Below, one piece after another: positions 1-64,000 of a stretch of DNA of 64,000 nt. Origin of the DNA: an uncultured Mycoplasmatota bacterium. GTDB taxonomy: Bacteria; Bacillota_I; Bacilli_A; RF39; UBA660. The DNA is taken from NCBI GenBank assembly GCA_947649365.1, contig CANSRH010000006.1, positions 1 through 64,000 of the forward strand. Reading direction: 5' to 3'. The notes under the pieces were generated by a model that was not told the DNA's origin, made no database searches, and saw only the letters and a program-made list of their open reading frames with translations. Position numbers and translations under genes: made by a program. Every line of letters starts with the position of its first letter. Position 1 is the stretch's first letter.

Positions 1-2
1 TT

Positions 3-30
3 ATTATAACCCCCCCCCGAATGTTGTCAA
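3..30 (-). promoter_or_regulatory. Consensus promoter with G9 tract in the spacer (candidate phase-variable promoter)
   Basis: On the minus strand a perfect -35 (TTGACA, 25-30) and a perfect -10 (TATAAT, 3-8) are separated by 16 nt, nine of which are consecutive G (C on plus, 10-18). It reads left, out of the window, downstream of the metG terminator, so it should drive the next minus-strand gene. A homopolymeric G tract between promoter boxes is a known layout for on/off switching by slipped-strand mispairing. The boxes are seen directly; switching is inferred. Confidence 0.75.
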
Positions 31-76
31 CAAAAATTAAACGTTATCATAATGTTAGTCAATAGATAAGCAAAAA

Positions 77-104
77 AATAATAACTTTTAAAAAAGTCAT
101 TATT
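77..104 (-). terminator. metG terminator
   Basis: Inverted repeat of 13-nt arms (77-89 and 92-104, one G-U type mismatch) just past the metG stop. On the minus strand it is followed by a T-rich run, as in a rho-independent terminator. It separates metG from the promoter at the window edge. Confidence 0.7.
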
Positions 105-157
105 CTTATATTACTCACATTTAAAATTTTTAACCAGTTAAAAAATTTTCAAACAAA

Positions 158-1678
158 TTATTTTTCAGCATCAATTCTTTGAAATAAGATTTCTGGTTCA
201 TTCAAATCGTATACAGCATCTTCATTAAATTGAAATTCTTGATTCGTAGAATGAATTTGTTTCAATATCTTTTCACTTGTTTCTGGTAAAAAAGGACTTA
301 AAAACACTGCACATATACGAATACTTTCAATCAAATTATAAAGAACTGTTTCTAATCTTTCTTTTTTACTTTCTTCTTTTGCTAAACTCCATGGTGTAGT
401 CTCATCAATGTATTTATTACTACGACGCAACACATCAAAAATTTCATCCAATGCCCCACCAATTTCCAAACGATTCATGCGAGCATCTACTTTTTCTTCC
501 AATCCATTCACCATAGAAAGAAGTTCACCATCAACTTCTTCTATCACCTTTTTATTTTCTAAGTGACTTGCAAAATACTTCTTGGCCATCGCAATAGTTC
601 GGTTCACCAAATTCCCTAAAATATTTACTAAATCCCCATTCGTCCTTTCAATAAGGAGTTCTTTTGTAAACACACCATCAGAAGCAAAAGGAATTTCATG
701 CAAAACATAATAACGAACTTCATCCACGCCATACTCATGAACTAAATCATCTGCATAAACAACATTTCCTTTGGACTTACTCATTTTACCATCACTCATA
801 ATTAACCAAGGATGTCCAAAAACTTGTTTTGGCAAAGGCAAATCCAAACTCATCAAAAAACAAGGCCAATAAATCGTATGAAAACGAATAATATCTTTTC
901 CAATCAAATGCAAATCCGCAGGCCACCATTTCAAAAACTCTTCCTTACATCCATCTGTGTCATAACCGATATTGGTTATATAATTTGTTAAAGCATCTAG
1001 CCATACATACACCACATGTTTTGGATTTTCTAAAACAGGAATTCCCCAATCAAACGAAGTTCTAGAGACACACAAATCTTGTAATCCTGGTTTCAAAAAA
1101 TTATGAATCATTTCATTTTTTCGAGACTCAGGTTGTATAAACTCCGGATGAGTTTCAATATATTCTATCAATTGATTTTGATACTTACTTAATTTAAAAA
1201 AGTAAGCTTCTTCCGTTTTTAGTTCCACAACTCTCCCACAATCAGGACAATTTCCATCAACAAGTTGTGACTCCGTCCAGAAAGACTCACATGGCGTACA
1301 ATAAAGACCTTTGTATTCTCCTAAATAAATATCTCCTTTATTTAACATTTTCGTAAATATTTTCTGCACAATTTCTTCATGATGCGTATCCGTTGTTCTA
1401 ACAAACTTATCATAACTTGTATTCATAACATCCCAGATAGTTTTTATTTCACTCGCAACACCATCAACATATTCTTTTGGAGTCACTCCTGCTTCTTTTG
1501 CCTTCAACTCAATTTTTTCTCCATGTTCATCCGTACCCGTTTGAAAATAAACATCAAATCCTTTTAATCTCTTATAACGAGCAATTGCATCCGCTAAAAC
1601 AATCTCATAAGTATTTCCAATATGAGGTTTTCCTGACGTATAAGCAATTGCTGTTGTAATATAATATTTTTCTTTCAT
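158..1678 (-). CDS. metG: Methionine--tRNA ligase
   Basis: Cytoplasmic class I aminoacyl-tRNA synthetase that charges tRNA-Met for initiation and elongation. The 506-residue protein has the HIGH-type signature HIGN at residues 19-22, a zinc knuckle of two CxxC pairs around residues 127-148, and KMSKS near residues 299-303. It ends after the anticodon-binding helical domain and lacks the C-terminal tRNA-binding domain found in many longer homologues. It starts 17 nt after the stop of the SDR gene and probably shares that gene's T-box leader, whose specifier looks like AUG; this fits feedback control by uncharged tRNA-Met. A terminator follows. Confidence 0.97.
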   Translation of the reverse strand: MKEKYYITTAIAYTSGKPHIGNTYEIVLADAIARYKRLKGFDVYFQTGTDEHGEKIELKAKEAGVTPKEYVDGVASEIKTIWDVMNTSYDKFVRTTDTHHEEIVQKIFTKMLNKGDIYLGEYKGLYCTPCESFWTESQLVDGNCPDCGRVVELKTEEAYFFKLSKYQNQLIEYIETHPEFIQPESRKNEMIHNFLKPGLQDLCVSRTSFDWGIPVLENPKHVVYVWLDALTNYITNIGYDTDGCKEEFLKWWPADLHLIGKDIIRFHTIYWPCFLMSLDLPLPKQVFGHPWLIMSDGKMSKSKGNVVYADDLVHEYGVDEVRYYVLHEIPFASDGVFTKELLIERTNGDLVNILGNLVNRTIAMAKKYFASHLENKKVIEEVDGELLSMVNGLEEKVDARMNRLEIGGALDEIFDVLRRSNKYIDETTPWSLAKEESKKERLETVLYNLIESIRICAVFLSPFLPETSEKILKQIHSTNQEFQFNEDAVYDLNEPEILFQRIDAEK

Positions 1679-1695
1679 TTAAAAAACCTTCTTTC

Positions 1696-2430
1696 TTAAT
1701 ATCCACCATCTATTTTAATAATTTCATTCGTAACAAATGTATTCTCTTCACTACCTAAATAATAAACCAAACTTGCTATCTCTTCTGGTTCAGCAAACCG
1801 TTTTAAATAAATTTTAGAAATTTCTTCTTCCACCAAAGCACTGGGCAAATCTTTATTCATATCTGTATTGATCCATCCAGGTGCTACTGCATTTACTAAT
1901 ACTTTTGGAGCATACTCGATTGCAAAATTTTGAGTCAAAGAATTAATTGCTGCTTTTGAGGCATCGTAATCAATACTAGTAGGAAAATTACAATCCATTC
2001 CATTTGTACTAGAAATATTCACAATACGAGTCATAAATTCTTGATTTTTCATAAAAATCCCAAAATACTTACACATCAAATACGTTCCAGTAACATTATT
2101 ATGCATCGTTTCTTCAAATAGACTTGTAGGTCGTTCAGCCATTTCCATATCATAAACAATCCCTGCATTATTAACAAGTACATCAAGTCGACCAAACGTA
2201 TTTTTAACTTCTTGAAGCATTCGCGTTACATCACTCTCGTTTGCAATATCCCCCATACAAATAAGACATTTGATTGTTTTATTCACCTCTAGTTCCTTTT
2301 TTATCGTTAAAAATTCCTCAAAATGACTTCTTCCGTTCAATACAAGGTTATACCCCCCCTCAGCAAATTTTTTAGCAATGGCAAGACCTAAACCTCTTCT
2401 TGCACCTGTTATCATAACTACTTGATTCAT
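1696..2430 (-). CDS. SDR-family NAD(P)-dependent oxidoreductase
   Basis: Short-chain dehydrogenase/reductase of 244 residues, closest in pattern to FabG-like 3-oxoacyl-ACP reductases. Visible motifs are the Rossmann TGxxxGxG element (TGARRGLG near the N-terminus), NNAG, and the catalytic Ser plus YxxxK (YDASK). The start is the ATG at 2430 with AGGAGGAG seven bases upstream. A longer open frame to 2520 only translates the T-box antiterminator and should not be used. It is the first gene of a T-box-SDR-metG unit. Codons for GluGlyGly near residue 25 form a G7 run (2353-2359). The substrate cannot be deduced, and an SDR under a Met-type T-box is unexpected. Confidence 0.88.
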   Translation of the reverse strand: MNQVVMITGARRGLGLAIAKKFAEGGYNLVLNGRSHFEEFLTIKKELEVNKTIKCLICMGDIANESDVTRMLQEVKNTFGRLDVLVNNAGIVYDMEMAERPTSLFEETMHNNVTGTYLMCKYFGIFMKNQEFMTRIVNISSTNGMDCNFPTSIDYDASKAAINSLTQNFAIEYAPKVLVNAVAPGWINTDMNKDLPSALVEEEISKIYLKRFAEPEEIASLVYYLGSEENTFVTNEIIKIDGGY

Positions 2431-2446
2431 AAAATCTCCTCCTAAA

Positions 2447-2648
2447 CAAAAAAAATCATAAATTAAGGGCGAGCAACAATACCCGCGGTACCACCTTAAT
2501 TCATGACTTTTATCATGCACTTAAATTCGTAACGAGAATGAACCGATTTAACTCCAGAACCATGTTCTTAATTTTTCCTTTATTTGCTCCCACCAACACA
2601 AACTCTCTTTAAAATTCCAAATCAATACTCTTTCCTTCTTCATTAATT
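2447..2648 (-). promoter_or_regulatory. T-box riboswitch leader (probable Met specifier)
   Basis: The minus strand shows the T-box core AAGGTGGTACCGCG (about 2484-2497). It is followed by a terminator hairpin with 13-bp arms (2456-2468 and 2494-2506) and a U run (2447-2455). Upstream are stem I features: AGAGAG, a GGTG-type loop and a GGAGT element. The likely specifier is AUG (2561-2563, in the context GAACATGG). Uncharged tRNA would favour the antiterminator and allow transcription of SDR-metG. T-box identity is very secure; the Met specificity is read from position and from the metG context. Confidence 0.92.
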
Positions 2649-2654
2649 ACCAGT

Positions 2655-2683
2655 AGTGTAACATAGAAATTTTTTAGTTTCAA
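2655..2683 (-). promoter_or_regulatory. Promoter of the T-box-SDR-metG unit
   Basis: TTGAAA (2678-2683) and TACACT (2655-2660) with a 17-nt spacer on the minus strand. It overlaps the spoVT stop codon and lies immediately upstream of the T-box leader. Confidence 0.6.
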
Positions 2684-3201
2684 GCAATATCCACTTTACC
2701 AACAATAATAGAAGCAATCAATTTCAAAAGTGATAAATTTTCTTCTTTAAGTGGAGAATCTTGATAAAGAAGAAGAAGACCCAAACAATCAGTAGAAGAA
2801 ATAATAGGAAAAATAAAATAATAACCTTTTTTTTCTATTCCATTAAACATGTACGACTGCAAACTATTTTTATTAATACTCTCTCGATTTTGAATCAACG
2901 AAAGAAGCTGTTTATCCAAAGGAGAATCCATTGCTTCCTTAAAAAAATTAGCATAAATGACTTTATCACGATCCGTCACCAGCAAATTACAATCATAAGC
3001 ATTAACGACTTTATCACAAATCGAATCAATGCATTCCTTAAAATCTTTCATCTTAGAAAACTTTTTTAAAACAATTTTATCTTCCTCCACAAATATCTCT
3101 AAACTTTCCCCATCACGAATTCCCAAATTACGACGAATTTCTTTCGGTAAAACAATTCTTCCCAGCTCATCAATTCTTCGAATAACTCCTGTTGACTTCA
3201 A
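2680..3201 (-). CDS. spoVT: Stage V sporulation protein T, AbrB-type regulator
   Basis: Forespore transcription regulator of 173 residues. Residues 1-50 are an AbrB/MazE-like swapped-hairpin DNA-binding domain (STGVIRRIDELGRIVLPKEIRR). Residues 60-173 form a GAF-like domain, as in Bacillus SpoVT, where the length is similar. The start codon is TTG (3199-3201), with AAGGAGTG about 10 bases upstream; no ATG would keep the conserved N-terminus. It lies directly downstream of mfd, as in Bacillus (pth-mfd-spoVT), and a terminator after mfd suggests its own promoter. Confidence 0.93.
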   Translation of the reverse strand: MKSTGVIRRIDELGRIVLPKEIRRNLGIRDGESLEIFVEEDKIVLKKFSKMKDFKECIDSICDKVVNAYDCNLLVTDRDKVIYANFFKEAMDSPLDKQLLSLIQNRESINKNSLQSYMFNGIEKKGYYFIFPIISSTDCLGLLLLYQDSPLKEENLSLLKLIASIIVGKVDIA

Positions 3202-3275
3202 AAGATAATCACTCCTTACACCTACTAGTTTGAGTTACATAAAGAAAAATTATACAAAAGAAAACAAAAAACAAG

Positions 3276-3303
3276 AAAAAAGAAGCTTCTTTAAAGAAAC
3301 TTC
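3276..3303 (-). terminator. Terminator after mfd
   Basis: GAAGTTTC/GAAGCTTC-type hairpin (arms 282-289 and 296-303 of the 3.2-3.3 kb stretch) followed on the minus strand by TTTTTTC. It lies between mfd and spoVT. Confidence 0.65.
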
Positions 3304-3328
3304 AAAAAATATAGCAGAAAAGAAAAAT

Positions 3329-6300
3329 TTAACTCTCTTCTACATCTGACAAAATGAGTTGTAACAAAGGAACAAACGAATACAAAAAATGTTTTTTTTC
3401 TCTTCCAAGTAATAAAGAAATTAATATTCGTTTATTCAAATATTTCAAAGAAAATGCCGGATTAATATTATACGCTTCTAAAAACAACTTATCTCCCTTT
3501 ATTTTAGAAGAAATTTCTATAGGCAATTCTATTTCTACCATACGTTCTGTTTGTTTCACATGAGAAATATCCAATCGTTTCGCTAGCTTTTCAAACCATT
3601 CCTCATACATGTAAATTTCCATTTCTTCTGTAATTTTTCCAAAGCGGTCTTCTAAAACACCACGAATTCGTTCCAAAGAAGGCTGATCTTCAATTTCATT
3701 AATCAATTGATGAATTTCAATCTTAACATCCTCATCTGTTACATAACTATCACTAATATGTGTACTAACATTAACCAAAGATTTTACATCCGTCTCCTCG
3801 TCTTCCACAATTTCTCCTTGTAAACGTTTCATTTCCTCTTCAATCATTTTCATATAAAGTGTAATACCAACGGACTCCACAAAACCTGCTTGTTCACTTC
3901 CCAAAATATCCCCTGCTCCACGTAAAGACAAATCACGCATTGCAATACGATACCCACTTCCAAGTTCCGTAAAATCTTTTATCGCCTGCAAACGTTTTAC
4001 TGCAATATCGTTCAAAACTTTTCGTTTATCATATAACAAATAAGCATAAGCCATTCGATCACTTCGACCCACACGTCCACGTAATTGATAAAGTTGACTC
4101 AGTCCAAAATGGTCAGCATCATAAATAATCAAAGTATTTGCATTTGGAATATCAATACCAGTTTCAATTATAGTTGTACAAACCAAAATATCAAAAGAAT
4201 AAGAAACAAAAGATTCCATAATGGCATCCAATTCTTTTTTCGTCATCTGTCCATGAGCAAAACGAATACGAGCTTCTGGAACAAGTCGTGCTAGTTGCTG
4301 ACTAAACTCTTCAATCGAAGCCACCTTATTGTACAAAATAAAAATTTGACCTTTTCGAGATAATTCCTTATAAATAGCATCTTTCACAATCAAATCATTC
4401 TCACTTACTACATACGTCTGCACAGGATAACGATTAACTGGAGCAGTATCAATAATCGATAAATCCCGTAAACCACTCATAGCCATCTTTAAAGTTCTTG
4501 GAATAGGAGTTGCAGAAAGAGTCAAAACATTCACATCGTTTTTAAATTGTTTAATTTTTTCTTTATGTGTTACTCCAAAACGTTGTTCTTCATCCACAAC
4601 AAGTAAACCCAAATTTTTACATTGAATATCCGAACTCAGCAAACGATGCGTACCAAATACCAAATCAATTTTTCCAAGTTTCAAATCTTCTAAAATTCGT
4701 TTTGTTTCTTTCTGGGAAGTAAATCGATTCAAAAGAGCAATTTCAATAGGATACGTTGAAAATCGCTTTATAGCAGAACTATATTGCTGCTTTGATAAAA
4801 TCGTAGTTGGACACAAATAAAGAACTTGCTTATTATTAAGTATGGTTTTAAACATTGCTCGAAAAGCGACTTCTGTTTTACCAAAACCAACATCTCCGCA
4901 CAAAAGACGATCCATAGGAACTGGACTTCTTAAATCATTTTGGACATCCTCTATTGCTTTTAATTGGTCCTTTGTCTCTTCATAAGGAAACTCCATTGCA
5001 AATAAATCTTCCATTGGATAATCAACATAACTAGCACCCTTTGTACTTGTTCGTTTTGCATACAAGCGCATTAATTCCTCAGAAATATCCTTAATTTTCT
5101 TTTGAACTTGTCGTTTTTTTAGCTCCCAAGAAGAACTATTCAACTTATTCACCTGCGGTTTGCTGCCATCTTTATCCGTATACTTATAAATCGATGAAAT
5201 TTTCTCAACAGGAATATAAACCTTATCATTACCCAAATAATTAATTTGAATAAAATCTTTCTGCATTCCCATTTGATTTAACGTAACTACTCCGTTATAG
5301 ACACCAATTCCATGACTACGATGAACCACGTAATCCCCAAGTTGCAAAGCGTTTAGCGAATTAATCTTTTTTCCTATCTTTAGTGTATTCTTATACTTAA
5401 TATTCTCCTCATGGACTTCTTCAATATCGTTTTCAGATAGAACAACCAAAGATGGAAAAAGAAAACCTTTATTAATTTTTTTAAGTACTATATTTACCTG
5501 TTTTTCTGTTATAGATCCAGATTTACATAAAACGGAAAAAGGAAACAACTCACGAATTTCAAGAACTTGTCGTTCTTTAGACAAACAAAAAACAATTGTT
5601 TTCTTCTGCTGTAACCAAATCTCGACTTTTTCCTTTAACAAAGAAAAATTAGAACGAAAATTTTCTATTTCCGTGGCATGATATTTCCTTAATGGAAATT
5701 CACTAATTTCAGGAGTTTCTAACGTATCTATAAAAAGAAAAGAAAAAACTTGTAATTCAGAAAAATCATACATATATTTAGTAGAATCAGAAATTTCATT
5801 CGCTTTCTTATACTCTAAAATATCCTCCTGCAACCTATTATTTCCTGCCAAAATTTGTTGATAATCATAAAAAGCAACCAAAGGACTTTTTAAATAATCA
5901 AGAAGAGAACTATGTCCATCCACTACCAATTCTTCATAAGGAGAAAGAGTAATTTCAGTAATCGATTGTAAAGATAGCTGCGTATAGGAATCAAAATAAC
6001 GAATCGATTCTATCGAATTGCCAAAAAATTCAATACGAACCGGATGTTCTTCAAAAGTCAAAAACAAATCCAATATAAACCCACGAACTGCATAAGTTCC
6101 AGTCGCCGTCACCAAAGAATCTCTACTATAACCAAGTGCTTCTAAACGTTCTACCAATTCATCACGAGAATAAGTATCTCCAACATGCAAAGAGAACGTT
6201 TGATTTTTATTGCTTTCCAAAGAAGGCAAATATTTCAAATACCCCATTAAATTAGTCACAACAATATGTTTCCCTGATGACATCTTTTGTAAAGTTTCTA

Positions 6301-6562
6301 AACGTTTAATCTTCAAATCCGGTGAAATGGCCAAAGCAACACTAGACAAAAAGTCATCCATAGGAAAAAGAAGCACATCATCAGTATAAGTGCTTATTAA
6401 AGAAAACAATTGATTGCATTCATACAAAGAATTAGTCACAACAAGAATATTATTCTCCTTTTTTTCAAACAAAGAAAGCAAATAAAGTACATTTAGTTCT
6501 TTTGTTAAACCACTAATTCTTACATTTATTTCTAAAGTAAAGAGTTCTTCTAACCATTGCAT
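3329..6562 (-). CDS. mfd: Transcription-repair coupling factor
   Basis: DNA translocase that removes RNA polymerase stalled at lesions and recruits UvrA. The protein has 1077 residues, somewhat shorter than the roughly 1150-1180 usual in Bacilli. In order it has a UvrB-like N-terminal module, an RNA-polymerase-interacting CarD-like domain from about residue 405 (GDYVVHRSHGIG), and an SF2 translocase with Walker A GDVGFGKT near 557 and DEEQ near 656. The downstream RecG-like TRG region and C-terminal UvrA-regulating domain follow. The start ATG has AGGTGA close upstream. It follows pth by 8 nt, the conserved pth-mfd-spoVT order. Confidence 0.97.
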   Translation of the reverse strand: MQWLEELFTLEINVRISGLTKELNVLYLLSLFEKKENNILVVTNSLYECNQLFSLISTYTDDVLLFPMDDFLSSVALAISPDLKIKRLETLQKMSSGKHIVVTNLMGYLKYLPSLESNKNQTFSLHVGDTYSRDELVERLEALGYSRDSLVTATGTYAVRGFILDLFLTFEEHPVRIEFFGNSIESIRYFDSYTQLSLQSITEITLSPYEELVVDGHSSLLDYLKSPLVAFYDYQQILAGNNRLQEDILEYKKANEISDSTKYMYDFSELQVFSFLFIDTLETPEISEFPLRKYHATEIENFRSNFSLLKEKVEIWLQQKKTIVFCLSKERQVLEIRELFPFSVLCKSGSITEKQVNIVLKKINKGFLFPSLVVLSENDIEEVHEENIKYKNTLKIGKKINSLNALQLGDYVVHRSHGIGVYNGVVTLNQMGMQKDFIQINYLGNDKVYIPVEKISSIYKYTDKDGSKPQVNKLNSSSWELKKRQVQKKIKDISEELMRLYAKRTSTKGASYVDYPMEDLFAMEFPYEETKDQLKAIEDVQNDLRSPVPMDRLLCGDVGFGKTEVAFRAMFKTILNNKQVLYLCPTTILSKQQYSSAIKRFSTYPIEIALLNRFTSQKETKRILEDLKLGKIDLVFGTHRLLSSDIQCKNLGLLVVDEEQRFGVTHKEKIKQFKNDVNVLTLSATPIPRTLKMAMSGLRDLSIIDTAPVNRYPVQTYVVSENDLIVKDAIYKELSRKGQIFILYNKVASIEEFSQQLARLVPEARIRFAHGQMTKKELDAIMESFVSYSFDILVCTTIIETGIDIPNANTLIIYDADHFGLSQLYQLRGRVGRSDRMAYAYLLYDKRKVLNDIAVKRLQAIKDFTELGSGYRIAMRDLSLRGAGDILGSEQAGFVESVGITLYMKMIEEEMKRLQGEIVEDEETDVKSLVNVSTHISDSYVTDEDVKIEIHQLINEIEDQPSLERIRGVLEDRFGKITEEMEIYMYEEWFEKLAKRLDISHVKQTERMVEIELPIEISSKIKGDKLFLEAYNINPAFSLKYLNKRILISLLLGREKKHFLYSFVPLLQLILSDVEES

Positions 6563-6570
6563 AGTATCAC

Positions 6571-7116
6571 CTAATTGTATTGATTCATTGTTTTCTCTAT
6601 CCCATTACTAATAAAACAATCAATCACTTTTTCAAACATCACAAAATTACTTTTCAAACCCAAAAGTTCTTCTTTGGAAAACTTACCCAACACATAATCG
6701 ACAGTATTTCCATTTCTATCTCGTGAAATTCCTACTTTCAAGCGACTAAATGCATTGGTTCCTAAAGAAGTAATAATAGATTGAATTCCATTATGACCTC
6801 CAGCAGAACTATCCTTCTTTAATTTGTAATGTCCTATTGCTAAATCCATATCATCCTGAAGAACCAAAACATCCTGAATTTCTATATCATAATATTTCAT
6901 CGCTTTCACAACAGAATTACCAGATAAATTCATATAAGTCATTGGTTTTAAAAAAAGTACTTTCTCTCCATGAATGATTTGGATTTGATAAAGACCATCA
7001 AATTTTTTTTGCCAATCAACAGAGGAAAGGAACGAATCCAAAATCATAAACCCTACGTTATGACGTGTTTTCTCATATTCTTTTCCTGGATTCCCTAACC
7101 CAACAATTAATTTCAT
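6571..7116 (-). CDS. pth: Peptidyl-tRNA hydrolase
   Basis: Releases tRNA from peptidyl-tRNA that drops off ribosomes. The 181-residue protein begins MKLIVGLGNPGKEYEKTRHNVGF, with the conserved Asn and catalytic His of the family in that segment, and continues with FLKPxTYMNLSG and HNG(I)QS motifs. The ATG at 7116, preceded by AGGAAGTG, is correct. An upstream in-frame extension to 7209 only adds a hydrophobic translation of the preceding gene's end. It sits 4 nt after trmN6 and 8 nt before mfd, so translational coupling is likely. Confidence 0.96.
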   Translation of the reverse strand: MKLIVGLGNPGKEYEKTRHNVGFMILDSFLSSVDWQKKFDGLYQIQIIHGEKVLFLKPMTYMNLSGNSVVKAMKYYDIEIQDVLVLQDDMDLAIGHYKLKKDSSAGGHNGIQSIITSLGTNAFSRLKVGISRDRNGNTVDYVLGKFSKEELLGLKSNFVMFEKVIDCFISNGIEKTMNQYN

Positions 7117-7120
7117 ACCA

Positions 7121-7828
7121 TCACTTCCTAAAAATAGTTTTATAGCTTTTATAATTATGTACAAACAAAGGAGAAGATACAACCAAAGCATTCTTAGCAT
7201 GATGAACACACTTTATCAAAACAATACTTGCATTATAATTCTCTTTGGTGTACACAAATTGTATCTTTTTAGCAACCAATTGATATTTTTCACACAAAAC
7301 AAGAATTTCTTCTAAACGCTCTGGCAAATGAACCAAATAGAATACCCCATTTTCTTTCAAAGCATATTTTGCTATTTGAAACAATTCCTCCAAAGAAAGA
7401 AAAATCTCATGTCGAGCAATTGCCTTTTGTTCATTTTGATTAATCAAAGAACTTTCTTTGTACTTAAAATAAGGCGGATTCGCTGTAACAATATCAAAAT
7501 TATTTCCCGGGAAATATTTCCCAATGTGGATAACATTATCATGATAAAGAGAAACTTGATGTTCCAAACCATTCAACTTCACGCCTTCTAAAGCAAGTTG
7601 ATAAATCGACTCCTGAATTTCAAAACCCACTATTTTATTTTTATAATAATAAGATAAAACAAAAGGGATGACTCCGTTCCCTGTGCACAAATCTAATATT
7701 TGTTTTGAGTTATCCACACTATCCACAAACTCAGCTAGAAGCAAAGAATCCAAAGAAAATTTGAAACTTTCACTCTCTTGCACAATCTTCAAATTTTCAT
7801 AATCAAACAAATCATTGACGACTTTCAT
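7121..7828 (-). CDS. trmN6: tRNA1(Val) (adenine-N6)-methyltransferase family protein (YabB/TrmN6-like)
   Basis: SAM-dependent methyltransferase of 235 residues. It has a Rossmann SAM motif (DLCTGNGV near residue 47) and the NPPY catalytic motif for amino methylation of adenine in nucleic acid. The family modifies A37 of tRNA-Val in Enterobacteria; the substrate here is inferred. Its start overlaps the ricT end by 17 nt. In Bacillus the same neighbour (yabB) follows the ricT region. The coding sequence contains a perfect 14-bp Noc-type palindrome at 7502-7515, in the codons for Tyr-Phe-Pro-Gly. Confidence 0.88.
   Translation of the reverse strand: MKVVNDLFDYENLKIVQESESFKFSLDSLLLAEFVDSVDNSKQILDLCTGNGVIPFVLSYYYKNKIVGFEIQESIYQLALEGVKLNGLEHQVSLYHDNVIHIGKYFPGNNFDIVTANPPYFKYKESSLINQNEQKAIARHEIFLSLEELFQIAKYALKENGVFYLVHLPERLEEILVLCEKYQLVAKKIQFVYTKENYNASIVLIKCVHHAKNALVVSSPLFVHNYKSYKTIFRK
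7502..7515. promoter_or_regulatory. Noc-binding-site palindrome (NBS)
   Basis: ATTTCCCGGGAAAT is an exact match to the NBS consensus known from Bacillus subtilis nucleoid occlusion. It lies inside trmN6. A G/C-rich 14-mer palindrome is very unlikely by chance in such AT-rich DNA, and a Noc-like protein is encoded at 30.5 kb. The match is seen; binding is inferred. Confidence 0.7.
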
Positions 7829-8603
7829 TATTCATGTCCACTTCTATAATTTCGTTATTACAATCCAATTTAATTTTTCGATTCAATACATCGACAGAAA
7901 TAACTTTTCCTTTTTTATTTTCATAATGAATAACATTACCAACAGAAGGAAGTCCCTTCTGTGCCTCCAAATAAGCTTGATCTTCGTAAGCCAAACAACA
8001 AAAAAGTCTACCACAACAGCCATTAATCTTTGAAGGATTCAAAGCCAAATTTTGATTCTTAGCCATATTCATAGAAACAGACTCCAAAGAAGTTAAAAAA
8101 GAACTACAACATAACTCTCTTCCACAAGGACCAATGCCTCCCACATTACAAGCTTTATCACGAGCTCCAATTTGACGAAGTTCAATACGAGTTCGATAAA
8201 TAGAAGCCAATTTTCTTGTAAGTTCACGGAAATCAACTCTCTCATCTGCCGTAAAAGTAAACAAAAGTTGTTTTTTACCAAACGTAAAACTAGCAGTTAA
8301 AAATCGCATATCTAGGGATAGCTCCCTAGCAAGCTTCTGCGCAGTTTTTAAGGAACTATCTGCATCCTTCAAATTTTGCAAATGTTTTTTATAATCTTCC
8401 TTTGTTGTCGTCCTAACAATTTCTTTTAAAGTATCCTTGAAATTGGCAATATCTTGTTCTGCCACTTTTTGCACTACTTTTCCATATTGCAAACCCTTCT
8501 CCGTATTGACAATTACACAAACATTATTATTAATATTCAATCCGCTTGCAGTAAAATAGTAAATCTTTCCTTTCTCACTAAACTTCACACCATAGATGTT
8601 CAT
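7812..8603 (-). CDS. ricT: PSP1-domain protein RicT (YaaT)
   Basis: Component of the RicAFT (YaaT/YmcA/YlbF) complex that stimulates RNase Y-dependent mRNA maturation and promotes sporulation and competence in Bacillus. The 263-residue protein has the cysteine-rich PSP1 pattern: CNVGGIGPCGRELCC around residues 148-162 and CCGRLFCC near 194-201, which carry Fe-S clusters in the known complex. The ATG has GGAGGATT upstream. It overlaps holB by 26 nt and trmN6 by 17 nt. The Bacillus order holB-ricT is retained, but yabA is absent between ricT and trmN6. Confidence 0.95.
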   Translation of the reverse strand: MNIYGVKFSEKGKIYYFTASGLNINNNVCVIVNTEKGLQYGKVVQKVAEQDIANFKDTLKEIVRTTTKEDYKKHLQNLKDADSSLKTAQKLARELSLDMRFLTASFTFGKKQLLFTFTADERVDFRELTRKLASIYRTRIELRQIGARDKACNVGGIGPCGRELCCSSFLTSLESVSMNMAKNQNLALNPSKINGCCGRLFCCLAYEDQAYLEAQKGLPSVGNVIHYENKKGKVISVDVLNRKIKLDCNNEIIEVDMNNESRQ

Positions 8604-9426
8604 AAGAATCCTCCAATCTTAAAACAAAATCGTCCAATAACAAATGAAGATTCACATTAAAGTTTAAGCGGTCCAACATCTCCGAAACCAAACGAAGACG
8701 AGCCATTAAAATTTGACTTGAAAACGATTCCATCACTTTTAACTTTTCTGAAATAGATTTCCCTTGAAATAAATCATAATAAATTTGAAAAAGGGTTTTA
8801 AAGAAAAGAACCATTTCTTCTCTTTCTAACTTTTCATCCAAGACAATTTTATTATAAACGATTGTTTGTTGCTTTTCTACCTCAATTTTATACAAATAAT
8901 TCTCTGCAAGTTCATAAATTCGTTCTGAAATACCTTGGTTTTCTTTTTCATAAAAAATTTTGACTATCTCACATCGACTTTTAATAGTAGAAATCACGTT
9001 TTCACGATTATTAGTAATTAAAAAACCTAAAATATTCCTCTCAGGTTCCTCAATAAACTTTAACATCGTATTTGCAGAGGAAGCATTAAACTTTTCTGCA
9101 TCCTCTATAATATAAGTATTGTATCTTGACAAATAAGGGATACTAGAAAACTTTTGCTTCAAATCTTCCATTTGACTTTTTTTGATAGCTTGTCCATCTG
9201 GAATCACAATTTCTAAAGAAGGCAATTGGTCTGTTGCAATCAAATGACATAAATTACATTTGGAACATTGGGGAGTATAATCCTCTGGACAATTGACAAC
9301 CTTCACAAAGTCCTTAATATCTTGTAAAGCAGCCATTTTATCATTAGTTTCAATCAAAAAAACATGAGACAATTGATTCTCATTGTATTTTTTTATTAAA
9401 CCTTGAATTGCTTCATGTTGTGCCAT
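8578..9426 (-). CDS. holB: DNA polymerase III delta' subunit
   Basis: Clamp-loader subunit of 282 residues. It has the AAA+ fold of the family with a zinc module (CxxDYTPQCSKCNLC region near residues 47-60), a Walker-B-like segment near IIEDAEKFNASSANTMLKFIEEP, and the sensor region TIKSRC. There is no functional P-loop, which is normal for delta'. It overlaps ricT by 26 nt and lies after bofA. In Bacillus tmk and ricF-like yaaR usually precede holB; here recR-bofA do, so the two operons have been joined. Confidence 0.93.
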   Translation of the reverse strand: MAQHEAIQGLIKKYNENQLSHVFLIETNDKMAALQDIKDFVKVVNCPEDYTPQCSKCNLCHLIATDQLPSLEIVIPDGQAIKKSQMEDLKQKFSSIPYLSRYNTYIIEDAEKFNASSANTMLKFIEEPERNILGFLITNNRENVISTIKSRCEIVKIFYEKENQGISERIYELAENYLYKIEVEKQQTIVYNKIVLDEKLEREEMVLFFKTLFQIYYDLFQGKSISEKLKVMESFSSQILMARLRLVSEMLDRLNFNVNLHLLLDDFVLRLEDSYEHLWCEV

Positions 9427-9446
9427 TTTTCACCACTCACTTCAAA

Positions 9447-9635
9447 TTATTTTGTCATAAAAAACATTGCCACCAAAGAAACTAAGCCTGGAACTCCTAA
9501 GAAAGTTACAGTACCAAGCGTAAAAACATTAATAGGAATCACAACATTCAATGAATTAATACATAAATCAAGACCATAGAGAAGTAAAAAAGCAAAAACA
9601 AACTTCTTAACCACTGCAACGATTTTTTTTAACAT
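9447..9635 (-). CDS. bofA: Pro-sigma-K processing inhibitor BofA family protein
   Basis: Small membrane protein of 62 residues. Two hydrophobic segments (about 9-35 and 40-59) contain the family pattern INVFTLGTVTFLGVPGLVSL. In Bacillus BofA holds the SpoIVFB protease inactive in the outer forespore membrane. The gene directly after recR matches the Bacillus dnaX-yaaK-recR-yaaL-bofA order. The start ATG has GGTGAT upstream. Position and sequence together make the call good despite the small size. Confidence 0.85.
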   Translation of the reverse strand: MLKKIVAVVKKFVFAFLLLYGLDLCINSLNVVIPINVFTLGTVTFLGVPGLVSLVAMFFMTK

Positions 9636-9671
9636 AACAATATCACCTATTAATGCATTATATGCGAAAAC

Positions 9672-10286
9672 CTATCCAAAATATGAATCCGAAATAGTTT
9701 TGCGGTCATCAAGTGCTTTATCTAAAGTAACTACATCCATATATTCAATATCTGCTCCCATAGGAATACCATAAGACAAACGAGAAATGATAACATTCTT
9801 TTTCTCAAAAATTTTTTTAATAAACAATGTGGTGGTTTCCCCTTCAATATTTGATTTTAATGCTAAAATCAGTTCTGGTTTATCCAACTTTTCCACTCGT
9901 TCCATCAATGTAGATAAGTTAATATCTTCATACCCAATACCTTCGGATGGAGAAATCAAACCATTCAAAACATGATAAGTTCCACGATAATTTCCAACTT
10001 TTTCAAAAGTAAAAACACTCTTATAATCCTCAATAACACAAATAATATTCTTATCTCGTCCTTCATCTGAACAAATATCACAAACCTCTTTGTCTGTTAA
10101 ATGACCACAAATTTTACAAGAACGAAGAGTTTCTTTAGCTGTCAATAAAGAACTACTAAAATCAGCAATACTTTCTGTATTTAAATCCAAAGTAGCTAGA
10201 GCTAGACGTTCTGCACTCTTTTCTCCAATACCAGGTAACTTTTTATAGTATTCAATAATATTCTCAAGTTGTTTTGGATAAATCAT
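9672..10286 (-). CDS. recR: Recombination protein RecR
   Basis: Acts with RecF and RecO in loading RecA at gaps. The 204-residue protein has the helix-hairpin-helix KLPGIGEKSAERLA near residues 16-29, a four-Cys zinc finger (CKICGHLTDKEVCDIC near 55-70), and the Toprim domain with NIEGET and GIPMGADIEYMD. The ATG at 10286 gives the conserved start MIYPKQLEN; a GTG five codons earlier is less likely. It begins immediately after the ybaB stop. RecF is encoded in the same window. Confidence 0.96.
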   Translation of the reverse strand: MIYPKQLENIIEYYKKLPGIGEKSAERLALATLDLNTESIADFSSSLLTAKETLRSCKICGHLTDKEVCDICSDEGRDKNIICVIEDYKSVFTFEKVGNYRGTYHVLNGLISPSEGIGYEDINLSTLMERVEKLDKPELILALKSNIEGETTTLFIKKIFEKKNVIISRLSYGIPMGADIEYMDVVTLDKALDDRKTISDSYFG

Positions 10287-10287
10287 A

Positions 10288-10584
10288 TTAGAAAAGGCCA
10301 CCCAAACCAGTTCCTAAAGAACCCAACTTAGCTTCAATTTCTTTATCAATTTTCTCAGTAGCATTCTTAGAAGCTAATATAATCATATCTTCCAATATTT
10401 CTAAATCTTCAGGCTCTAAATGTGTTGCAGTAATTTTAATGGAAACCATTTCCTTTTTCCCATTAAATTCTACCTCAACCATTTCTGATTTTCCTGTAAA
10501 AATAGTTTTATTAATTTCATCTTTCTTCTTTTCAATATCTCTTTGCATTTTTTGTGCTTGAGCCATTAAATTTTGCATATTCAT
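10288..10584 (-). CDS. ybaB: YbaB/EbfC family nucleoid-associated protein
   Basis: 98-residue DNA-binding protein of the YbaB family, cotranscribed with dnaX and recR in most bacteria. It starts MNMQNLMAQAQKMQRDIEKK (N-terminal helix), has the central sheet segment EFNGKKEMVSIKI, and ends with the Gly/Leu-rich tail typical of the family. GAAGGAAA precedes the ATG. The operon is compact: dnaX 17 nt upstream, and recR starts one base after its stop. Confidence 0.94.
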   Translation of the reverse strand: MNMQNLMAQAQKMQRDIEKKKDEINKTIFTGKSEMVEVEFNGKKEMVSIKITATHLEPEDLEILEDMIILASKNATEKIDKEIEAKLGSLGTGLGGLF

Positions 10585-10601
10585 ATATATTTTCCTTCTT
10601 T

Positions 10602-12269
10602 CTATTGAATTTGTACATGATCTTCATTAAAAATAGTCAAAACATCTGTATAATCCGTAGACAATTCGTCATTTTCTAAAACAGATTCTTCTTCATCCAA
10701 TTTTTCTTGAGGAAGGTCTGGCTCTTTTAATACCTCATATACATAATGTTCTTTCAACTTTTTAATATAATCTTTTTTCTTTTCTTCCCACTCTTCCAGT
10801 GGAAGAGCTACCAAATGCACCTCTGTCCCATAAAATTCTTGATATTTTTTCTCAATAGCAAGTAAATTATGATTAAATAGTTCTACAACACTCTTTTGAG
10901 GATTCGTTAAAATTTGAATACCAGGAGAGGCCATTACGACTTCTACATCTATTACCATAGATTTTATAGAATCCGAAATAGATAATGTATCAGCAAACGA
11001 AGACCAAGTTTCCTTATTTTTCTTAAGCAATCCCTTATCTGCTGAAGAAAAGCAATTATGAATTCGCACTTTTTTCAACTCGTCCAAATACGTTTCATAA
11101 ATTGAAGAAAACGAAGAAACTTCTTTTTCTATTTTCGACACATCGGCTTTTTCAGATTTTAAAATAGATTTTTTTTCCAAAGAAGTACTTGGTTCTTCAC
11201 CTTCTTCTTTCTTCTCTATACACGATTCTTTCTCCGGAGCCGTTTTTACTTGTATAGATTGTACCAAAATCATAAATATCAGCAAAAACGGATCAATATT
11301 CAAATTAATTTTATTAATCAAGTCATTCAATTCAAAAATTATTGTTTTAATTTGACTATAAATCAAATCCTCTCCTGCTAGCTTTAGCCGAATCCCTTCT
11401 GTGAATAACTCATCCACTAGTTTTTTAATAAAAATTTTATAATCGATAGAAGTTTTTTCCAATTTATCAAAAACCGCACGCAATTTAGCATAATCATTGT
11501 TCAAAAGTGCATCTACAATTTCTTTAATTTGAACCAAAGAAATGGAACCATAATTATTTAAAACAACATTTAAGTCAATAGAAGAATTACTTGTGGATAA
11601 CTGGTTCAAAATACTTAAAGCATCTCGACATCCTCCTTCGCACAAATAAACAATTTCTTCTAAAGCCTCCTCTGTCGCAGCAATTTTCTCTGTAGTACAG
11701 ACCTTTTTCAAATGAGCAAATAAATCTTCACTCGCGATTTTTTTAAAATCATACCTTTGACACCGAGATAAAATAGTAATAGGAACACTCTCTATATTTG
11801 TAGTAGCCAAAATAAATACAATATGACTAGGAGGTTCTTCTAAAGTCAATAACAAAGCATTAAATGCATTCTGCGTAAGCATATGCACTTCATCAATAAT
11901 ATAGACTTTATATTTACTAAAAGAAGGAGCTATTTTCACATTGTTAATAAGTTCTCGTATCTCATCCACTCCTGTATTGGACGCCGCATCAATTTCAATA
12001 ATATCTGCATTATTCTCTACATTCAAACAGCTGCTGCACTCTCCACAAGGGATACCTTCTTTTAAATTTTCACAATTAATTGTTTTAGCAAAAATTTTTG
12101 CAGTACTTGTCTTACCAGTTCCCCGTGGACCAGTAAAAATATAAGCATGAGAGATTTTCTCATTGATAATAGCATTTTTCAGCATTTGAATTGTATACTT
12201 TTGTCCAATCACTTCATCAAACGATTTAGGCCTATACTTACGATACAACACTTTATAATCTGTATTCAT
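10602..12269 (-). CDS. dnaX: DNA polymerase III subunits gamma/tau
   Basis: Clamp-loader motor of 555 residues. It has the AAA+ module with Walker A GPRGTGKTS near residues 44-52, a four-Cys zinc finger (CENLKEGIPCGECSSC region near 65-82), the Walker B box IIDEVHML and the SRC sensor. A charged, variable linker from about residue 355 leads to the tau-specific C-terminal domain. I saw no obvious slippery frameshift signal for a gamma form. It begins the dnaX-ybaB-recR-bofA-holB-ricT string on the minus strand. Confidence 0.96.
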   Translation of the reverse strand: MNTDYKVLYRKYRPKSFDEVIGQKYTIQMLKNAIINEKISHAYIFTGPRGTGKTSTAKIFAKTINCENLKEGIPCGECSSCLNVENNADIIEIDAASNTGVDEIRELINNVKIAPSFSKYKVYIIDEVHMLTQNAFNALLLTLEEPPSHIVFILATTNIESVPITILSRCQRYDFKKIASEDLFAHLKKVCTTEKIAATEEALEEIVYLCEGGCRDALSILNQLSTSNSSIDLNVVLNNYGSISLVQIKEIVDALLNNDYAKLRAVFDKLEKTSIDYKIFIKKLVDELFTEGIRLKLAGEDLIYSQIKTIIFELNDLINKINLNIDPFLLIFMILVQSIQVKTAPEKESCIEKKEEGEEPSTSLEKKSILKSEKADVSKIEKEVSSFSSIYETYLDELKKVRIHNCFSSADKGLLKKNKETWSSFADTLSISDSIKSMVIDVEVVMASPGIQILTNPQKSVVELFNHNLLAIEKKYQEFYGTEVHLVALPLEEWEEKKKDYIKKLKEHYVYEVLKEPDLPQEKLDEEESVLENDELSTDYTDVLTIFNEDHVQIQ

Positions 12270-12314
12270 AATTTATCCCTCGCTTATCTTCATTATAACA
12301 TAAAACAAACATCT

Positions 12315-12737
12315 TTAACGTTTATTTTTAAAAAAAGAAGATAACAATTGTTGATAACTTTGGTCTTCTTCAAAAGAATCCATTTTATAAAATTTTGTTT
12401 TAGAAAACTCATGTTTATAATTCAATTTTTCAGTCAAATAATATACTACCTTGATTCTACTTTGAAAAATGATTTCTGTACACATAGAACATGGTTTCAA
12501 CGTCACATACAAATCACAATCCGATAAATTCCACTTTTTCAATTTACGTGCTGCTTGCTTAATCGCCAAAACTTCTGCATGAGCCGTAATATCGTTTCGA
12601 GACTCACGTTTATTATATTGACAAGCAATGATTTTATTATTGTGGACAACTATCGCTGCAATAGGAACTTCATCTTTTTTAAAAGCCTTCTGAGCGCATT
12701 GAAATAATTTTTTTAAAATCTTTTCTTCCAAAAGCAT
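12315..12737 (-). CDS. tadA: tRNA-specific adenosine deaminase
   Basis: Converts A34 to inosine in the tRNA-Arg anticodon. The 140-residue zinc deaminase has HAE (His ligand and catalytic Glu, residues 53-55) and PCSMC (residues 82-86) with the two Cys ligands. The ATG follows GAGGTG. It lies between dnaX and the SRP RNA gene, as in Bacillus, where tadA and the SRP RNA neighbour dnaX. The C-terminal helix is somewhat diverged, but the core is intact. Confidence 0.94.
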   Translation of the reverse strand: MLLEEKILKKLFQCAQKAFKKDEVPIAAIVVHNNKIIACQYNKRESRNDITAHAEVLAIKQAARKLKKWNLSDCDLYVTLKPCSMCTEIIFQSRIKVVYYLTEKLNYKHEFSKTKFYKMDSFEEDQSYQQLLSSFFKNKR

Positions 12738-12750
12738 AAAAACACCTCAT

Positions 12751-12828
12751 AAAAAAAGTGCACACGAACAGAGACTGATATGGCTGCTATCTTCCGATCC
12801 TGACCAGATTACAATATATTCGTTGCAC
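12751..12828 (-). ncRNA. ffs: Signal recognition particle RNA, small bacterial (4.5S) type
   Basis: The minus strand contains the SRP domain IV signature GGTCAGGATCGGAAGATAGC, with a GGAA tetraloop and the asymmetric CAGG/AGCAG internal loop. It is closed by pairing of the ends (GTGCA... with ...TGCAC) and followed by a T7 run. The length of about 78 nt is the short Alu-less form rather than the roughly 270-nt form of Bacillus subtilis. It lies upstream of tadA. Confidence 0.93.
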
Positions 12829-12834
12829 ATTCAA

Positions 12835-12862
12835 ATAATAACACAATTATATAATTTTGCAA
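12835..12862 (-). promoter_or_regulatory. SRP RNA promoter
   Basis: TTGCAA (12857-12862) and TATTAT (12835-12840) with a 16-nt spacer on the minus strand. Transcription would start about seven bases downstream, at the G of the GTGCAA that begins the folded SRP RNA. Confidence 0.6.
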
Positions 12863-12864
12863 CA

Positions 12865-12880
12865 TGTTTCACGTGAAACA
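12865..12880. promoter_or_regulatory. parS site 1
   Basis: TGTTTCACGTGAAACA is an exact 16-bp ParB (Spo0J) binding palindrome, sitting just upstream of the SRP RNA promoter. This is the chromosome segregation loading site near the origin. Confidence 0.93.
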
Positions 12881-13092
12881 TTATATACAAAACATTTTTT
12901 ATAAAATAAAAAGTATCTATTAAATTTTATCCTCATTCTCTAGCAAAAATAAAATCATAACAATTTAAATGGAATCGAATATTTAAATTTAATTTAAACC
13001 TTTATCTAACTATTAAATTTATATATTCATTTGTCATTGCTTTCTGTTTAATTGTCTTCTCATTATCGATTGTTTTAAGAGCAAAAAAAGAA
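12881..13092. other. Gap between the two parS sites, nothing recognised
   Basis: Strongly AT-rich sequence without a convincing gene, RNA or terminator. With the SRP RNA and the parS sites it makes up the 373-bp tadA-gyrA gap. Confidence 0.5.
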
Positions 13093-13108
13093 TGTTTCAC
13101 GTGAAACA
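13093..13108. promoter_or_regulatory. parS site 2
   Basis: Second exact copy of TGTTTCACGTGAAACA, three bases past the gyrA stop codon and 228 bp from site 1. It is also a possible weak hairpin at the end of gyrA. Confidence 0.93.
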
Positions 13109-13110
13109 TT

Positions 13111-15639
13111 CTAACTGTTTAGATTCTCTTCCTCATTTGTAGAAGAAATGGATTCATTTACTATTTCTTCATTTGAATCTTCTTGTAATTCATTAATAAT
13201 TTCGTCTGCACTTGTTTCTTCTGGAGTTTTCTCCACCAAACTAATAGTAGAAACTTCTTGATTATCTTTCAAATGAATTAATCGAACTCCTTGTGTAACT
13301 CTTCCTAATACATTTATTTGTTCTAAAGGAACTCTTATAATCATACCAGTGTTAGTAACTATAACTAAATCACTATTCTCACTCGCTAAATGGAACGCAG
13401 CCATATCTCCATTTTTATCAGTGACATTGAGCGCTTTCACACCCTTACTTCCACGTCTAGTTTGACGATAATCAGATACAGTAGTTTGTTTACCATATCC
13501 TTTCTTAGTAACAATAATTAAAGAATCATTCTCATTCGCCTTCTCTGCACCTATACAAATAGACTCACCCAAATTAATTCCTCGTACTCCACTAGCAGTA
13601 CGCCCCATAATACGTACTTCACTTTCAATAAACTTCACCATGCGTCCGTCACTAGAACCTAGTAAAATCATATCTTCACCGGTCGTCTTTTGAACAGAAA
13701 TCAACTCATCTGAAGTTCTTAAACTGATACAAATCTTTCCATTGGTACGAATATTATCAAACTCACTAATACTTGTTCGTTTCACTACACCTTGTTTCGT
13801 AGCAAATAACAAATATTTAGCTTCGTCTTCCCGCTTAATAGACAAAATCGAATTAATCTTTTCTTCTTTTTCAATTTGTAACAAGTTAATAATTGGAAGT
13901 CCCTTAGATTGTCTACTGAATTCCGGAATCTCATATCCTTTCAAACGATACACTTTTCCCTTGTTAGTAAAGAATAAAACATAATCATGTGTGGATAAGT
14001 TGGCGATATGTTCTACAAAATCTTCTTCATTTGTATTCATACCCTTAACGCCGACCCCACCACGGTTTTGTAACTTAAATGTATCAGAAGTAGTTCGCTT
14101 GATATAGCCATTGTGGGTAAGTGCAATCATAATGTCTTCCTCAGGTATCAAAGATTCATCTTCAATATACTCAATAGCTGACATATCAATATTTGTTCTT
14201 CTCTCATCTGCATACTTATTCTTAATTTCCAAAAGTTCTTCACGAATAATAGCTAAAACTTTTTCTTCGCTTGCTAAAATTCCTCTTAATTCCTCAATCA
14301 ATTTCAACAATTCAGCCAGTTCATTTTCAATTTTCTCTCGTTCCAAACCTGTCAAACGACGCAATTTCATCTCTAATATTGCATTGGCTTGAATATCATC
14401 CAGTCCAAACTTAGACATCAATTGTTCTTTAGCTATCACATCTGTCTCTGACTCACGAATGGTTTTAATCACTTCGTCCAAATGATCCAAAGCAATTTTT
14501 AATCCCTCTAAAATATGTACTCGGTCCAAAGCCTTATCTAAATCAAACTTTGTTCTACGAATAATTATTTCTTTTTGATAATCAATGTACTTAGAAATAA
14601 TATCCTTTAAACCCAATACTTTTGGAGAACCTTGGTCAATCATTAATAAATTAATACCATAGGTTGTTTGTAACTGCGTATATTTATACAAATTATTCAA
14701 AACCACATTAGCATTAGCGTCTCTTTTAATGTAGATAACTACACGAACAGGATTTTCCAAATTCGATTCTTCATGAAGTTCGCTGATACCATCAATAATC
14801 TTATCTCTTACAAGTTCGCCGATTCTTGATTGAAATTCAGCTTTATTCACCTGATAAGGTAACTCTGAAACAATAATTCTAGTTCTTCCATTATGTCCAT
14901 CTTCTTCAATATCCGCTTTTCCACGAATAGTAATTGAACCTTTTCCTGTCTCATATGCTTTTCGTATACCACTATTACCAAGAATAGAAGCACCTGTAGG
15001 AAAATCAGGACCTTTAATGTATTGCATCAAACCTTCTGTATCAATTTCATGATTATCTATATAAGCAACGCATCCATCAATCACTTCTCCTAAATTATGA
15101 GGAGGAATATTCGTAGCCATACCAACGGCTATTCCCATCGTTCCATTCACTAAAATATTAGGAAAACGACTTGGTAAAATAACAGGTTCTTTTTCCGTCT
15201 CATCAAAATTTGGCACAATATCAACTGTATTTTTATTAATATCTCGAACCATTTCAAGAGCAAGTTTAGAAAGTCTAGCTTCTGTATAACGCATCGCAGC
15301 AGCGCCATCGCCATCCATATTACCAAAATTTCCATGGCCATCTACAAGTTCATGACGAAAACTAAAAGATTGAGCCATACGAACCATTGCATCATAAATA
15401 GAAGAATCCCCGTGAGGATGATATTTTCCCATAACATCTCCAACAATTCTCGCACTTTTACGATGTGGTTTATCTGGAGTATAACCAGACTCATACATCG
15501 AATACAAAATACGACGATGAACTGGCTTCAAACCATCTCTCAAATCTGGAATAGCACGAGAAGTAATAACACTCATGGAATAATCTAAAAAAGCCCTTTG
15601 TACCTCATCAACAATATTATTTTCAATAATTCTTTCCAT
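13111..15639 (-). CDS. gyrA: DNA gyrase subunit A
   Basis: Breakage-reunion subunit of the type II topoisomerase that supplies negative supercoils. The 842-residue protein has active-site Tyr118 in [11 protein letters not shown] and the quinolone region [11 protein letters not shown] with the usual Ser and Asp. The GyrA-box QRRGSKG is read in the C-terminal beta-pinwheel. An acidic C-terminal tail ends the protein. The ATG follows GGAGGG and comes 13 nt after gyrB. It belongs to the origin-proximal dnaA-dnaN-recF-gyrB-gyrA cluster. Confidence 0.98.
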
Positions 15640-15652
15640 TAATTTAACCCTC

Positions 15653-18666
<3,014 letters not shown>

Positions 18667-18698
18667 ATTTTGCCTCTTTTACGCCCATATAATAAAAT

Positions 18699-18728
18699 AA
18701 TAGGTATTTATGTACTCCTATACCTATT
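18699..18728. terminator. Hairpin between comK and recF
   Basis: Inverted repeat AATAGGTAT/ATACCTATT (18699-18707 and 18720-18728) upstream of recF. On the minus strand it is followed by a T-rich stretch. It may be a second terminator or part of the recF leader. Confidence 0.4.
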
Positions 18729-18743
18729 AAAATTATACCATAA

Positions 18744-18781
18744 TAAAAAAACACTTTAAAGACTTTTTACATCCAAAGTGT
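18744..18781 (-). terminator. comK terminator
   Basis: ACACTTT/AAAGTGT arms (18751-18757 and 18775-18781) with a T7 run following on the minus strand, 18 bases after the comK stop. Confidence 0.65.
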
Positions 18782-18798
18782 CAAAAGAAAAAGGATTA

Positions 18799-19263
18799 TT
18801 ATTTATGAAGAGTATCATCAAATTGTTTTCGACTCCGTAGAACAGATTCTAAACGAATAGAACGTAATATTTGATTATCAATCACACCATAAGAAACATT
18901 CAAAGCAATCTTATCCCCATTAAGAAATTCAACAATCAATCTCCCATTTTGATAATAATAACGATCCACCATACTAGAACGTAACCAAGAGCAAGTACTA
19001 GACTTAGGAGAAGCAGTAGGAAAAAAGATAATATCCTTCGTTTCCTCAACAATTACAGGAGCTTTATAAAGAGCTCCAATCAAATTTTCTGTTCCCTTTC
19101 GTCTTCCGGATAAAGAACTCCCAAAATAAGCACAACTCTCTTCCATAATCGCATTAGCAGGTTGATCCACTATAAAATTCTTATCTTCTTCATACACTCT
19201 TGTTTTATCATTCATAGCATAAAGAGCCATTGTTTTATTATTAATCTCATACTTTCTCATCAT
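18799..19263 (-). CDS. comK: ComK-family competence transcription factor
   Basis: 154-residue protein with the ComK family pattern. Residues 45-56 read CAYFGSSLSGRRKGT; next comes APVIVEETKDIIFFPTASP, then a Cys-Ser-Trp segment. Near 121-136 is ALNVSYGVIDNQILRS, which matches the family's conserved PISY.(S/F)..NQ..R motif. Bacillus ComK activates DNA-uptake genes. The C-terminus is about 35 residues shorter than in B. subtilis, where that part mediates degradation control. The start is one of two adjacent ATGs after GGGGGTG. It has its own terminator and lies between dnaN and recF, an unusual place. Assignment is by motif recognition only. Confidence 0.8.
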   Translation of the reverse strand: MMRKYEINNKTMALYAMNDKTRVYEEDKNFIVDQPANAIMEESCAYFGSSLSGRRKGTENLIGALYKAPVIVEETKDIIFFPTASPKSSTCSWLRSSMVDRYYYQNGRLIVEFLNGDKIALNVSYGVIDNQILRSIRLESVLRSRKQFDDTLHK

Positions 19264-19332
19264 TTCACCCCCTGACTAAGTAAAATTGTTTTCTACAATA
19301 ACAAAGGAAATCCAAAAAAAATGTCGAAGAAA

Positions 19333-19359
19333 GAAAAAACCTACTATTTCTAGTAAGTT
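19333..19359 (-). terminator. dnaN terminator
   Basis: AACTTACTA-GAAA-TAGTAGGTT hairpin overlapping the dnaN stop codon, followed on the minus strand by TTTTTTC. It isolates dnaN from comK. Confidence 0.75.
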
Positions 19360-20468
19360 TTAATAGGTAAAATAAGTTGAATCAAAGACTCATCTGTCAC
19401 CGACTTAATCACAATCGGTTTCACATCATTCGTAAGAAGCAACAAAATTTCCTCTTCTCGAATCGTTCGCAAAGCTTCCAACATATATTTAGAATTAAAA
19501 GAAATATCAATCATAGCAGAAGGGTCAGTATCCACTTCTAACTTTTCCTCTACTTTTCCTATTTCAGAAGCATAAGAATTAATCACCATTTCCTTATTTT
19601 CAATTTTCATTTTAATAATATTTTTATCTTTTCCTTGTGTAAGCAAAGCTGCTCGATCCACACTTGCAGTAAAATCTGCTTTATTTAACTTAGCAATAAT
19701 ACCAAACTCGGTAGGAATCAAATTAGAAGTATTCGGATACGTTCCAGAAAGCAAATTCGTTTGAAATTTAATATTTTTATATTTAAACAAAACTTTATTA
19801 TTAAAAATATGCATTTCCACTAATTCATCATCCACAATAATTTTTTCAAGTTCTAGTATATTCTTTCCTGGAATAACAATATTCACATCTGTACTAACTG
19901 GAGTGGATAACTTTATATTCTTTTTGGCCAAACGATACGAATCGGTTGCCAAAAAAATGAGCAAATCCCCCATAATGGTAATATTAATCCCAGTAAACAA
20001 AGGACGCAACTCTTGAGTAGAAATAGCAAATACCGTTTGATTAATCAAAGACTTTAGCACTTCCCCATTCAAAACAATAGGTTCCTTATGTTCATCCATT
20101 TTCAAATTAGGATAATCATTGGCATCCAAACAATTCAAATTATATTGAGCATTCTCTGTATAAATACGAATCTTCAAACGGTCAATCATTTCAAAATGAA
20201 TAAGGTCACTTGGTAACTTACGAATAATATCCAAAATAAACTTACTTTGAATAACAATCGTACCTGTACTTTCAATAGTAGCAATCTCTTTAGCTTCAAT
20301 AAATGAATTAATAGTTAACTCACTATCACTCGCTGTTAAAGACAACCCTTGATTTGTCAAATCAAACTTAATTCCATTTAAGACAGGTATCACATTCTTA
20401 GTCGAAACTCCTTTTATAACATTATTCAAATTTTCTAGAATAATAGTTTTATCAATCGTAAATTTCAT
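19350..20468 (-). CDS. dnaN: DNA polymerase III beta subunit (sliding clamp)
   Basis: Processivity clamp of 372 residues made of three repeated clamp folds. The N-terminus MKFTIDKTIILENLNNVIKGVSTKN and the C-terminal ending of the form LILPIKTY are typical. It follows dnaA across a 151-bp gap containing DnaA boxes and an AT-rich unwinding region. The ATG follows AAAGGAAC. It ends in a TAG inside a terminator hairpin, so comK and recF downstream are transcribed separately. Confidence 0.97.
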   Translation of the reverse strand: MKFTIDKTIILENLNNVIKGVSTKNVIPVLNGIKFDLTNQGLSLTASDSELTINSFIEAKEIATIESTGTIVIQSKFILDIIRKLPSDLIHFEMIDRLKIRIYTENAQYNLNCLDANDYPNLKMDEHKEPIVLNGEVLKSLINQTVFAISTQELRPLFTGINITIMGDLLIFLATDSYRLAKKNIKLSTPVSTDVNIVIPGKNILELEKIIVDDELVEMHIFNNKVLFKYKNIKFQTNLLSGTYPNTSNLIPTEFGIIAKLNKADFTASVDRAALLTQGKDKNIIKMKIENKEMVINSYASEIGKVEEKLEVDTDPSAMIDISFNSKYMLEALRTIREEEILLLLTNDVKPIVIKSVTDESLIQLILPIKTY

Positions 20469-20479
20469 TTTTGTTCCTT

Positions 20480-20616
20480 CTTTCTTATTTTTTAATTTAT
20501 TATTTTTATTATAGTGTGGATAAAGTGTATAACTTTATCAAACTCCCTTTATTCCTTAACAAATCCTACATAATGAATGTGGATAAACACTATTTTTTCT
20601 TCACAACTTATCCACT
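20480..20616. other. oriC, dnaA-dnaN part: DnaA boxes and AT-rich unwinding element
   Basis: Perfect DnaA boxes TGTGGATAA lie at 20515-20523 and 20578-20586, plus TTATCCACT at 20608-20616. Next to the first box on the dnaN side is an almost pure A/T stretch (20480-20514). Read from the box, it contains TAA/TAG-like triplets resembling DnaA-trio elements. This is the expected unwinding side of a bipartite Firmicutes origin. Confidence 0.85.
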
Positions 20617-20619
20617 CTC

Positions 20620-21981
20620 CTATAATTTATCCTTAATTTCTTTAATTTCTTGTTCTAGTTTTTTACTTGTTTTTAAATCCTCTGTAATCGTATTACAAGC
20701 ATGAATCACCGTCGAATGGTCTCTTCCTCCAAAATCAAGACCAATTTTAGGAAACGTTTCTTCAGTAAGGATTCGAGACAAGTACATTGCTATTTGTCTT
20801 GGGTAAGCAATATTTGCACTTCTTCTCTTCCCTTTTAAATCCTCTATCGTAATATGGTAATAACTAGCTACCACATTTTGAATACTTTCAATGGAATGTT
20901 CCGAATAGATATTCACATTAATAAAATCTTTCAAAGCCTCATTTGCAAATTCCAAATCAATGACATCAGGGACAATCATAGCAGTATAAGCCATCAATCG
21001 ATTTAAAGTACCCTCTAAAAAACGAACATCATTTTGACAACTATTGGCAATAAATTCAATCACATTCTCATCAATTTTCTCCCCAATACTTGTTCCCTTT
21101 AATTTTTGTTTAATAATTCGACATCGAAGATCAAAATCAGGAGGATAAATATCAACTGGTAAACCCCACATAAATCGACTTCGCAGTCGCTCTTCCAAAA
21201 TTTTTAAATCCTCAGGACTTCTATCAGAACTAATAATAATTTGTTTATTTACTTGATGAAGTGCATTAAACGTATGAAAAAATTCTTGTTGAGACTTCTC
21301 TGCTCCTACCAAATACTGAATATCATCAATAATTAGAACATCCACATTTCGATATTTATTTTTAAAATTGGTTGCATAATCAATAGAACTTTTCCCTTTT
21401 TCTTGACTAGCGATTCCTGTATATTCCGTCATAAACATATCGCTTGTTGTGTATAACACTTTCTTATTACTATGTTCAGTAATAAAATTTCCAATAGCGT
21501 GCATCAAATGTGTCTTCCCAAGGCCACTTTTTCCATAAATAAACAAAGGATTGTGGATTTTTCCAGGTTGTTCTGCCACTGCCATTCCTGCCACTTTAGC
21601 AAGTCGATTGGTATCCCCAACAATAAAATTTTCAAAATTCAAATCAGGATTCAAATTCGTATCCCAAATTTCTTCTCGTTTTACATCAAAAGAAATGGAC
21701 GAATTCTCAATTTCCTGTAGTTTTTCTTGTTCTGTCTCTTCTTTCGAAACAAACTTTAAATCATAATTAATGCCAGAAATCTTAAACAATGTTTCATCAA
21801 TCAAAGAATAATAAGTATCGCCGAGCATTTTTTTATGAATTTCCATTGGCACTTGTATAGTAATAGAATCATTATCTATTTTGAGTAACTTTAAATCATT
21901 AAACCACGCGGCATAACTTGCTGGATTGACTGAATTACGAATCGTATCAAGAAAACTATGCCAAAGATCTTCAACAACCAA
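20620..21981 (-). CDS. dnaA: Chromosomal replication initiator DnaA
   Basis: AAA+ initiator that binds DnaA boxes and opens oriC. Visible are domain I (LWHSFLDTI...), Walker A GKSGLGKTH, Walker B LIIDDIQYL, the arginine-finger region, and the C-terminal helix-turn-helix with the DnaA signature GGRDHSTVIHA. I prefer the TTG at 21981 as start: it follows GGGGTGAGG with good spacing and places domain I at residue 3. An ATG 15 codons upstream (22026) lacks a ribosome site. From TTG the protein is 453 residues, near the family norm. Confidence 0.96.
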   Translation of the reverse strand: MVVEDLWHSFLDTIRNSVNPASYAAWFNDLKLLKIDNDSITIQVPMEIHKKMLGDTYYSLIDETLFKISGINYDLKFVSKEETEQEKLQEIENSSISFDVKREEIWDTNLNPDLNFENFIVGDTNRLAKVAGMAVAEQPGKIHNPLFIYGKSGLGKTHLMHAIGNFITEHSNKKVLYTTSDMFMTEYTGIASQEKGKSSIDYATNFKNKYRNVDVLIIDDIQYLVGAEKSQQEFFHTFNALHQVNKQIIISSDRSPEDLKILEERLRSRFMWGLPVDIYPPDFDLRCRIIKQKLKGTSIGEKIDENVIEFIANSCQNDVRFLEGTLNRLMAYTAMIVPDVIDLEFANEALKDFINVNIYSEHSIESIQNVVASYYHITIEDLKGKRRSANIAYPRQIAMYLSRILTEETFPKIGLDFGGRDHSTVIHACNTITEDLKTSKKLEQEIKEIKDKL

Positions 21982-22026
21982 CAAATTCCTCACCCCGCTT
22001 GCTTTGCTACCTTTAACCAACTTCAT

Positions 22027-22287
22027 TGTATCTCAAGTTCCCACAAATGAAAAGTAAAATTCTAAATGTGAATAACTATCCACAACTTATCAACAAGATT
22101 TAGCCTTATTCTAAACGACTTTTCATGATATATCAACACTATCCACAAATTTCTTTCATTTTTTTCTCCACAGTGAATAACTTTTATCCACACAGATGTT
22201 TATAATGTGAAAAAGTAGATTTTCCCAAGGAAATAAAAGAATAGTTATCCACGCATCCTTTCTCCAAATCAATTTTTTGAAATAACC
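22027..22287. other. oriC, dnaA-upstream part: DnaA box cluster
   Basis: The 325-bp gap between dnaA and rpmH holds many DnaA boxes. TTATCCACA at 22184-22192 is perfect. Near matches are at 22067-22075 (minus), 22076-22084, 22087-22095, 22139-22147, 22164-22172, 22172-22180 (minus) and 22245-22253. The gap presumably also contains the dnaA promoter. The flip of gene direction here supports this as the replication start. Confidence 0.88.
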
Positions 22288-22317
22288 TTGACTTTTTTTA
22301 TCCACTCATACTATAAT
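22288..22317 (+). promoter_or_regulatory. rpmH promoter overlapping a DnaA box
   Basis: TTGACT (22288-22293) and TATAAT (22312-22317) with an 18-nt spacer. The spacer contains TTATCCACT (22298-22306), so DnaA binding could repress the rpmH-rnpA-yidC-jag transcript. Confidence 0.75.
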
Positions 22318-22351
22318 AAGGAAGCTTTTAAATTTAAAGGAGGAAGAAGAA

Positions 22352-22477
22352 ATGTTTAGTACGTATTCACCAAACAAAAGAAAAAAAGCAAAGAAACATG
22401 GTTTTTTTGCACGTAAAGAAACAAAAATATTAAAAAATAGAAGAAAAAAAGGCCGTAAAAATTTAATTACGAAATAA
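22352..22477 (+). CDS. rpmH: Large ribosomal subunit protein bL34
   Basis: 41-residue, very basic ribosomal protein beginning MFSTYSPNKRKKAKKHGFFAR and ending GRKNLITK. This is the bL34 pattern of TxxPxxRKxxxxHGFxxR followed by RRKKGRK. It is slightly shorter than the usual 44-46 residues. A strong AAAGGAGG precedes the ATG by nine bases. It is the first plus-strand gene after oriC and heads the conserved rpmH-rnpA-yidC-jag string. Confidence 0.95.
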   Translation: MFSTYSPNKRKKAKKHGFFARKETKILKNRRKKGRKNLITK

Positions 22478-22498
22478 ACCACATGTGTGGTTTTTTTG
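22476..22498 (+). terminator. Attenuator/terminator between rpmH and rnpA
   Basis: AAACCAC/GTGGTTT hairpin with a four-base loop followed by a T7 run, overlapping the rpmH stop. It would give more bL34 than RnpA from the same transcript. Confidence 0.65.
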
Positions 22499-22524
22499 CT
22501 ATTGAAGAGGAAGTGTGGATAACT

Positions 22525-22851
22525 TTGAAAAAGAAAGAAATCGTACGATATGAAAGAGAATTCAATGATATAATTAAAAATTCTCCCTTCATCAAAAACA
22601 AAGCATTTGTTATATATATAAGGAAAAAGAAAATTTCTAAACCCCACTTTGGACTTGCCATTAGTAAAAAAACAGGCAACGCAGTATGTAGAAACAAATT
22701 AAAACGTAGAACAAGAGCAATTATCGACGAAATAAAAGAGTCCTTTCCAAAAGAGAGAGATTATATTATAATGATAAAAAGAAGATGTGTGGAATTATCT
22801 TTCATAGAAATGAGAGAAGCGTTAATAGAATTAATAAAGGAGATAAAATGA
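22525..22851 (+). CDS. rnpA: Ribonuclease P protein component
   Basis: Protein subunit that helps the RNase P RNA cleave tRNA leaders. It is about 108 residues from the proposed TTG start (LKKKEIVRYEREF). The RNP segment is AVCRNKLKRRTRAIIDE, matching the family RNxxKRRxR box. Open frame extends back to an ATG at 22483, but that lies in the terminator hairpin and is unlikely to be used. GAGGAAGTG at 22507-22515 is the only ribosome site. A perfect DnaA box TGTGGATAA (22514-22522) overlaps this leader. Its TGA overlaps the yidC ATG. Confidence 0.9.
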   Translation: MKKKEIVRYEREFNDIIKNSPFIKNKAFVIYIRKKKISKPHFGLAISKKTGNAVCRNKLKRRTRAIIDEIKESFPKERDYIIMIKRRCVELSFIEMREALIELIKEIK

Positions 22852-23795
22852 AACAAAAAAAAATTATAGCATTATTAATAGCAGTATTGTTCTTAACAAC
22901 AGGTTGTGGGACATCCAACTACTTAAAAGAAGAGAAAAAAGTAATTACCTACGAACGAACTGGCCAAAGTTTACAAAACAACATTCTATGCAAACCTGAG
23001 GAAAAAGAATTGTATGAGCTCTACGAAAAATACAATGATCAATTAAAAACAAAATTAGAAGACTTACCAACATGTCAAGAGTTCAAACCAAAAGATATAA
23101 AATATAGTGGTTTATGGGAAAGTATATTTGTAAAACCATTAGCATGGATTATATTAAAATTAGGAGTACTTATTAAAAATTATGGAGTTTCTGTTATGTT
23201 AATTGGTCTTTCCATTCGTTTAATATTATTACCTTTCTCTAAAAAAACCTTAGACCAATCAGAAAATATGAAAAAAGCGGCACCAGAAATAAAAAAGATT
23301 GAAAGCAAATATGCAGGTCGAAGTGATTCCGATGCCATGATGATGAAAAGTCAAGAAACAATGTTGATTTATAAAAAATACAAAATCAATCCTGTATCAG
23401 GATGTTTAATGGCCTTTATTCAACTTCCCCTATTCTTTGCATTTTTACAAGCCATCAATCGAGTTCCAGCAATATTTGAAGACACCTTATTAGGAATGAA
23501 CTTAGGAATGACACCTTGGATTGGAATACGAGAAGGACAATACATATATATTCTCTTAATCATTTTAATTATTTTAACCACTTATTTATCCTTTAAAAAC
23601 TCAATGAATGGGCAAAGTGGCAACAGTGAAATGGAACGTCAGATGCAATTTACACTAAAGTTTATGATTATCATGATTTCCATCGCATCCTTTAGTTTAC
23701 CAACTGCCATTGCATTATACTGGATAGTCACGAACGGATTTATAGTGATTCAAAACTTCTTATTTAAAAAATTAAGAAATAAAAATGAGAAATGA
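22848..23795 (+). CDS. yidC: Membrane protein insertase YidC/OxaA, lipoprotein form
   Basis: Inserts and folds inner-membrane proteins alone or with SecYEG. The 315-residue protein has a lipoprotein signal (lipobox LTTGC, Cys near residue 20), then a short extracytoplasmic segment. Five membrane segments follow from about residue 95, with the conserved amphipathic KKxxPEIKKIE region and a basic C-terminus. The ATG at 22848 overlaps the rnpA stop (ATGA) and follows AAAGGAGA; a longer frame from 22785 is out of family. In Bacillus this position is SpoIIIJ, needed for sporulation. Confidence 0.96.
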   Translation: MKQKKIIALLIAVLFLTTGCGTSNYLKEEKKVITYERTGQSLQNNILCKPEEKELYELYEKYNDQLKTKLEDLPTCQEFKPKDIKYSGLWESIFVKPLAWIILKLGVLIKNYGVSVMLIGLSIRLILLPFSKKTLDQSENMKKAAPEIKKIESKYAGRSDSDAMMMKSQETMLIYKKYKINPVSGCLMAFIQLPLFFAFLQAINRVPAIFEDTLLGMNLGMTPWIGIREGQYIYILLIILIILTTYLSFKNSMNGQSGNSEMERQMQFTLKFMIIMISIASFSLPTAIALYWIVTNGFIVIQNFLFKKLRNKNEK

Positions 23796-23806
23796 GGGAA
23801 GTAACA

Positions 23807-24418
23807 ATGAAAGAAGTAGTCTTAGAAGCAAAAACCAAAGAAGAAGCGATTCGATTAGCAACAGAAAAATTAAATGCAAATATCGATGAAATTATTTATA
23901 CAATAGAAGAAGAAAAGGGTAGACTATTCAAAGCAGCAAATTATAAAATAAAAGCAATGACTTTGATTGATTTAGTAGAAAAAATAAAAGAATACTTAGA
24001 AGAAGTAATAAAAAATTTAGGCATGGAAGCAAACTTTGAAACATCCGTAAGAGATCGTAAAATCAATATTGGAATGTATTCTGATAACAATGCGATATTA
24101 ATTGGAAAAAATGGTCAAACCTTAAAAGCATTAGAAACATTAGTGAAACAAAAAATAATGAACGAATATCGCACTTCCATCTACATAAATATAGATGTTG
24201 AAAATTACAAAGAAAAAAGAATTCAAAATTTGGAATCTCTTGCGAAAAAGACTGCTAGAGAAGTTAGAAGTACAAAAGTAGAAGCAACGTTAGAAAACAT
24301 GAATTCCTTTGAAAGAAGAGTTGTCCACAATGTATTAACAAACTTTAAAGGTGTAACAACAACGAGTGAAGGAGAAGAACCAAATCGTCATGTAATTATA
24401 AAACCTACAGAAGAATAA
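23807..24418 (+). CDS. khpB: RNA-binding protein Jag/KhpB
   Basis: 203-residue RNA-binding protein cotranscribed with yidC. It has an N-terminal Jag domain (residues 1-50), a KH domain with the GKNGQTLKALE loop near residue 107, and an R3H domain with RRVVH near 172. The family works with KhpA and affects cell elongation and division mRNA control. I start at the ATG after GAGGGAAG (23807) rather than the ATG at 23792 that overlaps the yidC stop. A terminator follows directly. Confidence 0.93.
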   Translation: MKEVVLEAKTKEEAIRLATEKLNANIDEIIYTIEEEKGRLFKAANYKIKAMTLIDLVEKIKEYLEEVIKNLGMEANFETSVRDRKINIGMYSDNNAILIGKNGQTLKALETLVKQKIMNEYRTSIYINIDVENYKEKRIQNLESLAKKTAREVRSTKVEATLENMNSFERRVVHNVLTNFKGVTTTSEGEEPNRHVIIKPTEE

Positions 24419-24434
24419 AATGTAGGTTTTTGTT
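24401..24434 (+). terminator. Terminator after khpB
   Basis: AAACCTACA (24401-24409) pairs with TGTAGGTTT (24421-24429) and runs into TTTTTG. It overlaps the khpB stop and ends the rpmH-khpB transcript. Confidence 0.8.
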
Positions 24435-24486
24435 TGCAAAAACAAAAAATTGTGTATAATAAAAATTCATAAAAAAGGAGTGAAAA

Positions 24487-25422
24487 ATGTTATATTTAAA
24501 AGAATTGATTACAAAAGAAACACCAATAATAAGTTTAAAAAATGATTCCTCTAGTACAGAGAAAGAAAAAAGTGAAATATTAGGAACAAACTATGCCTCT
24601 TATTCTTTATCAAGAAAAAAGGATTATTTAAAAATGATGTACAAAATAAATAATGATTGGTATTACTTCAAAGAAGAAAATGATTCCTCCTATTATTTAA
24701 TGGAAGAATTAATGGGGAGTTTTCTAGCAAATAAAATAGAAAGTCAAGCAGTAACCTATTCTATAGCAAGTAGAAAAGAAAAAAAGAATCCAAAGCAATT
24801 TGGTTTAGCTTCTAAAAATTTTAAAAAACCAGAATTTGATTATTATTTTTGTGATTTTTATCGAGAAATTTATTATTTACAAAATGGTCTTTATGATTAT
24901 GAAAATATTAAAAATATCGAAAATTTAAAAATAATATGTAAAACAGAAGAAGAAACCGAGAGACTAATAGAACAAGTTTTAAAAATGCTAGCTCTTGATT
25001 TATTTATGCTTCAAAAAGATAGAAATGGTGCCAATATCCAATTTCAAATTAATAAAAAGAATGATCAAATAAGCTTAGCTCCTTTGTATGATTTTTCCAA
25101 ATGTGCACCAAAAATAGAAAAAGATGGAATATATTTAAAAAATTATATTATTCGAATAACAGAAAAGACATTACATAAATTAATAAAGCAATATCCAGTT
25201 TTTCAATCCTACTTATCTATTTTGTTAGAAATAGGCTTTTTATCTGTTTGGGAGGAAATATGTGAAACTTATTCTTTTTGTAGAAGTGGAATTGCTTATG
25301 AACAGATAAAAAAATATTATGAAACAAAAGAGGAAAGTCAAAGAAAAGAATTGAGTTTATATTTAAAAAGAGAAACAAAAAGCCAACAAATTGAAAAACA
25401 AGGTCAACTTATGATAAAATAA
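24487..25422 (+). CDS. HipA-like kinase-fold protein, orphan
   Basis: 311-residue soluble protein of uncertain function. Residues 170-183 read LDLFMLQKDRNGAN and residues 198-206 LAPLYDFSKC. These resemble the catalytic loop (DRxxxN) and the metal-binding YDF/DFG element of HipA and related phosphatidylinositol-kinase-fold proteins. No HipB-like antitoxin lies beside it. TATAAT with a TG extension (24455-24460) and AAAAGGAG suggest its own transcript. It is inserted between khpB and mnmE, which are usually adjacent. The rest does not match a family I know, so toxin or Ser/Thr kinase activity is only suggested by the motif pair. Confidence 0.5.
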   Translation: MLYLKELITKETPIISLKNDSSSTEKEKSEILGTNYASYSLSRKKDYLKMMYKINNDWYYFKEENDSSYYLMEELMGSFLANKIESQAVTYSIASRKEKKNPKQFGLASKNFKKPEFDYYFCDFYREIYYLQNGLYDYENIKNIENLKIICKTEEETERLIEQVLKMLALDLFMLQKDRNGANIQFQINKKNDQISLAPLYDFSKCAPKIEKDGIYLKNYIIRITEKTLHKLIKQYPVFQSYLSILLEIGFLSVWEEICETYSFCRSGIAYEQIKKYYETKEESQRKELSLYLKRETKSQQIEKQGQLMIK

Positions 25423-25441
25423 ACCTACTATAGGAGGACAT

Positions 25442-25657
25442 ATGAAAAAAATTATCACAGGAATTATCGTTGGTCTAATTTCATTAGCCATCACATTTGC
25501 AACCTTTGAAACATTCAGTTGGTATCATTTTGGTGACATACCAACCGAGGTAGTATTATTTCGATTAATCGGATTTTTTATCATAGTAAACATTGTTTTA
25601 ACAGGTGGAATCATAATCATAAGAAAATCCAAGAAAAGTGATGAAAAAAAATTTTAA
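25442..25657 (+). CDS. Small two-helix membrane protein
   Basis: 71-residue protein with a strong ribosome site (TAGGAGGACAT ATG). It has two hydrophobic segments (about residues 4-23 and 40-62) linked by a short aromatic loop containing FSWYHFG, and a Lys/Ser-rich C-terminal tail. I recognise no family. It follows the HipA-like gene by 19 nt and precedes mnmE. Coding status rests on the ribosome site, the membrane pattern and the spacing. Confidence 0.65.
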   Translation: MKKIITGIIVGLISLAITFATFETFSWYHFGDIPTEVVLFRLIGFFIIVNIVLTGGIIIIRKSKKSDEKKF

Positions 25658-25718
25658 AAGTAAATTATTTTATAGTTTGCTTTTTTTGTGGTAGTATATA
25701 CACGAAGGAAGTGACTAT

Positions 25719-27068
25719 ATGGACACTACAATTGCATCAATATCAACAGCCTTAGGAAGTGGAGCCATTTCTATAATACGATTAAGCGGTCCGGATGCTT
25801 TAAATATAGTAAATCAAATATTCAAAGGAAAAGACTTAACAAAAGTAGAATCTCACACCATACATTATGGAAGAATTATAGAAGGAACAGAACAAATCGA
25901 CGAAGTATTAGTAATGGTAATGTTAGCACCAAAAACCTATACAATGGAAGATGTAGTAGAAATCAACTGCCATGGAGGAATAGCAACCACCAACAAAATA
26001 TTAGAATTGGTAATAAAAAAAGGCGCTCATTTAGCAGAACCTGGAGAATTTACCAAACGCGCTTTCTTAAATGGGCGAATCAATTTAATCGAAGCAGAAT
26101 CGGTAAGTGACATAATAGAAGCAAAAAGCAACAAGCAAAGAACCATGGCCATGAATGGACTAAATGGAAGACTAACCAACATCGTCAAAAAATTAAAAGA
26201 AGATATCTTAAACATAATTGCGAACATTGAAGTAAATATTGACTATCCAGAATACGAAGATGCTATAGAAATCACACCAAACTACTTAAAAGAACACTTG
26301 CAATCAATAGAAAAAAATATGGAATTATTGCTATCCAATGCCAAAATAGGAAAAATCATTAAATCAGGGATAGATATAGCAATCATAGGAAGACCAAATG
26401 TAGGGAAAAGTAGCTTATTAAATGCTCTACTTAATGAAGACAAAGCCATCGTAACAGATATTTCAGGAACAACCAGAGATATTATTGAAGCAAAAATGAA
26501 CTTAAATGGAATAGAAATAAATTTAATTGATACTGCTGGAATTCGAGAAACAGAAGACATCGTAGAAAAAATTGGAGTCAATAAAAGTAAAAAAATGATA
26601 GACCAAGCAGATTTAGTTCTTCTAGTATTAAATAACAACGAAGAATTAACAAAAGAAGATAAAGAATTATTACAAGAAATCCAAAACAAACCACATATTT
26701 TATTTATTAACAAAACAGACTTACCCAACAAACTAGAATTAGAAAGCAAAGAAACAATAGTAAAAGGAAACACAACCAATTTAAATGGGTTAGAAGAATT
26801 AAAACAAAAAATAATAGAAATGTACAATTTAGACAAAATAGAAGAAAAAGACTTAACCTACTTATCTAACGTCCGCCAAATAACATTAGTAAATAATGCA
26901 TTAGAAAACATTCAAACAGCGATACAAGACGCAGAAAAAGAAATTCCAATCGACATGTTAGAAATACATTTAAGAAATGCCTTTGATGAACTAAGCATAT
27001 TAATTGGAGAAAAATACGAAGACGAACTAGTAGATAAACTATTTAAAAATTTTTGTTTAGGAAAATAG
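25719..27068 (+). CDS. mnmE: tRNA modification GTPase MnmE
   Basis: GTPase that with MnmG makes 5-(carboxymethylaminomethyl)uridine at wobble U34. The 449-residue protein has an N-terminal formyl-THF-binding domain (residues 1-118). An inserted G domain carries GRPNVGKSS near 223, DTAG near 270 and NKTD near 330. The C-terminal FCLGK holds the conserved Cys. The ATG follows GAAGGAAGTG. It is separated from mnmG by an Nmad3-domain gene. Confidence 0.97.
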   Translation: MDTTIASISTALGSGAISIIRLSGPDALNIVNQIFKGKDLTKVESHTIHYGRIIEGTEQIDEVLVMVMLAPKTYTMEDVVEINCHGGIATTNKILELVIKKGAHLAEPGEFTKRAFLNGRINLIEAESVSDIIEAKSNKQRTMAMNGLNGRLTNIVKKLKEDILNIIANIEVNIDYPEYEDAIEITPNYLKEHLQSIEKNMELLLSNAKIGKIIKSGIDIAIIGRPNVGKSSLLNALLNEDKAIVTDISGTTRDIIEAKMNLNGIEINLIDTAGIRETEDIVEKIGVNKSKKMIDQADLVLLVLNNNEELTKEDKELLQEIQNKPHILFINKTDLPNKLELESKETIVKGNTTNLNGLEELKQKIIEMYNLDKIEEKDLTYLSNVRQITLVNNALENIQTAIQDAEKEIPIDMLEIHLRNAFDELSILIGEKYEDELVDKLFKNFCLGK

Positions 27069-27076
27069 GTGAAAAG

Positions 27077-27940
27077 ATGAAAATAATATTAAGTAGAAAA
27101 GGTTTTGATTCTGGGTACGGAGGTTATCCAAGTATAATTTTACCAAATAACGAAATGATAACTTTACCAATACCAAGTAACAATGACGAAGATTATTGTT
27201 ATGGAGAATTGAAAACCAGAAATGAAAAATCTGTATATCAAATAATGAAATCTTTAAATAAAAATATAAAATCTAGTAAAAATATTCCATTAACAAAAGA
27301 AACAAAATGTCATTTAGATCCGGATTTGTGTTATTTTTCTGTTCCTAGAAAAAGTGGATGGCGTGGAGCATTTGGTCAAATAGGAGCTGCTCAGAAAGTA
27401 TTAATAAATAACAAAGTAAAAGAAGGAGATTTGTTTTTATTTTTTGGTTGGTTTAATGATGTAGAGAAAGAAGAAGAAAATTATAAATTTAAAAAAGGAA
27501 ATGGCCGACATACCATTTTTGGATATTTACAAATTGATAAAATTATATATCCTAAAATAAATGAATTGCCAGAATGGTTAAAAAAACATCCTCATGCAAG
27601 TTCATTAAAAAAATTAAATAATTCTTCCAACTGCATTTACATAGCGAAAGAAAAATGTACGTTTAACGAACATATAAGAGGATATGGAATGTTTACTTAC
27701 AACGAAGAGTTAGATTTATCAAAAAAAGGAATGACCAGAACTTGTTGGGAGTTACCAGAATTTTTTAAAAATAAAAAAATAACTTATCACAATAAAGAAA
27801 GTTGGAAAGATGGATATTTCAAATCTGCATGTAGAGGACAAGAATTTGTAATAGAAGAAAATAAAGAAATAGAAAATTGGGCTATTCATTTAATTGAAAA
27901 ATATAGTACTAATGACATAAAAGAAATAATAAATAATTAG
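27077..27940 (+). CDS. Nucleotide modification-associated domain 3 (Nmad3) protein
   Basis: 287-residue protein. It begins MKIILSRKGFDSGYGGYPS and continues with CHLDPDLCYF, GWRGAFGQIGAAQ, GDLFLFFGWF, HTIFGYLQ, HPHASS and GQEFVIEE. Together these fit the Nmad3 family, first described computationally among proteins linked to DNA base modification in phages and bacteria; I know of no proven activity. The ATG at 27077 follows AGGTGAAAAG nine bases past the mnmE stop. It ends 12 bases before mnmG, so it is embedded in the mnmE-mnmG operon. A role in nucleotide or RNA modification is a context guess. Confidence 0.78.
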   Translation: MKIILSRKGFDSGYGGYPSIILPNNEMITLPIPSNNDEDYCYGELKTRNEKSVYQIMKSLNKNIKSSKNIPLTKETKCHLDPDLCYFSVPRKSGWRGAFGQIGAAQKVLINNKVKEGDLFLFFGWFNDVEKEEENYKFKKGNGRHTIFGYLQIDKIIYPKINELPEWLKKHPHASSLKKLNNSSNCIYIAKEKCTFNEHIRGYGMFTYNEELDLSKKGMTRTCWELPEFFKNKKITYHNKESWKDGYFKSACRGQEFVIEENKEIENWAIHLIEKYSTNDIKEIINN

Positions 27941-27952
27941 GAAGTGAAAAAC

Positions 27953-29815
27953 ATGAAATATGACATTATTGTTGTAGGAGGAGGACATGCTGGTTGTGAA
28001 GCGGCACACATTGCATCCTTTATGGGCAAAAAAACATTATTAATAACCATGAACAAAAAAAACATAGCAGACATGCCTTGTAATCCTTCAATTGGAGGAA
28101 CTGCAAAAGGAGTAATTGTAAGAGACATAGATGCTTTAGGTGGACTCATGGGAAAAATAGCAGACAAAAGTCATTTTCAAATCAAAATGTTAAATAGTAA
28201 AAAAGGTCCAGCTGTAAGAAGTCTTCGTTGTCAGGCAGATAAAATAGAATATCCCAAAAATATGTTAAAAGCATTAGAAGAAACACCTAATTTAGAAATT
28301 CTAGAAGGAATGGTAGAAGACCTCTTAGTAGAAAACAATCATATAAAAGGAGTTGTATTAAAAAACAAAGAAACCATTTATAGCGATGCCTTAATACTTA
28401 CAACAGGAACTTACTTAAAAAGTAACATTTTAAGAGGGTCCATTATTACAGAAGGGGGACCCCATGGAGAAGCAAGGAGCAATCATTTAAGTGACAATCT
28501 ACGTCGTTTAGGATTTACGATTCAACGATTAAAAACAGGGACACCTCCAAGAATCAAAGCTTCCTCTATTGACTTTTCCAAAATGAGTGAAGAATTAGGA
28601 GACAAAAAATATTATACATTTTCTCATGATAACAAGCCTACTTACAAACTAGAAGAACAACAAAAGTGTTATTTAATTTATACAAATGAGTTAACGCATC
28701 AAATTATTTTAGACAACTTAGACAAATCGAGTATGTATGGAGGATACGTGACAGGAATAGGACCAAGATATTGTCCATCCATAGAAGACAAAATTGTTCG
28801 TTTCAAAGACAAAGAAAGACACCAACTATTCTTAGAACCAGAAAGTACGCACTATGATGAATGGTACATTGGAGGTTTCTCTACCAGTATGCCAGAAGAA
28901 ATACAAGAACAAATGGTCCATAGTTTACAAGGGCTCGAAAAAGCAATCATAACAAAATATGCCTATGCAATAGAATACGATGCCATAGATCCATTAGAAC
29001 TAAAACCAACCCTTGAAACAAAAAAAATAGAATACTTATTCACAGCGGGTCAAATCAATGGAACCAGTGGATACGAAGAAGCAGCGGGTCAAGGATTACT
29101 AGCTGGAATCAACGCAGTAGTAAAACTTAACAAAAAAGACCCATTGATTTTAAAAAGAAACGAATCTTACTTAGGAGTACTAATCGATGACCTAGTCACC
29201 AAAGGAACTAGCGAACCTTACAGAATGTTAACCTCTCGTGCAGAATATCGTCTTTTACTTCGTCATGACAACGCAGACTTACGACTTCGCGAATATGGAC
29301 ATATCTATGGAACCATAACAGAAAAAATGTATCAAAACTATTTAAAAAGGAAAAAAGAAATCGAAGAATTAAAAGAATTTTTGAATCAAACCAAGTTAGA
29401 ACTTACAGAAGAAACCAAAGAAAAATTTCAAGAAAAAGGTTTTCATTTACCTCCAAACAAAACCACATTTTTAGAATTATTAAAACGACCAGAAATAACA
29501 ATAGAATTTTTAAACACCAGGAAAGAAATCCCTTTTTCAGAAGAAACAAAAGAAATAGTAAGCATAGACATTAAATACGAAGGATACATCAAAAAATGTG
29601 AAAAAGAAATAGAACGGATGTTAAAACTAGAAGAAAAACAAATACCTTACGACATTGACTACAACAAAGTAAAAAATCTTGCCAGTGAAGCAAGACAAAA
29701 ACTAGAAAAAATACGCCCTCTATCCATTGGACAAGCAGCAAGGATAAGTGGAGTCAATCCCGCAGATATATCCATACTTGCGGTTTACTTAAAAAAGGAA
29801 TATGCAAATGAATAA
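27953..29815 (+). CDS. mnmG: tRNA uridine 5-carboxymethylaminomethyl modification enzyme MnmG
   Basis: FAD-dependent partner of MnmE in wobble uridine modification. The 620-residue protein has the FAD-binding motif VGGGHAGCEAA at the N-terminus, the conserved CNPSIGG segment, GTPPR, SYEGAAGQG-type TSGYEEAAGQGLLAG, and the C-terminal ISGVNPADI helical domain that contacts MnmE. The ATG at 27953 follows GGAAGTG; a GTG three codons earlier is within the ribosome site. rsmG overlaps its end by 8 nt. Confidence 0.97.
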   Translation: MKYDIIVVGGGHAGCEAAHIASFMGKKTLLITMNKKNIADMPCNPSIGGTAKGVIVRDIDALGGLMGKIADKSHFQIKMLNSKKGPAVRSLRCQADKIEYPKNMLKALEETPNLEILEGMVEDLLVENNHIKGVVLKNKETIYSDALILTTGTYLKSNILRGSIITEGGPHGEARSNHLSDNLRRLGFTIQRLKTGTPPRIKASSIDFSKMSEELGDKKYYTFSHDNKPTYKLEEQQKCYLIYTNELTHQIILDNLDKSSMYGGYVTGIGPRYCPSIEDKIVRFKDKERHQLFLEPESTHYDEWYIGGFSTSMPEEIQEQMVHSLQGLEKAIITKYAYAIEYDAIDPLELKPTLETKKIEYLFTAGQINGTSGYEEAAGQGLLAGINAVVKLNKKDPLILKRNESYLGVLIDDLVTKGTSEPYRMLTSRAEYRLLLRHDNADLRLREYGHIYGTITEKMYQNYLKRKKEIEELKEFLNQTKLELTEETKEKFQEKGFHLPPNKTTFLELLKRPEITIEFLNTRKEIPFSEETKEIVSIDIKYEGYIKKCEKEIERMLKLEEKQIPYDIDYNKVKNLASEARQKLEKIRPLSIGQAARISGVNPADISILAVYLKKEYANE

Positions 29816-30521
29816 AGAAGAATTTATAAACTACACAAAAGAAATAGGAGTAAATTTAAAAGAAGAACAACTAGAACAACTAGAAATTTACAAAAACTTT
29901 CTAATAAAATACAATACGCATACAAATTTAACAGCAATCAAAGAAGAAAAAGGAATTTATTTAAAACACTTTTATGACTCTTTAACACTACACAAATACA
30001 TAAAAGACAAAAAGAAACTATTAGATATAGGTTCAGGAGCAGGTTTTCCAGGAATGGTTCTAGCGATTACCAATCCCGAAAAACAATTTCTTTTACTTGA
30101 CTCTAATCATAAAAAAATAAAATTCTTAAACGAATTAAAAGAAAAAATAAAAATAACCAATGTAGAATGTGTTCATGAAAGAGCAGAAAACTTTGTAAAA
30201 AAACACAAAGAAGAATTTGACGTAGTCACTTCTCGTGCCGTTGCAGAATTACGTATACTAACAGAACTATCTCTTCCTGCTTTAAAAATAGGCGGTTACT
30301 TTCTACCTATGAAAAGCAATATAGAAGAAGAATTAGAACATGCCAAAGAAACAATAGAGGTACTAAAAGGAAAAATAAAAGAAACCATTTCTTTTGAACT
30401 TCCTATAGAAAAAAGTAAAAGAACAATTTTAATCATAGAACATTTTAGCAAAACCGAAGAGAACTATCCAAGACCCTATGATAAAATAATGAAAAAACCA
30501 TTGAAAAAAAGAATGAAATAA
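29808..30521 (+). CDS. rsmG: 16S rRNA (guanine527-N7)-methyltransferase RsmG
   Basis: SAM methyltransferase of 237 residues that methylates G527 in the 530 loop of 16S rRNA. It has the SAM motif LLDIGSGAGFPGMVLA near residue 66 and the conserved TSRAVAEL segment. The ATG at 29808 follows AAGGAA and overlaps the mnmG 3' end; an ATG two codons upstream is possible. The mnmG-rsmG-noc order equals the gidA-gidB-noc order of Bacillus. Confidence 0.96.
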   Translation: MNKEEFINYTKEIGVNLKEEQLEQLEIYKNFLIKYNTHTNLTAIKEEKGIYLKHFYDSLTLHKYIKDKKKLLDIGSGAGFPGMVLAITNPEKQFLLLDSNHKKIKFLNELKEKIKITNVECVHERAENFVKKHKEEFDVVTSRAVAELRILTELSLPALKIGGYFLPMKSNIEEELEHAKETIEVLKGKIKETISFELPIEKSKRTILIIEHFSKTEENYPRPYDKIMKKPLKKRMK

Positions 30522-30556
30522 GATATATTTATAGTAGGCTAAAGGGGCTGATTAGT

Positions 30557-32362
30557 ATGAACATGGATAAAAATATCCAAGAGATACCTATGGAGGATAT
30601 TATTCCCAACAGGTTTCAACCAAGACTTGCATTCAATGAAGAAGGAATTAACGAGCTAGCAGAATCCATAAAACAACATGGGATTATACAACCCCTTGTC
30701 GTAAGAAGATTAGGAGAAAAATTTGAAATCATTGCAGGAGAACGACGTTACAAAGCTGCAACCATGGCAGGCTTAACAAAAGTACCTGTAATTATTTCAG
30801 ACATTGATGATAACAAAAGTGCAGAGGTGGCTCTAGTGGAAAATATACAAAGAAGAAATTTAACCGCAATAGAAGAAGCAAAATCATATAAAAACTTATT
30901 AGACAGAGGATACTTAACCCAAGAACAACTAGCAAACAAAATGGGAGTATCACAAAGTTCAATAGCAAACAAACTCCGTCTATTAAATCTTGACGAAGAA
31001 GTCCAAGATGCGTTATTAAACGAAAAAATATCCGAGCGACATGCGAGAGCATTATTAACGCTTGAAAATAAAGAAGACCAAAAAAAATGGTTACAAAGAA
31101 TTATCGCTGAGCGTATGACAGTTCGACAATTAGACATGGAGCTAAAAAAATTACAAGAAAATGGGGGAGAAGAAGAAAGTAGTATCCCTTTAGTAGACAT
31201 CAATCCAAATATTGAAGACATCGTAAACAAAGCAGAAGATATCAATGTGATCCGTGAACCACATGATGTAGCTAGCATGTTACTCCCAGAAGGAGCTGTA
31301 AAAGAAGAACCAAAACCAGTAGAAGAAACACCTGCTCCTACCAAAATGCCAAACAAATTCTTTAATTTTTTAGAAGACGAGCAAGCAAACATGAGTGTAA
31401 TTGAACCTGACGAAATCTTTAATATGTTTAATCAAAGTGAAATTCCAACAGAAACTTCTATATCAACAGAGGAGTCATTGGTAGAACAAACACCTATAGA
31501 AGAACAAGAAGAAAGCCAATCGATAGAACCACCAAGCGAACCAAAAGAAGCAAATGATGTAGAATTACTTGAAGATTTAGAAAATGTAGAACCAATTCCA
31601 ACAGAAACTGCATTTATAGAAGAACCTACAATCAATCCATTTGCTGGATTGAACGAATTCATTCCAAATGAAAATATAGAAAAAGAAGCTATAGAACAAA
31701 ATCCTACAGAGTCACCTATATTAACAGGAATAGATAACGAAATAAACCAAGAAGTCGAAACTCCAAATGTAGAAATACAACCAGAACTAGAACAAAATTC
31801 TATGGTAGAACCATCTGTCCCTACTTTGGATGAAATACAAGAAAAACCAGTTATAGAGCCTATTTTAAGTCCGATGGAACCAGAAAATATTCAAATACCA
31901 GCAGATCAACCAGTAGAAGAAATAGAAACTCCAATAGAAGAAAAAAATGAAATAGAAATGGTAGAAACTCATAGTCCGATAATAGAAACAGAAACTTCAA
32001 AAGAAGAAGGAAACACAAATAATGAAGAAATTGCGCCATTTAAATCTATATTTTTCAACACAGGTGAAGAAGAAATTGAACCAGTGGTAGAAGAGAAACC
32101 AGTAGAAACAAATACCATTGAAGAAGTAAAACCTGTAATAGAAGAACCATTAGTAGATCCTTTAGACAGCATTGTGACATTAGAACCTGGATACGAACAA
32201 CGACAAAAAGAATTAGCGGGAAAAGATTTAAAAACCGCTATTAATGTAGTAAGAGCAACAATAACCGATTTAGAAGAAAGAGGATTTTTAGTAGATATAG
32301 AAGAAGCAGACTTAGAAGACATTTACCATATCACAATAAAAATCAATAAAAGTGATTTATAA
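30557..32362 (+). CDS. noc: Noc-type nucleoid occlusion protein with long acidic linker
   Basis: ParB-superfamily CTPase, 601 residues. Residues 8-100 form the CTP-binding domain (GERRYKA 61-67, ENIQRR 95-100). Residues 120-200 are the helix-turn-helix domain. At the positions that separate Noc from ParB it has Gln133, Lys139 and Arg161, as Noc does (the fourth is Asn144). It lies after rsmG, the Bacillus noc position. It lacks the N-terminal amphipathic membrane helix of Bacillus Noc. A Glu/Pro/Thr-rich linker (about 203-553) with short Phe motifs (NKFFNFLEDE, EIFNMF, INPFAGL, FKSIFF) precedes a C-terminal dimerisation-like domain (554-601). Family length is usually about 280. Confidence 0.85.
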   Translation: MNMDKNIQEIPMEDIIPNRFQPRLAFNEEGINELAESIKQHGIIQPLVVRRLGEKFEIIAGERRYKAATMAGLTKVPVIISDIDDNKSAEVALVENIQRRNLTAIEEAKSYKNLLDRGYLTQEQLANKMGVSQSSIANKLRLLNLDEEVQDALLNEKISERHARALLTLENKEDQKKWLQRIIAERMTVRQLDMELKKLQENGGEEESSIPLVDINPNIEDIVNKAEDINVIREPHDVASMLLPEGAVKEEPKPVEETPAPTKMPNKFFNFLEDEQANMSVIEPDEIFNMFNQSEIPTETSISTEESLVEQTPIEEQEESQSIEPPSEPKEANDVELLEDLENVEPIPTETAFIEEPTINPFAGLNEFIPNENIEKEAIEQNPTESPILTGIDNEINQEVETPNVEIQPELEQNSMVEPSVPTLDEIQEKPVIEPILSPMEPENIQIPADQPVEEIETPIEEKNEIEMVETHSPIIETETSKEEGNTNNEEIAPFKSIFFNTGEEEIEPVVEEKPVETNTIEEVKPVIEEPLVDPLDSIVTLEPGYEQRQKELAGKDLKTAINVVRATITDLEERGFLVDIEEADLEDIYHITIKINKSDL

Positions 32363-32365
32363 AAA

Positions 32366-32416
32366 AGAAAAGAATAGTTAGAACCAACATTAAGTTTGTC
32401 TAGCTATTCTTTTTTA
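32366..32416. terminator. Bidirectional terminator between noc and pbp
   Basis: 13-bp arms AAGAATAGTTAGA (32370-32382) and TCTAGCTATTCTT (32399-32411), with A-rich and T-rich flanks on both sides. It serves the two convergent genes. Confidence 0.85.
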
Positions 32417-34363
32417 TTCTTCGGTACGATCAATTCCCACATTTGTTGTCGTATTTCCTTCGCTTCCCTTAACATAATAAAATACTGCGGCATTTCCATC
32501 TTTAACAGGATCACCAGTAACTGGATCCTGTAAAATACCTACAATATTATCAGGAGTATCATACCAATGTGCTTCGGTATCTTTCAAATAATCCTCCATA
32601 GTTTCTATCCAAATATTTTTAGCCCACCGACTCGTTTCATTTCCTATTTCTCTTGCATCATCATATCCAAGCCAAATCATAAGCAACCCATCAGGATTAT
32701 AACCTACAGTCCAATAATCCGTTTTAGTAGTTCCAGTTTTTAAGGCATACTTTTTGCTCATCTTATTAGCAATAGACAAAGCAGTTGGAGACGTATAACT
32801 TTGAAACTTAGAATTACTAGTATTTGTAAGCATTTCATTTAAAATATAAACATAATTAGAATTCAAAACCATCTTTTTTTTATTCTTATGCTCATACAAA
32901 ACATTCCCATTCAAATCTTCCACTTTTTCTATAAAATAATTATCTGTTCTATAGCCGCCATTAGCAAGAGTAGTATAACCTTGGACATAATCAAGCATAT
33001 TTAGTTCACTTGTTCCAAGAGCAAGAGAAGGATTTGCTGCCATCTCACCAGTAATTCCCATTTTCTTTGCAGTATCCACTAAAGTCTCTTCCCCCAAAAA
33101 CAAATGTGTTTTCACGGCATAGATATTATCCGAATACGCAAGTGCTGCAGCCATAGTAATCTCCTTATTTGCATACAAATTATTATAATTCGCAGGACTA
33201 TAAACTTTATTATTAGAAAAAACAAAATTCGTATACTCACTCATAAACTTAGAAGAACTAGTCATTCCGTTTTCTAAAGCAGCATAATAAAGAAAAGGTT
33301 TCATAGTAGAGCCCACTTGTCGTTTTGATTGAAGCGCTCGATTGAACTGACTCTCTGCATAATTCATTCCACCTGTCAAAGCTCGTACAGCTCCACTCTC
33401 AGGATCTACTAAAACACTCGCAATTTGCATTGCCTCATCCGTCACTTGATTCAAAATAGACTCTTCTAACTTGGTTTGAGCATCCATATCCAAAGTTGTA
33501 TAAATTTTTAAACTTCCAGAATCCAAAAGAGAAGTAGGAATGCCTGGTAATTTTTCTAACTCTTTTAAAACTGCATCTTGGTAATACATAAGCATTTGTA
33601 AATTATTCGTTTCTCTCTTCCCATAAATCGAAACAGGATTTACAAACAATTGATGATAAGTTTCCTCATCAATCAATTCATTATTTAGCATAGTAAGAGC
33701 AACCACTTTTGCACGCTCAATACAAGCATCATAATGGTTCACTGGATTAAAACGACTAGGATTTTTAGGAATACCAGCAAGCATAATCGCTTCCTCTAAA
33801 GTTAACTCACTTGCATCCTTATCAAAATAATAGCGACTAGCATTCATAATTCCATAATTTCCAGCTCCAAAATTAATAGTATTCAAATATCCCTCTAAAA
33901 TCGCATCCTTATCATAATGGACTTCCAATTCCAAAGTTAAAAAAGCCTCTTCAATCTTCCGTTTCCAAGTTTGATCAAAATCCAAATACATATTTTTAAT
34001 ATATTGTTGACTAATGGTAGAAGCACCTTGTACAATGGTATGATTTTTAATATTGGTCATCATTGCTTTCGCAATTCGTAAATAATCAAATCCTTGGTGT
34101 TTATAAAAATTTTTATCCTCTACACTAATCACTGCATTCACCAAATGAGTAGAAATATGTTCCAAATTAACCCATTCGCTTGTTCCACTCCCCTGATAAA
34201 TTAAAGTATTCTCTCGATCATAAATATACATTTGACCGATATTAGCAAGCTCCAATTTGGGACTAAAATACGCATAGGCGTACAAACCTGTCATAACAAT
34301 TAGAAAAGCAACAAACAAAAAAACACTAGATTTTACAAGAAATTGTAATTTTCGCATGGTCAT
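32414..34363 (-). CDS. Class A penicillin-binding protein (transglycosylase/transpeptidase)
   Basis: Bifunctional peptidoglycan synthase, 649 residues. One N-terminal membrane anchor (about residues 9-32) leads to a GT51 glycosyltransferase with EDKNFYKH, GASTISQQ and the KRKIEEAFL segment. The transpeptidase has STMKPF (active Ser), SDN and KTGTT. A C-terminal region ends in an acidic, repeat-poor tail. It is of the PBP1A/PbpG type, acting on the outer face of the membrane. It is convergent to noc and, unusually here, on the minus strand against the direction of replication. Confidence 0.95.
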   Translation of the reverse strand: MTMRKLQFLVKSSVFLFVAFLIVMTGLYAYAYFSPKLELANIGQMYIYDRENTLIYQGSGTSEWVNLEHISTHLVNAVISVEDKNFYKHQGFDYLRIAKAMMTNIKNHTIVQGASTISQQYIKNMYLDFDQTWKRKIEEAFLTLELEVHYDKDAILEGYLNTINFGAGNYGIMNASRYYFDKDASELTLEEAIMLAGIPKNPSRFNPVNHYDACIERAKVVALTMLNNELIDEETYHQLFVNPVSIYGKRETNNLQMLMYYQDAVLKELEKLPGIPTSLLDSGSLKIYTTLDMDAQTKLEESILNQVTDEAMQIASVLVDPESGAVRALTGGMNYAESQFNRALQSKRQVGSTMKPFLYYAALENGMTSSSKFMSEYTNFVFSNNKVYSPANYNNLYANKEITMAAALAYSDNIYAVKTHLFLGEETLVDTAKKMGITGEMAANPSLALGTSELNMLDYVQGYTTLANGGYRTDNYFIEKVEDLNGNVLYEHKNKKKMVLNSNYVYILNEMLTNTSNSKFQSYTSPTALSIANKMSKKYALKTGTTKTDYWTVGYNPDGLLMIWLGYDDAREIGNETSRWAKNIWIETMEDYLKDTEAHWYDTPDNIVGILQDPVTGDPVKDGNAAVFYYVKGSEGNTTTNVGIDRTEE

Positions 34364-34500
34364 TCACCATTTTTAGTATGGAAAATTATAAAATAAATAT
34401 AAGCAAGTAAACAACAAAAATGAATATTTCCAAAAAAAATATATATTCTATTAAAAAAACTACAAAATCCAATAAAACACAAAACCCTTGCTTTATTTCC

Positions 34501-34514
34501 TGTCAGGCCTAACA
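34501..34514. promoter_or_regulatory. Candidate operator upstream of the XRE-type regulator
   Basis: TGTCAGGCCTAACA is a near-perfect 14-bp palindrome in the promoter region of the following HTH gene, with TTGCTT (34488-34493) just upstream. Autoregulation by the XRE protein is a plausible reading, not shown. Confidence 0.4.
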
Positions 34515-34552
34515 ATCATTTTATAAAATACCAACAAGAAAGGAGAAAAAAT

Positions 34553-35263
34553 ATGAATCAAGAAAAGATTGGCAAATTTATCGCTGAATGTAGAAAAAAG
34601 CAAAAGAAAACACAAACAGAACTAGCAGAAAAATTAGGGGTATCCGACAGAACCGTTGGAAACTGGGAAAATGGCAGGAATATGCCAGATTTATCATTAT
34701 TTAAACCATTATGTAATGAACTAGCTATTTCTTTAAACGATTTAATGAGTGGAGAAAAAGTAACAGAAAAAGAATACCAAGAAAAATTAGAAGAAAATAT
34801 TATCAATACCATTCATTACACCAACAAGAAAATAGAAAGAAAAAATAATATTCTTAATGTACTCATAATAATCTTTGGAACATTCATTTCCGTTACAGCA
34901 CTAGCAATATTTCCAAGTGAAAGTAGTTGGGGAGCCATTTATTCGATTTTTGGAATAATCGTTTCCTCAGTAGGAATAAGTAAATTCACAAAACGGATTC
35001 CATATGGAAAAAGAATTCTATGCAATATTAGTTATTTTGTTCTCTTTCTTTTTGCATTTTTCTTAATCGATTATATTGGGGTAGTAAACATGAAGCAAGC
35101 ACCAAGATATTCAATAATGAAAATTACAGGAGAAGACATGGTTTATTACGATACACTTTTTTTTGATGTAGTAAGATGTAATAAAAACAAAGAAAACGAA
35201 ACATTTAAAATAATAAAAAATCAAAAATACGATAGAGAAAACATAGATACTTTTTGCAAATAA
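34553..35263 (+). CDS. Membrane-anchored XRE-family transcriptional regulator
   Basis: 236-residue protein. Residues 5-60 are an HTH_3 domain (KTQTELAEKLGVSDRTVGNWENGRNMPD). They are followed by a helical linker and three hydrophobic segments (about residues 99-116, 122-140 and 155-176), then a polar C-terminal domain. XRE proteins with membrane tails are common in Firmicutes and may sense envelope signals, but the ligand is unknown. AAAGGAGA precedes the ATG. It stands alone with its own promoter, a palindromic operator candidate and a terminator. Confidence 0.8.
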   Translation: MNQEKIGKFIAECRKKQKKTQTELAEKLGVSDRTVGNWENGRNMPDLSLFKPLCNELAISLNDLMSGEKVTEKEYQEKLEENIINTIHYTNKKIERKNNILNVLIIIFGTFISVTALAIFPSESSWGAIYSIFGIIVSSVGISKFTKRIPYGKRILCNISYFVLFLFAFFLIDYIGVVNMKQAPRYSIMKITGEDMVYYDTLFFDVVRCNKNKENETFKIIKNQKYDRENIDTFCK

Positions 35264-35281
35264 AAATCGAATTATTATAGG

Positions 35282-35303
35282 AAACATCTTTGGATGTTTT
35301 TTT
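35282..35303 (+). terminator. Terminator of the XRE regulator gene
   Basis: AAACATC-TTTG-GATGTTT hairpin followed by TTTT. Confidence 0.75.
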
Positions 35304-35318
35304 CATTAAAAATAAAAG

Positions 35319-35347
35319 TTGAAATCAAGTCTAATTATTAGTATAAT
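35319..35347 (+). promoter_or_regulatory. Promoter of ywiB-argS-rpoE
   Basis: TTGAAA (35319-35324) and perfect TATAAT (35342-35347), with a 17-nt spacer. Confidence 0.7.
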
Positions 35348-35372
35348 GACCTAGAAAAAAGAGGTGTTCCTC

Positions 35373-35735
35373 ATGGATTACAAAACATTTGAATTTAGCT
35401 TACTAAAAAATGACCAAGAAATACACAAAGAAATATACAGAAATCAAAGTGAAAACGAGAAAACAATACAATTTGATTGTTTAGGATACCAAACCACATT
35501 GGATTTAGAAACCGAGACCTTTACACGGAGCAATGACGAATATGAATTTTTCCTTGCCTTCCAAAAAAAATGTTGTACAATACACTTAAAAAGAGAAAAA
35601 TTAGATTTTGACATTCAAGTAGATGAGTGTGAATTAACAATTGCAAATAATAAAATCATTTTAGAGTATAGTATAGAAACAGAAGATGCAAAAAACAAAT
35701 TGCTATTTATAAGGAAGGATGAAACCCATGAATAA
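35373..35735 (+). CDS. ywiB: DUF1934 family protein (YwiB-like)
   Basis: About 120-residue beta-rich protein immediately upstream of and overlapping argS, exactly the place of Bacillus ywiB (DUF1934, a calycin-like beta barrel of unknown function). The alternating strand pattern and length fit. Sequence similarity is not striking, so the call depends mostly on context. The ATG at 35373 follows GAGGTG; the GTG at 35364 is part of that ribosome site. Confidence 0.65.
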   Translation: MDYKTFEFSLLKNDQEIHKEIYRNQSENEKTIQFDCLGYQTTLDLETETFTRSNDEYEFFLAFQKKCCTIHLKREKLDFDIQVDECELTIANNKIILEYSIETEDAKNKLLFIRKDETHE

Positions 35736-37413
35736 AGAACTAAAACAAGTGATCAGCGAAATCAAAAAAGAAGAAATACCAGTAGAGCTAAAAATATCCA
35801 ATCGACCAGATTTATGTGATTATCAATACGATGGAATCTTTGGACTTGCAAAAGAAATGCATAAAAATCCTTATGAATTAGGAATAGAAATCGTAAATAA
35901 ACTAGAAGAGAATCCCACTTGCAAAGAAAAGTTTTCCAAAATAGAATGTGTACGACCAGGATTCATCAATTTCACCTTAAAGGACTCTTACATCAATGAA
36001 TTATTATCCAAAATGATTACAGAAGAAAAATACAATATCTCCATGCCAAAACAAGAAACCATTGTAATCGACTATGGCGGAGCCAATATAGCAAAACCGC
36101 TTCATGTAGGTCACTTAAGACCTGCAATTGTAGGAGAATCGATAAAACGAATTTTAAAATACATGGGACAAAATGTCATTTCTGACGTCCACTTAGGAGA
36201 CTATGGACTACAAATGGGCCAAGTAATTTATGGATTACAACAAGAAAATATTTCTCCAAAAGAAATTACTTTAGAAAAATTAGCAACTCTCTATCCCAAA
36301 ATAAGTGGACTATGCAAAGAAGATGAAACTATAAAAGGAATCTGTGAAAACATTACCAAAGAATTACAAGATGGAAAACAAGAATACCAAGAATATTTCA
36401 AAGAAATACTAAACATTTCCAAACAAGATATCAAAAAAATGTATGATTATCTAGGAGTTCATTTTGATTTATGGTTAGGAGAATCCGATGCCTACAAATA
36501 TATTCCAGAATTAACCGAAGAATTAAAAAAACAAAATCTAATAGAAACAAGCGAAGGGGCCAAAGTCATTCATGTAACAAGTGAAACAGACTCTTTGGAA
36601 ATTCCACCATTAATTTATCAAAAATCAAATGGCGGCTATTTATATGGAACAACGGATTTAGCGACCATTTATCAAAGAGAGATAGACTACAAACCAAATA
36701 AAATTTTTTATATAGCAGACAAAAGACAAAATCTTCATTTCACCCAAGTATTCCGTGTAGCAAAAAAATTAGAAAAAACCAAAGAAATAGATTGTGAATT
36801 TTTAGGCAATGGAACCATTAATGGTAAAGATGGGAAACCATTTAAAACCAGAGCTGGAGATACGCCAAAATTAGAAAATTTATTTAATGAAATCAAAGAC
36901 ATATTCTTAAAAGATGAACTACACAATGAAAACTATACAGAAGAAGATTTAGACAAAATTGTCAATTCTGTAATCAAATTTGCAGATTTACAAAATAGTC
37001 GAGAAAAAGAATATATATTTGATATCGAAAAATTCTCTAAAACTACAGGAAAAACAGGACCATATATCTTATATACTTATGTAAGAACAAAAAAAATTAT
37101 TAAAAACAATGAACAATATATAGACAAGTTATCAAAAACAATATATAATGTTCACGACCGAGAATTAAGAATGAAATTACTAGGATTAGAAGAAGCATTG
37201 AACATGGCTTTCAAAACTAGAATGTCCTCAGGTCTTGCTAATTTTCTTTATGAAATTTGCGTATTAGTGAATGCATTTTATGAAAACAATCATATTAATA
37301 ATCTAGAAGACAATAAAAAGAAAACCGATTGGGTCACTTTACTTGATTTAACAACAAGAATAATAAAAGATTTGTTAGATTTATTAGTAATAGAAATCCC
37401 ATCGAAAATGTAG
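35728..37413 (+). CDS. argS: Arginine--tRNA ligase
   Basis: Class I synthetase of 561 residues that charges tRNA-Arg. It has the N-terminal additional domain, the HIGH-type motif HVGH in AKPLHVGHLRPAI near residue 127, and the C-terminal DALR anticodon-binding domain. It lacks a canonical KMSKS, as do many ArgS. The ATG at 35728 is nine bases from AAGGAAGG and overlaps the ywiB end; an ATG at 35719 sits inside the ribosome site. The ywiB-argS-rpoE order is as in Bacillus. Confidence 0.96.
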   Translation: MNKELKQVISEIKKEEIPVELKISNRPDLCDYQYDGIFGLAKEMHKNPYELGIEIVNKLEENPTCKEKFSKIECVRPGFINFTLKDSYINELLSKMITEEKYNISMPKQETIVIDYGGANIAKPLHVGHLRPAIVGESIKRILKYMGQNVISDVHLGDYGLQMGQVIYGLQQENISPKEITLEKLATLYPKISGLCKEDETIKGICENITKELQDGKQEYQEYFKEILNISKQDIKKMYDYLGVHFDLWLGESDAYKYIPELTEELKKQNLIETSEGAKVIHVTSETDSLEIPPLIYQKSNGGYLYGTTDLATIYQREIDYKPNKIFYIADKRQNLHFTQVFRVAKKLEKTKEIDCEFLGNGTINGKDGKPFKTRAGDTPKLENLFNEIKDIFLKDELHNENYTEEDLDKIVNSVIKFADLQNSREKEYIFDIEKFSKTTGKTGPYILYTYVRTKKIIKNNEQYIDKLSKTIYNVHDRELRMKLLGLEEALNMAFKTRMSSGLANFLYEICVLVNAFYENNHINNLEDNKKKTDWVTLLDLTTRIIKDLLDLLVIEIPSKM

Positions 37414-37425
37414 GAGGAAAAGAAA

Positions 37426-37851
37426 ATGAATTTAAAAGATTTTACTAAAGAAGAGTTAGAAACTATGTCTTATGATGATATCGCCTACCATTTATTAAAT
37501 GAAAAGAAAAAACAAATGAAAATTATTGATTTATTCAATGAAATCGGATCATTAATTGGTTTATCATCACAAACAATTGAAGACAAAATAGGTGATTTCT
37601 TTGAAATGTTAACCTTAGACAAAAGATTTATCATGTTAGATGATGGTTCTTGGGACTTGCGAGTTCGTCATGCGCAAAATATTATTATTGATGAAGAGGA
37701 AGAAGATATCACTGCTGATGAATTAGAAGAAATAGAAGACCAAGAAGAAAATGAGGATTTGTTTTACGATGAAGACGAAACCGAGGATAGAGATGATGAT
37801 TTAAAAGATTTAGTTGTAATTGACGAGGATGAAGAAGACGGAATGTTATAA
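37426..37851 (+). CDS. rpoE: RNA polymerase delta subunit
   Basis: 141-residue Firmicutes-specific RNA polymerase subunit. Residues 1-85 are the HARE-HTH globular domain (with DLFNEIGSLIGL and DDGSWDLR). Residues 86-141 form the highly acidic, disordered tail that displaces nucleic acid from polymerase. The start follows TAGGAGG. It comes 12 nt after argS, the Bacillus order, but pyrG is not the next gene here. Confidence 0.95.
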   Translation: MNLKDFTKEELETMSYDDIAYHLLNEKKKQMKIIDLFNEIGSLIGLSSQTIEDKIGDFFEMLTLDKRFIMLDDGSWDLRVRHAQNIIIDEEEEDITADELEEIEDQEENEDLFYDEDETEDRDDDLKDLVVIDEDEEDGML

Positions 37852-37891
37852 CTATTCTTTTTTCTTTTAAAAAATAGAGGGAGAAGAACAA

Positions 37892-38947
37892 ATGGAAGAA
37901 CGTTTAGAGGCGGTATTAAAAAGATACCATGAGATAGAAAATGAATTAATGAATCCAGAAATCATGCAAGATTTTAAAAAGATAAACACACTTTCTAAAG
38001 AACAAAGAACTTTAGAAGAATTAGTGAAAAAATACGAAGAATACAAAACAACACAAAATGTTATTAAAGAAGCAAAGAGTTTAATAAATGACTCGGAACT
38101 ACGTGAAATGGCTGAACTAGAATTAATTGAAAATCAAGAAAAATTAGAAGTCATTACTAAAGAATTAGAAATTTTATTAATTCCTAAAGATGAAAATGAT
38201 GGAAAAAATGTTATTATGGAAATTCGAGGAGCAGCAGGAGGAGACGAAGCGAATATATTTGCAGGAGACTTATTCCGTATGTATACGTACTATGCAGAAA
38301 AAAACAATTGGAAAATAGAAGTCATCAACGAAATTCCTGGAACCAGTGGAGGATTTTCTCAAGTAGAATACATGGTAAAAGGTGAAAATGTATACTCCAA
38401 ATTAAAATACGAAAGTGGAGCACATCGTGTACAAAGAGTACCAGAAACAGAATCACAAGGAAGAGTACACACATCAACAGCAACCGTAGCAGTCATGCCA
38501 GAAGTCGAAGATGTAGATATTGAAATCAAAGAAAGTGACTTAAAAATAGATGTATATCATTCAAGTGGAGCGGGAGGCCAATCAGTAAACACTTCCAATT
38601 CAGCAGTTCGAATTACACATCTACCAACCAATACGGTAGTAACATGCCAAAATGAACGAAGTCAAATGAAAAATAAAGAACAAGCTATGTCAATATTAAA
38701 AGCAAAAATTTATGATAATTTAGAACAACAAAAAAATAGTGAACTAACAGCAGAACGAAAAAGTAAAATTGGATCAGGAGATCGTTCTGAAAAAATAAGA
38801 ACCTATAATTATCCACAAAATCGTGTCACTGACCATAGAATAAACTTCTCTATCATGGAACTAGACAGAGTCATGGATGGAGCATTAGAGCCAATCATCA
38901 CAGCATTAATCACAGAAGACCAAAGAAGAAAACTAGAAGGCGAATAA
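37892..38947 (+). CDS. prfA: Peptide chain release factor 1
   Basis: Recognises UAA and UAG and triggers peptide release. The 351-residue protein has the GGQ loop (GAGGQSVNTSNSAVR near residue 228) and the codon-recognition PxT region (RVPETESQGRVHTSTATV near 190). A GGGAG ribosome site precedes the ATG. Its stop overlaps the ATG of prmC, the methyltransferase that modifies the GGQ glutamine. Confidence 0.97.
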   Translation: MEERLEAVLKRYHEIENELMNPEIMQDFKKINTLSKEQRTLEELVKKYEEYKTTQNVIKEAKSLINDSELREMAELELIENQEKLEVITKELEILLIPKDENDGKNVIMEIRGAAGGDEANIFAGDLFRMYTYYAEKNNWKIEVINEIPGTSGGFSQVEYMVKGENVYSKLKYESGAHRVQRVPETESQGRVHTSTATVAVMPEVEDVDIEIKESDLKIDVYHSSGAGGQSVNTSNSAVRITHLPTNTVVTCQNERSQMKNKEQAMSILKAKIYDNLEQQKNSELTAERKSKIGSGDRSEKIRTYNYPQNRVTDHRINFSIMELDRVMDGALEPIITALITEDQRRKLEGE

Positions 38948-39669
38948 TGTTTACAAACAAAACATTAACAGAAAAAGACATAGAATTATTAAAAGAAAAA
39001 TATAGAAACAACTATATAGAGCAAATAGAAAAAGTAAAAAAAGGATATCCAGTACAATATTTGATAGGGAATGTAGACTTTTTAAACACCAATATAGTAG
39101 TCAATGAACAAGTTTTAATTCCACGATTTGAAACCGAATATTTAGTAGAAAAAATTTTGAAAAAGGTAGAAAAATACAAACAAAATCCTTTATCTTGCTT
39201 AGATATTTGTACAGGAAGTGGTTGTATAGCGATAGCAATGGCCAAAAATACAAACTTTAAAATCAAAGGGATAGATATTTCAAAAGATGCATTAAAAGTA
39301 GCAAAAGAAAATCAAAAAAGAAACGAAGTAAAAATAGAATGGGAACAAAAAGATATACTAAAAAACGAAACAATAGCAGATTATGAAATAATCATAGCGA
39401 ATCCGCCTTATATAGATAAGGAAGAAGAAGTGGACCCAGTAACAAAATACGAACCTCAAATTGCCTTATTTGCAGAAGAAAAAGGACTTCTTTTTTACAA
39501 AAAAATTTTAAAACAAATAAAAAACACGCCAAAATTAATTGCCTTTGAAATTGGCGAAAAACAAAAGGATACCATTACAGAATTTGCAAAATCCGCTTTT
39601 CCCAATGCAAAAATCACAATAGAGCAAGATTTATGTGGGAAAGATAGATATCTATTTATAGAACAATAA
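38947..39669 (+). CDS. prmC: Release factor glutamine methyltransferase
   Basis: Methylates the GGQ glutamine of RF1 and RF2. The 240-residue protein has a SAM motif (CLDICTGSGCIAIAMA near residue 84) and the catalytic NPPY (IANPPYID). It begins at TAATG overlapping the prfA stop, so it is translationally coupled. In Bacillus spoIIR follows directly; here a GT2 gene intervenes. Confidence 0.95.
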   Translation: MFTNKTLTEKDIELLKEKYRNNYIEQIEKVKKGYPVQYLIGNVDFLNTNIVVNEQVLIPRFETEYLVEKILKKVEKYKQNPLSCLDICTGSGCIAIAMAKNTNFKIKGIDISKDALKVAKENQKRNEVKIEWEQKDILKNETIADYEIIIANPPYIDKEEEVDPVTKYEPQIALFAEEKGLLFYKKILKQIKNTPKLIAFEIGEKQKDTITEFAKSAFPNAKITIEQDLCGKDRYLFIEQ

Positions 39670-39670
39670 A

Positions 39671-39730
39671 GTCAAGTTGATATAGAAATCTTTTACAAAA
39701 CTTGACATTTGATACTAGAAACGATAGAAT
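39671..39730 (+). promoter_or_regulatory. GT2 promoter with overlapping hairpin
   Basis: TTGACA (39702-39707), 17-nt spacer, TAGAAT (39725-39730). The -35 box lies within AACTTGAC (39699-39706), which pairs with GTCAAGTT (39671-39678) just after the prmC stop. It may be a weak terminator or a binding site. Confidence 0.6.
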
Positions 39731-39809
39731 GAGAATAGAATTAGTAACAAGAAGTCACTTACGAGTCACACAAAAAGAATAAAATGTTATTAATAAAGGA
39801 GTAAAAGAA

Positions 39810-41039
39810 ATGATTCAGTTTATTTATTATGCTTTATTTATTGTCACTCTTTTATACGGGTTGTACTTTGTGGTCACTGGATTTTTAGCATTTAAACATG
39901 AAGAAACAAAAGTACGTGCGTATAGGGCAAGGACAAAATTTGCGGTATTAATTGCAGCTAGAAATGAATCGCAAGTTATAGGAGATTTAATTAAAAGTTT
40001 AAAAGATCAAAATTATCCTGAGGATTTATATGACATTTATGCATTAATCAACAATTGTACAGACAATACATATGATGTAGCAAAAAAAGCAGGTGCAAAA
40101 ACAGTAAACGTAACAGTTCCTGTAAAATCAAAAGGAGACGTATTAAAATTTGCCTTTAAAAAATTAAAGAAAAAAGATTATGATGCATACATTGTTTTTG
40201 ATGCAGATAATGTAGTCCATCCAGAATTCTTAAAAATCATGAACAATACGTATCAATCAGGTTATAAAGTAGCACAAGGAAGAAAAGATAGTAAAAATAT
40301 GGAAGACAATTGGTTAAGTGCAAGTTATTCTTTATTCTATTACATTCAAAATTTCTTCTTTAACAAAGCTCGTATGAAAGTGGATGCTGCCGCCGCAATT
40401 AATGGAACAGGTTTCATGGTAGCAAAAAGTGTCATCGAAGAGGGATTTGATCCAAAGACTGTAACAGAAGATATAGAATTATCCATCATATGTGTACTAA
40501 GAGGACATAAAATTGCTTACATAGAAGATGCAATCACTTATGACGAACAACCGACGAAATTTGTCGATTCATGGCATCAAAGAAGTAGATGGAGCAAAGG
40601 AATCATTGAATGCAGTCGTCTTTACAGAAGAGAATTGCTCGCGAAATGGATAAAAGATAGAGATTTTTCTAGTTTTGACAAATTTATGTTTAGTATTGCC
40701 CCATACATTCAAATATTAGGAGTAATACTAACTTGCGTATTGGGAGTTTTCTATGTTTTAGGAATAGAATTAAACGATGTATTCTCTTACTTCTTCTCTC
40801 TAGGATTCATTTGTTTCGCGATTGGTTATCTTGGAGAAGTCATTATCAATATGTTTGTAAGTCTTTATTACAAAAGAGATTTATATGAAAATATTCATGG
40901 AATATTCTTATTCATGTTATTTATGTTATCATGGATACCAATCAATGCTATATGTTTGTTCAAAAAAGATTTAAAATGGGTAGAAATTTCTCACAATCGT
41001 AACGCAAATTTAGATCGTTTAGTGAATGAAAACAATTAA
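39810..41039 (+). CDS. Processive GT2 family glycosyltransferase
   Basis: 409-residue membrane glycosyltransferase. An N-terminal membrane helix (about 3-26) is followed by a GT-A domain with DADN (metal site), TED and the QRSRW product-binding motif. Two to three C-terminal membrane segments follow (about 290-385). The pattern is that of cellulose, hyaluronan or poly-GlcNAc synthases, so it probably polymerises or transfers a sugar at the membrane. The acceptor is unknown. It has its own promoter and AAAGGAG and splits the conserved prmC-spoIIR pair. Confidence 0.85.
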   Translation: MIQFIYYALFIVTLLYGLYFVVTGFLAFKHEETKVRAYRARTKFAVLIAARNESQVIGDLIKSLKDQNYPEDLYDIYALINNCTDNTYDVAKKAGAKTVNVTVPVKSKGDVLKFAFKKLKKKDYDAYIVFDADNVVHPEFLKIMNNTYQSGYKVAQGRKDSKNMEDNWLSASYSLFYYIQNFFFNKARMKVDAAAAINGTGFMVAKSVIEEGFDPKTVTEDIELSIICVLRGHKIAYIEDAITYDEQPTKFVDSWHQRSRWSKGIIECSRLYRRELLAKWIKDRDFSSFDKFMFSIAPYIQILGVILTCVLGVFYVLGIELNDVFSYFFSLGFICFAIGYLGEVIINMFVSLYYKRDLYENIHGIFLFMLFMLSWIPINAICLFKKDLKWVEISHNRNANLDRLVNENN

Positions 41040-41087
41040 TTGAATAAAAAAACAAAAAATAAGACATAATTATTTAGGTGATAAAAA

Positions 41088-41594
41088 ATGAAAAAAATAA
41101 TTATAGTCTTATTTTTATTTACTATGATTTTATTTATAAACAAAGGAAAAGAAGAATACATCATTCCAGATAGTGCAATAAGACTTCGTGTCATAGCAAA
41201 TTCCAACACATTTGAAGATCAAGCAACCAAAATGGAAATCAAAAACAATATAGAAGATTTACTAAAAAACGATCTGATCAACATGCAAAACAAAAAGGAC
41301 GCAGAACAACTCTTAAACAATAAAATTCCTGAAATTAAAAATATGATCAACAACTATAACCTTACATACAAAATAAATTATGGGCAAAACTACTTTCCTG
41401 AAAAAAGTTACAAAGGAATTAAGTACGAAGAAGGAATGTATGAATCCTTAGTAGTAACCTTAGGAGAAGGAGCAGGAGAAAATTGGTGGTGTGTTTTATT
41501 TCCACCCCTTTGTTTAATGGATGCAACTGCAAGTGAAGCAAAAGACGTAGACTATCAATTTTTTGTAAAAAATATGTTTGAAAAATACATGTAA
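41088..41594 (+). CDS. spoIIR: Stage II sporulation protein R
   Basis: Secreted forespore signal that activates the SpoIIGA protease for pro-sigma-E cleavage in the mother cell. The 168-residue protein has an N-terminal signal segment (about 2-19). The family pattern IPDSAIRLRVIANSN follows near residue 25. The C-terminal segment NWWCVLFPPLCLMDAT is also typical. It is shorter than the Bacillus protein, but the core is complete. A ribosome site AGGTGA precedes the ATG. Location after prfA-prmC is conserved. Confidence 0.92.
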   Translation: MKKIIIVLFLFTMILFINKGKEEYIIPDSAIRLRVIANSNTFEDQATKMEIKNNIEDLLKNDLINMQNKKDAEQLLNNKIPEIKNMINNYNLTYKINYGQNYFPEKSYKGIKYEEGMYESLVVTLGEGAGENWWCVLFPPLCLMDATASEAKDVDYQFFVKNMFEKYM

Positions 41595-41605
41595 TGAGAA
41601 ACACT

Positions 41606-41638
41606 TCCTCTTAGTATGATTTACTAGGAGGATTTTTT
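41606..41638 (+). promoter_or_regulatory. Hairpin sequestering the mntP Shine-Dalgarno, with T6 run
   Basis: Arms TCCTCTTAGTA (41606-41616) and TACTAGGAGGA (41622-41632) give 11 pairs with one G-U and a 5-base loop. The 3' arm contains the whole AGGAGG of mntP and is followed by TTTTTT up to the ATG. It can act as the spoIIR terminator and as a translation block for mntP. Confidence 0.65.
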
Positions 41639-42178
41639 ATGATAGAAATCATATCATTATTCATTATTGCGATTGCCTTAAGTATGGACACATTTTCCTT
41701 ATCTCTTGGAATAGGAACATCCAATTTATCCAAACGAAAATGTTTTCTATTCTCCATTTTAGTAGGAGCATTTCATTTTTTCATGCCCTTACTTGGGACC
41801 ATTTTAGGGAAAAAATTAGTAACATTTTTCATGTTAAAAAGTAATTTTTTATTAGGAGTCATTTTAATTTATTTAGCCATAACCATGTTAATTGAGATTA
41901 TCCATCCTGACGAAAAAGAAAAGAAAATGAACATTATGAACATGTTACTACTAAGTCTAAGTGTGTCCATCGACTCCTTTTCAACAGGAATAGGTCTAAA
42001 TGCTATAACAAGTAACATGTTTCTTGCTGTTATTATATTTTCAAGTGTAAGTTTTTGTTTTACTTATTTAGGTTTATTAATTGGTAAATATGCGAGTCGT
42101 CTTCTAGGAACTTATGCAACTATCTTTGGGGCCCTTTTATTAATTATCATTGGAATCACTCATTTGCTTCATTTTTAA
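41639..42178 (+). CDS. mntP: Manganese efflux pump MntP (YwlD-like)
   Basis: 179-residue polytopic membrane protein with about six hydrophobic segments arranged as two repeats. Each repeat has a conserved acidic membrane motif (ALSMDTFSLSLGIG near residue 14 and LSVSIDSFSTGIG near 108). These Asp-containing motifs are characteristic of the MntP/LysE-like Mn(II) exporter family. In Bacillus ywlD lies in the same spoIIR neighbourhood. The Shine-Dalgarno is buried in a hairpin. I do not see a yybP-ykoY type Mn riboswitch upstream. Confidence 0.9.
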   Translation: MIEIISLFIIAIALSMDTFSLSLGIGTSNLSKRKCFLFSILVGAFHFFMPLLGTILGKKLVTFFMLKSNFLLGVILIYLAITMLIEIIHPDEKEKKMNIMNMLLLSLSVSIDSFSTGIGLNAITSNMFLAVIIFSSVSFCFTYLGLLIGKYASRLLGTYATIFGALLLIIIGITHLLHF

Positions 42179-42275
42179 TTTTTAGAAACGCAACACTATG
42201 ATGAAAAATAGCAAATAGCACGTTTACAATTTAGAATCTTTAAAAACGAAAAAAACTTGTAAAAGTATTCTAAAT

Positions 42276-42304
42276 TTGACATTTTTCTCATAAAATTATA
42301 TAGT
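42276..42304 (+). promoter_or_regulatory. murA promoter
   Basis: TTGACA (42276-42281), 17-nt spacer, TATAGT (42299-42304). Confidence 0.7.
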
Positions 42305-42331
42305 AAAAATGAATGAAGGAATAGTGATAAA

Positions 42332-43588
42332 ATGCAAAAATTAATCATTCAAGGGGGACATGAACTATCAGGAACAATAAAAATCAATGGTGCAAAAAAT
42401 AGTGTCGTAGCCTTACTACCTGCTGCTATTTTATCAGAAGAAGAAACAACCCTTTATAATGTACCAAATATTACAGATGTAACCGTATTAAAACAAATAA
42501 TAGAATTATTAAATGGGACGATAACAGAACACGAAGGATCATTAAAAATAAACAGTAGAAACATTAAAAATACAATCATACCTCAAGAACTTTCTGGTAA
42601 ATTAAGAGCTTCCTATTATTTTATGGGAGCCTTACTTGCCAAGTTCAAACACGTAGAAATTTATTTTCCTGGAGGATGTAACTTTGGAGCGCGTCAAATT
42701 GACTTACACTTAAAAGGATTTGAAGCACTGGGAGCAACTATTACCATGGAAGAAGACAAATTTATAATTGATGCCAAAGAGCTAGTTGGAAATAAGATTT
42801 ATTTAAACATTGCCAGTGTTGGAGCAACGATTAATCTTATGCTTGCAGCTACCAAAGCCAAAGGCGAAACGATGATTTACAATGCAGCAAAAGAACCAGA
42901 AATTGTGAATGTAGCAACATTTTTAAATAATATGGGAGCTAGTATCACGGGAGCAGGATCTAGCACGATTAAAATAACGGGAGTAGAAAAATTAAAAAGT
43001 GCTATTATTGATGTAATTCCTGATCGAATTGAAGCAGGAACGTATATAATTGCGGGAGCCCTACTTGGAAACAATTTAAAAATAACCAATATCATCCCAG
43101 AGCACATAGCAGCATTACTCGTTAAACTAACGGAAATGGGAGTAAACTATCAACTAGGGACCAACGAAATCCTCATCAATCAATGTAAAAATTTAAAACC
43201 AATTGATATCAAAACAGGAGTTTATCCTGAATATCCGACAGATTTAGCTCAACCCATATGTGTTTTACTAGCAAGTGCCAGTGGAATATCCCATGTAGAA
43301 GAAACCATTTATGAAAAACGAATGGGTCATGTAGAATATTTAAAGAAAATGGGAGCCAACATAGAAATCAATGAAAACAAAGAAACCATAATAGGTCCAA
43401 CCATTTTTCATGGAACAGAAGTAAAAGCCAGCGACTTACGTGCAGGAGCAACGTTATTTCTAGCTGCTTTAACAGCGAAAGAACAAACAATTATTACGAA
43501 TGTTGAATACATTTTACGAGGATATGAAAATATTGTAAAAAAATTATCAGCGGTAGGTGCTAACATCCGAATAGAAGAAATAGAATAG
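42332..43588 (+). CDS. murA: UDP-N-acetylglucosamine 1-carboxyvinyltransferase
   Basis: First committed step of peptidoglycan synthesis: transfers enolpyruvate from PEP to UDP-GlcNAc. The 418-residue protein has the inside-out alpha/beta barrel pattern with KINGAKNS near residue 20. The catalytic loop is PGGCNFGARQIDLH, with the fosfomycin-target Cys near residue 116. Later motifs IPDRIEAGTYI and LRAGATLFLAALTA are typical. It has its own sigma-A promoter. Another murA copy, common in Firmicutes, could exist elsewhere. Confidence 0.96.
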   Translation: MQKLIIQGGHELSGTIKINGAKNSVVALLPAAILSEEETTLYNVPNITDVTVLKQIIELLNGTITEHEGSLKINSRNIKNTIIPQELSGKLRASYYFMGALLAKFKHVEIYFPGGCNFGARQIDLHLKGFEALGATITMEEDKFIIDAKELVGNKIYLNIASVGATINLMLAATKAKGETMIYNAAKEPEIVNVATFLNNMGASITGAGSSTIKITGVEKLKSAIIDVIPDRIEAGTYIIAGALLGNNLKITNIIPEHIAALLVKLTEMGVNYQLGTNEILINQCKNLKPIDIKTGVYPEYPTDLAQPICVLLASASGISHVEETIYEKRMGHVEYLKKMGANIEINENKETIIGPTIFHGTEVKASDLRAGATLFLAALTAKEQTIITNVEYILRGYENIVKKLSAVGANIRIEEIE

Positions 43589-43624
43589 TAGTAGAAAACT
43601 ACTATTTTTTTATGGAGGACAAAA

Positions 43625-44326
43625 ATGAAATACAAAATTGGGTTAATCATCATAATCGGAGTAATTTTAACTTCGTTCATTTATTTTCATACAACAGAAG
43701 ACAAACTAAATGTATTGGCACTAGGAGATGGAATTTCTACGGGTATGACCATTTATCATGTAGAAGGATATGATTACAACGAATACTTAACAGAAGCTTT
43801 AAACGAAGAAAACAATTTAGGAAATTTTTACCGATATTTCAATGAAGTCGATGAGACTGCACATAATTTAGTAACAAAAATAAATAACAACATCACAAGC
43901 ATTGATAAAAAAATACAACTAAAACAAGCCATTAAAGAAGCAGACATTATTACCATTTCGCTTGGAATGGATGAATTAAACAACTATGCTAAAAAAAATA
44001 CACTTGGATCGACCAAAATTAATGGTTTCTTAAATAAATATGAAGAAGTTATAAATATATTAAGAAGACTAAACGATAAAAAAATATATAGTATTGGTTT
44101 GTACCAAAGTCAGTTAATCAATCAAGCAAAAATAACAAAAATTAATGAAGAATTAAAAAAAATCGCTGAAAAATACAAGATAGAATTTATTAACATTGAA
44201 GAAATAACAGAACACAAAGACTTTTTTCTTCAAAAAAACAATTATTATGTAAATTACAAAGGACAAGAATTTATATACAATAAAATTAAAGAAACTAGAG
44301 ACAAAAACACAATGATAATTGTATAA
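43625..44326 (+). CDS. SGNH/GDSL-fold protein with altered catalytic residues
   Basis: 233-residue protein with an N-terminal membrane or signal segment (about 4-21), so probably extracytoplasmic and anchored. After it comes the GDSL block I position VLALGDGISTG (residues 30-40), where the nucleophile Ser is replaced by Gly36 (a Ser is at 38). Block III reads SLGMDEL in place of GxND, and the terminal DxxH block is NYYVNYKG without His. The fold assignment is fair; classical esterase activity seems unlikely. TGGAGG precedes the ATG 37 nt after murA, so the genes may be cotranscribed. Confidence 0.65.
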   Translation: MKYKIGLIIIIGVILTSFIYFHTTEDKLNVLALGDGISTGMTIYHVEGYDYNEYLTEALNEENNLGNFYRYFNEVDETAHNLVTKINNNITSIDKKIQLKQAIKEADIITISLGMDELNNYAKKNTLGSTKINGFLNKYEEVINILRRLNDKKIYSIGLYQSQLINQAKITKINEELKKIAEKYKIEFINIEEITEHKDFFLQKNNYYVNYKGQEFIYNKIKETRDKNTMIIV

Positions 44327-44338
44327 AAAGATTGACTT

Positions 44339-45085
44339 ATGAAACAAATGCGAGTAAAATGCAGTAGAAAAGCGAAGAGAAGAAATATGAAAAAAAGAAA
44401 ATCATTAATAAATAGTTTAAATAGAAGAGAAAACGAATATATACCTTACCCATTAAAAAAAATATATTTCCCTTCTAGTAGGCAAACACCAAGAGTTCCA
44501 GAAGAAGATTTGTTTATTCATTTGGAAAACAGCAATTTAAAAGGTAAAAATATAATTGGAGATTTAAATCCTCTAGTATGTAATGGGTACCAATATTTTT
44601 TTTGTTATTCTGAAGACACATTTGATGAAGAATACAAAAAAGAATATCCAGACTATTTTTTAGATCCAAATGCTCCAGAAGATGTAAAGATTTTATATTA
44701 TAACATACGGTATATTGCATTGATAGATGAAAAAGACCAAAAATATCTTTATTATTGTAAAAAATATTTAGATTATGAAAACTACTTAAAATATTATGAA
44801 TTTTTAAGAGGAAAATATTTAGGTAATTTTAACATCCAACCTAGTGATCTTTTAAAAATACAATTGACTGAAAAGTTTGGAATAGAAGGTGCAAGGTATA
44901 TATTTGAAAAAGCAAGAACGAAGCCTCAAAATTTTTATGCGATTCTAAGAAGTGAAATCAAAGAAGAACCTCTTGTCTGCTATAATCCATATCCTTCTTT
45001 AACAAATGTAGATAATAATCAAGAAGCAGAATTGGCTTTGGCATTAATAAAAAAGTATAGTACAGAAACGAAAGATTTATTTTAA
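44339..45085 (+). CDS. Hypothetical protein
   Basis: 248-residue soluble protein I do not recognise. It has a strongly basic N-terminus (first 30 residues), then a Tyr- and Asp-rich middle (KEYPDYFLDPNAPED, KYLYYCKKYLDYENYLKYYEF) and a C-terminal segment with LTEKFGIEGARYIFEKAR. There is no signal peptide or membrane segment. It follows the SGNH gene by 12 nt. The first ATG has no good ribosome site; an internal ATG near 44387 may be the true start. Base composition is like its neighbours. Confidence 0.55.
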   Translation: MKQMRVKCSRKAKRRNMKKRKSLINSLNRRENEYIPYPLKKIYFPSSRQTPRVPEEDLFIHLENSNLKGKNIIGDLNPLVCNGYQYFFCYSEDTFDEEYKKEYPDYFLDPNAPEDVKILYYNIRYIALIDEKDQKYLYYCKKYLDYENYLKYYEFLRGKYLGNFNIQPSDLLKIQLTEKFGIEGARYIFEKARTKPQNFYAILRSEIKEEPLVCYNPYPSLTNVDNNQEAELALALIKKYSTETKDLF

Positions 45086-45104
45086 ACATACAATAAAAAT
45101 AGAC

Positions 45105-45171
45105 TTGCCAATTTGTACATATATGATATAATACGAAAAGAAAGAAATTACTATGCCCAAAAGGTGGGTAT
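45105..45171 (+). promoter_or_regulatory. rpmE promoter and leader hairpin
   Basis: TTGCCA (45105-45110) and TATAAT (45127-45132) with a 16-nt spacer. The leader then folds ATGCCCA (45153-45159) with TGGGTAT (45165-45171) just ahead of the GAAAGGAG ribosome site. Autogenous control by L31 would fit but is unproven. Confidence 0.6.
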
Positions 45172-45188
45172 GGCGAAAGGAGCGAAAT

Positions 45189-45407
45189 ATGAGAGCAAAT
45201 ATTCATCCAGAAATGAAAGAAACAACAATTAAATGTGCCTGCGGAGCTTCATTTAAAACAAGATCTATAAAAGAAAACATCGAAGTTGAAATTTGTAGTG
45301 AATGTCATCCTTTTTATACAGGAAAACAAGGAAATACAAAAAGAACTGGAAATATTGAAAAGTTTAACCGTAAATATGGTTTAAATGAAGAAAAGAAAGC
45401 TGCGTAA
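45189..45407 (+). CDS. rpmE: Large ribosomal subunit protein bL31, zinc-type
   Basis: 72-residue ribosomal protein starting [20 protein letters not shown]. It has the C+ zinc ribbon (CAC near residues 16-18 and CSECHPF near 36-42) and the conserved HPFYTGKQ. The ATG at 45189 follows GAAAGGAG; the upstream in-frame ATG at 45153 lies within a leader hairpin and is not used. A short hairpin with TTTTT (45397-45418) terminates it. Confidence 0.95.
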
Positions 45408-45418
45408 GCAGTTTTTAT
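45397..45418 (+). terminator. rpmE terminator
   Basis: AGCTGC-GTAA-GCAGTT hairpin overlapping the stop codon, then TTTT. Confidence 0.65.
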
Positions 45419-45445
45419 ATGCTATAATTTTGATGTGTGAGAAAA

Positions 45446-46384
45446 ATGAAAAAAATAGAGAAAAGAAAAACAAAAGAAATTATAGAAAAATGGATTAATA
45501 CCGAAAAAATAAAAAGATTTGGTGATTTTCTATTCTGTAAAATAAAATACAAAGCAAGCAGCAAAGACTATAAATATTTTGAAATGTATAAAATGAGTAA
45601 TTTTGAACGAAAGACATATATTACGAAAGGAAAAAATAACGAGTTAATAAAAAAATATAACAATCCAAAAAGAATGAAGCTTTTAAACAATCCTTTAGAA
45701 TATCATAAAACGTTTACTAAATTTTTAAATCGTGAATGGATAGAACTAAATCAATTAAAAAGTTTTAAAAGTTTTTGTACTCAACACAAAGAAATCATTG
45801 CCTACTCTAATAAAAAAACGAAACACATAGTACTTGAAAATAAAAATATAGAAAAGTTATACAAAGAATTAAAAGAAAAAAAATATATTCTTATAGAAGA
45901 AAAAGTAAAAACAACAGGAACATTAAAAAAGATTTCTCCAACTTCTGATGTTTATATTAAAATAATAACTTTATTAGGAAAAAGTTTATTAGCAATACTC
46001 TCTATTGAAGAAGAACAAGAAAAAATAATTGCTTCCATTAACATAGAAAAAGGAACCATTTTTCATGCAGCAGAAGACAATGAAAGAAAGAAACATGAAG
46101 TTCATCCAAAAACAAAAAAAGAAATTTTAGGAATCACAATTCCCAATTGGGAACATATAAAAGAGACTTGTGAACTTGCCTGTTTAGAAGTTCCAGAGAT
46201 AGGCTACATAGAATGGACATTTGCAATTGGAGAAAAAAGAATTTGTCTAATCCATGCAAGTGCAACCCCGTCTTATGAACTCTACCAAAGAGTCCCTCAT
46301 CTAGAACATGATTTAGGAATAGTTCCCATAATAAAACAAGGAGAAGAAAGGAAAATTGAAAATGAAAATAGCAATAGCAAGTGA
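45446..46384 (+). CDS. Sugar-transfer-associated ATP-grasp family protein (probable)
   Basis: About 312-residue protein. Its C-terminal half has the ATP-grasp-like pattern HPKTKKEILGITIPNW near residue 218, then a helix and IGYIEWTFAIGEKRICLIHASATP. This resembles the ATPgrasp_ST family (conserved IGWD and IExN positions), though the usual Asn of IExN is replaced here. Family members are linked to cell-surface sugar transfer. The basic N-terminal third is unassigned. GTG at 45437 or ATG at 45446 are possible starts, with only a weak GTGAG ribosome site. rpiB overlaps its end by 23 nt. Confidence 0.55.
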   Translation: MKKIEKRKTKEIIEKWINTEKIKRFGDFLFCKIKYKASSKDYKYFEMYKMSNFERKTYITKGKNNELIKKYNNPKRMKLLNNPLEYHKTFTKFLNREWIELNQLKSFKSFCTQHKEIIAYSNKKTKHIVLENKNIEKLYKELKEKKYILIEEKVKTTGTLKKISPTSDVYIKIITLLGKSLLAILSIEEEQEKIIASINIEKGTIFHAAEDNERKKHEVHPKTKKEILGITIPNWEHIKETCELACLEVPEIGYIEWTFAIGEKRICLIHASATPSYELYQRVPHLEHDLGIVPIIKQGEERKIENENSNSK

Positions 46385-46817
46385 TCATAGAGGAGAACAA
46401 TACAAAAAAGAAGTCATAGAATATTTAACAAGTAAAAAGTATGAAGTGATAGATTGTAGTCCAGAAAACACTCCTACAGACGATTATCCAGACTTTGCAT
46501 TTCAAGTATGCAAAAAAGTAGTAGAAAAAGAGGCAGAAATAGGAATTTTAGTTTGCAGAACAGGGATTGGAATGTCCATTGCTGCCAACAAAGTTCATGG
46601 AATTCGTTGTGCCAAGGTAAACTCCGTAGAAGATGCAACACTATGTAGAAACGATAATGGAGCCAATGTCATGACATTTAATTTCACGGATGGAATAGAC
46701 AAGATAAAACAATACATAGATGCTTTTTTAAGTGCAGAAGTATTAAATGACGAAAGACATCAAAGAAGAGTAAATAAAATCATAAAATACGAAAATGGAG
46801 AATACAATGAATTATAA
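46362..46817 (+). CDS. rpiB: Ribose-5-phosphate isomerase B
   Basis: Interconverts ribose-5-P and ribulose-5-P in the pentose phosphate pathway. The 151-residue protein of the RpiB/LacAB family begins MKIAIASDHRGEQYK and has the CRTGIGMSIAANK anion-binding loop with catalytic Cys near residue 67. A conserved ARxxND-like CRNDNGANV segment follows. The ATG at 46362 follows AAAGGAAAA. In Bacillus the rpiB homologue ywlF is in the same spoIIR-ywlD region. Confidence 0.94.
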   Translation: MKIAIASDHRGEQYKKEVIEYLTSKKYEVIDCSPENTPTDDYPDFAFQVCKKVVEKEAEIGILVCRTGIGMSIAANKVHGIRCAKVNSVEDATLCRNDNGANVMTFNFTDGIDKIKQYIDAFLSAEVLNDERHQRRVNKIIKYENGEYNEL

Positions 46818-47004
46818 GATGTTAATCTATGTATTAAACATCATGCTGTGCACATTTGCATTAACTGGTCTCAACTTTGAAAAAATAATCAAGAAAAACA
46901 AAATAATAGAAACAAGAATTTTAGCAACAATACTAAGTCTTATTCTAGCATATCTATTAACCAACTTTATATTTGACTTTTTAAACTTTAGTAAAATAAT
47001 CTAA
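46807..47004 (+). CDS. ywzB: DUF1146 family membrane protein (YwzB-like)
   Basis: 65-residue protein with two membrane segments (about 3-22 and 38-60) and the family motif ALTGLNFEKIIKKNK between them. Bacillus YwzB lies next to murAA-spoIID, and here the gene directly precedes spoIID. Function is unknown. The ATG at 46807 follows TGGAG and overlaps the rpiB end by 11 nt. Confidence 0.85.
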   Translation: MNYKMLIYVLNIMLCTFALTGLNFEKIIKKNKIIETRILATILSLILAYLLTNFIFDFLNFSKII

Positions 47005-47015
47005 AGGAGGACAAA

Positions 47016-47945
47016 ATGAAAAATAAAATTCTTCTAGTAATCGTAGTCATTTTAAGTTGTATAACAATGGTAGTGATCGAAGTAAAGAAAAAGCAAGATC
47101 ACTCTTTTTTTGGCTCAGAAGCGGAAGAAAAAGAGCCTACAATCAATGTAAAAGACAAAGAAGATAACATAAAAAACATCAATTTAGAAGAATATTTAAT
47201 AGGAGTTCTAGCAGCTGAAATGCCAGCCTCTTTTCATGAAGAAGCTTTAAAAGCCCAAGCGGTTGCTTCCAGGTCGTATGCTGCTTATAAAATCAAAACC
47301 AATCAAAACCAAGAATATGATATTTTAACAGATGTAACCAATCAGTCCTACATAACAAAAGAAGAAATGCAAGAAAAATGGGCATCAGAATATGAATTTT
47401 ATTTAAGCAAAATAACAAATGCTGTAAATAGTACCAAAGGAGAAGTCATGTATTATGATAATGAAATCATCGAAGCGTTTTACTTTGCAATGAGCAATGG
47501 CGCAACAGAAGATGCCCAAAGTGTATTTGCAGAAAATCTTCCCTACATTAAATCCGTGTCTTCTACGTGGGACAATGAATCTTTAAATAATTTTATTGTA
47601 AAAGCAACTTTTACCAAAGAAAAATTTTGTGAAGCATTAGCCTTAGAAAATTGTACGACAATTAACATAAATAACACCAATCGTTCTTCAACAAATCGAG
47701 TCAACAAAATTACAATCAACAATCAAGAATTTAAAGGAACAGACCTTCGAAAAAAATTGAATTTACGTTCTACTGATTTTACAATTGAAATAGGAGAGAA
47801 AAACATTGACATAACCACCAAAGGTTATGGGCATGGAGTAGGAATGAGTCAGTATGGTGCAAATGGTATGGCAAAAGAAGGATATACCTACAAAGAAATT
47901 TTAAATTATTATTATAATGAAATTACAGTAAATAAAATAGTATAA
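47016..47945 (+). CDS. spoIID: Stage II sporulation protein D (lytic transglycosylase)
   Basis: Peptidoglycan transglycosylase of the DMP engulfment machine in the mother cell. The 309-residue protein has a signal anchor (about 4-24) and then LEEYLIGVLAAEMPASFHEEALKAQAVASRSYA, with the conserved catalytic Glu in AAEMPA. It also has YGHGVGMSQYGA, which is typical of the SpoIID domain. AAAGGAGG precedes the ATG. It starts the spoIID-spoIIQ-spoIIID set seen in Bacillus. Confidence 0.95.
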   Translation: MKNKILLVIVVILSCITMVVIEVKKKQDHSFFGSEAEEKEPTINVKDKEDNIKNINLEEYLIGVLAAEMPASFHEEALKAQAVASRSYAAYKIKTNQNQEYDILTDVTNQSYITKEEMQEKWASEYEFYLSKITNAVNSTKGEVMYYDNEIIEAFYFAMSNGATEDAQSVFAENLPYIKSVSSTWDNESLNNFIVKATFTKEKFCEALALENCTTININNTNRSSTNRVNKITINNQEFKGTDLRKKLNLRSTDFTIEIGEKNIDITTKGYGHGVGMSQYGANGMAKEGYTYKEILNYYYNEITVNKIV

Positions 47946-47989
47946 AACTTTTTCTTTTGGGAGAAACTACCTATTAGGAAGGTGAGAGA

Positions 47990-48625
47990 ATGACCAAAAG
48001 AAAGTTGAAAGGATATGTAAAACCAGCAATATTTTTTATAAGTATGAGTATCTTATTTTTGTCTTTAATGTTGATGACAAAAAATATGAAACCGAAAGAA
48101 GGACCAGAAGGAGAAGATTCGTATGTAATCAACTCCATAATTGATGTGGTAACACCTGTTGTAGAAACGACAGAAGAAGTAAAAATCATAAAACCTTACA
48201 CTAGTGATAAAGTAGCAATCAACAAAACATTTTACACAAAAGATGATACAGAAGAACAACAACAAAATTCTTTAATCTACTATGAGAATACCTACTTACA
48301 AAATAGTGGAGAAATCTATGCAAGTGACGAAGAATTTGATGTGATTTCTGTACTAGATGGAACAATTGTAGATATCAAACAAGACGAATTATTAAATACA
48401 ATAGTTTATGTATCACACAATAGTAACCTAACAACTATTTACTATGGTTTAAAAGATGTCAATTTAAAAGTAAATGATACCATTAAACAAAATGATATTA
48501 TTGGTAAAAGTAATCAAAATAAATTTTGTAACAAACCATATTCTATGCTATTTGAAGTCAATTACAATGGCAAAGTAATCGATCCTGAAAATTTCTATAC
48601 TATGGATATAAAAGAATTAAATTAA
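47990..48625 (+). CDS. spoIIQ: Stage II sporulation protein Q-like, degenerate M23 domain
   Basis: Forespore membrane protein of 211 residues that in Bacillus pairs with SpoIIIAH across the engulfing membranes. It has one membrane helix (about 10-30), a coil-like linker, and a C-terminal LytM/M23 fold (VISVLDGTIVDIK, NLTTIYYGLKDVNLKVNDTIKQNDIIGKS). The HxxxD and HxH zinc ligands of active M23 enzymes are not visible, so it is likely structural, as several SpoIIQ proteins are. It lies directly between spoIID and spoIIID. Confidence 0.85.
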   Translation: MTKRKLKGYVKPAIFFISMSILFLSLMLMTKNMKPKEGPEGEDSYVINSIIDVVTPVVETTEEVKIIKPYTSDKVAINKTFYTKDDTEEQQQNSLIYYENTYLQNSGEIYASDEEFDVISVLDGTIVDIKQDELLNTIVYVSHNSNLTTIYYGLKDVNLKVNDTIKQNDIIGKSNQNKFCNKPYSMLFEVNYNGKVIDPENFYTMDIKELN

Positions 48626-48634
48626 GAATAAAAT

Positions 48635-48670
48635 AACCCCCAATAACAATATAGTTGTATAGGGGGTTGT
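48635..48670 (+). terminator. Terminator/leader hairpin between spoIIQ and spoIIID
   Basis: AACCCCC (48635-48641) pairs with GGGGGTT (48662-48668), with an inner ACAA/TTGT stem. The GGGGG arm is also the only ribosome-site-like sequence before the spoIIID ATG. Confidence 0.6.
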
Positions 48671-48678
48671 TTACATAA

Positions 48679-48969
48679 ATGAATCAAATAGTAATAACAA
48701 GAATAAAAGAAGAAGCGATTTATCTAATAAAAACAGAAAAAACCATTCGCGAAGTGGCAAAAGATTTTAAAATAAGTAAAAGTACATTACACAAAGATAT
48801 GCAAAAAAGATTAAAAGATATTTCTCCTCAATTAAACGAAAAAGTACAAAAAATTTTAAAAAAGCATAAAAAGGAAAGACATATAAAGGGAGGAATAGCA
48901 ACAAAAGCACTCTATGCACAAAAGGAGAAAGAAAATGAAAAAAAGAGAATTTATAATCAATGTTTGTGA
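48679..48969 (+). CDS. spoIIID: Stage III sporulation transcription regulator SpoIIID
   Basis: Mother-cell DNA-binding regulator of 96 residues. It has the HTH segment TIREVAKDFKISKSTLHKDMQKRL (residues 21-45) and the C-terminal RHIKGGIATKALY stretch, close to Bacillus SpoIIID. It follows spoIID-spoIIQ. The next gene's start lies 35 nt inside its 3' end, with a separate ribosome site. Translation initiation may be weak because the ribosome-site candidate is in a hairpin arm. Confidence 0.93.
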   Translation: MNQIVITRIKEEAIYLIKTEKTIREVAKDFKISKSTLHKDMQKRLKDISPQLNEKVQKILKKHKKERHIKGGIATKALYAQKEKENEKKRIYNQCL

Positions 48970-49534
48970 TAGCAATTTTTTACTTTATGATAAAACAAAA
49001 GAAGAAACCATTAGTAAAGATTTTAAAAGTTTAAAAGAAGATCAAATAATCAACAGTGAACTATTAAAAGAAGAAATGTCTCTTTTATTAAAACAAAATC
49101 ATATTCATATTCCTCTTTTTGGTTGGGACGTAACTTTTATAAAAAGTCAAAAATTAAATCCAATTATGACAGAAAAATACAAAGAAATATTTTCAGATTA
49201 TTTTCGTAAAATAAAAGAAGTAAATATAGAAGACATAATCAATTTTGAAAAAGATAGCAGTTTTTTAAATTTAACAGACAGCTATATTGATTATTATTTT
49301 TTAAAGAAAAATAAAAGTAAACTCATAAGAATACATCCAGAAATATTTAATGATAATTATAACAAAATAATAAATTATATTATTACAAATATTTATAAAC
49401 CTGAAAAAATGATAGTATTTGGAACTTTATCAGACATATCTAAATATGCGGAGAATATTAATAAAAATTATGGAATCAATGTAACATTTCCTGAATACCA
49501 TTCTCATTTTATAATAGAAGAATACAAAAAATGA
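48935..49534 (+). CDS. Hypothetical protein downstream of spoIIID
   Basis: 199-residue soluble protein without recognised domains. Visible features are an N-terminal strand-rich segment (REFIINVCDSNFLLYDKT), PLFGWDVTFIKSQ, and a C-terminal alpha/beta part (KMIVFGTLSDISKYAENIN). The ATG at 48935 follows AAAGGAGAAAG inside the spoIIID 3' end, which implies coupling to spoIIID. A terminator overlaps its stop. A sporulation-related role is only a context guess; mbl/mreB-type genes are common at this place in Bacillus, but this protein is not one. Confidence 0.55.
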   Translation: MKKREFIINVCDSNFLLYDKTKEETISKDFKSLKEDQIINSELLKEEMSLLLKQNHIHIPLFGWDVTFIKSQKLNPIMTEKYKEIFSDYFRKIKEVNIEDIINFEKDSSFLNLTDSYIDYYFLKKNKSKLIRIHPEIFNDNYNKIINYIITNIYKPEKMIVFGTLSDISKYAENINKNYGINVTFPEYHSHFIIEEYKK

Positions 49535-49558
49535 CAAATTTTGTATTTTTTTTATAAA
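49521..49558 (+). terminator. Terminator before agrA
   Basis: AATACAAAA/TTTTGTATT hairpin across the stop codon of the preceding gene, followed by T8. Confidence 0.75.
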
Positions 49559-49602
49559 TTTATGGTATAATTGCAAATAGTAAACTAGGTGAGGGAGAAG
49601 TT

Positions 49603-50328
49603 ATGATTAGAATAGTAGTTATTGAAGATGATAAAGACACACAAGCTCATATTAAAAAGATAATAAGAGAACTGGACTTTTTAAAAGAGGAAGAAATACA
49701 AATTGATTATTTCACAAAATATACAAATCAATTAAAAGAAATGATTATGGATACTACAGAACACAAAATTTATATAGTAGACATTAAGTTAGAAACAAAA
49801 GTTAGTGGTATCGATATAGCTAAATTTGTAAGAGAAAATGATTGGGAAAGTGAAATTATTTTTATAACGAATCATGATAAGATGTTTGAAACAGTTTATC
49901 GCAGTGTGTATGAAGTATTTGACTTTATAGAGAAATTCCATGAAATGGAGCAAAAACTTAAAAAAGATTTAAAAGTAATTTACAAAAGGAATTTTGATAA
50001 CAAAATGTTTAGATATAGAAATAATAACTTTAGTATACAAATTTATTATCGTTCTATTACTCATATTTATAGAGATAAAGAAACTAGAAAAATTATAATT
50101 AATACCAATAAAACAAATTACGCAATTATTATGCCTTTAACAGATATACTAAACTTCTTAGATGATAGATTCAGAATTGTACATAGAGCTTGTATCGTTA
50201 ATAACGATAGAGTAGAAGCTTATAATTGGTCAAAAGGTTTCTTTATGTTAGATACTGGAAAGAAAGTAGAAATGTTATCAAAGAAATATAAAAAGGAGAT
50301 TGAGGAATACAATGAACGAAATAATTGA
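49603..50328 (+). CDS. agrA: AgrA-like LytTR response regulator
   Basis: 241-residue response regulator. The receiver domain (1-125) has acidic pocket EDD (8-10) and phospho-acceptor Asp60 in IYIVDIKL. The LytTR DNA-binding domain (about 140-235) has the typical IVHRACIVNNDRVEAY segment. This is the AgrA/ComE type that activates quorum-sensing targets. An extended -10 (TGGTATAAT, 49563-49571) lies upstream. It overlaps agrC by 17 nt, and agrB-agrD lie beyond it on the opposite strand. Confidence 0.92.
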   Translation: MIRIVVIEDDKDTQAHIKKIIRELDFLKEEEIQIDYFTKYTNQLKEMIMDTTEHKIYIVDIKLETKVSGIDIAKFVRENDWESEIIFITNHDKMFETVYRSVYEVFDFIEKFHEMEQKLKKDLKVIYKRNFDNKMFRYRNNNFSIQIYYRSITHIYRDKETRKIIINTNKTNYAIIMPLTDILNFLDDRFRIVHRACIVNNDRVEAYNWSKGFFMLDTGKKVEMLSKKYKKEIEEYNERNN

Positions 50329-51583
50329 CATTTTTTATTATGTTATAGCTATTTTTATTAGTATAACATTTTACAATATTTTTTATAGTAAAATTAATAG
50401 CAAAAAATTAGAAATTCAAAGAAAAACAATTATAATAATTTTTTGTGCAACAATATTGAATTTAGTAAACATACGGTACAGTCCATTAGCGATAAAAATT
50501 ATTTTTAATACTATATTGTTATGTATTGAACTAAAACTAATATTTAAAGACAACTGGAAAACTACAATAACAACTCATATTTTTATTTATTTGTTTTTAC
50601 AGTTATTAGAAATTATAATTACAAATTTACTATTATCTTTAAATATACTAACAAGTAATGATACTGCAAATTCATTAACTTTTATGAATCTATTTCTGAC
50701 AATTTTAATAAGTGTTATTGGATATATATTCTTTTTAATACCTATAGTGAAATTACTATTTCAAAAAGTTATCAATTTCTTTATAGAAAATCATACTACA
50801 TATAACATACTATATATAATTTATATTACTATTGTTATTTTAAGCTTAATAAATATACAGAATTTTGCAAATAGTAATTCTATTTCTCTAATATTTTTTC
50901 TATGTTTAGTATTTATAATTCTTTTTGTTTCCAATATAAAATTAATATATCATAGTGAAATATTAGAGGCATCTAATAAAAATTTGATAGATTACAATGA
51001 TAATTATGGAAAGTTTTTAGATGATTATAAAATATATAAACATAACATAAACCATAAATTATCTGCTATGAAATCCTATGGAAACAAAAAAATAAATGCT
51101 TTAATTGATGATTTATTACAAGAAGAAACAAATTTTAGTATTAAAAATAATGAATTATACAATATTCCAAATGGTATAAAAGGAATAGTGGCTAGAAAAT
51201 TGTATAATAAAGATTATAATATATTAATTAATAATAAAATAAAAAAAGACCCTTTTAGTAAATTAGAAGCAAGATCATTTAATAGTATATCCGAATGTAT
51301 AGGAATTGCATTAGATAATGCAATAGAAGCAAGTCAAGAGACAGAGGATCCAATAATAATTATGGACTTGTTTGAAGATAATAACAATTTATATTTAAAA
51401 ATAGGAAACAATTATTGCAATAGCATTGATTTAGACAATATAGGAAATAAATACTATTCAACTAAAAACCGTGGAAGTGGATTAGGATTATTTTCAATAA
51501 AACAAAATAAACTAGTAAAAGAAAAAATAGAAATTATCAATGATTTTTATTATATAGAATTACAAATAAAAAAAGCACGCTAA
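50312..51583 (+). CDS. agrC: AgrC-like sensor histidine kinase
   Basis: 423-residue HPK10-family sensor. About six to seven hydrophobic segments fill residues 1-220. The dimerisation and phospho-acceptor region YKHNINHKLSAMKSYG follows, then the GHKL ATPase domain with GIALDNAIEA (N box) and GSGLGLFSI (G box). It should detect the cyclic peptide from AgrD and phosphorylate AgrA. The ATG at 50312 follows GAGG; a TTG at 50300 is less likely. It overlaps agrA. Confidence 0.92.
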   Translation: MNEIIDIFYYVIAIFISITFYNIFYSKINSKKLEIQRKTIIIIFCATILNLVNIRYSPLAIKIIFNTILLCIELKLIFKDNWKTTITTHIFIYLFLQLLEIIITNLLLSLNILTSNDTANSLTFMNLFLTILISVIGYIFFLIPIVKLLFQKVINFFIENHTTYNILYIIYITIVILSLINIQNFANSNSISLIFFLCLVFIILFVSNIKLIYHSEILEASNKNLIDYNDNYGKFLDDYKIYKHNINHKLSAMKSYGNKKINALIDDLLQEETNFSIKNNELYNIPNGIKGIVARKLYNKDYNILINNKIKKDPFSKLEARSFNSISECIGIALDNAIEASQETEDPIIIMDLFEDNNNLYLKIGNNYCNSIDLDNIGNKYYSTKNRGSGLGLFSIKQNKLVKEKIEIINDFYYIELQIKKAR

Positions 51584-51602
51584 TTATTTTAAAGCGTGTT
51601 TT
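51574..51602. terminator. Bidirectional terminator between agrC and agrD
   Basis: GCACGCT/AGCGTGT hairpin over the agrC stop with T-rich flanks on both strands. It separates the convergent agrAC and agrBD transcripts. Confidence 0.75.
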
Positions 51603-51603
51603 A

Positions 51604-51723
51604 TTATAGCATTTCTTTTGGACAATCGGTTTCATCCCAAGCTAGTAAAAAAGTAAATGTAGATACACCATTATTCATAACTTTTGCCAAAGCTGATAAT
51701 GTATTTGAAAAAATAGTTGCCAT
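51604..51723 (-). CDS. agrD: AgrD-like autoinducing peptide precursor
   Basis: 39-residue peptide with a perfect ribosome site (AAAGGAGGATTATTG ATG), 54 nt after agrB. It has the three AgrD parts: an N-terminal amphipathic stretch (MATIFSNTLSALAKVM), a core, and an acidic tail DETDCPKEML (30-39) close to the staphylococcal DEVEVPKEL tail. The core just before the tail is STFTFLLAW (residues 21-29). There is no Cys at the usual ring position. Ser21 to Trp29 would make a nine-residue lactone of the same size as enterococcal GBAP. The gene identity is good; the ring is inferred. Confidence 0.8.
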   Translation of the reverse strand: MATIFSNTLSALAKVMNNGVSTFTFLLAWDETDCPKEML

Positions 51724-51777
51724 CAATAATCCTCCTTTCTTGTTTAAATATTTATATCAATAACATTTAAACCAATC

Positions 51778-52374
51778 TTAAAAATCTATATTTTTATAAT
51801 TATTATAAGAAATATGAAATAATTTATAGGTAATAGGACAAATACAAATAGCATTTAATAGAAATATAAAACCAATCACTTCTCTAATATTATGTTGAGA
51901 ACTATAAAAATAAAATAGTAAGAGAAAACTTGCTATTAGTAAAGCAATGCCTTTATTCATTATTCGTTTCTTTTTATTAAAAAGTGGTCTAGCAGGAGTA
52001 TCTGCTGGAGCCCAAAATAAAATAGCCAGTACCCCAATTCCTAGAAAAAGAAATAAAATTTTAGAAGGAACTGTCAAATATTTAATAATACTTGGAAATA
52101 AAATATAAACACCAATAGTAGTAATCCAACAATATATGTTTTTAGTGGCATGAATTCCAAAAGTAAATCCTCGAAGTATTCCGTAAAGAAATAAAAAAAG
52201 CAAAGTGATTTTAAACGTTCCTAAAAGAAAAGATAACAATAACACTACACTTATTTTAGTAACAAAAGAGTAAATAGATTCCAAAGTATAGCGAAATATA
52301 TTTATTTGACTTTCAGAACAAGCATTATTTTTCAATAAATAATTGATTGAAAAATTAACAAATTCTTCTTTCAT
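51778..52374 (-). CDS. agrB: AgrB-like peptide-processing membrane protease
   Basis: 198-residue polytopic membrane protein of the accessory gene regulator B family. It cleaves the AgrD tail and forms the cyclic peptide. Catalytic residues are His75 and Cys82 in GIHATKNIYCW, the same seven-residue spacing as S. aureus His77/Cys84. The PADTPARPL motif follows, then four to five membrane segments. It is first in the agrB-agrD transcript on the minus strand, convergent to agrAC. Confidence 0.94.
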   Translation of the reverse strand: MKEEFVNFSINYLLKNNACSESQINIFRYTLESIYSFVTKISVVLLLSFLLGTFKITLLFLFLYGILRGFTFGIHATKNIYCWITTIGVYILFPSIIKYLTVPSKILFLFLGIGVLAILFWAPADTPARPLFNKKKRIMNKGIALLIASFLLLFYFYSSQHNIREVIGFIFLLNAICICPITYKLFHISYNNYKNIDF

Positions 52375-52631
52375 ACTTTACCCACCCAAAAGAATCATAG
52401 CAATTATTTTAGGACTTTCAAAATAATTCGTATAAATAAAAAAATTTTTCGTTTAAAAGAAGAAAAAAGAATTTTTTTATTTTAAGAATATAACTTAAGG
52501 CAATAAATTGAGACAATAAAAACATAAAATAAATTTTTCTATCTGCGAAATTTGTCGAACGCATTTTGTTGTTTTGTAATTCCTTTCGGTGTTAAGGTTA
52601 ATACATGAGTAAGAAGGAGAGGTGCATAAAA
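52375..52631. other. Divergent agrB/cspA intergenic region
   Basis: 257 bp containing the promoters of agrB (minus) and cspA (plus) and probably a long cspA 5' leader, as expected for cold-shock mRNAs. TTAAG-type elements (near 52495 and 52592) might be AgrA sites, but I cannot define them. Confidence 0.45.
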
Positions 52632-52844
52632 ATGCGTGGAAAAGTAAAATGGTTTAATAATGAAAAAGGCTATGGATTTATTGAATGCAATGACCTAGAA
52701 GATATCTTTGTTCATTATTCAGCTATAAACAGAGAAGGTTACAAAACACTAAAAGAAGGCGACATTGTTGATTTTAAATTGATTGAAACTTCAAAAGGTC
52801 TTCAAGCAGTTGATGTTGTCTGTGCAGAATTAACTACAGTTTAG
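52632..52844 (+). CDS. cspA: Cold-shock domain protein
   Basis: 70-residue single CSD protein that binds single-stranded RNA and DNA and acts as an RNA chaperone. It starts MRGKVKWFNNEKGYGFIE, with RNP1 KGYGFI and RNP2 DIFVHY, and ends after the fifth strand. The ATG at 52632 follows AAGGAGAGG; the upstream ATG at 52605 lies before the ribosome site and would add a non-family extension. A terminator overlaps the stop. Confidence 0.96.
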   Translation: MRGKVKWFNNEKGYGFIECNDLEDIFVHYSAINREGYKTLKEGDIVDFKLIETSKGLQAVDVVCAELTTV

Positions 52845-52857
52845 TAGTTTTTTTGTT
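52832..52857 (+). terminator. cspA terminator
   Basis: AACTAC/GTAGTT hairpin over the stop codons, followed by TTTTTT. Confidence 0.7.
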
Positions 52858-52902
52858 TTCAAAAACTTTTTTATGATATACTCATAATAAGGAAGGTGAA
52901 AT

Positions 52903-53436
52903 ATGGAAATTAATATTAGAGGAGACAAAGTAACAATTACAGATGCAATGAAAGAGCAAATTGTAAGCAAATTTAGTAGACTAGAAAAATACTTTGATAC
53001 TCCAGACACAATGAAGGTGTTTGTTAATATTAAAATTAATAACACATCTCAAATTATCGAGGTGACAATTCCTGCAAGTAAATTTACAATAAGGGCTGAA
53101 GAAAGCCATCCAGATTTATATGCAGCTATCGATTTAGTTGTAGATAAATTAGAAAGACAAATAAGAAAGAATAAAACAAGATTAAAAAATAAATACAAAA
53201 ATGCAGAAAGTTTTGATTTAAATTTAGATTTTGAAGTAGAAGAACTAGAAGAAAATCAAAACAAAATTGTAAAAAGAAAAACGATTGAAATGAAACCAAT
53301 GGATGAAGAAGAAGCAATATTGCAAATAGAACTTTTAGGACATGATTTCTTTGTATTTAAAAATATAGAGGAAGAATGTACATCTGTGCTTTATAAAAGA
53401 AAAGACGAAAAGTATGGTATTATCAATGTGAAGTAA
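52903..53436 (+). CDS. hpf: Ribosome hibernation promoting factor, long form
   Basis: 177-residue long HPF that drives 100S ribosome dimer formation in stationary phase. The N-terminal domain (1-100) is S30AE/YfiA-like, with EINIRGDKVTITDAMK and EESHPDLYAAIDLVVDKLERQIRKNK. The C-terminal dimerisation domain (about 122-177) has KPMDEEEAILQIELLGHDFFVF and the YGIINV ending. GGAAGGTG precedes the ATG. Proximity to secA is conserved in Bacillus. Confidence 0.95.
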   Translation: MEINIRGDKVTITDAMKEQIVSKFSRLEKYFDTPDTMKVFVNIKINNTSQIIEVTIPASKFTIRAEESHPDLYAAIDLVVDKLERQIRKNKTRLKNKYKNAESFDLNLDFEVEELEENQNKIVKRKTIEMKPMDEEEAILQIELLGHDFFVFKNIEEECTSVLYKRKDEKYGIINVK

Positions 53437-53456
53437 GGAAAGTCCTTACTTTTTAT
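53431..53456 (+). terminator. hpf terminator
   Basis: Perfect AAGTAAGGA-AAG-TCCTTACTT hairpin overlapping the hpf stop, followed by a short T run. Confidence 0.85.
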
Positions 53457-53487
53457 TTGCTATTTGAAAAACTTTAATGTAGAATAA

Positions 53488-54051
53488 GGAAGTTATTTTG
53501 AACTATATGCAACATTAGAAATGTTAGAGAATTTAACAACAGTAAATGTAGGATATGGTGAAATTGCTGATAAAAGAATTCATGGAAATTATAATGATTC
53601 AAACCATACAATTACACTTTATGAAAAGCATGATTTAAACACGGTTTTACATGAAACGCAACATGCAAGTGAAAATGACGATACCACTCTCTTTTGGCGG
53701 ATGAATGAAGGATATGCAGGAGCTTTGTGTGATGCATAGGGGTTTAAACTAACGTATCAAGATGAGAACGAGTATCTTTTGCTAATCAGTGAAGCAAATG
53801 AACTAGACAAAGAAATTAAAGAAACTCTTGCAGAATTAGCCATAAAAGCTGATGAAAATAACAAAGAAAATTTTATCATTTTAAATGCTTTATACAGCAA
53901 ATACAAATTAAACTCTTCTTTATTAGAAAATGAATACAATTATTCATTATATGGTTTAAACTTTGTTTATCCAATCACTGACAAAAATAAATACGATTAC
54001 GTTGATGTATTTGAACTTGTTTCACAACGTACAAAAATACACAATAAATAA
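53488..54051 (+). pseudogene. Decayed metallopeptidase-like gene with internal TAG stop
   Basis: One reading frame runs from just after a TAA at 53485 to 54051 and is broken only by TAG at 53737-53739. There is no ribosome site, and the 5' end has no start. The first part contains HETQH (HExxH-type zinc site) followed by an NEGYAG segment, as in small zinc metallopeptidases. The second part is helical and charged. Both halves look coding and stay in frame, so this is a recently inactivated remnant, 5'-truncated, between hpf and secA. Other genes here end normally in TAG, so recoding is unlikely. Confidence 0.7.
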
Positions 54052-54097
54052 ATAACTTATGCTATAATATACTTTAAAGAAAAAGGAGAGATACAAG

Positions 54098-56587
54098 ATG
54101 GGATTTTTAAGAAAATTAATAGATTCAGAATACAAGGAACTAAAACGCTTTGAAAAGATGGCAGATCAAATAGTAGCATTAGACGAAGAAATGCAAAATT
54201 TGAAAGACGAGGACTTTAAAAAGAAAACAGAAGAATTTAAAAAAGAGTTAGAAAACGGAGCAAATATAGATGATTTAATCATTCCTGCCTTTGCAGTTGC
54301 TCGTGAAGCGGCTTATCGTGGTATAGGAGAAAAACCTTTTTATGTCCAAATTCTTGGTGGACTTGCCATTCATTATGGAAACATTGCTGAACTAAAAACA
54401 GGAGAAGGGAAAACGTTAGTAACTATTTTGCCAGCGTATTTAAATGCCTTAACAGGAAAAGGTGTACACGTTGTAACAACTAACGAATACCTATCATTAA
54501 GAAATGCTGAGTGGATGCGTCCAATTTATGATTTACTAGGAATCACTGTTGGAGTAAACTTAAGAGATTTAACACCAAAACAAAAAAAGGAAGCATACAA
54601 TTGTGATATTACTTATTCAACAAATAACGAAATAGGATTTGATTATTTAAGAGACAACATGGTAGTGCAAGCAAATGAGCGTGTACAAAGAGGATTAAAT
54701 GTATGTATCATCGACGAATTAGACTCTATTTTAATCGATGAAGCAAGAACGCCGCTAATTATATCAGGAGGTCAAGCAAATACTGGAAATCTTTATGTAG
54801 AAGCAGATAGAGCAGTTAAAAATTTGATAAATGAAGAAGATTACACCATCGATGAAAAAGTAAAAAACGTTTCCCTAACTGAAGCAGGAAGCAAAAAGAT
54901 AGAAAAGTTTTTTAAAGTAGCGAATCTTTATGATTTAACAAACACAGGACTAGTACATCATGTAAATCAAGCTTTAAAAGCAAACTATGGTTTCAAAAAA
55001 GACATTGACTATGTTGTAAGTGATGACCAAGTAGTAATAGTGGATCAATTTACGGGTCGTCTAATGCAAGGACGTCAATTCAGTGATGGACTTCATCAAG
55101 CAATTGAAGCAAAAGAACGAGTAACAATAAATGTAGAAACCAAGACCATGGCAACCATTACTTTCCAAAATTTATTTAGAATGTATGGAAAACTATCTGG
55201 AATGACAGGAACAGCAAAAACAGAAGAAGAAGAATTTAGAAATATTTACAACATGTATGTAATACAAATTCCAACCAATAAGCCAATTGCGAGAATCGAT
55301 TTACCAGATTTAGTCTATGCTGACAAAAATGGAAAATACAAAGCTATTGTAAATACGATAAAAGAAATACATGAAAAAGGACAACCGATTCTAGTTGGTA
55401 CGATTTCTGTAGAAGCAAATGAATACTTAAGTAAATTACTTACAAAAGCAGGATTAAAACATGAAGTATTAAATGCTAAAAATCATGAAAGAGAAGCAGA
55501 AATCATTGCGAAAGCAGGAACCAAAGGGGCCATTACGATTGCAACCAACATGGCTGGACGTGGAACAGACATTAAACTAACTGAGGAAACAAAAGAATTA
55601 GGTGGACTCTATGTGATTGGAACAGAACGTCATGAATCGCGTCGAATTGACAATCAGTTGCGTGGTCGTTCTGGTCGTCAAGGAGATGTAGGAACCAGTC
55701 AATTTTTTGTATCTTTTGATGATGATTTAATGCGTATGTTTGGAACTGATAGAATAAAGCAAATTGTAAAAAGTTTAGGAATGACAGAAGACCAAGCCAT
55801 TCGTTCGAAAGCAATTACAAGAAGTATAGAAACTGCACAGAAAAAAGTAGAAGGAAACAACTTTGACATGCGTAAAAGTTTACTTGACTATGACAATGTA
55901 GTTAATGAACAACGAACGATTATCTATGAAAGAAGAAATGAAATATTAGACAATGAAAATATTCATGAAACAATTATAGAAATATTTAAAAATACGATTG
56001 ATAATTTAGTAGAAAGTCACATTGAGCCAGAAGGTTATTTGACCGATGATGACAAAAGTGAAATCATTGAATACATTAATACAAACTATTTAAAAGATAA
56101 ATTAATGTCTTCTCAAGATTTAAAAGAAAAAAATGAAGAAGAAATGAAAGAAATACTAGCAGAAAGAATTTTAAAAGACTATGAGAAAAAAATCAGCATA
56201 GCTCCAAACTTCCAAGAATTTGAAAGAGCGATTTCGCTTCGTATGGTAGACTCTCTATGGGTAGATCATATTAGCAATATGGAACATTTAAAAGAAGGAA
56301 TTATGTTGCGTGGATATGGACAAGTAAATCCTTTACAGGCTTATACAATGGAAGGCTTTGACTTATTTGAAAATTTATTAGACAACATAGATAGAAATAC
56401 TGCAGAATTCTTACTAAAAGCAAACATTGAACAAAATGTGGAAAGAAAACAGGTAATCAATGGTGTTGCCAATGATGGAAAAGAAAAAGTAAAACAAACA
56501 CCTAAGAAAACAGAGAATAAAATAGGAAGAAATGATCCATGTCCTTGTGGTTCGGGAAAAAAATACAAACAATGCTGCGGAAAGTGA
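54098..56587 (+). CDS. secA: Protein translocase ATPase SecA
   Basis: Motor of the Sec export pathway, 829 residues. NBD1 has Walker A TGEGKT near residue 102 and DELDSILIDEA near 208. The preprotein cross-linking domain, NBD2 (GRGTDIKL, QLRGRSGRQGD) and the helical scaffold (SLWVDHISNMEHLKEGI) follow. The C-terminal SEC-C zinc motif is DPCPCGSGKKYKQCCG. The extended -10 TGCTATAAT (54060-54068) and AAAGGAG precede the ATG. Its 3' end has a decayed echo at 60.95 kb. Confidence 0.98.
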   Translation: MGFLRKLIDSEYKELKRFEKMADQIVALDEEMQNLKDEDFKKKTEEFKKELENGANIDDLIIPAFAVAREAAYRGIGEKPFYVQILGGLAIHYGNIAELKTGEGKTLVTILPAYLNALTGKGVHVVTTNEYLSLRNAEWMRPIYDLLGITVGVNLRDLTPKQKKEAYNCDITYSTNNEIGFDYLRDNMVVQANERVQRGLNVCIIDELDSILIDEARTPLIISGGQANTGNLYVEADRAVKNLINEEDYTIDEKVKNVSLTEAGSKKIEKFFKVANLYDLTNTGLVHHVNQALKANYGFKKDIDYVVSDDQVVIVDQFTGRLMQGRQFSDGLHQAIEAKERVTINVETKTMATITFQNLFRMYGKLSGMTGTAKTEEEEFRNIYNMYVIQIPTNKPIARIDLPDLVYADKNGKYKAIVNTIKEIHEKGQPILVGTISVEANEYLSKLLTKAGLKHEVLNAKNHEREAEIIAKAGTKGAITIATNMAGRGTDIKLTEETKELGGLYVIGTERHESRRIDNQLRGRSGRQGDVGTSQFFVSFDDDLMRMFGTDRIKQIVKSLGMTEDQAIRSKAITRSIETAQKKVEGNNFDMRKSLLDYDNVVNEQRTIIYERRNEILDNENIHETIIEIFKNTIDNLVESHIEPEGYLTDDDKSEIIEYINTNYLKDKLMSSQDLKEKNEEEMKEILAERILKDYEKKISIAPNFQEFERAISLRMVDSLWVDHISNMEHLKEGIMLRGYGQVNPLQAYTMEGFDLFENLLDNIDRNTAEFLLKANIEQNVERKQVINGVANDGKEKVKQTPKKTENKIGRNDPCPCGSGKKYKQCCGK

Positions 56588-56689
56588 GATAAATAAAGGC
56601 TTTGTGAGAGTTTTGTATACTAAAAAATGTTAACAAATTGAGATTTGTTTGCAAATAATTTAAAAAGTATGGCTTTATGCCTTTAAAAT

Positions 56690-56726
56690 AAAGGATGTAA
56701 ACAGGAAAAATATGTGAACATCCTTT
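56690..56726 (+). terminator. Hairpin after secA, upstream of the KilA-N gene
   Basis: AAAGGATGT (56690-56698) pairs with ACATCCTTT (56718-56726), followed by TTAAATTT. It could end the secA transcript or lie in the KilA-N gene leader. Confidence 0.5.
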
Positions 56727-56755
56727 TAAATTTCAAGAAAGTGAGGTAATATCTA

Positions 56756-57640
56756 TTGAAAAAAGATGAAGTAACAACAGAAATTATTGTTAAAGAAAAT
56801 AAAGTGGGAATTTTAAGAGTAGGTAATGTTAATTATATTTCATTAACAGATTTGGCTAAGTATCAAAATTCTAGTGATCCATCTTTTACAGTAAAGAATT
56901 GGTTAAGAAGGATTACAACTATTGATTACATTGGTTTATGGGAAGAAATTCACAATCCTGATTTTAATTTGGTCGAATTCGACCAAATTAAAACTGAGTA
57001 TGGTAGAAATTCTTTTGCAATGTCTCCATCTCAATGGATTAAAAGAACCAATGCAATAGGTATTATCTCCAAGGGTGGAAGATATAGCATTGGAACTTTT
57101 GCTCATCCAGATATTGCTTTTGAATTTGCTAGTTGGTTATCTCCAGAGTTCAAATTATATTTAATAACTGAATTTGAAAGATTAAAAACTAATGAAGCAT
57201 ATCAAGAAAAAATAGATTGGCAAGCTAATAGAATACTTTCAAAATTAAATTATGTAGTTCACACTGATGCAGTAAAAACTTATATAGTTCCAACTCTTAC
57301 TGAAGCTCAAAAGAAATTTGTATATGCAGAAGAAGCTGATGTTCTAAATGTTGCATTATTTGGTATGACAGCTAAAGAATGGAGAGATAATAATCCAGAA
57401 CTTGCAAAAGAAGGAAATATGAGGGATTACACTGATTTACTCCATTTAGTAATATTAAATAATCTTCAAAATACGAATGCTGAATTGATTGAAGAAAAAG
57501 TACCTCAAAATGAGAGATTAGTGAGACTTAACAATTCCGCAAGAAGACAAATGAAAGTATTAAAAGACAATAAGAATATCAAAGAATTAGAATTATTACA
57601 AAAACAAGTTAATGAAGAAAAAGAATTATTAATTGATTAA
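56756..57640 (+). CDS. KilA-N domain-containing protein
   Basis: 294-residue protein with an N-terminal KilA-N (APSES-related DNA-binding) domain: YISLTDLAKYQN near residue 28, then VKNWLRR, TNAIGIISKGGRYSIGTFAHPDIAFEFASWLSPEFKLYLI. Such domains are typical of phages and other mobile elements. The C-terminal half is helical with a Leu/Lys/Glu-rich end. The start is TTG at 56756, supported by GTGAGGTAA; no ATG fits. It is followed by a terminator and the integrase remnant. Confidence 0.85.
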   Translation: MKKDEVTTEIIVKENKVGILRVGNVNYISLTDLAKYQNSSDPSFTVKNWLRRITTIDYIGLWEEIHNPDFNLVEFDQIKTEYGRNSFAMSPSQWIKRTNAIGIISKGGRYSIGTFAHPDIAFEFASWLSPEFKLYLITEFERLKTNEAYQEKIDWQANRILSKLNYVVHTDAVKTYIVPTLTEAQKKFVYAEEADVLNVALFGMTAKEWRDNNPELAKEGNMRDYTDLLHLVILNNLQNTNAELIEEKVPQNERLVRLNNSARRQMKVLKDNKNIKELELLQKQVNEEKELLID

Positions 57641-57649
57641 AATAGAAGA

Positions 57650-57678
57650 GTGTTAACAGATAATGTTAATGCTTTTTT
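57650..57678 (+). terminator. Terminator of the KilA-N gene
   Basis: GTGTTAAC/GTTAATGC hairpin (two wobble pairs) followed by TTTTTT. Confidence 0.65.
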
Positions 57679-57708
57679 GTTTTATATAGAAAAGGAAAGG
57701 ATGATTAT

Positions 57709-58625
57709 ATGAGAAGAGTAAATGTAAGAAAAAGAGGAAAGGTTTATCAATATCAATTTGAGATTGGAACAATTAATGGTAAAAGGAAGTTTATTAATAA
57801 GTCAGGATTTAAAACTCAGAACGAAGTATATGTGGCTGGTCAAATTGCTTATGAAAAATATATAAATGGAGGTGTAACATTTAAACAATCTCAAATGTTA
57901 TATTCCGATTATTTAGATTATTGGATGAAAGAGTATTTTGAAATTAATTATAAATATACAACGGCAAAAAGATATTCTGAAACATTTGAAACTATAAAAA
58001 AAGAAATAGGTAAATATAAAATAGCCTATCTAACTCCCTATGTTCTAAATCAGGCATTACTTAGAATTGCACAAAGAGTGAATTCAAAAGATGCTCTAAG
58101 AAATTATCAGAAGGTAATTAGAAGTTCACTTAGAGATGCTGCTTATTACTTTGGATTTATTGAAAATAATCCAGCAGCTGACTTGCAATTACCTAGAGTT
58201 TGTTCTTTTGAGGTAAAAAAAACGATGTAAAACATATCTATACTCAAGAAGAGATTGATATGATTTTGTTAAGATTCAAGAATAACTATACTTTTACTTG
58301 TTCATTTCTAACCGCTTGTTTTACAGGAATGAGGACAGGAGAAGTATTGGCTTTAACATGGAATGATATAGATTTAGAAAACCAAACAATAAAGGTAAAT
58401 AAAACAGTTTATGCAAAGAAAAAAGATGAAAGAGGAAGATGGTATTTGGGAACAACTAAAACAGAAGGTAGTTGTAGAGAGGTTTATATATGTGATACTT
58501 TAAAAATAGCTTTGCAAAATTATAAAAAAAGCCAAGAAAAAAATAAGGGATTTTATAAAAAAAGATACTATAATTACTATTTAGAAGAAATTAAAAATAA
58601 ATATGGTAAAATAACCAATAATTAA
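57709..58625 (+). pseudogene. Tyrosine recombinase (phage-type integrase), frameshifted and truncated
   Basis: Residues 1-173 carry an AP2-like arm-binding start and a SAM-like core-binding domain. The frame then breaks at an A8 run (58215-58222); one extra A would join it to the next frame (NDVKHIYTQEEIDM...). The second part has the catalytic Arg box TGMRTGEVLALTWNDID and the beta-hairpin Lys (TKTEG). It stops before the HxxR, second His and Tyr boxes. So the gene is both frameshifted and cut short, and cannot be an active recombinase. It marks the block after secA as a decayed integrative element. Confidence 0.88.
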
Positions 58626-58657
58626 AAATTTACGAAAAAAGTGAGGAGAAATCAATT

Positions 58658-60745
58658 ATGGAAGTAACTATTAAAAATTGTAATAATATTAAAGAAGGAG
58701 TTATTGATATAGTCCCTAATAAAATTAACATTAAATATGGAACAAATGGAACTGGAAAATCAACCATTTCTAAAGCAATTATTAAGAAGATAAATGGTGA
58801 AACATTAGATGATTTAAAACCATTTAATAGTGATGAAAGTATAATGCCCGAAATAGTAGGATGTGAAACTTTTAAAAGTGTAAAAATCTATAATGATGAT
58901 TATGTTTCTCAATACTTATTTTTACCTAATGGAGATGAATTACATAAAAATTCTTTTGAGGTATTTATTAAGCCAGATAACTATGAAAGTCAGATAGAGG
59001 ACATTAATAGTATTTTAAATATAGTAAAGGAATATGTTTCAGAAAATAATATAATTAATAATCTTATAAACCAAAGAAATGAACTAAATAAAATATTAAA
59101 ATTAAATACGAAAAGAACCTCAATAAATTCTACTGGTCTAGGAAAAGCTCTGGCTACAGGAAATAAAATAACTAATATTCCCGGAGAATTATCGGAGTTT
59201 TCAGATTTCTTGAACTCTAAAGATAAAGTAAAATGGTATAGCTGGCAAAACAGTGGTCGAGAATATATGGTAGAAAATAAATGCCCTTTTTGTGCGAAAA
59301 AATTAGAAAATAAGTTTAAAACATATATGGATATATTAGATAATTTATTTGATAAAAAGAATGTTGAGGCATTATCAAAAATGGAATCTATATTTGACAG
59401 CATATTTAATTTAGTAAGTGAAGATGCAAACAAATTTATTGATGATGTTCTAAAAGATGAAAATCCTATTTCAAGTGAAAATAAAGAAAAGATTGCAAAA
59501 CTAATAGTTGAAATGGACGTTATATGCAATAAGCTTTTATTTTTTGTGCAATTAGATTACTCAAAATTAAAGGATATTGATGATCTAGAAAAAACATTAT
59601 TATCTACGATATTTAATACTAGTGAGTATAAATATATTTGTGGTGAGGATTTTCTTAATATTGCTAATAATTTAAATTGCAAAATAGATGAAATGCAATC
59701 TAGTGTTCAACTATTAAGAAAAAATATAAACATTTTAAATTCTAGTGTAAAAACATATGCAAATAAAAATAAGCAAAGAATTAATGACTTTCTTGATATC
59801 GTTGGAATGAATTATGAAGTAAAAGTAGAAAATGAAAAATTATTGTTATTATATAAAGGAACTGAAATTATAGTTGATGTGAATACTCACTTAAGTTGGG
59901 GAGAAAAGAACGCTTTTGCTTTATCTTTGTTTCTATTTGATTGTAAACACGAAAAACCTGATTTAATAATATTAGATGATCCTGTTTCATCATTTGACTT
60001 TAATAAGAAATATGCCATCACTCATTATTTATTTAATCAAAAAGATAGTTTACGAGGAAAAACCACTTTAATGTTGACTCACGATTTAGAACCAATAATC
60101 AATATGGTTAAAATTAAAAAGTTTGAATTTGTGTTTAGTTTTTATATAGAAAACACAAATGGAGTTATTACAGAAAATATAATATTAGAAAACGATATTA
60201 ATTCTATTTTAAATGTTACTAAAACTAATTATGAAAATATCAATCTTAACATAATTAATAGACTAATTCATCTAAGAAGATACCTTGAATTAAATAACGA
60301 ATATTCTTTTGAGTACAACATGATTTCGTCCCTTTTAAAAGGGTATGAAAACCCTAAATATATAAATGGAAGTATTAATAGAACGTTTACTGCTGAAGAA
60401 TTTAAAAATACAGAAGAGAAAATAAGATTATTTATAAAAGAATTTGATTATAAAGAAATACAGAAGAATATTAATAGTAGAGCTTATATGAAAAAGTTAT
60501 ACTTAGATACTATTAATAATTATGAAAAAACAGAAATATTTAGAATTATATTGAAAACATTTGGATTGCCTAATGTTAATCCTGTATTAGAGGAATTTAT
60601 AGATGAGGAATTTCATATAGAAAATACATACATATTTCAGTTAGATCCGTATGCGTATAATATTGTTCCTAATTATATTATAGAAATATGTGATGTTATT
60701 ATTAACAGGATGACGGTAGAAGAGCTTATTCCAGTAAATAATTGA
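58658..60745 (+). CDS. SMC/RloC-like AAA family ATPase, candidate defence protein
   Basis: 695-residue ABC-type ATPase of the AAA_13 kind. Walker A is GTNGTGKST (28-36). Coiled-coil regions surround CPFC (209-212), similar to a zinc hook. The signature-like SWGEKNAFAL is near 413, Walker B LIILDDPVSSFD near 435-446, and the H-loop LTHD near 473. The C-terminal 200 residues are helical and lack a nuclease I recognise: an RxxxE near residue 538 recalls PrrC/RloC, but the expected His 25-35 residues later is missing. Such ATPases are frequent in anti-phage systems. It follows the truncated integrase with its own GTGAGGAG site. Confidence 0.72.
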   Translation: MEVTIKNCNNIKEGVIDIVPNKINIKYGTNGTGKSTISKAIIKKINGETLDDLKPFNSDESIMPEIVGCETFKSVKIYNDDYVSQYLFLPNGDELHKNSFEVFIKPDNYESQIEDINSILNIVKEYVSENNIINNLINQRNELNKILKLNTKRTSINSTGLGKALATGNKITNIPGELSEFSDFLNSKDKVKWYSWQNSGREYMVENKCPFCAKKLENKFKTYMDILDNLFDKKNVEALSKMESIFDSIFNLVSEDANKFIDDVLKDENPISSENKEKIAKLIVEMDVICNKLLFFVQLDYSKLKDIDDLEKTLLSTIFNTSEYKYICGEDFLNIANNLNCKIDEMQSSVQLLRKNINILNSSVKTYANKNKQRINDFLDIVGMNYEVKVENEKLLLLYKGTEIIVDVNTHLSWGEKNAFALSLFLFDCKHEKPDLIILDDPVSSFDFNKKYAITHYLFNQKDSLRGKTTLMLTHDLEPIINMVKIKKFEFVFSFYIENTNGVITENIILENDINSILNVTKTNYENINLNIINRLIHLRRYLELNNEYSFEYNMISSLLKGYENPKYINGSINRTFTAEEFKNTEEKIRLFIKEFDYKEIQKNINSRAYMKKLYLDTINNYEKTEIFRIILKTFGLPNVNPVLEEFIDEEFHIENTYIFQLDPYAYNIVPNYIIEICDVIINRMTVEELIPVNN

Positions 60746-60839
60746 TAAAATATTTAAATGTGACAAGGATTATGGTATAATATTAATGAGTGAAGGGTGC
60801 AAACAATGTTTGCAAAATGTTTGCGGATAAGAAAGAATT

Positions 60840-60989
60840 TATAGTAATAATAATACTATAAATACCACAAATACTGATGTTACGGAATCCACAAAATAAA
60901 GAAATACCAATAATATAGTAAATAACATAAATACTATATATACTAGATTTGCTTCAACTTGTGGTTCAGGTAAGAAATATAAGGAGTGA
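60840..60989 (+). pseudogene. Remnant of a SEC-C-type C-terminus
   Basis: In one frame an Asn/Thr-rich stretch is broken by TAA (60897-60899) and ends in FASTCGSGKKYKE-stop. That matches the SEC-C core CGSGKKYK at the end of SecA (56.55 kb), with silent differences. It overlaps the ribosome site of the HD-domain gene. It is either a displaced old 3' end of secA or a piece of another SEC-C protein; the last Cys pair is lost. Confidence 0.6.
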
Positions 60990-60993
60990 ATCA

Positions 60994-61593
60994 ATGAAAG
61001 ATAATACATTAGATTTTTTGATGAAAATAAATGATCTACAAAAAACAAGAAGGTATGGAAATTACCCTAATTTTAGTGAAAGTACGTCTGACCATACATT
61101 TAAATTAATCCTTATAGTTGATTATTTTTATAAAGAATTAAACTTAGCTTTAAATTATGAAAAATGTATTTGTCTTGCAATATACCATGATTTTGGAGAA
61201 ATGGATTTAGATAAAGATATAGATATTAAAGAAAACACTGATAAAAATATTCATAAAAATAAGGATATTTATGAAATGGAAAAGATTAAAGAGTTGTCAA
61301 AAACTTATTACAATTCAATGGAAGAATACTATTTAGAATATAAAAATAAAAATACTGAGGAAGCACTTTTTGTAAATGCTTGTGATAAATTAGAGGGGAT
61401 GATTCATCCATTGTCAGTAAATAAAGTAATTATGAATCACGAGCTTTTTGCAACCTATGCTGATAAAGCAGTTAAAAATTTTCCAAAACTAATGCCCATT
61501 TATCAACAAATTAAAGATATGTTAAAAATACGCTTTGAAGAATGGGGATTTGAATGGAAAAAAGAATACGATTCTGTATTTAATAAAGATTAG
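60994..61593 (+). CDS. HD-domain (YfbR/HDDC2-like) phosphohydrolase
   Basis: 199-residue HD protein. Ligands are visible as SDHTFK (first His), AIYHDFGE (HD pair) and NACDKLEG (distal Asp), the layout of the HD_3/YfbR 5'-deoxynucleotidase family. YfbR members remove phosphate from dNMPs. The conserved region after the HD is less typical here (EMDLDKDI), so substrate is uncertain. The ATG at 60994 follows AAGGAGTG; the frame upstream is only the SEC-C remnant in another phase. Confidence 0.8.
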   Translation: MKDNTLDFLMKINDLQKTRRYGNYPNFSESTSDHTFKLILIVDYFYKELNLALNYEKCICLAIYHDFGEMDLDKDIDIKENTDKNIHKNKDIYEMEKIKELSKTYYNSMEEYYLEYKNKNTEEALFVNACDKLEGMIHPLSVNKVIMNHELFATYADKAVKNFPKLMPIYQQIKDMLKIRFEEWGFEWKKEYDSVFNKD

Positions 61594-61679
61594 TAATTAT
61601 GGTTGTAAATGGATAAGAAGAAATATAAGAATAATAAATATAAATAGCCGAATGTTAATTGAAAGGAGAGGATAATAGT

Positions 61680-62330
61680 ATGAATTTATATGAAAGAAAT
61701 CAAAAACAAAGAAACTTCTTTAATGAAAAAATTGAATCTTATGACCAAGTTCACGAAACTTATATGGAAACAAAAAGAATGTTAGCTGAGAATTTAGATA
61801 AAGACACAAAAAAGATTTTAGATTTAGGAGCAGGAACAGGATTAGAATTGATTTATTTATTTGAAAAGTATCCTAATGCAAATGCAGTAGTTATTGATAT
61901 ATCTGAAAATATGTTGGAAGAGTTATCTAAGAGGGATTTTGCAAAACGAGTAACAACAATATGTGGAGATTTTTTTGAAGTTGATTTTGGTAAAGATTAT
62001 GATGCAGTAATTTCAACATCTGCGCTCCATCATTTCAAACCAGAAGAAAAAGAAATTCTTTATAAAAAAATATTTGAATGTTTAAAAGAAAACGGATTAT
62101 TTATAAACTGTGACAAGATAAGTTTAAATCAAGAAGCGCAAAACAAAGCTCTATATGAGTTAGAACACAATATTGAAAATTATAAACACATTGATACTCC
62201 ACTTACAATTGAAAATGAAATAGCAATTTTAGAAAAAATTGGTTTTATTGGAATACATTCAAATAAAGTTGATAAAGAAGATTATAGCCTTATAAAAGCT
62301 CGAAAAAAAATAATAATATCAAAGCAATAG
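61680..62330 (+). CDS. Class I SAM-dependent methyltransferase
   Basis: 216-residue methyltransferase with SAM motif I ILDLGAGTGLEL near residue 50 and a motif II acidic residue in VVIDIS. The segment ISTSALHHFKPEEK, of the Methyltransf_12/25 type acting on small molecules, follows. Such proteins resemble UbiE/Tam-like or tRNA-cmo5U synthase folds; the substrate is unknown. The ATG at 61680 follows GGAGAGG by eight bases. Confidence 0.85.
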   Translation: MNLYERNQKQRNFFNEKIESYDQVHETYMETKRMLAENLDKDTKKILDLGAGTGLELIYLFEKYPNANAVVIDISENMLEELSKRDFAKRVTTICGDFFEVDFGKDYDAVISTSALHHFKPEEKEILYKKIFECLKENGLFINCDKISLNQEAQNKALYELEHNIENYKHIDTPLTIENEIAILEKIGFIGIHSNKVDKEDYSLIKARKKIIISKQ

Positions 62331-62390
62331 GAATACAAAAATTTATATTATACTTCGGATTGACTTGATAATAGAAAGGAAAAAATCAAA

Positions 62391-62990
62391 ATGAATAATC
62401 AAGAAATTATAGAAAAAGTAAAAAATATGTCCATCGAAGAACAAAGAGAAATACCTTATAAAGAATTAGTAAGTATGGTAGATAAAATGAAAGCAGACGA
62501 AATTATAGAGTTAAGCAATGCGATAGGTTATCCTGTATTTACCAGAATGTGTATGGGAGACTTACGCCACAAATTTGTTTTACTACAAGATGGTGCGGCA
62601 ATAATTATTGAAAATGAAAAAGGAGAAATACTACTACAAAGTAGAGCGGATCGAGACAAGTGGGGGCTTCCAGGAGGATGTCAAGAATTAGGAGAACGTT
62701 TCGAAGATACAATTATTCGAGAAGTAAAAGAAGAAACAAATTTAGATATTTTAGAAAGTGACTTAGAATTATTAGCAGTTGTTTCTGGAGCATCTAGAAG
62801 AAATGATTATCCAAATGGAGATGTAGTTATTAATAATACTGCTTTATTTTACACAAATAAATATACTGGTGAATTAAAATGGGACAATGAATCAAAAAAT
62901 ATGAAATATTTTCCGAAAGATAAATTACCCAAAAACCAAAATGACCCTGATTTAATAAACGCTTTTATTGAAAAACAAAATAAGAAGTAA
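62391..62990 (+). CDS. NUDIX hydrolase
   Basis: 199-residue Nudix protein. A helical N-terminal part (1-60) is followed by the Nudix fold with box GCQELGERFEDTIIREVKEET (starting near residue 95), in which the final Gly of the consensus is Asn. WGLPGG precedes it. It hydrolyses a nucleoside diphosphate linked to an unknown X. The N-terminal helical region is like that of Firmicutes Nudix proteins annotated as ADP-ribose or 8-oxo-dGTP hydrolases, but specificity cannot be read. AAAGGAAA precedes the ATG. Confidence 0.9.
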   Translation: MNNQEIIEKVKNMSIEEQREIPYKELVSMVDKMKADEIIELSNAIGYPVFTRMCMGDLRHKFVLLQDGAAIIIENEKGEILLQSRADRDKWGLPGGCQELGERFEDTIIREVKEETNLDILESDLELLAVVSGASRRNDYPNGDVVINNTALFYTNKYTGELKWDNESKNMKYFPKDKLPKNQNDPDLINAFIEKQNKK

Positions 62991-63070
62991 TGACAGATAA
63001 ACATTGAAATGGGTATCTGTTTTTTTAAATTAGAAAAAGATATGCTACAATAGAAAAAAGGTGGTCACTG

Positions 63071-64000
63071 ATGAAAAAAATACTAATTACAATTATTCTT
63101 TTCTTATTACTTCCAAGTCTAGTGTTTGCAAGTGAAATAACCAAAGAAAGTACAATTCAAATAAATAATAAAACCAGTAGCAAGATGGTAGACAACAAGG
63201 AAAATACTTTTATTTCTATCAACAAAAACGAGCCAATTACTATCAAAAGTGAAGAAGAAATAGCTGGAATATATATCATCTATGAAAGGCAAAGTCAAAA
63301 AGGAATTGTTTCTAACAACCATGCAAACGCTCCTGTTGGTAACAATGACTTTCTTCATGAATACCTTGATTTAGAAACTTTAATTGGTTTAGGAAAAGAA
63401 ATAACAATAGAATACAATGAAAATGTAAAAATAGCAGAAATTCATGTATTTAGCAAAGGAGAATTACCAGATTTTGTAGAACGCTGGAATCCTCCTCATG
63501 AAAAAGCAGACCTTCTTCTTTTTTCAACACACAGTGATGACGAACAATTATTTTTTTTAGGATTACTTCCGACGTATGTAGCAAAAGGAAAAAAAGTACA
63601 AGTCGTTTATTTCACCAATCATTATGACAATCCAAAACGTTTGCACGAACAACTACATGGTTTATACACAGTAGGAATAACCTCTTATCCAATCATTGGA
63701 ATCGTTCCAGATGCCTATTCTGAAACTTTAGAAGAAGCAATCAAAAATCTCCAAAAAGCACAATTAACAGAAAAAGAAGTCTTGGACTTTGAAGTAGAAA
63801 TGATAAGAAGATTTCAACCTCTGGTCGTTGTAGGACACGATGAATTAGGAGAATACTCTCATGGCCAGCATATACTTAACACCTATCTCCTAAAACAAGC
63901 AATAAAGGAAGCAGAAAATAAAGAGTATCTTTTCTCTACGAATCAAACAAAGGAGCCTTGGAGTGTACCAAAAACTTATCTACATTTATACAAAGAAAAC
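63071..64000 (+). CDS. PIG-L family deacetylase, exported (partial, runs off the window)
   Basis: At least 310 residues; the 3' end is outside the window. A signal peptide (MKKILITIILFLLLPSLVFA, cleavage near residue 20) is followed by a beta-rich segment (about 25-140). The PIG-L domain follows, with LLFSTHSDDEQ (HPDDE metal motif with Ser for Pro) near residue 150 and GHDELGEYSHGQH near 256. PIG-L enzymes are zinc N-acetylglucosaminyl deacetylases; an exported form could act on surface glycans. The ribosome site is AAAGGTGG. Confidence 0.88.
   Translation, partial: MKKILITIILFLLLPSLVFASEITKESTIQINNKTSSKMVDNKENTFISINKNEPITIKSEEEIAGIYIIYERQSQKGIVSNNHANAPVGNNDFLHEYLDLETLIGLGKEITIEYNENVKIAEIHVFSKGELPDFVERWNPPHEKADLLLFSTHSDDEQLFFLGLLPTYVAKGKKVQVVYFTNHYDNPKRLHEQLHGLYTVGITSYPIIGIVPDAYSETLEEAIKNLQKAQLTEKEVLDFEVEMIRRFQPLVVVGHDELGEYSHGQHILNTYLLKQAIKEAENKEYLFSTNQTKEPWSVPKTYLHLYKEN

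Follow-up and report, generated by a model that had tools for sequence, protein, structure and literature searches.

Most known cases of phase variation through G tracts come from Gram-negative pathogens. At the Bordetella fim promoters, which work without a consensus -35 box, the distance from the -10 box to an activator site is set by a C tract; the vlp promoters of mycoplasmas carry a poly-A tract. In Neisseria meningitidis, porA, opc and fetA have a homopolymeric tract between the -35 and -10 boxes (PMC2791445, PMC3899988). In Bordetella pertussis, the C tract upstream of the fim -10 box alters transcription (Willems 1990, as cited in PMC3899988), and phase-variable surface-protein loci have been described for Ca. 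M. girerdii (PMC5476646).

The promoter described here lies at the very start of the window, by which we mean the whole 64,000-nt stretch of DNA analyzed (G000:C6:1-64000). Since the window begins contig C6 of a 1.47 Mb genome in 43 contigs, the sequence ends just past the -10 box. Positions 1-30 of the plus strand are ttattataacccccccccgaatgttgtcaa, and the minus strand from 30 to 3 reads TTGACA-ACATTC-GGGGGGGGG-T-TATAAT (Table 1). The first-pass annotation had described perfect boxes with a 16-nt spacing on the minus strand and nine spacer bases in a single G run, which is exact on re-reading. The two boxes score 12/12, and the tract, which is wholly between them, is intergenic, unlike tracts in 5' coding regions elsewhere in the same genome. 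Translational (in-frame) phase variation was considered for this tract and rejected, because it is outside any 5' coding region. Judged from the sequence, the best reading, and one that we hold with considerable confidence, is a slipped-strand, phase-variable promoter of the sigma-70 type that would be controlled through its spacer tract. Between metG and the promoter, the minus strand of 60-125 folds into a hairpin (-17.1 kcal/mol, z = -5.8), which was not called by a GC-based terminator scan; together with its T run, it probably ends the metG transcript before the promoter. Farther upstream, a T-box leader (RF00230, 108.9 bits, window 2462-2649 minus) precedes a short-chain dehydrogenase gene and metG.

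Table 1. Features of the window promoter and its upstream neighbor, and the tract-bearing paralogues of the same genome.
Feature	Location	Strand	Basis or context
-35 box TTGACA, perfect consensus	25..30	minus	sequence
G9 tract, proposed slippage site, 9/16 spacer bases	10..18	minus	sequence; G10/G9 at orthologous promoters of G002/G003
-10 box TATAAT, perfect consensus; contig end 2 nt beyond	3..8	minus	sequence
AT-rich hairpin and T run, probable metG terminator, just upstream of promoter	72..104	minus	fold
metG, methionyl-tRNA synthetase, synteny anchor	158..1678	minus, reading towards promoter	upstream neighbor
13 tract-bearing paralogues	L049, L050, L052, L054, L056-L058, L061, L064-L067, L042		own genome

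At the 30% GC of the window, 0.33 matches to perfect TTGACA-N14-19-TATAAT are expected, so that the perfect boxes alone are unremarkable, and it is their combination with the tract that stands out. Runs of at least eight G or C number 36 in the genome, versus about 1.6 expected from a dinucleotide Markov estimate; two of the 36 are read-end artefacts. Eight of the 29 perfect-box promoters in the whole genome carry a G8-G11 tract in the spacer (contigs C3, C6, C11, C18 (two), C20, C21 and C23), and three further tracts (C1, C4 and C17) accompany a -10-like box where one of the boxes is weaker or the spacing is odd. A reversed control pattern had no matches in 22 congeners, where there are 36 real sites, and none in 395 class genomes or in 145 family genomes; the tract-promoter design itself was found in 16 of the 145 sampled genomes of the family. 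The G-tract promoter architecture is thus not a product of chance. The weak -35 boxes at two of the tract promoters (TTGCTA on C4 and TTGATT on C17) would suit a tract that varies but switches through some other spacing, for example to an upstream activator site as in Bordetella fim. We consider this very unlikely, as the perfect TTGACA at eight promoters and the box score of the window site mean that an activator is not needed.

The alignment of the C9 end to the first bases of the window covers the entire promoter and contains 17 substitutions, of which 12 are to G (read strand); past this promoter copy, C9 reads TATAATACCAACATTC...ATG. Because this error pattern is the one expected of reads deteriorating behind a C/G run, we join C6 to C9. 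The same kind of overlap occurs at C11-C23 and C23-C37, and contigs break at promoter tracts three times, versus 0.06 expected. These breaks resemble those at the phase-variable tracts of meningococci, 22 of 31 of which were at contig ends (PMC4235727); short-read assemblies tend to break exactly at such sites. Given the position at the very end of C6 and the substitutions in the C9 copy, the existence of the tract is more certain than its assembled length of nine. The contig-end location, the error-laden, G-biased overlap, and the 48 G in which contig C37 terminates could all be marks of a sequencing or assembly artefact, namely two-color Illumina poly-G error at a contig end. However, the tract occupies the same place between the boxes in assemblies of other species, many tracts are found well inside contigs with unique sequence on either side, and at this site a clean -10 box stands beyond the tract, with the continuation recovered in C9. 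We find an artefact barely credible.

The controlled gene lies outside the window, at G000:C9:64617-65537 minus (L157:6615-7538 minus), 112 nt from the C9 end and starting about 39 nt past the -10 box. It was located by searching the genome with the protein of the congener gene, and was linked to the window through the overlapping promoter copy. With C6 and C9 joined, the order is metG - promoter - DUF3419 gene - tatD - 179-aa gene - ksgA, where the names tatD and ksgA were assigned from sequence and tatD starts about 35 nt after the DUF3419 gene. The order from metG through the G-tract promoter and the DUF3419 gene to tatD is kept in the congeners G002 and G003. In G002, the promoter (TTGACA-AAGTAC-G10-T-TATAAT) is 97 nt after metG and is followed by a 310-aa gene and tatD, and in G003 the same gene stands behind TTGACA-GAAGGTC-G9-T-TATAAT, with three additional ORFs between metG and the promoter. 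The leader TATAATACCAA is common to the DUF3419-gene promoters of all three genomes. The orthologous promoters differ in tract or spacer length, as the first-pass reading would have it: G9 with 16 nt here, G10 with 17 nt in G002, and G9 with 17 nt in G003. Other shared loci differ too (for example on C18, G10 and G8 versus G9 and G9 in G001). Counting against a switch, the apparently close genomes G384 and G312 have equal tract lengths at the few loci compared, and in G001 and G017 the DUF3419 gene adjoins metG without a tract.

The 307-aa product matches Pfam DUF3419 at residues 52-145 (35.9 bits, versus a cut-off of 28.2), and the match spans a GSGD...FDIN region of the sort seen in SAM-binding folds. 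NodS or other methyltransferase models also hit some of the orthologues, with scores below cut-off. DUF3419 includes BtaA, a SAM-dependent aminocarboxypropyl transferase of betaine-lipid synthesis. The protein is probably a SAM-dependent enzyme, and we infer for it a role in modifying small molecules or lipids. Its sequence has no export-like N-terminus, a search for a solved homologue found none, and PADLOC gave no match, so that a defence role for the gene was dropped. The first-pass annotation had foreseen a minus-strand gene downstream, which is there, and had expected it to be of a surface or defence type, whereas the gene encodes this DUF3419-type enzyme.

Repeated promoters also bear on tract length. 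Among relatives, promoter copies with letter-identical flanks within one genome differ in tract length alone in 10 of 14 groups (the pairs being 8/9, 9/10 or 10/11), and so the length changes faster than the adjacent bases. The first-pass idea of a slippage-prone run between the core boxes is supported, and tract length is what changes fastest among otherwise identical copies. Viral contigs contributed six scattered matches, with no length series from the same phage. The differences between identical copies argue against a constitutive promoter whose G run serves as a fixed structural spacer or protein-binding element, as does the general difficulty of holding runs of eight or more G at constant length, which is established for poly-G/C tracts in other bacteria. 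Such a fixed element would be in keeping with the concentration of genus tracts at 9-10 G (31 of 36) and with the C that usually precedes the run, and the 19-nt spacer preferred by relatives could be the one length that suits stiff poly-G DNA best. The spacers, however, are far broader in length than at ordinary promoters, and we judge a fixed spacer to be unlikely.

That breadth is seen in 129 tract promoters across GTDB, which have spacers of 13-23 nt (23 at 16 nt, 10 at 17 nt and 22 at 18 nt), compared with 14 of 24 at 17 nt for tract-free perfect promoters in the same stretches, i.e., the DNA around the tracts (Fisher p = 8e-8 for 10/129 versus 14/24). Fixed promoters should sit at the optimum and switching ones need not, and thus the broad spacers count in favor of a switch. 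The GTDB-wide set shows an apparent dip at exactly 17 nt that the genus and class sets do not reproduce, and the claim is accordingly limited to a broad, off-center distribution. The commonest spacer of tract promoters in the clade is 19 nt, and the lack of symmetry around 17 nt counts against the switch reading; G499 has 21 G-tract promoter sites dispersed through a 1.4 Mb genome, almost all of them near-identical and almost all with this spacer. The textbook optimum for ordinary DNA is 17 nt, and poly-G DNA may shift it. The G10 form of the window promoter, with a 17-nt spacer, is a candidate for the ON state beside the 19-nt preference of the clade; the choice of 17 nt is unproven because tract promoters mostly have 19 nt and because of this possible shift. 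The spacer statistics thereby raise a testable question, which is the ON spacing when nine spacer bases are G.

For the phase-variable promoter that we favor, slipped-strand mispairing at replication would add or remove G in the tract, and the distance between the -35 and -10 boxes would then move one base at a time from its present 16 nt, for which weaker or intermediate activity is predicted. Altered spacing would raise or lower RNA polymerase binding and hence transcription. A clonal population would then contain cells with differing levels of the DUF3419 enzyme, and perhaps of the tatD cluster too.

The genes found behind tract promoters are often of a kind different from the one at the window. 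Across GTDB, 80 of 109 first genes (73%) are export-like by a simple hydrophobicity rule, versus 99 of 514 neighbors (19%; p = 4e-27), an excess that is expected of phase-variable loci. In G397 (L312, G397:C6), surface or secreted proteins with PKTxDN-type, sortase-like sorting ends form a tandem array, and each gene stands behind its own G8-G9 promoter. The genome of the window also has 13 paralogous membrane-protein genes, each with a G9-G11 tract about 14 codons in, their starts being MKKEKKILPTSRIR- or similar; of the eight assessable copies, seven are frameshifted OFF and one (C10, G9) is ON. Like the promoter tracts, of which there are at least eight, these belong to the repertoire of the 1.47 Mb genome. 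Two repeat copies with G7/C7 arms in L044 (C25:7757-7781 and 18783-18807) are unrelated to the promoter tracts.

Other tracts of the same genome lie in or before further genes. Two long sigma-70-type genes (875 and about 1078 aa, each extended by a large C-terminal addition) have internal tracts, G10 at G000:C9:60843 (L060) and G9 at G000:C31:4535 (L045), and an out-of-frame copy, the one on C31, suggests phase-variable sigma factors. The thymidylate synthase gene has G10 at its promoter and an in-frame internal G10 (G000:C17:24646 and 24860; L066:2047 and 2261), and the guanylate kinase gene is broken at a G9 tract (G000:C17:29371; L066:6772), where one additional base would leave a 201-aa frame open. 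The tract promoter at the C23 end (L047) precedes, on the same strand, genes for a Spo0A-C-domain protein and a 251-aa protein and a mutS-like gene; phase-variable mutS was considered here and dropped, as mutS is directly preceded by a promoter-like TATAAT of its own. On C20 and C21, nearly identical promoter-leader modules stand before unrelated genes, a sign that the module itself gets copied. A tentative extension, to which we give somewhat less than even weight, is that in this lineage of uncultured gut bacteria G-tract promoter modules have been copied and dispersed over unrelated genes as a large random-switching repertoire that reaches beyond surface proteins into core physiology, its targets including the SAM-dependent DUF3419 enzyme, a Spo0A-like regulator, sigma-70-type factors, an ABC transporter and thymidylate synthase. 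If this is true, whole expression programs, beyond antigens, would vary among sister cells. From the recurrence of the design in this genome and in others of the family, random surface switching would seem to be common among commensal gut Bacilli and Clostridia.

Compared with the known systems, the promoter design is already familiar, and the main interest lies in the size of the repertoire and in the lineage, for which our partial coverage of the literature found no report combining RF39 with phase variation and none on G-tract promoters. The Mycoplasma loci are similar in that their surface genes are under the control of slippage-prone repeats, the hosts being small-genome relatives within the same broad lineage; the loci differ in having mostly dinucleotide or poly-A repeats, rather than the G tracts and sigma-70 consensus boxes found here. 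In some genomes of the class metG contains several in-frame TGA codons, and promoter sites of some class genomes match records called Acholeplasmatales and Anaeroplasmataceae; on this basis the class is taken to be GTDB Bacilli. The first-pass annotation named both Bordetella fim and Neisseria opc/porA as analogues. The former is inexact, since its tract lies between the -10 box and an activator site and the window promoter has a perfect TTGACA at 16 nt; the latter holds for the core-box spacer tract. Like porA, opc and fetA, the window promoter has a G/C tract between the core boxes, where slippage is proposed to shift the spacing one base at a time, and it is one of a set of presumably variable tracts spread over the genome, some of them in coding regions. 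It differs in that both boxes are perfect consensus, that the host is an uncultured, AT-rich bacterium whose GTDB class also holds mollicute-type genomes, and that the gene encodes a cytosolic-looking enzyme, surface antigens being usual in the Neisseria systems but not obligatory. On the core features tested, all of them read from sequence, the window promoter is grouped with the porA/opc/fetA type.
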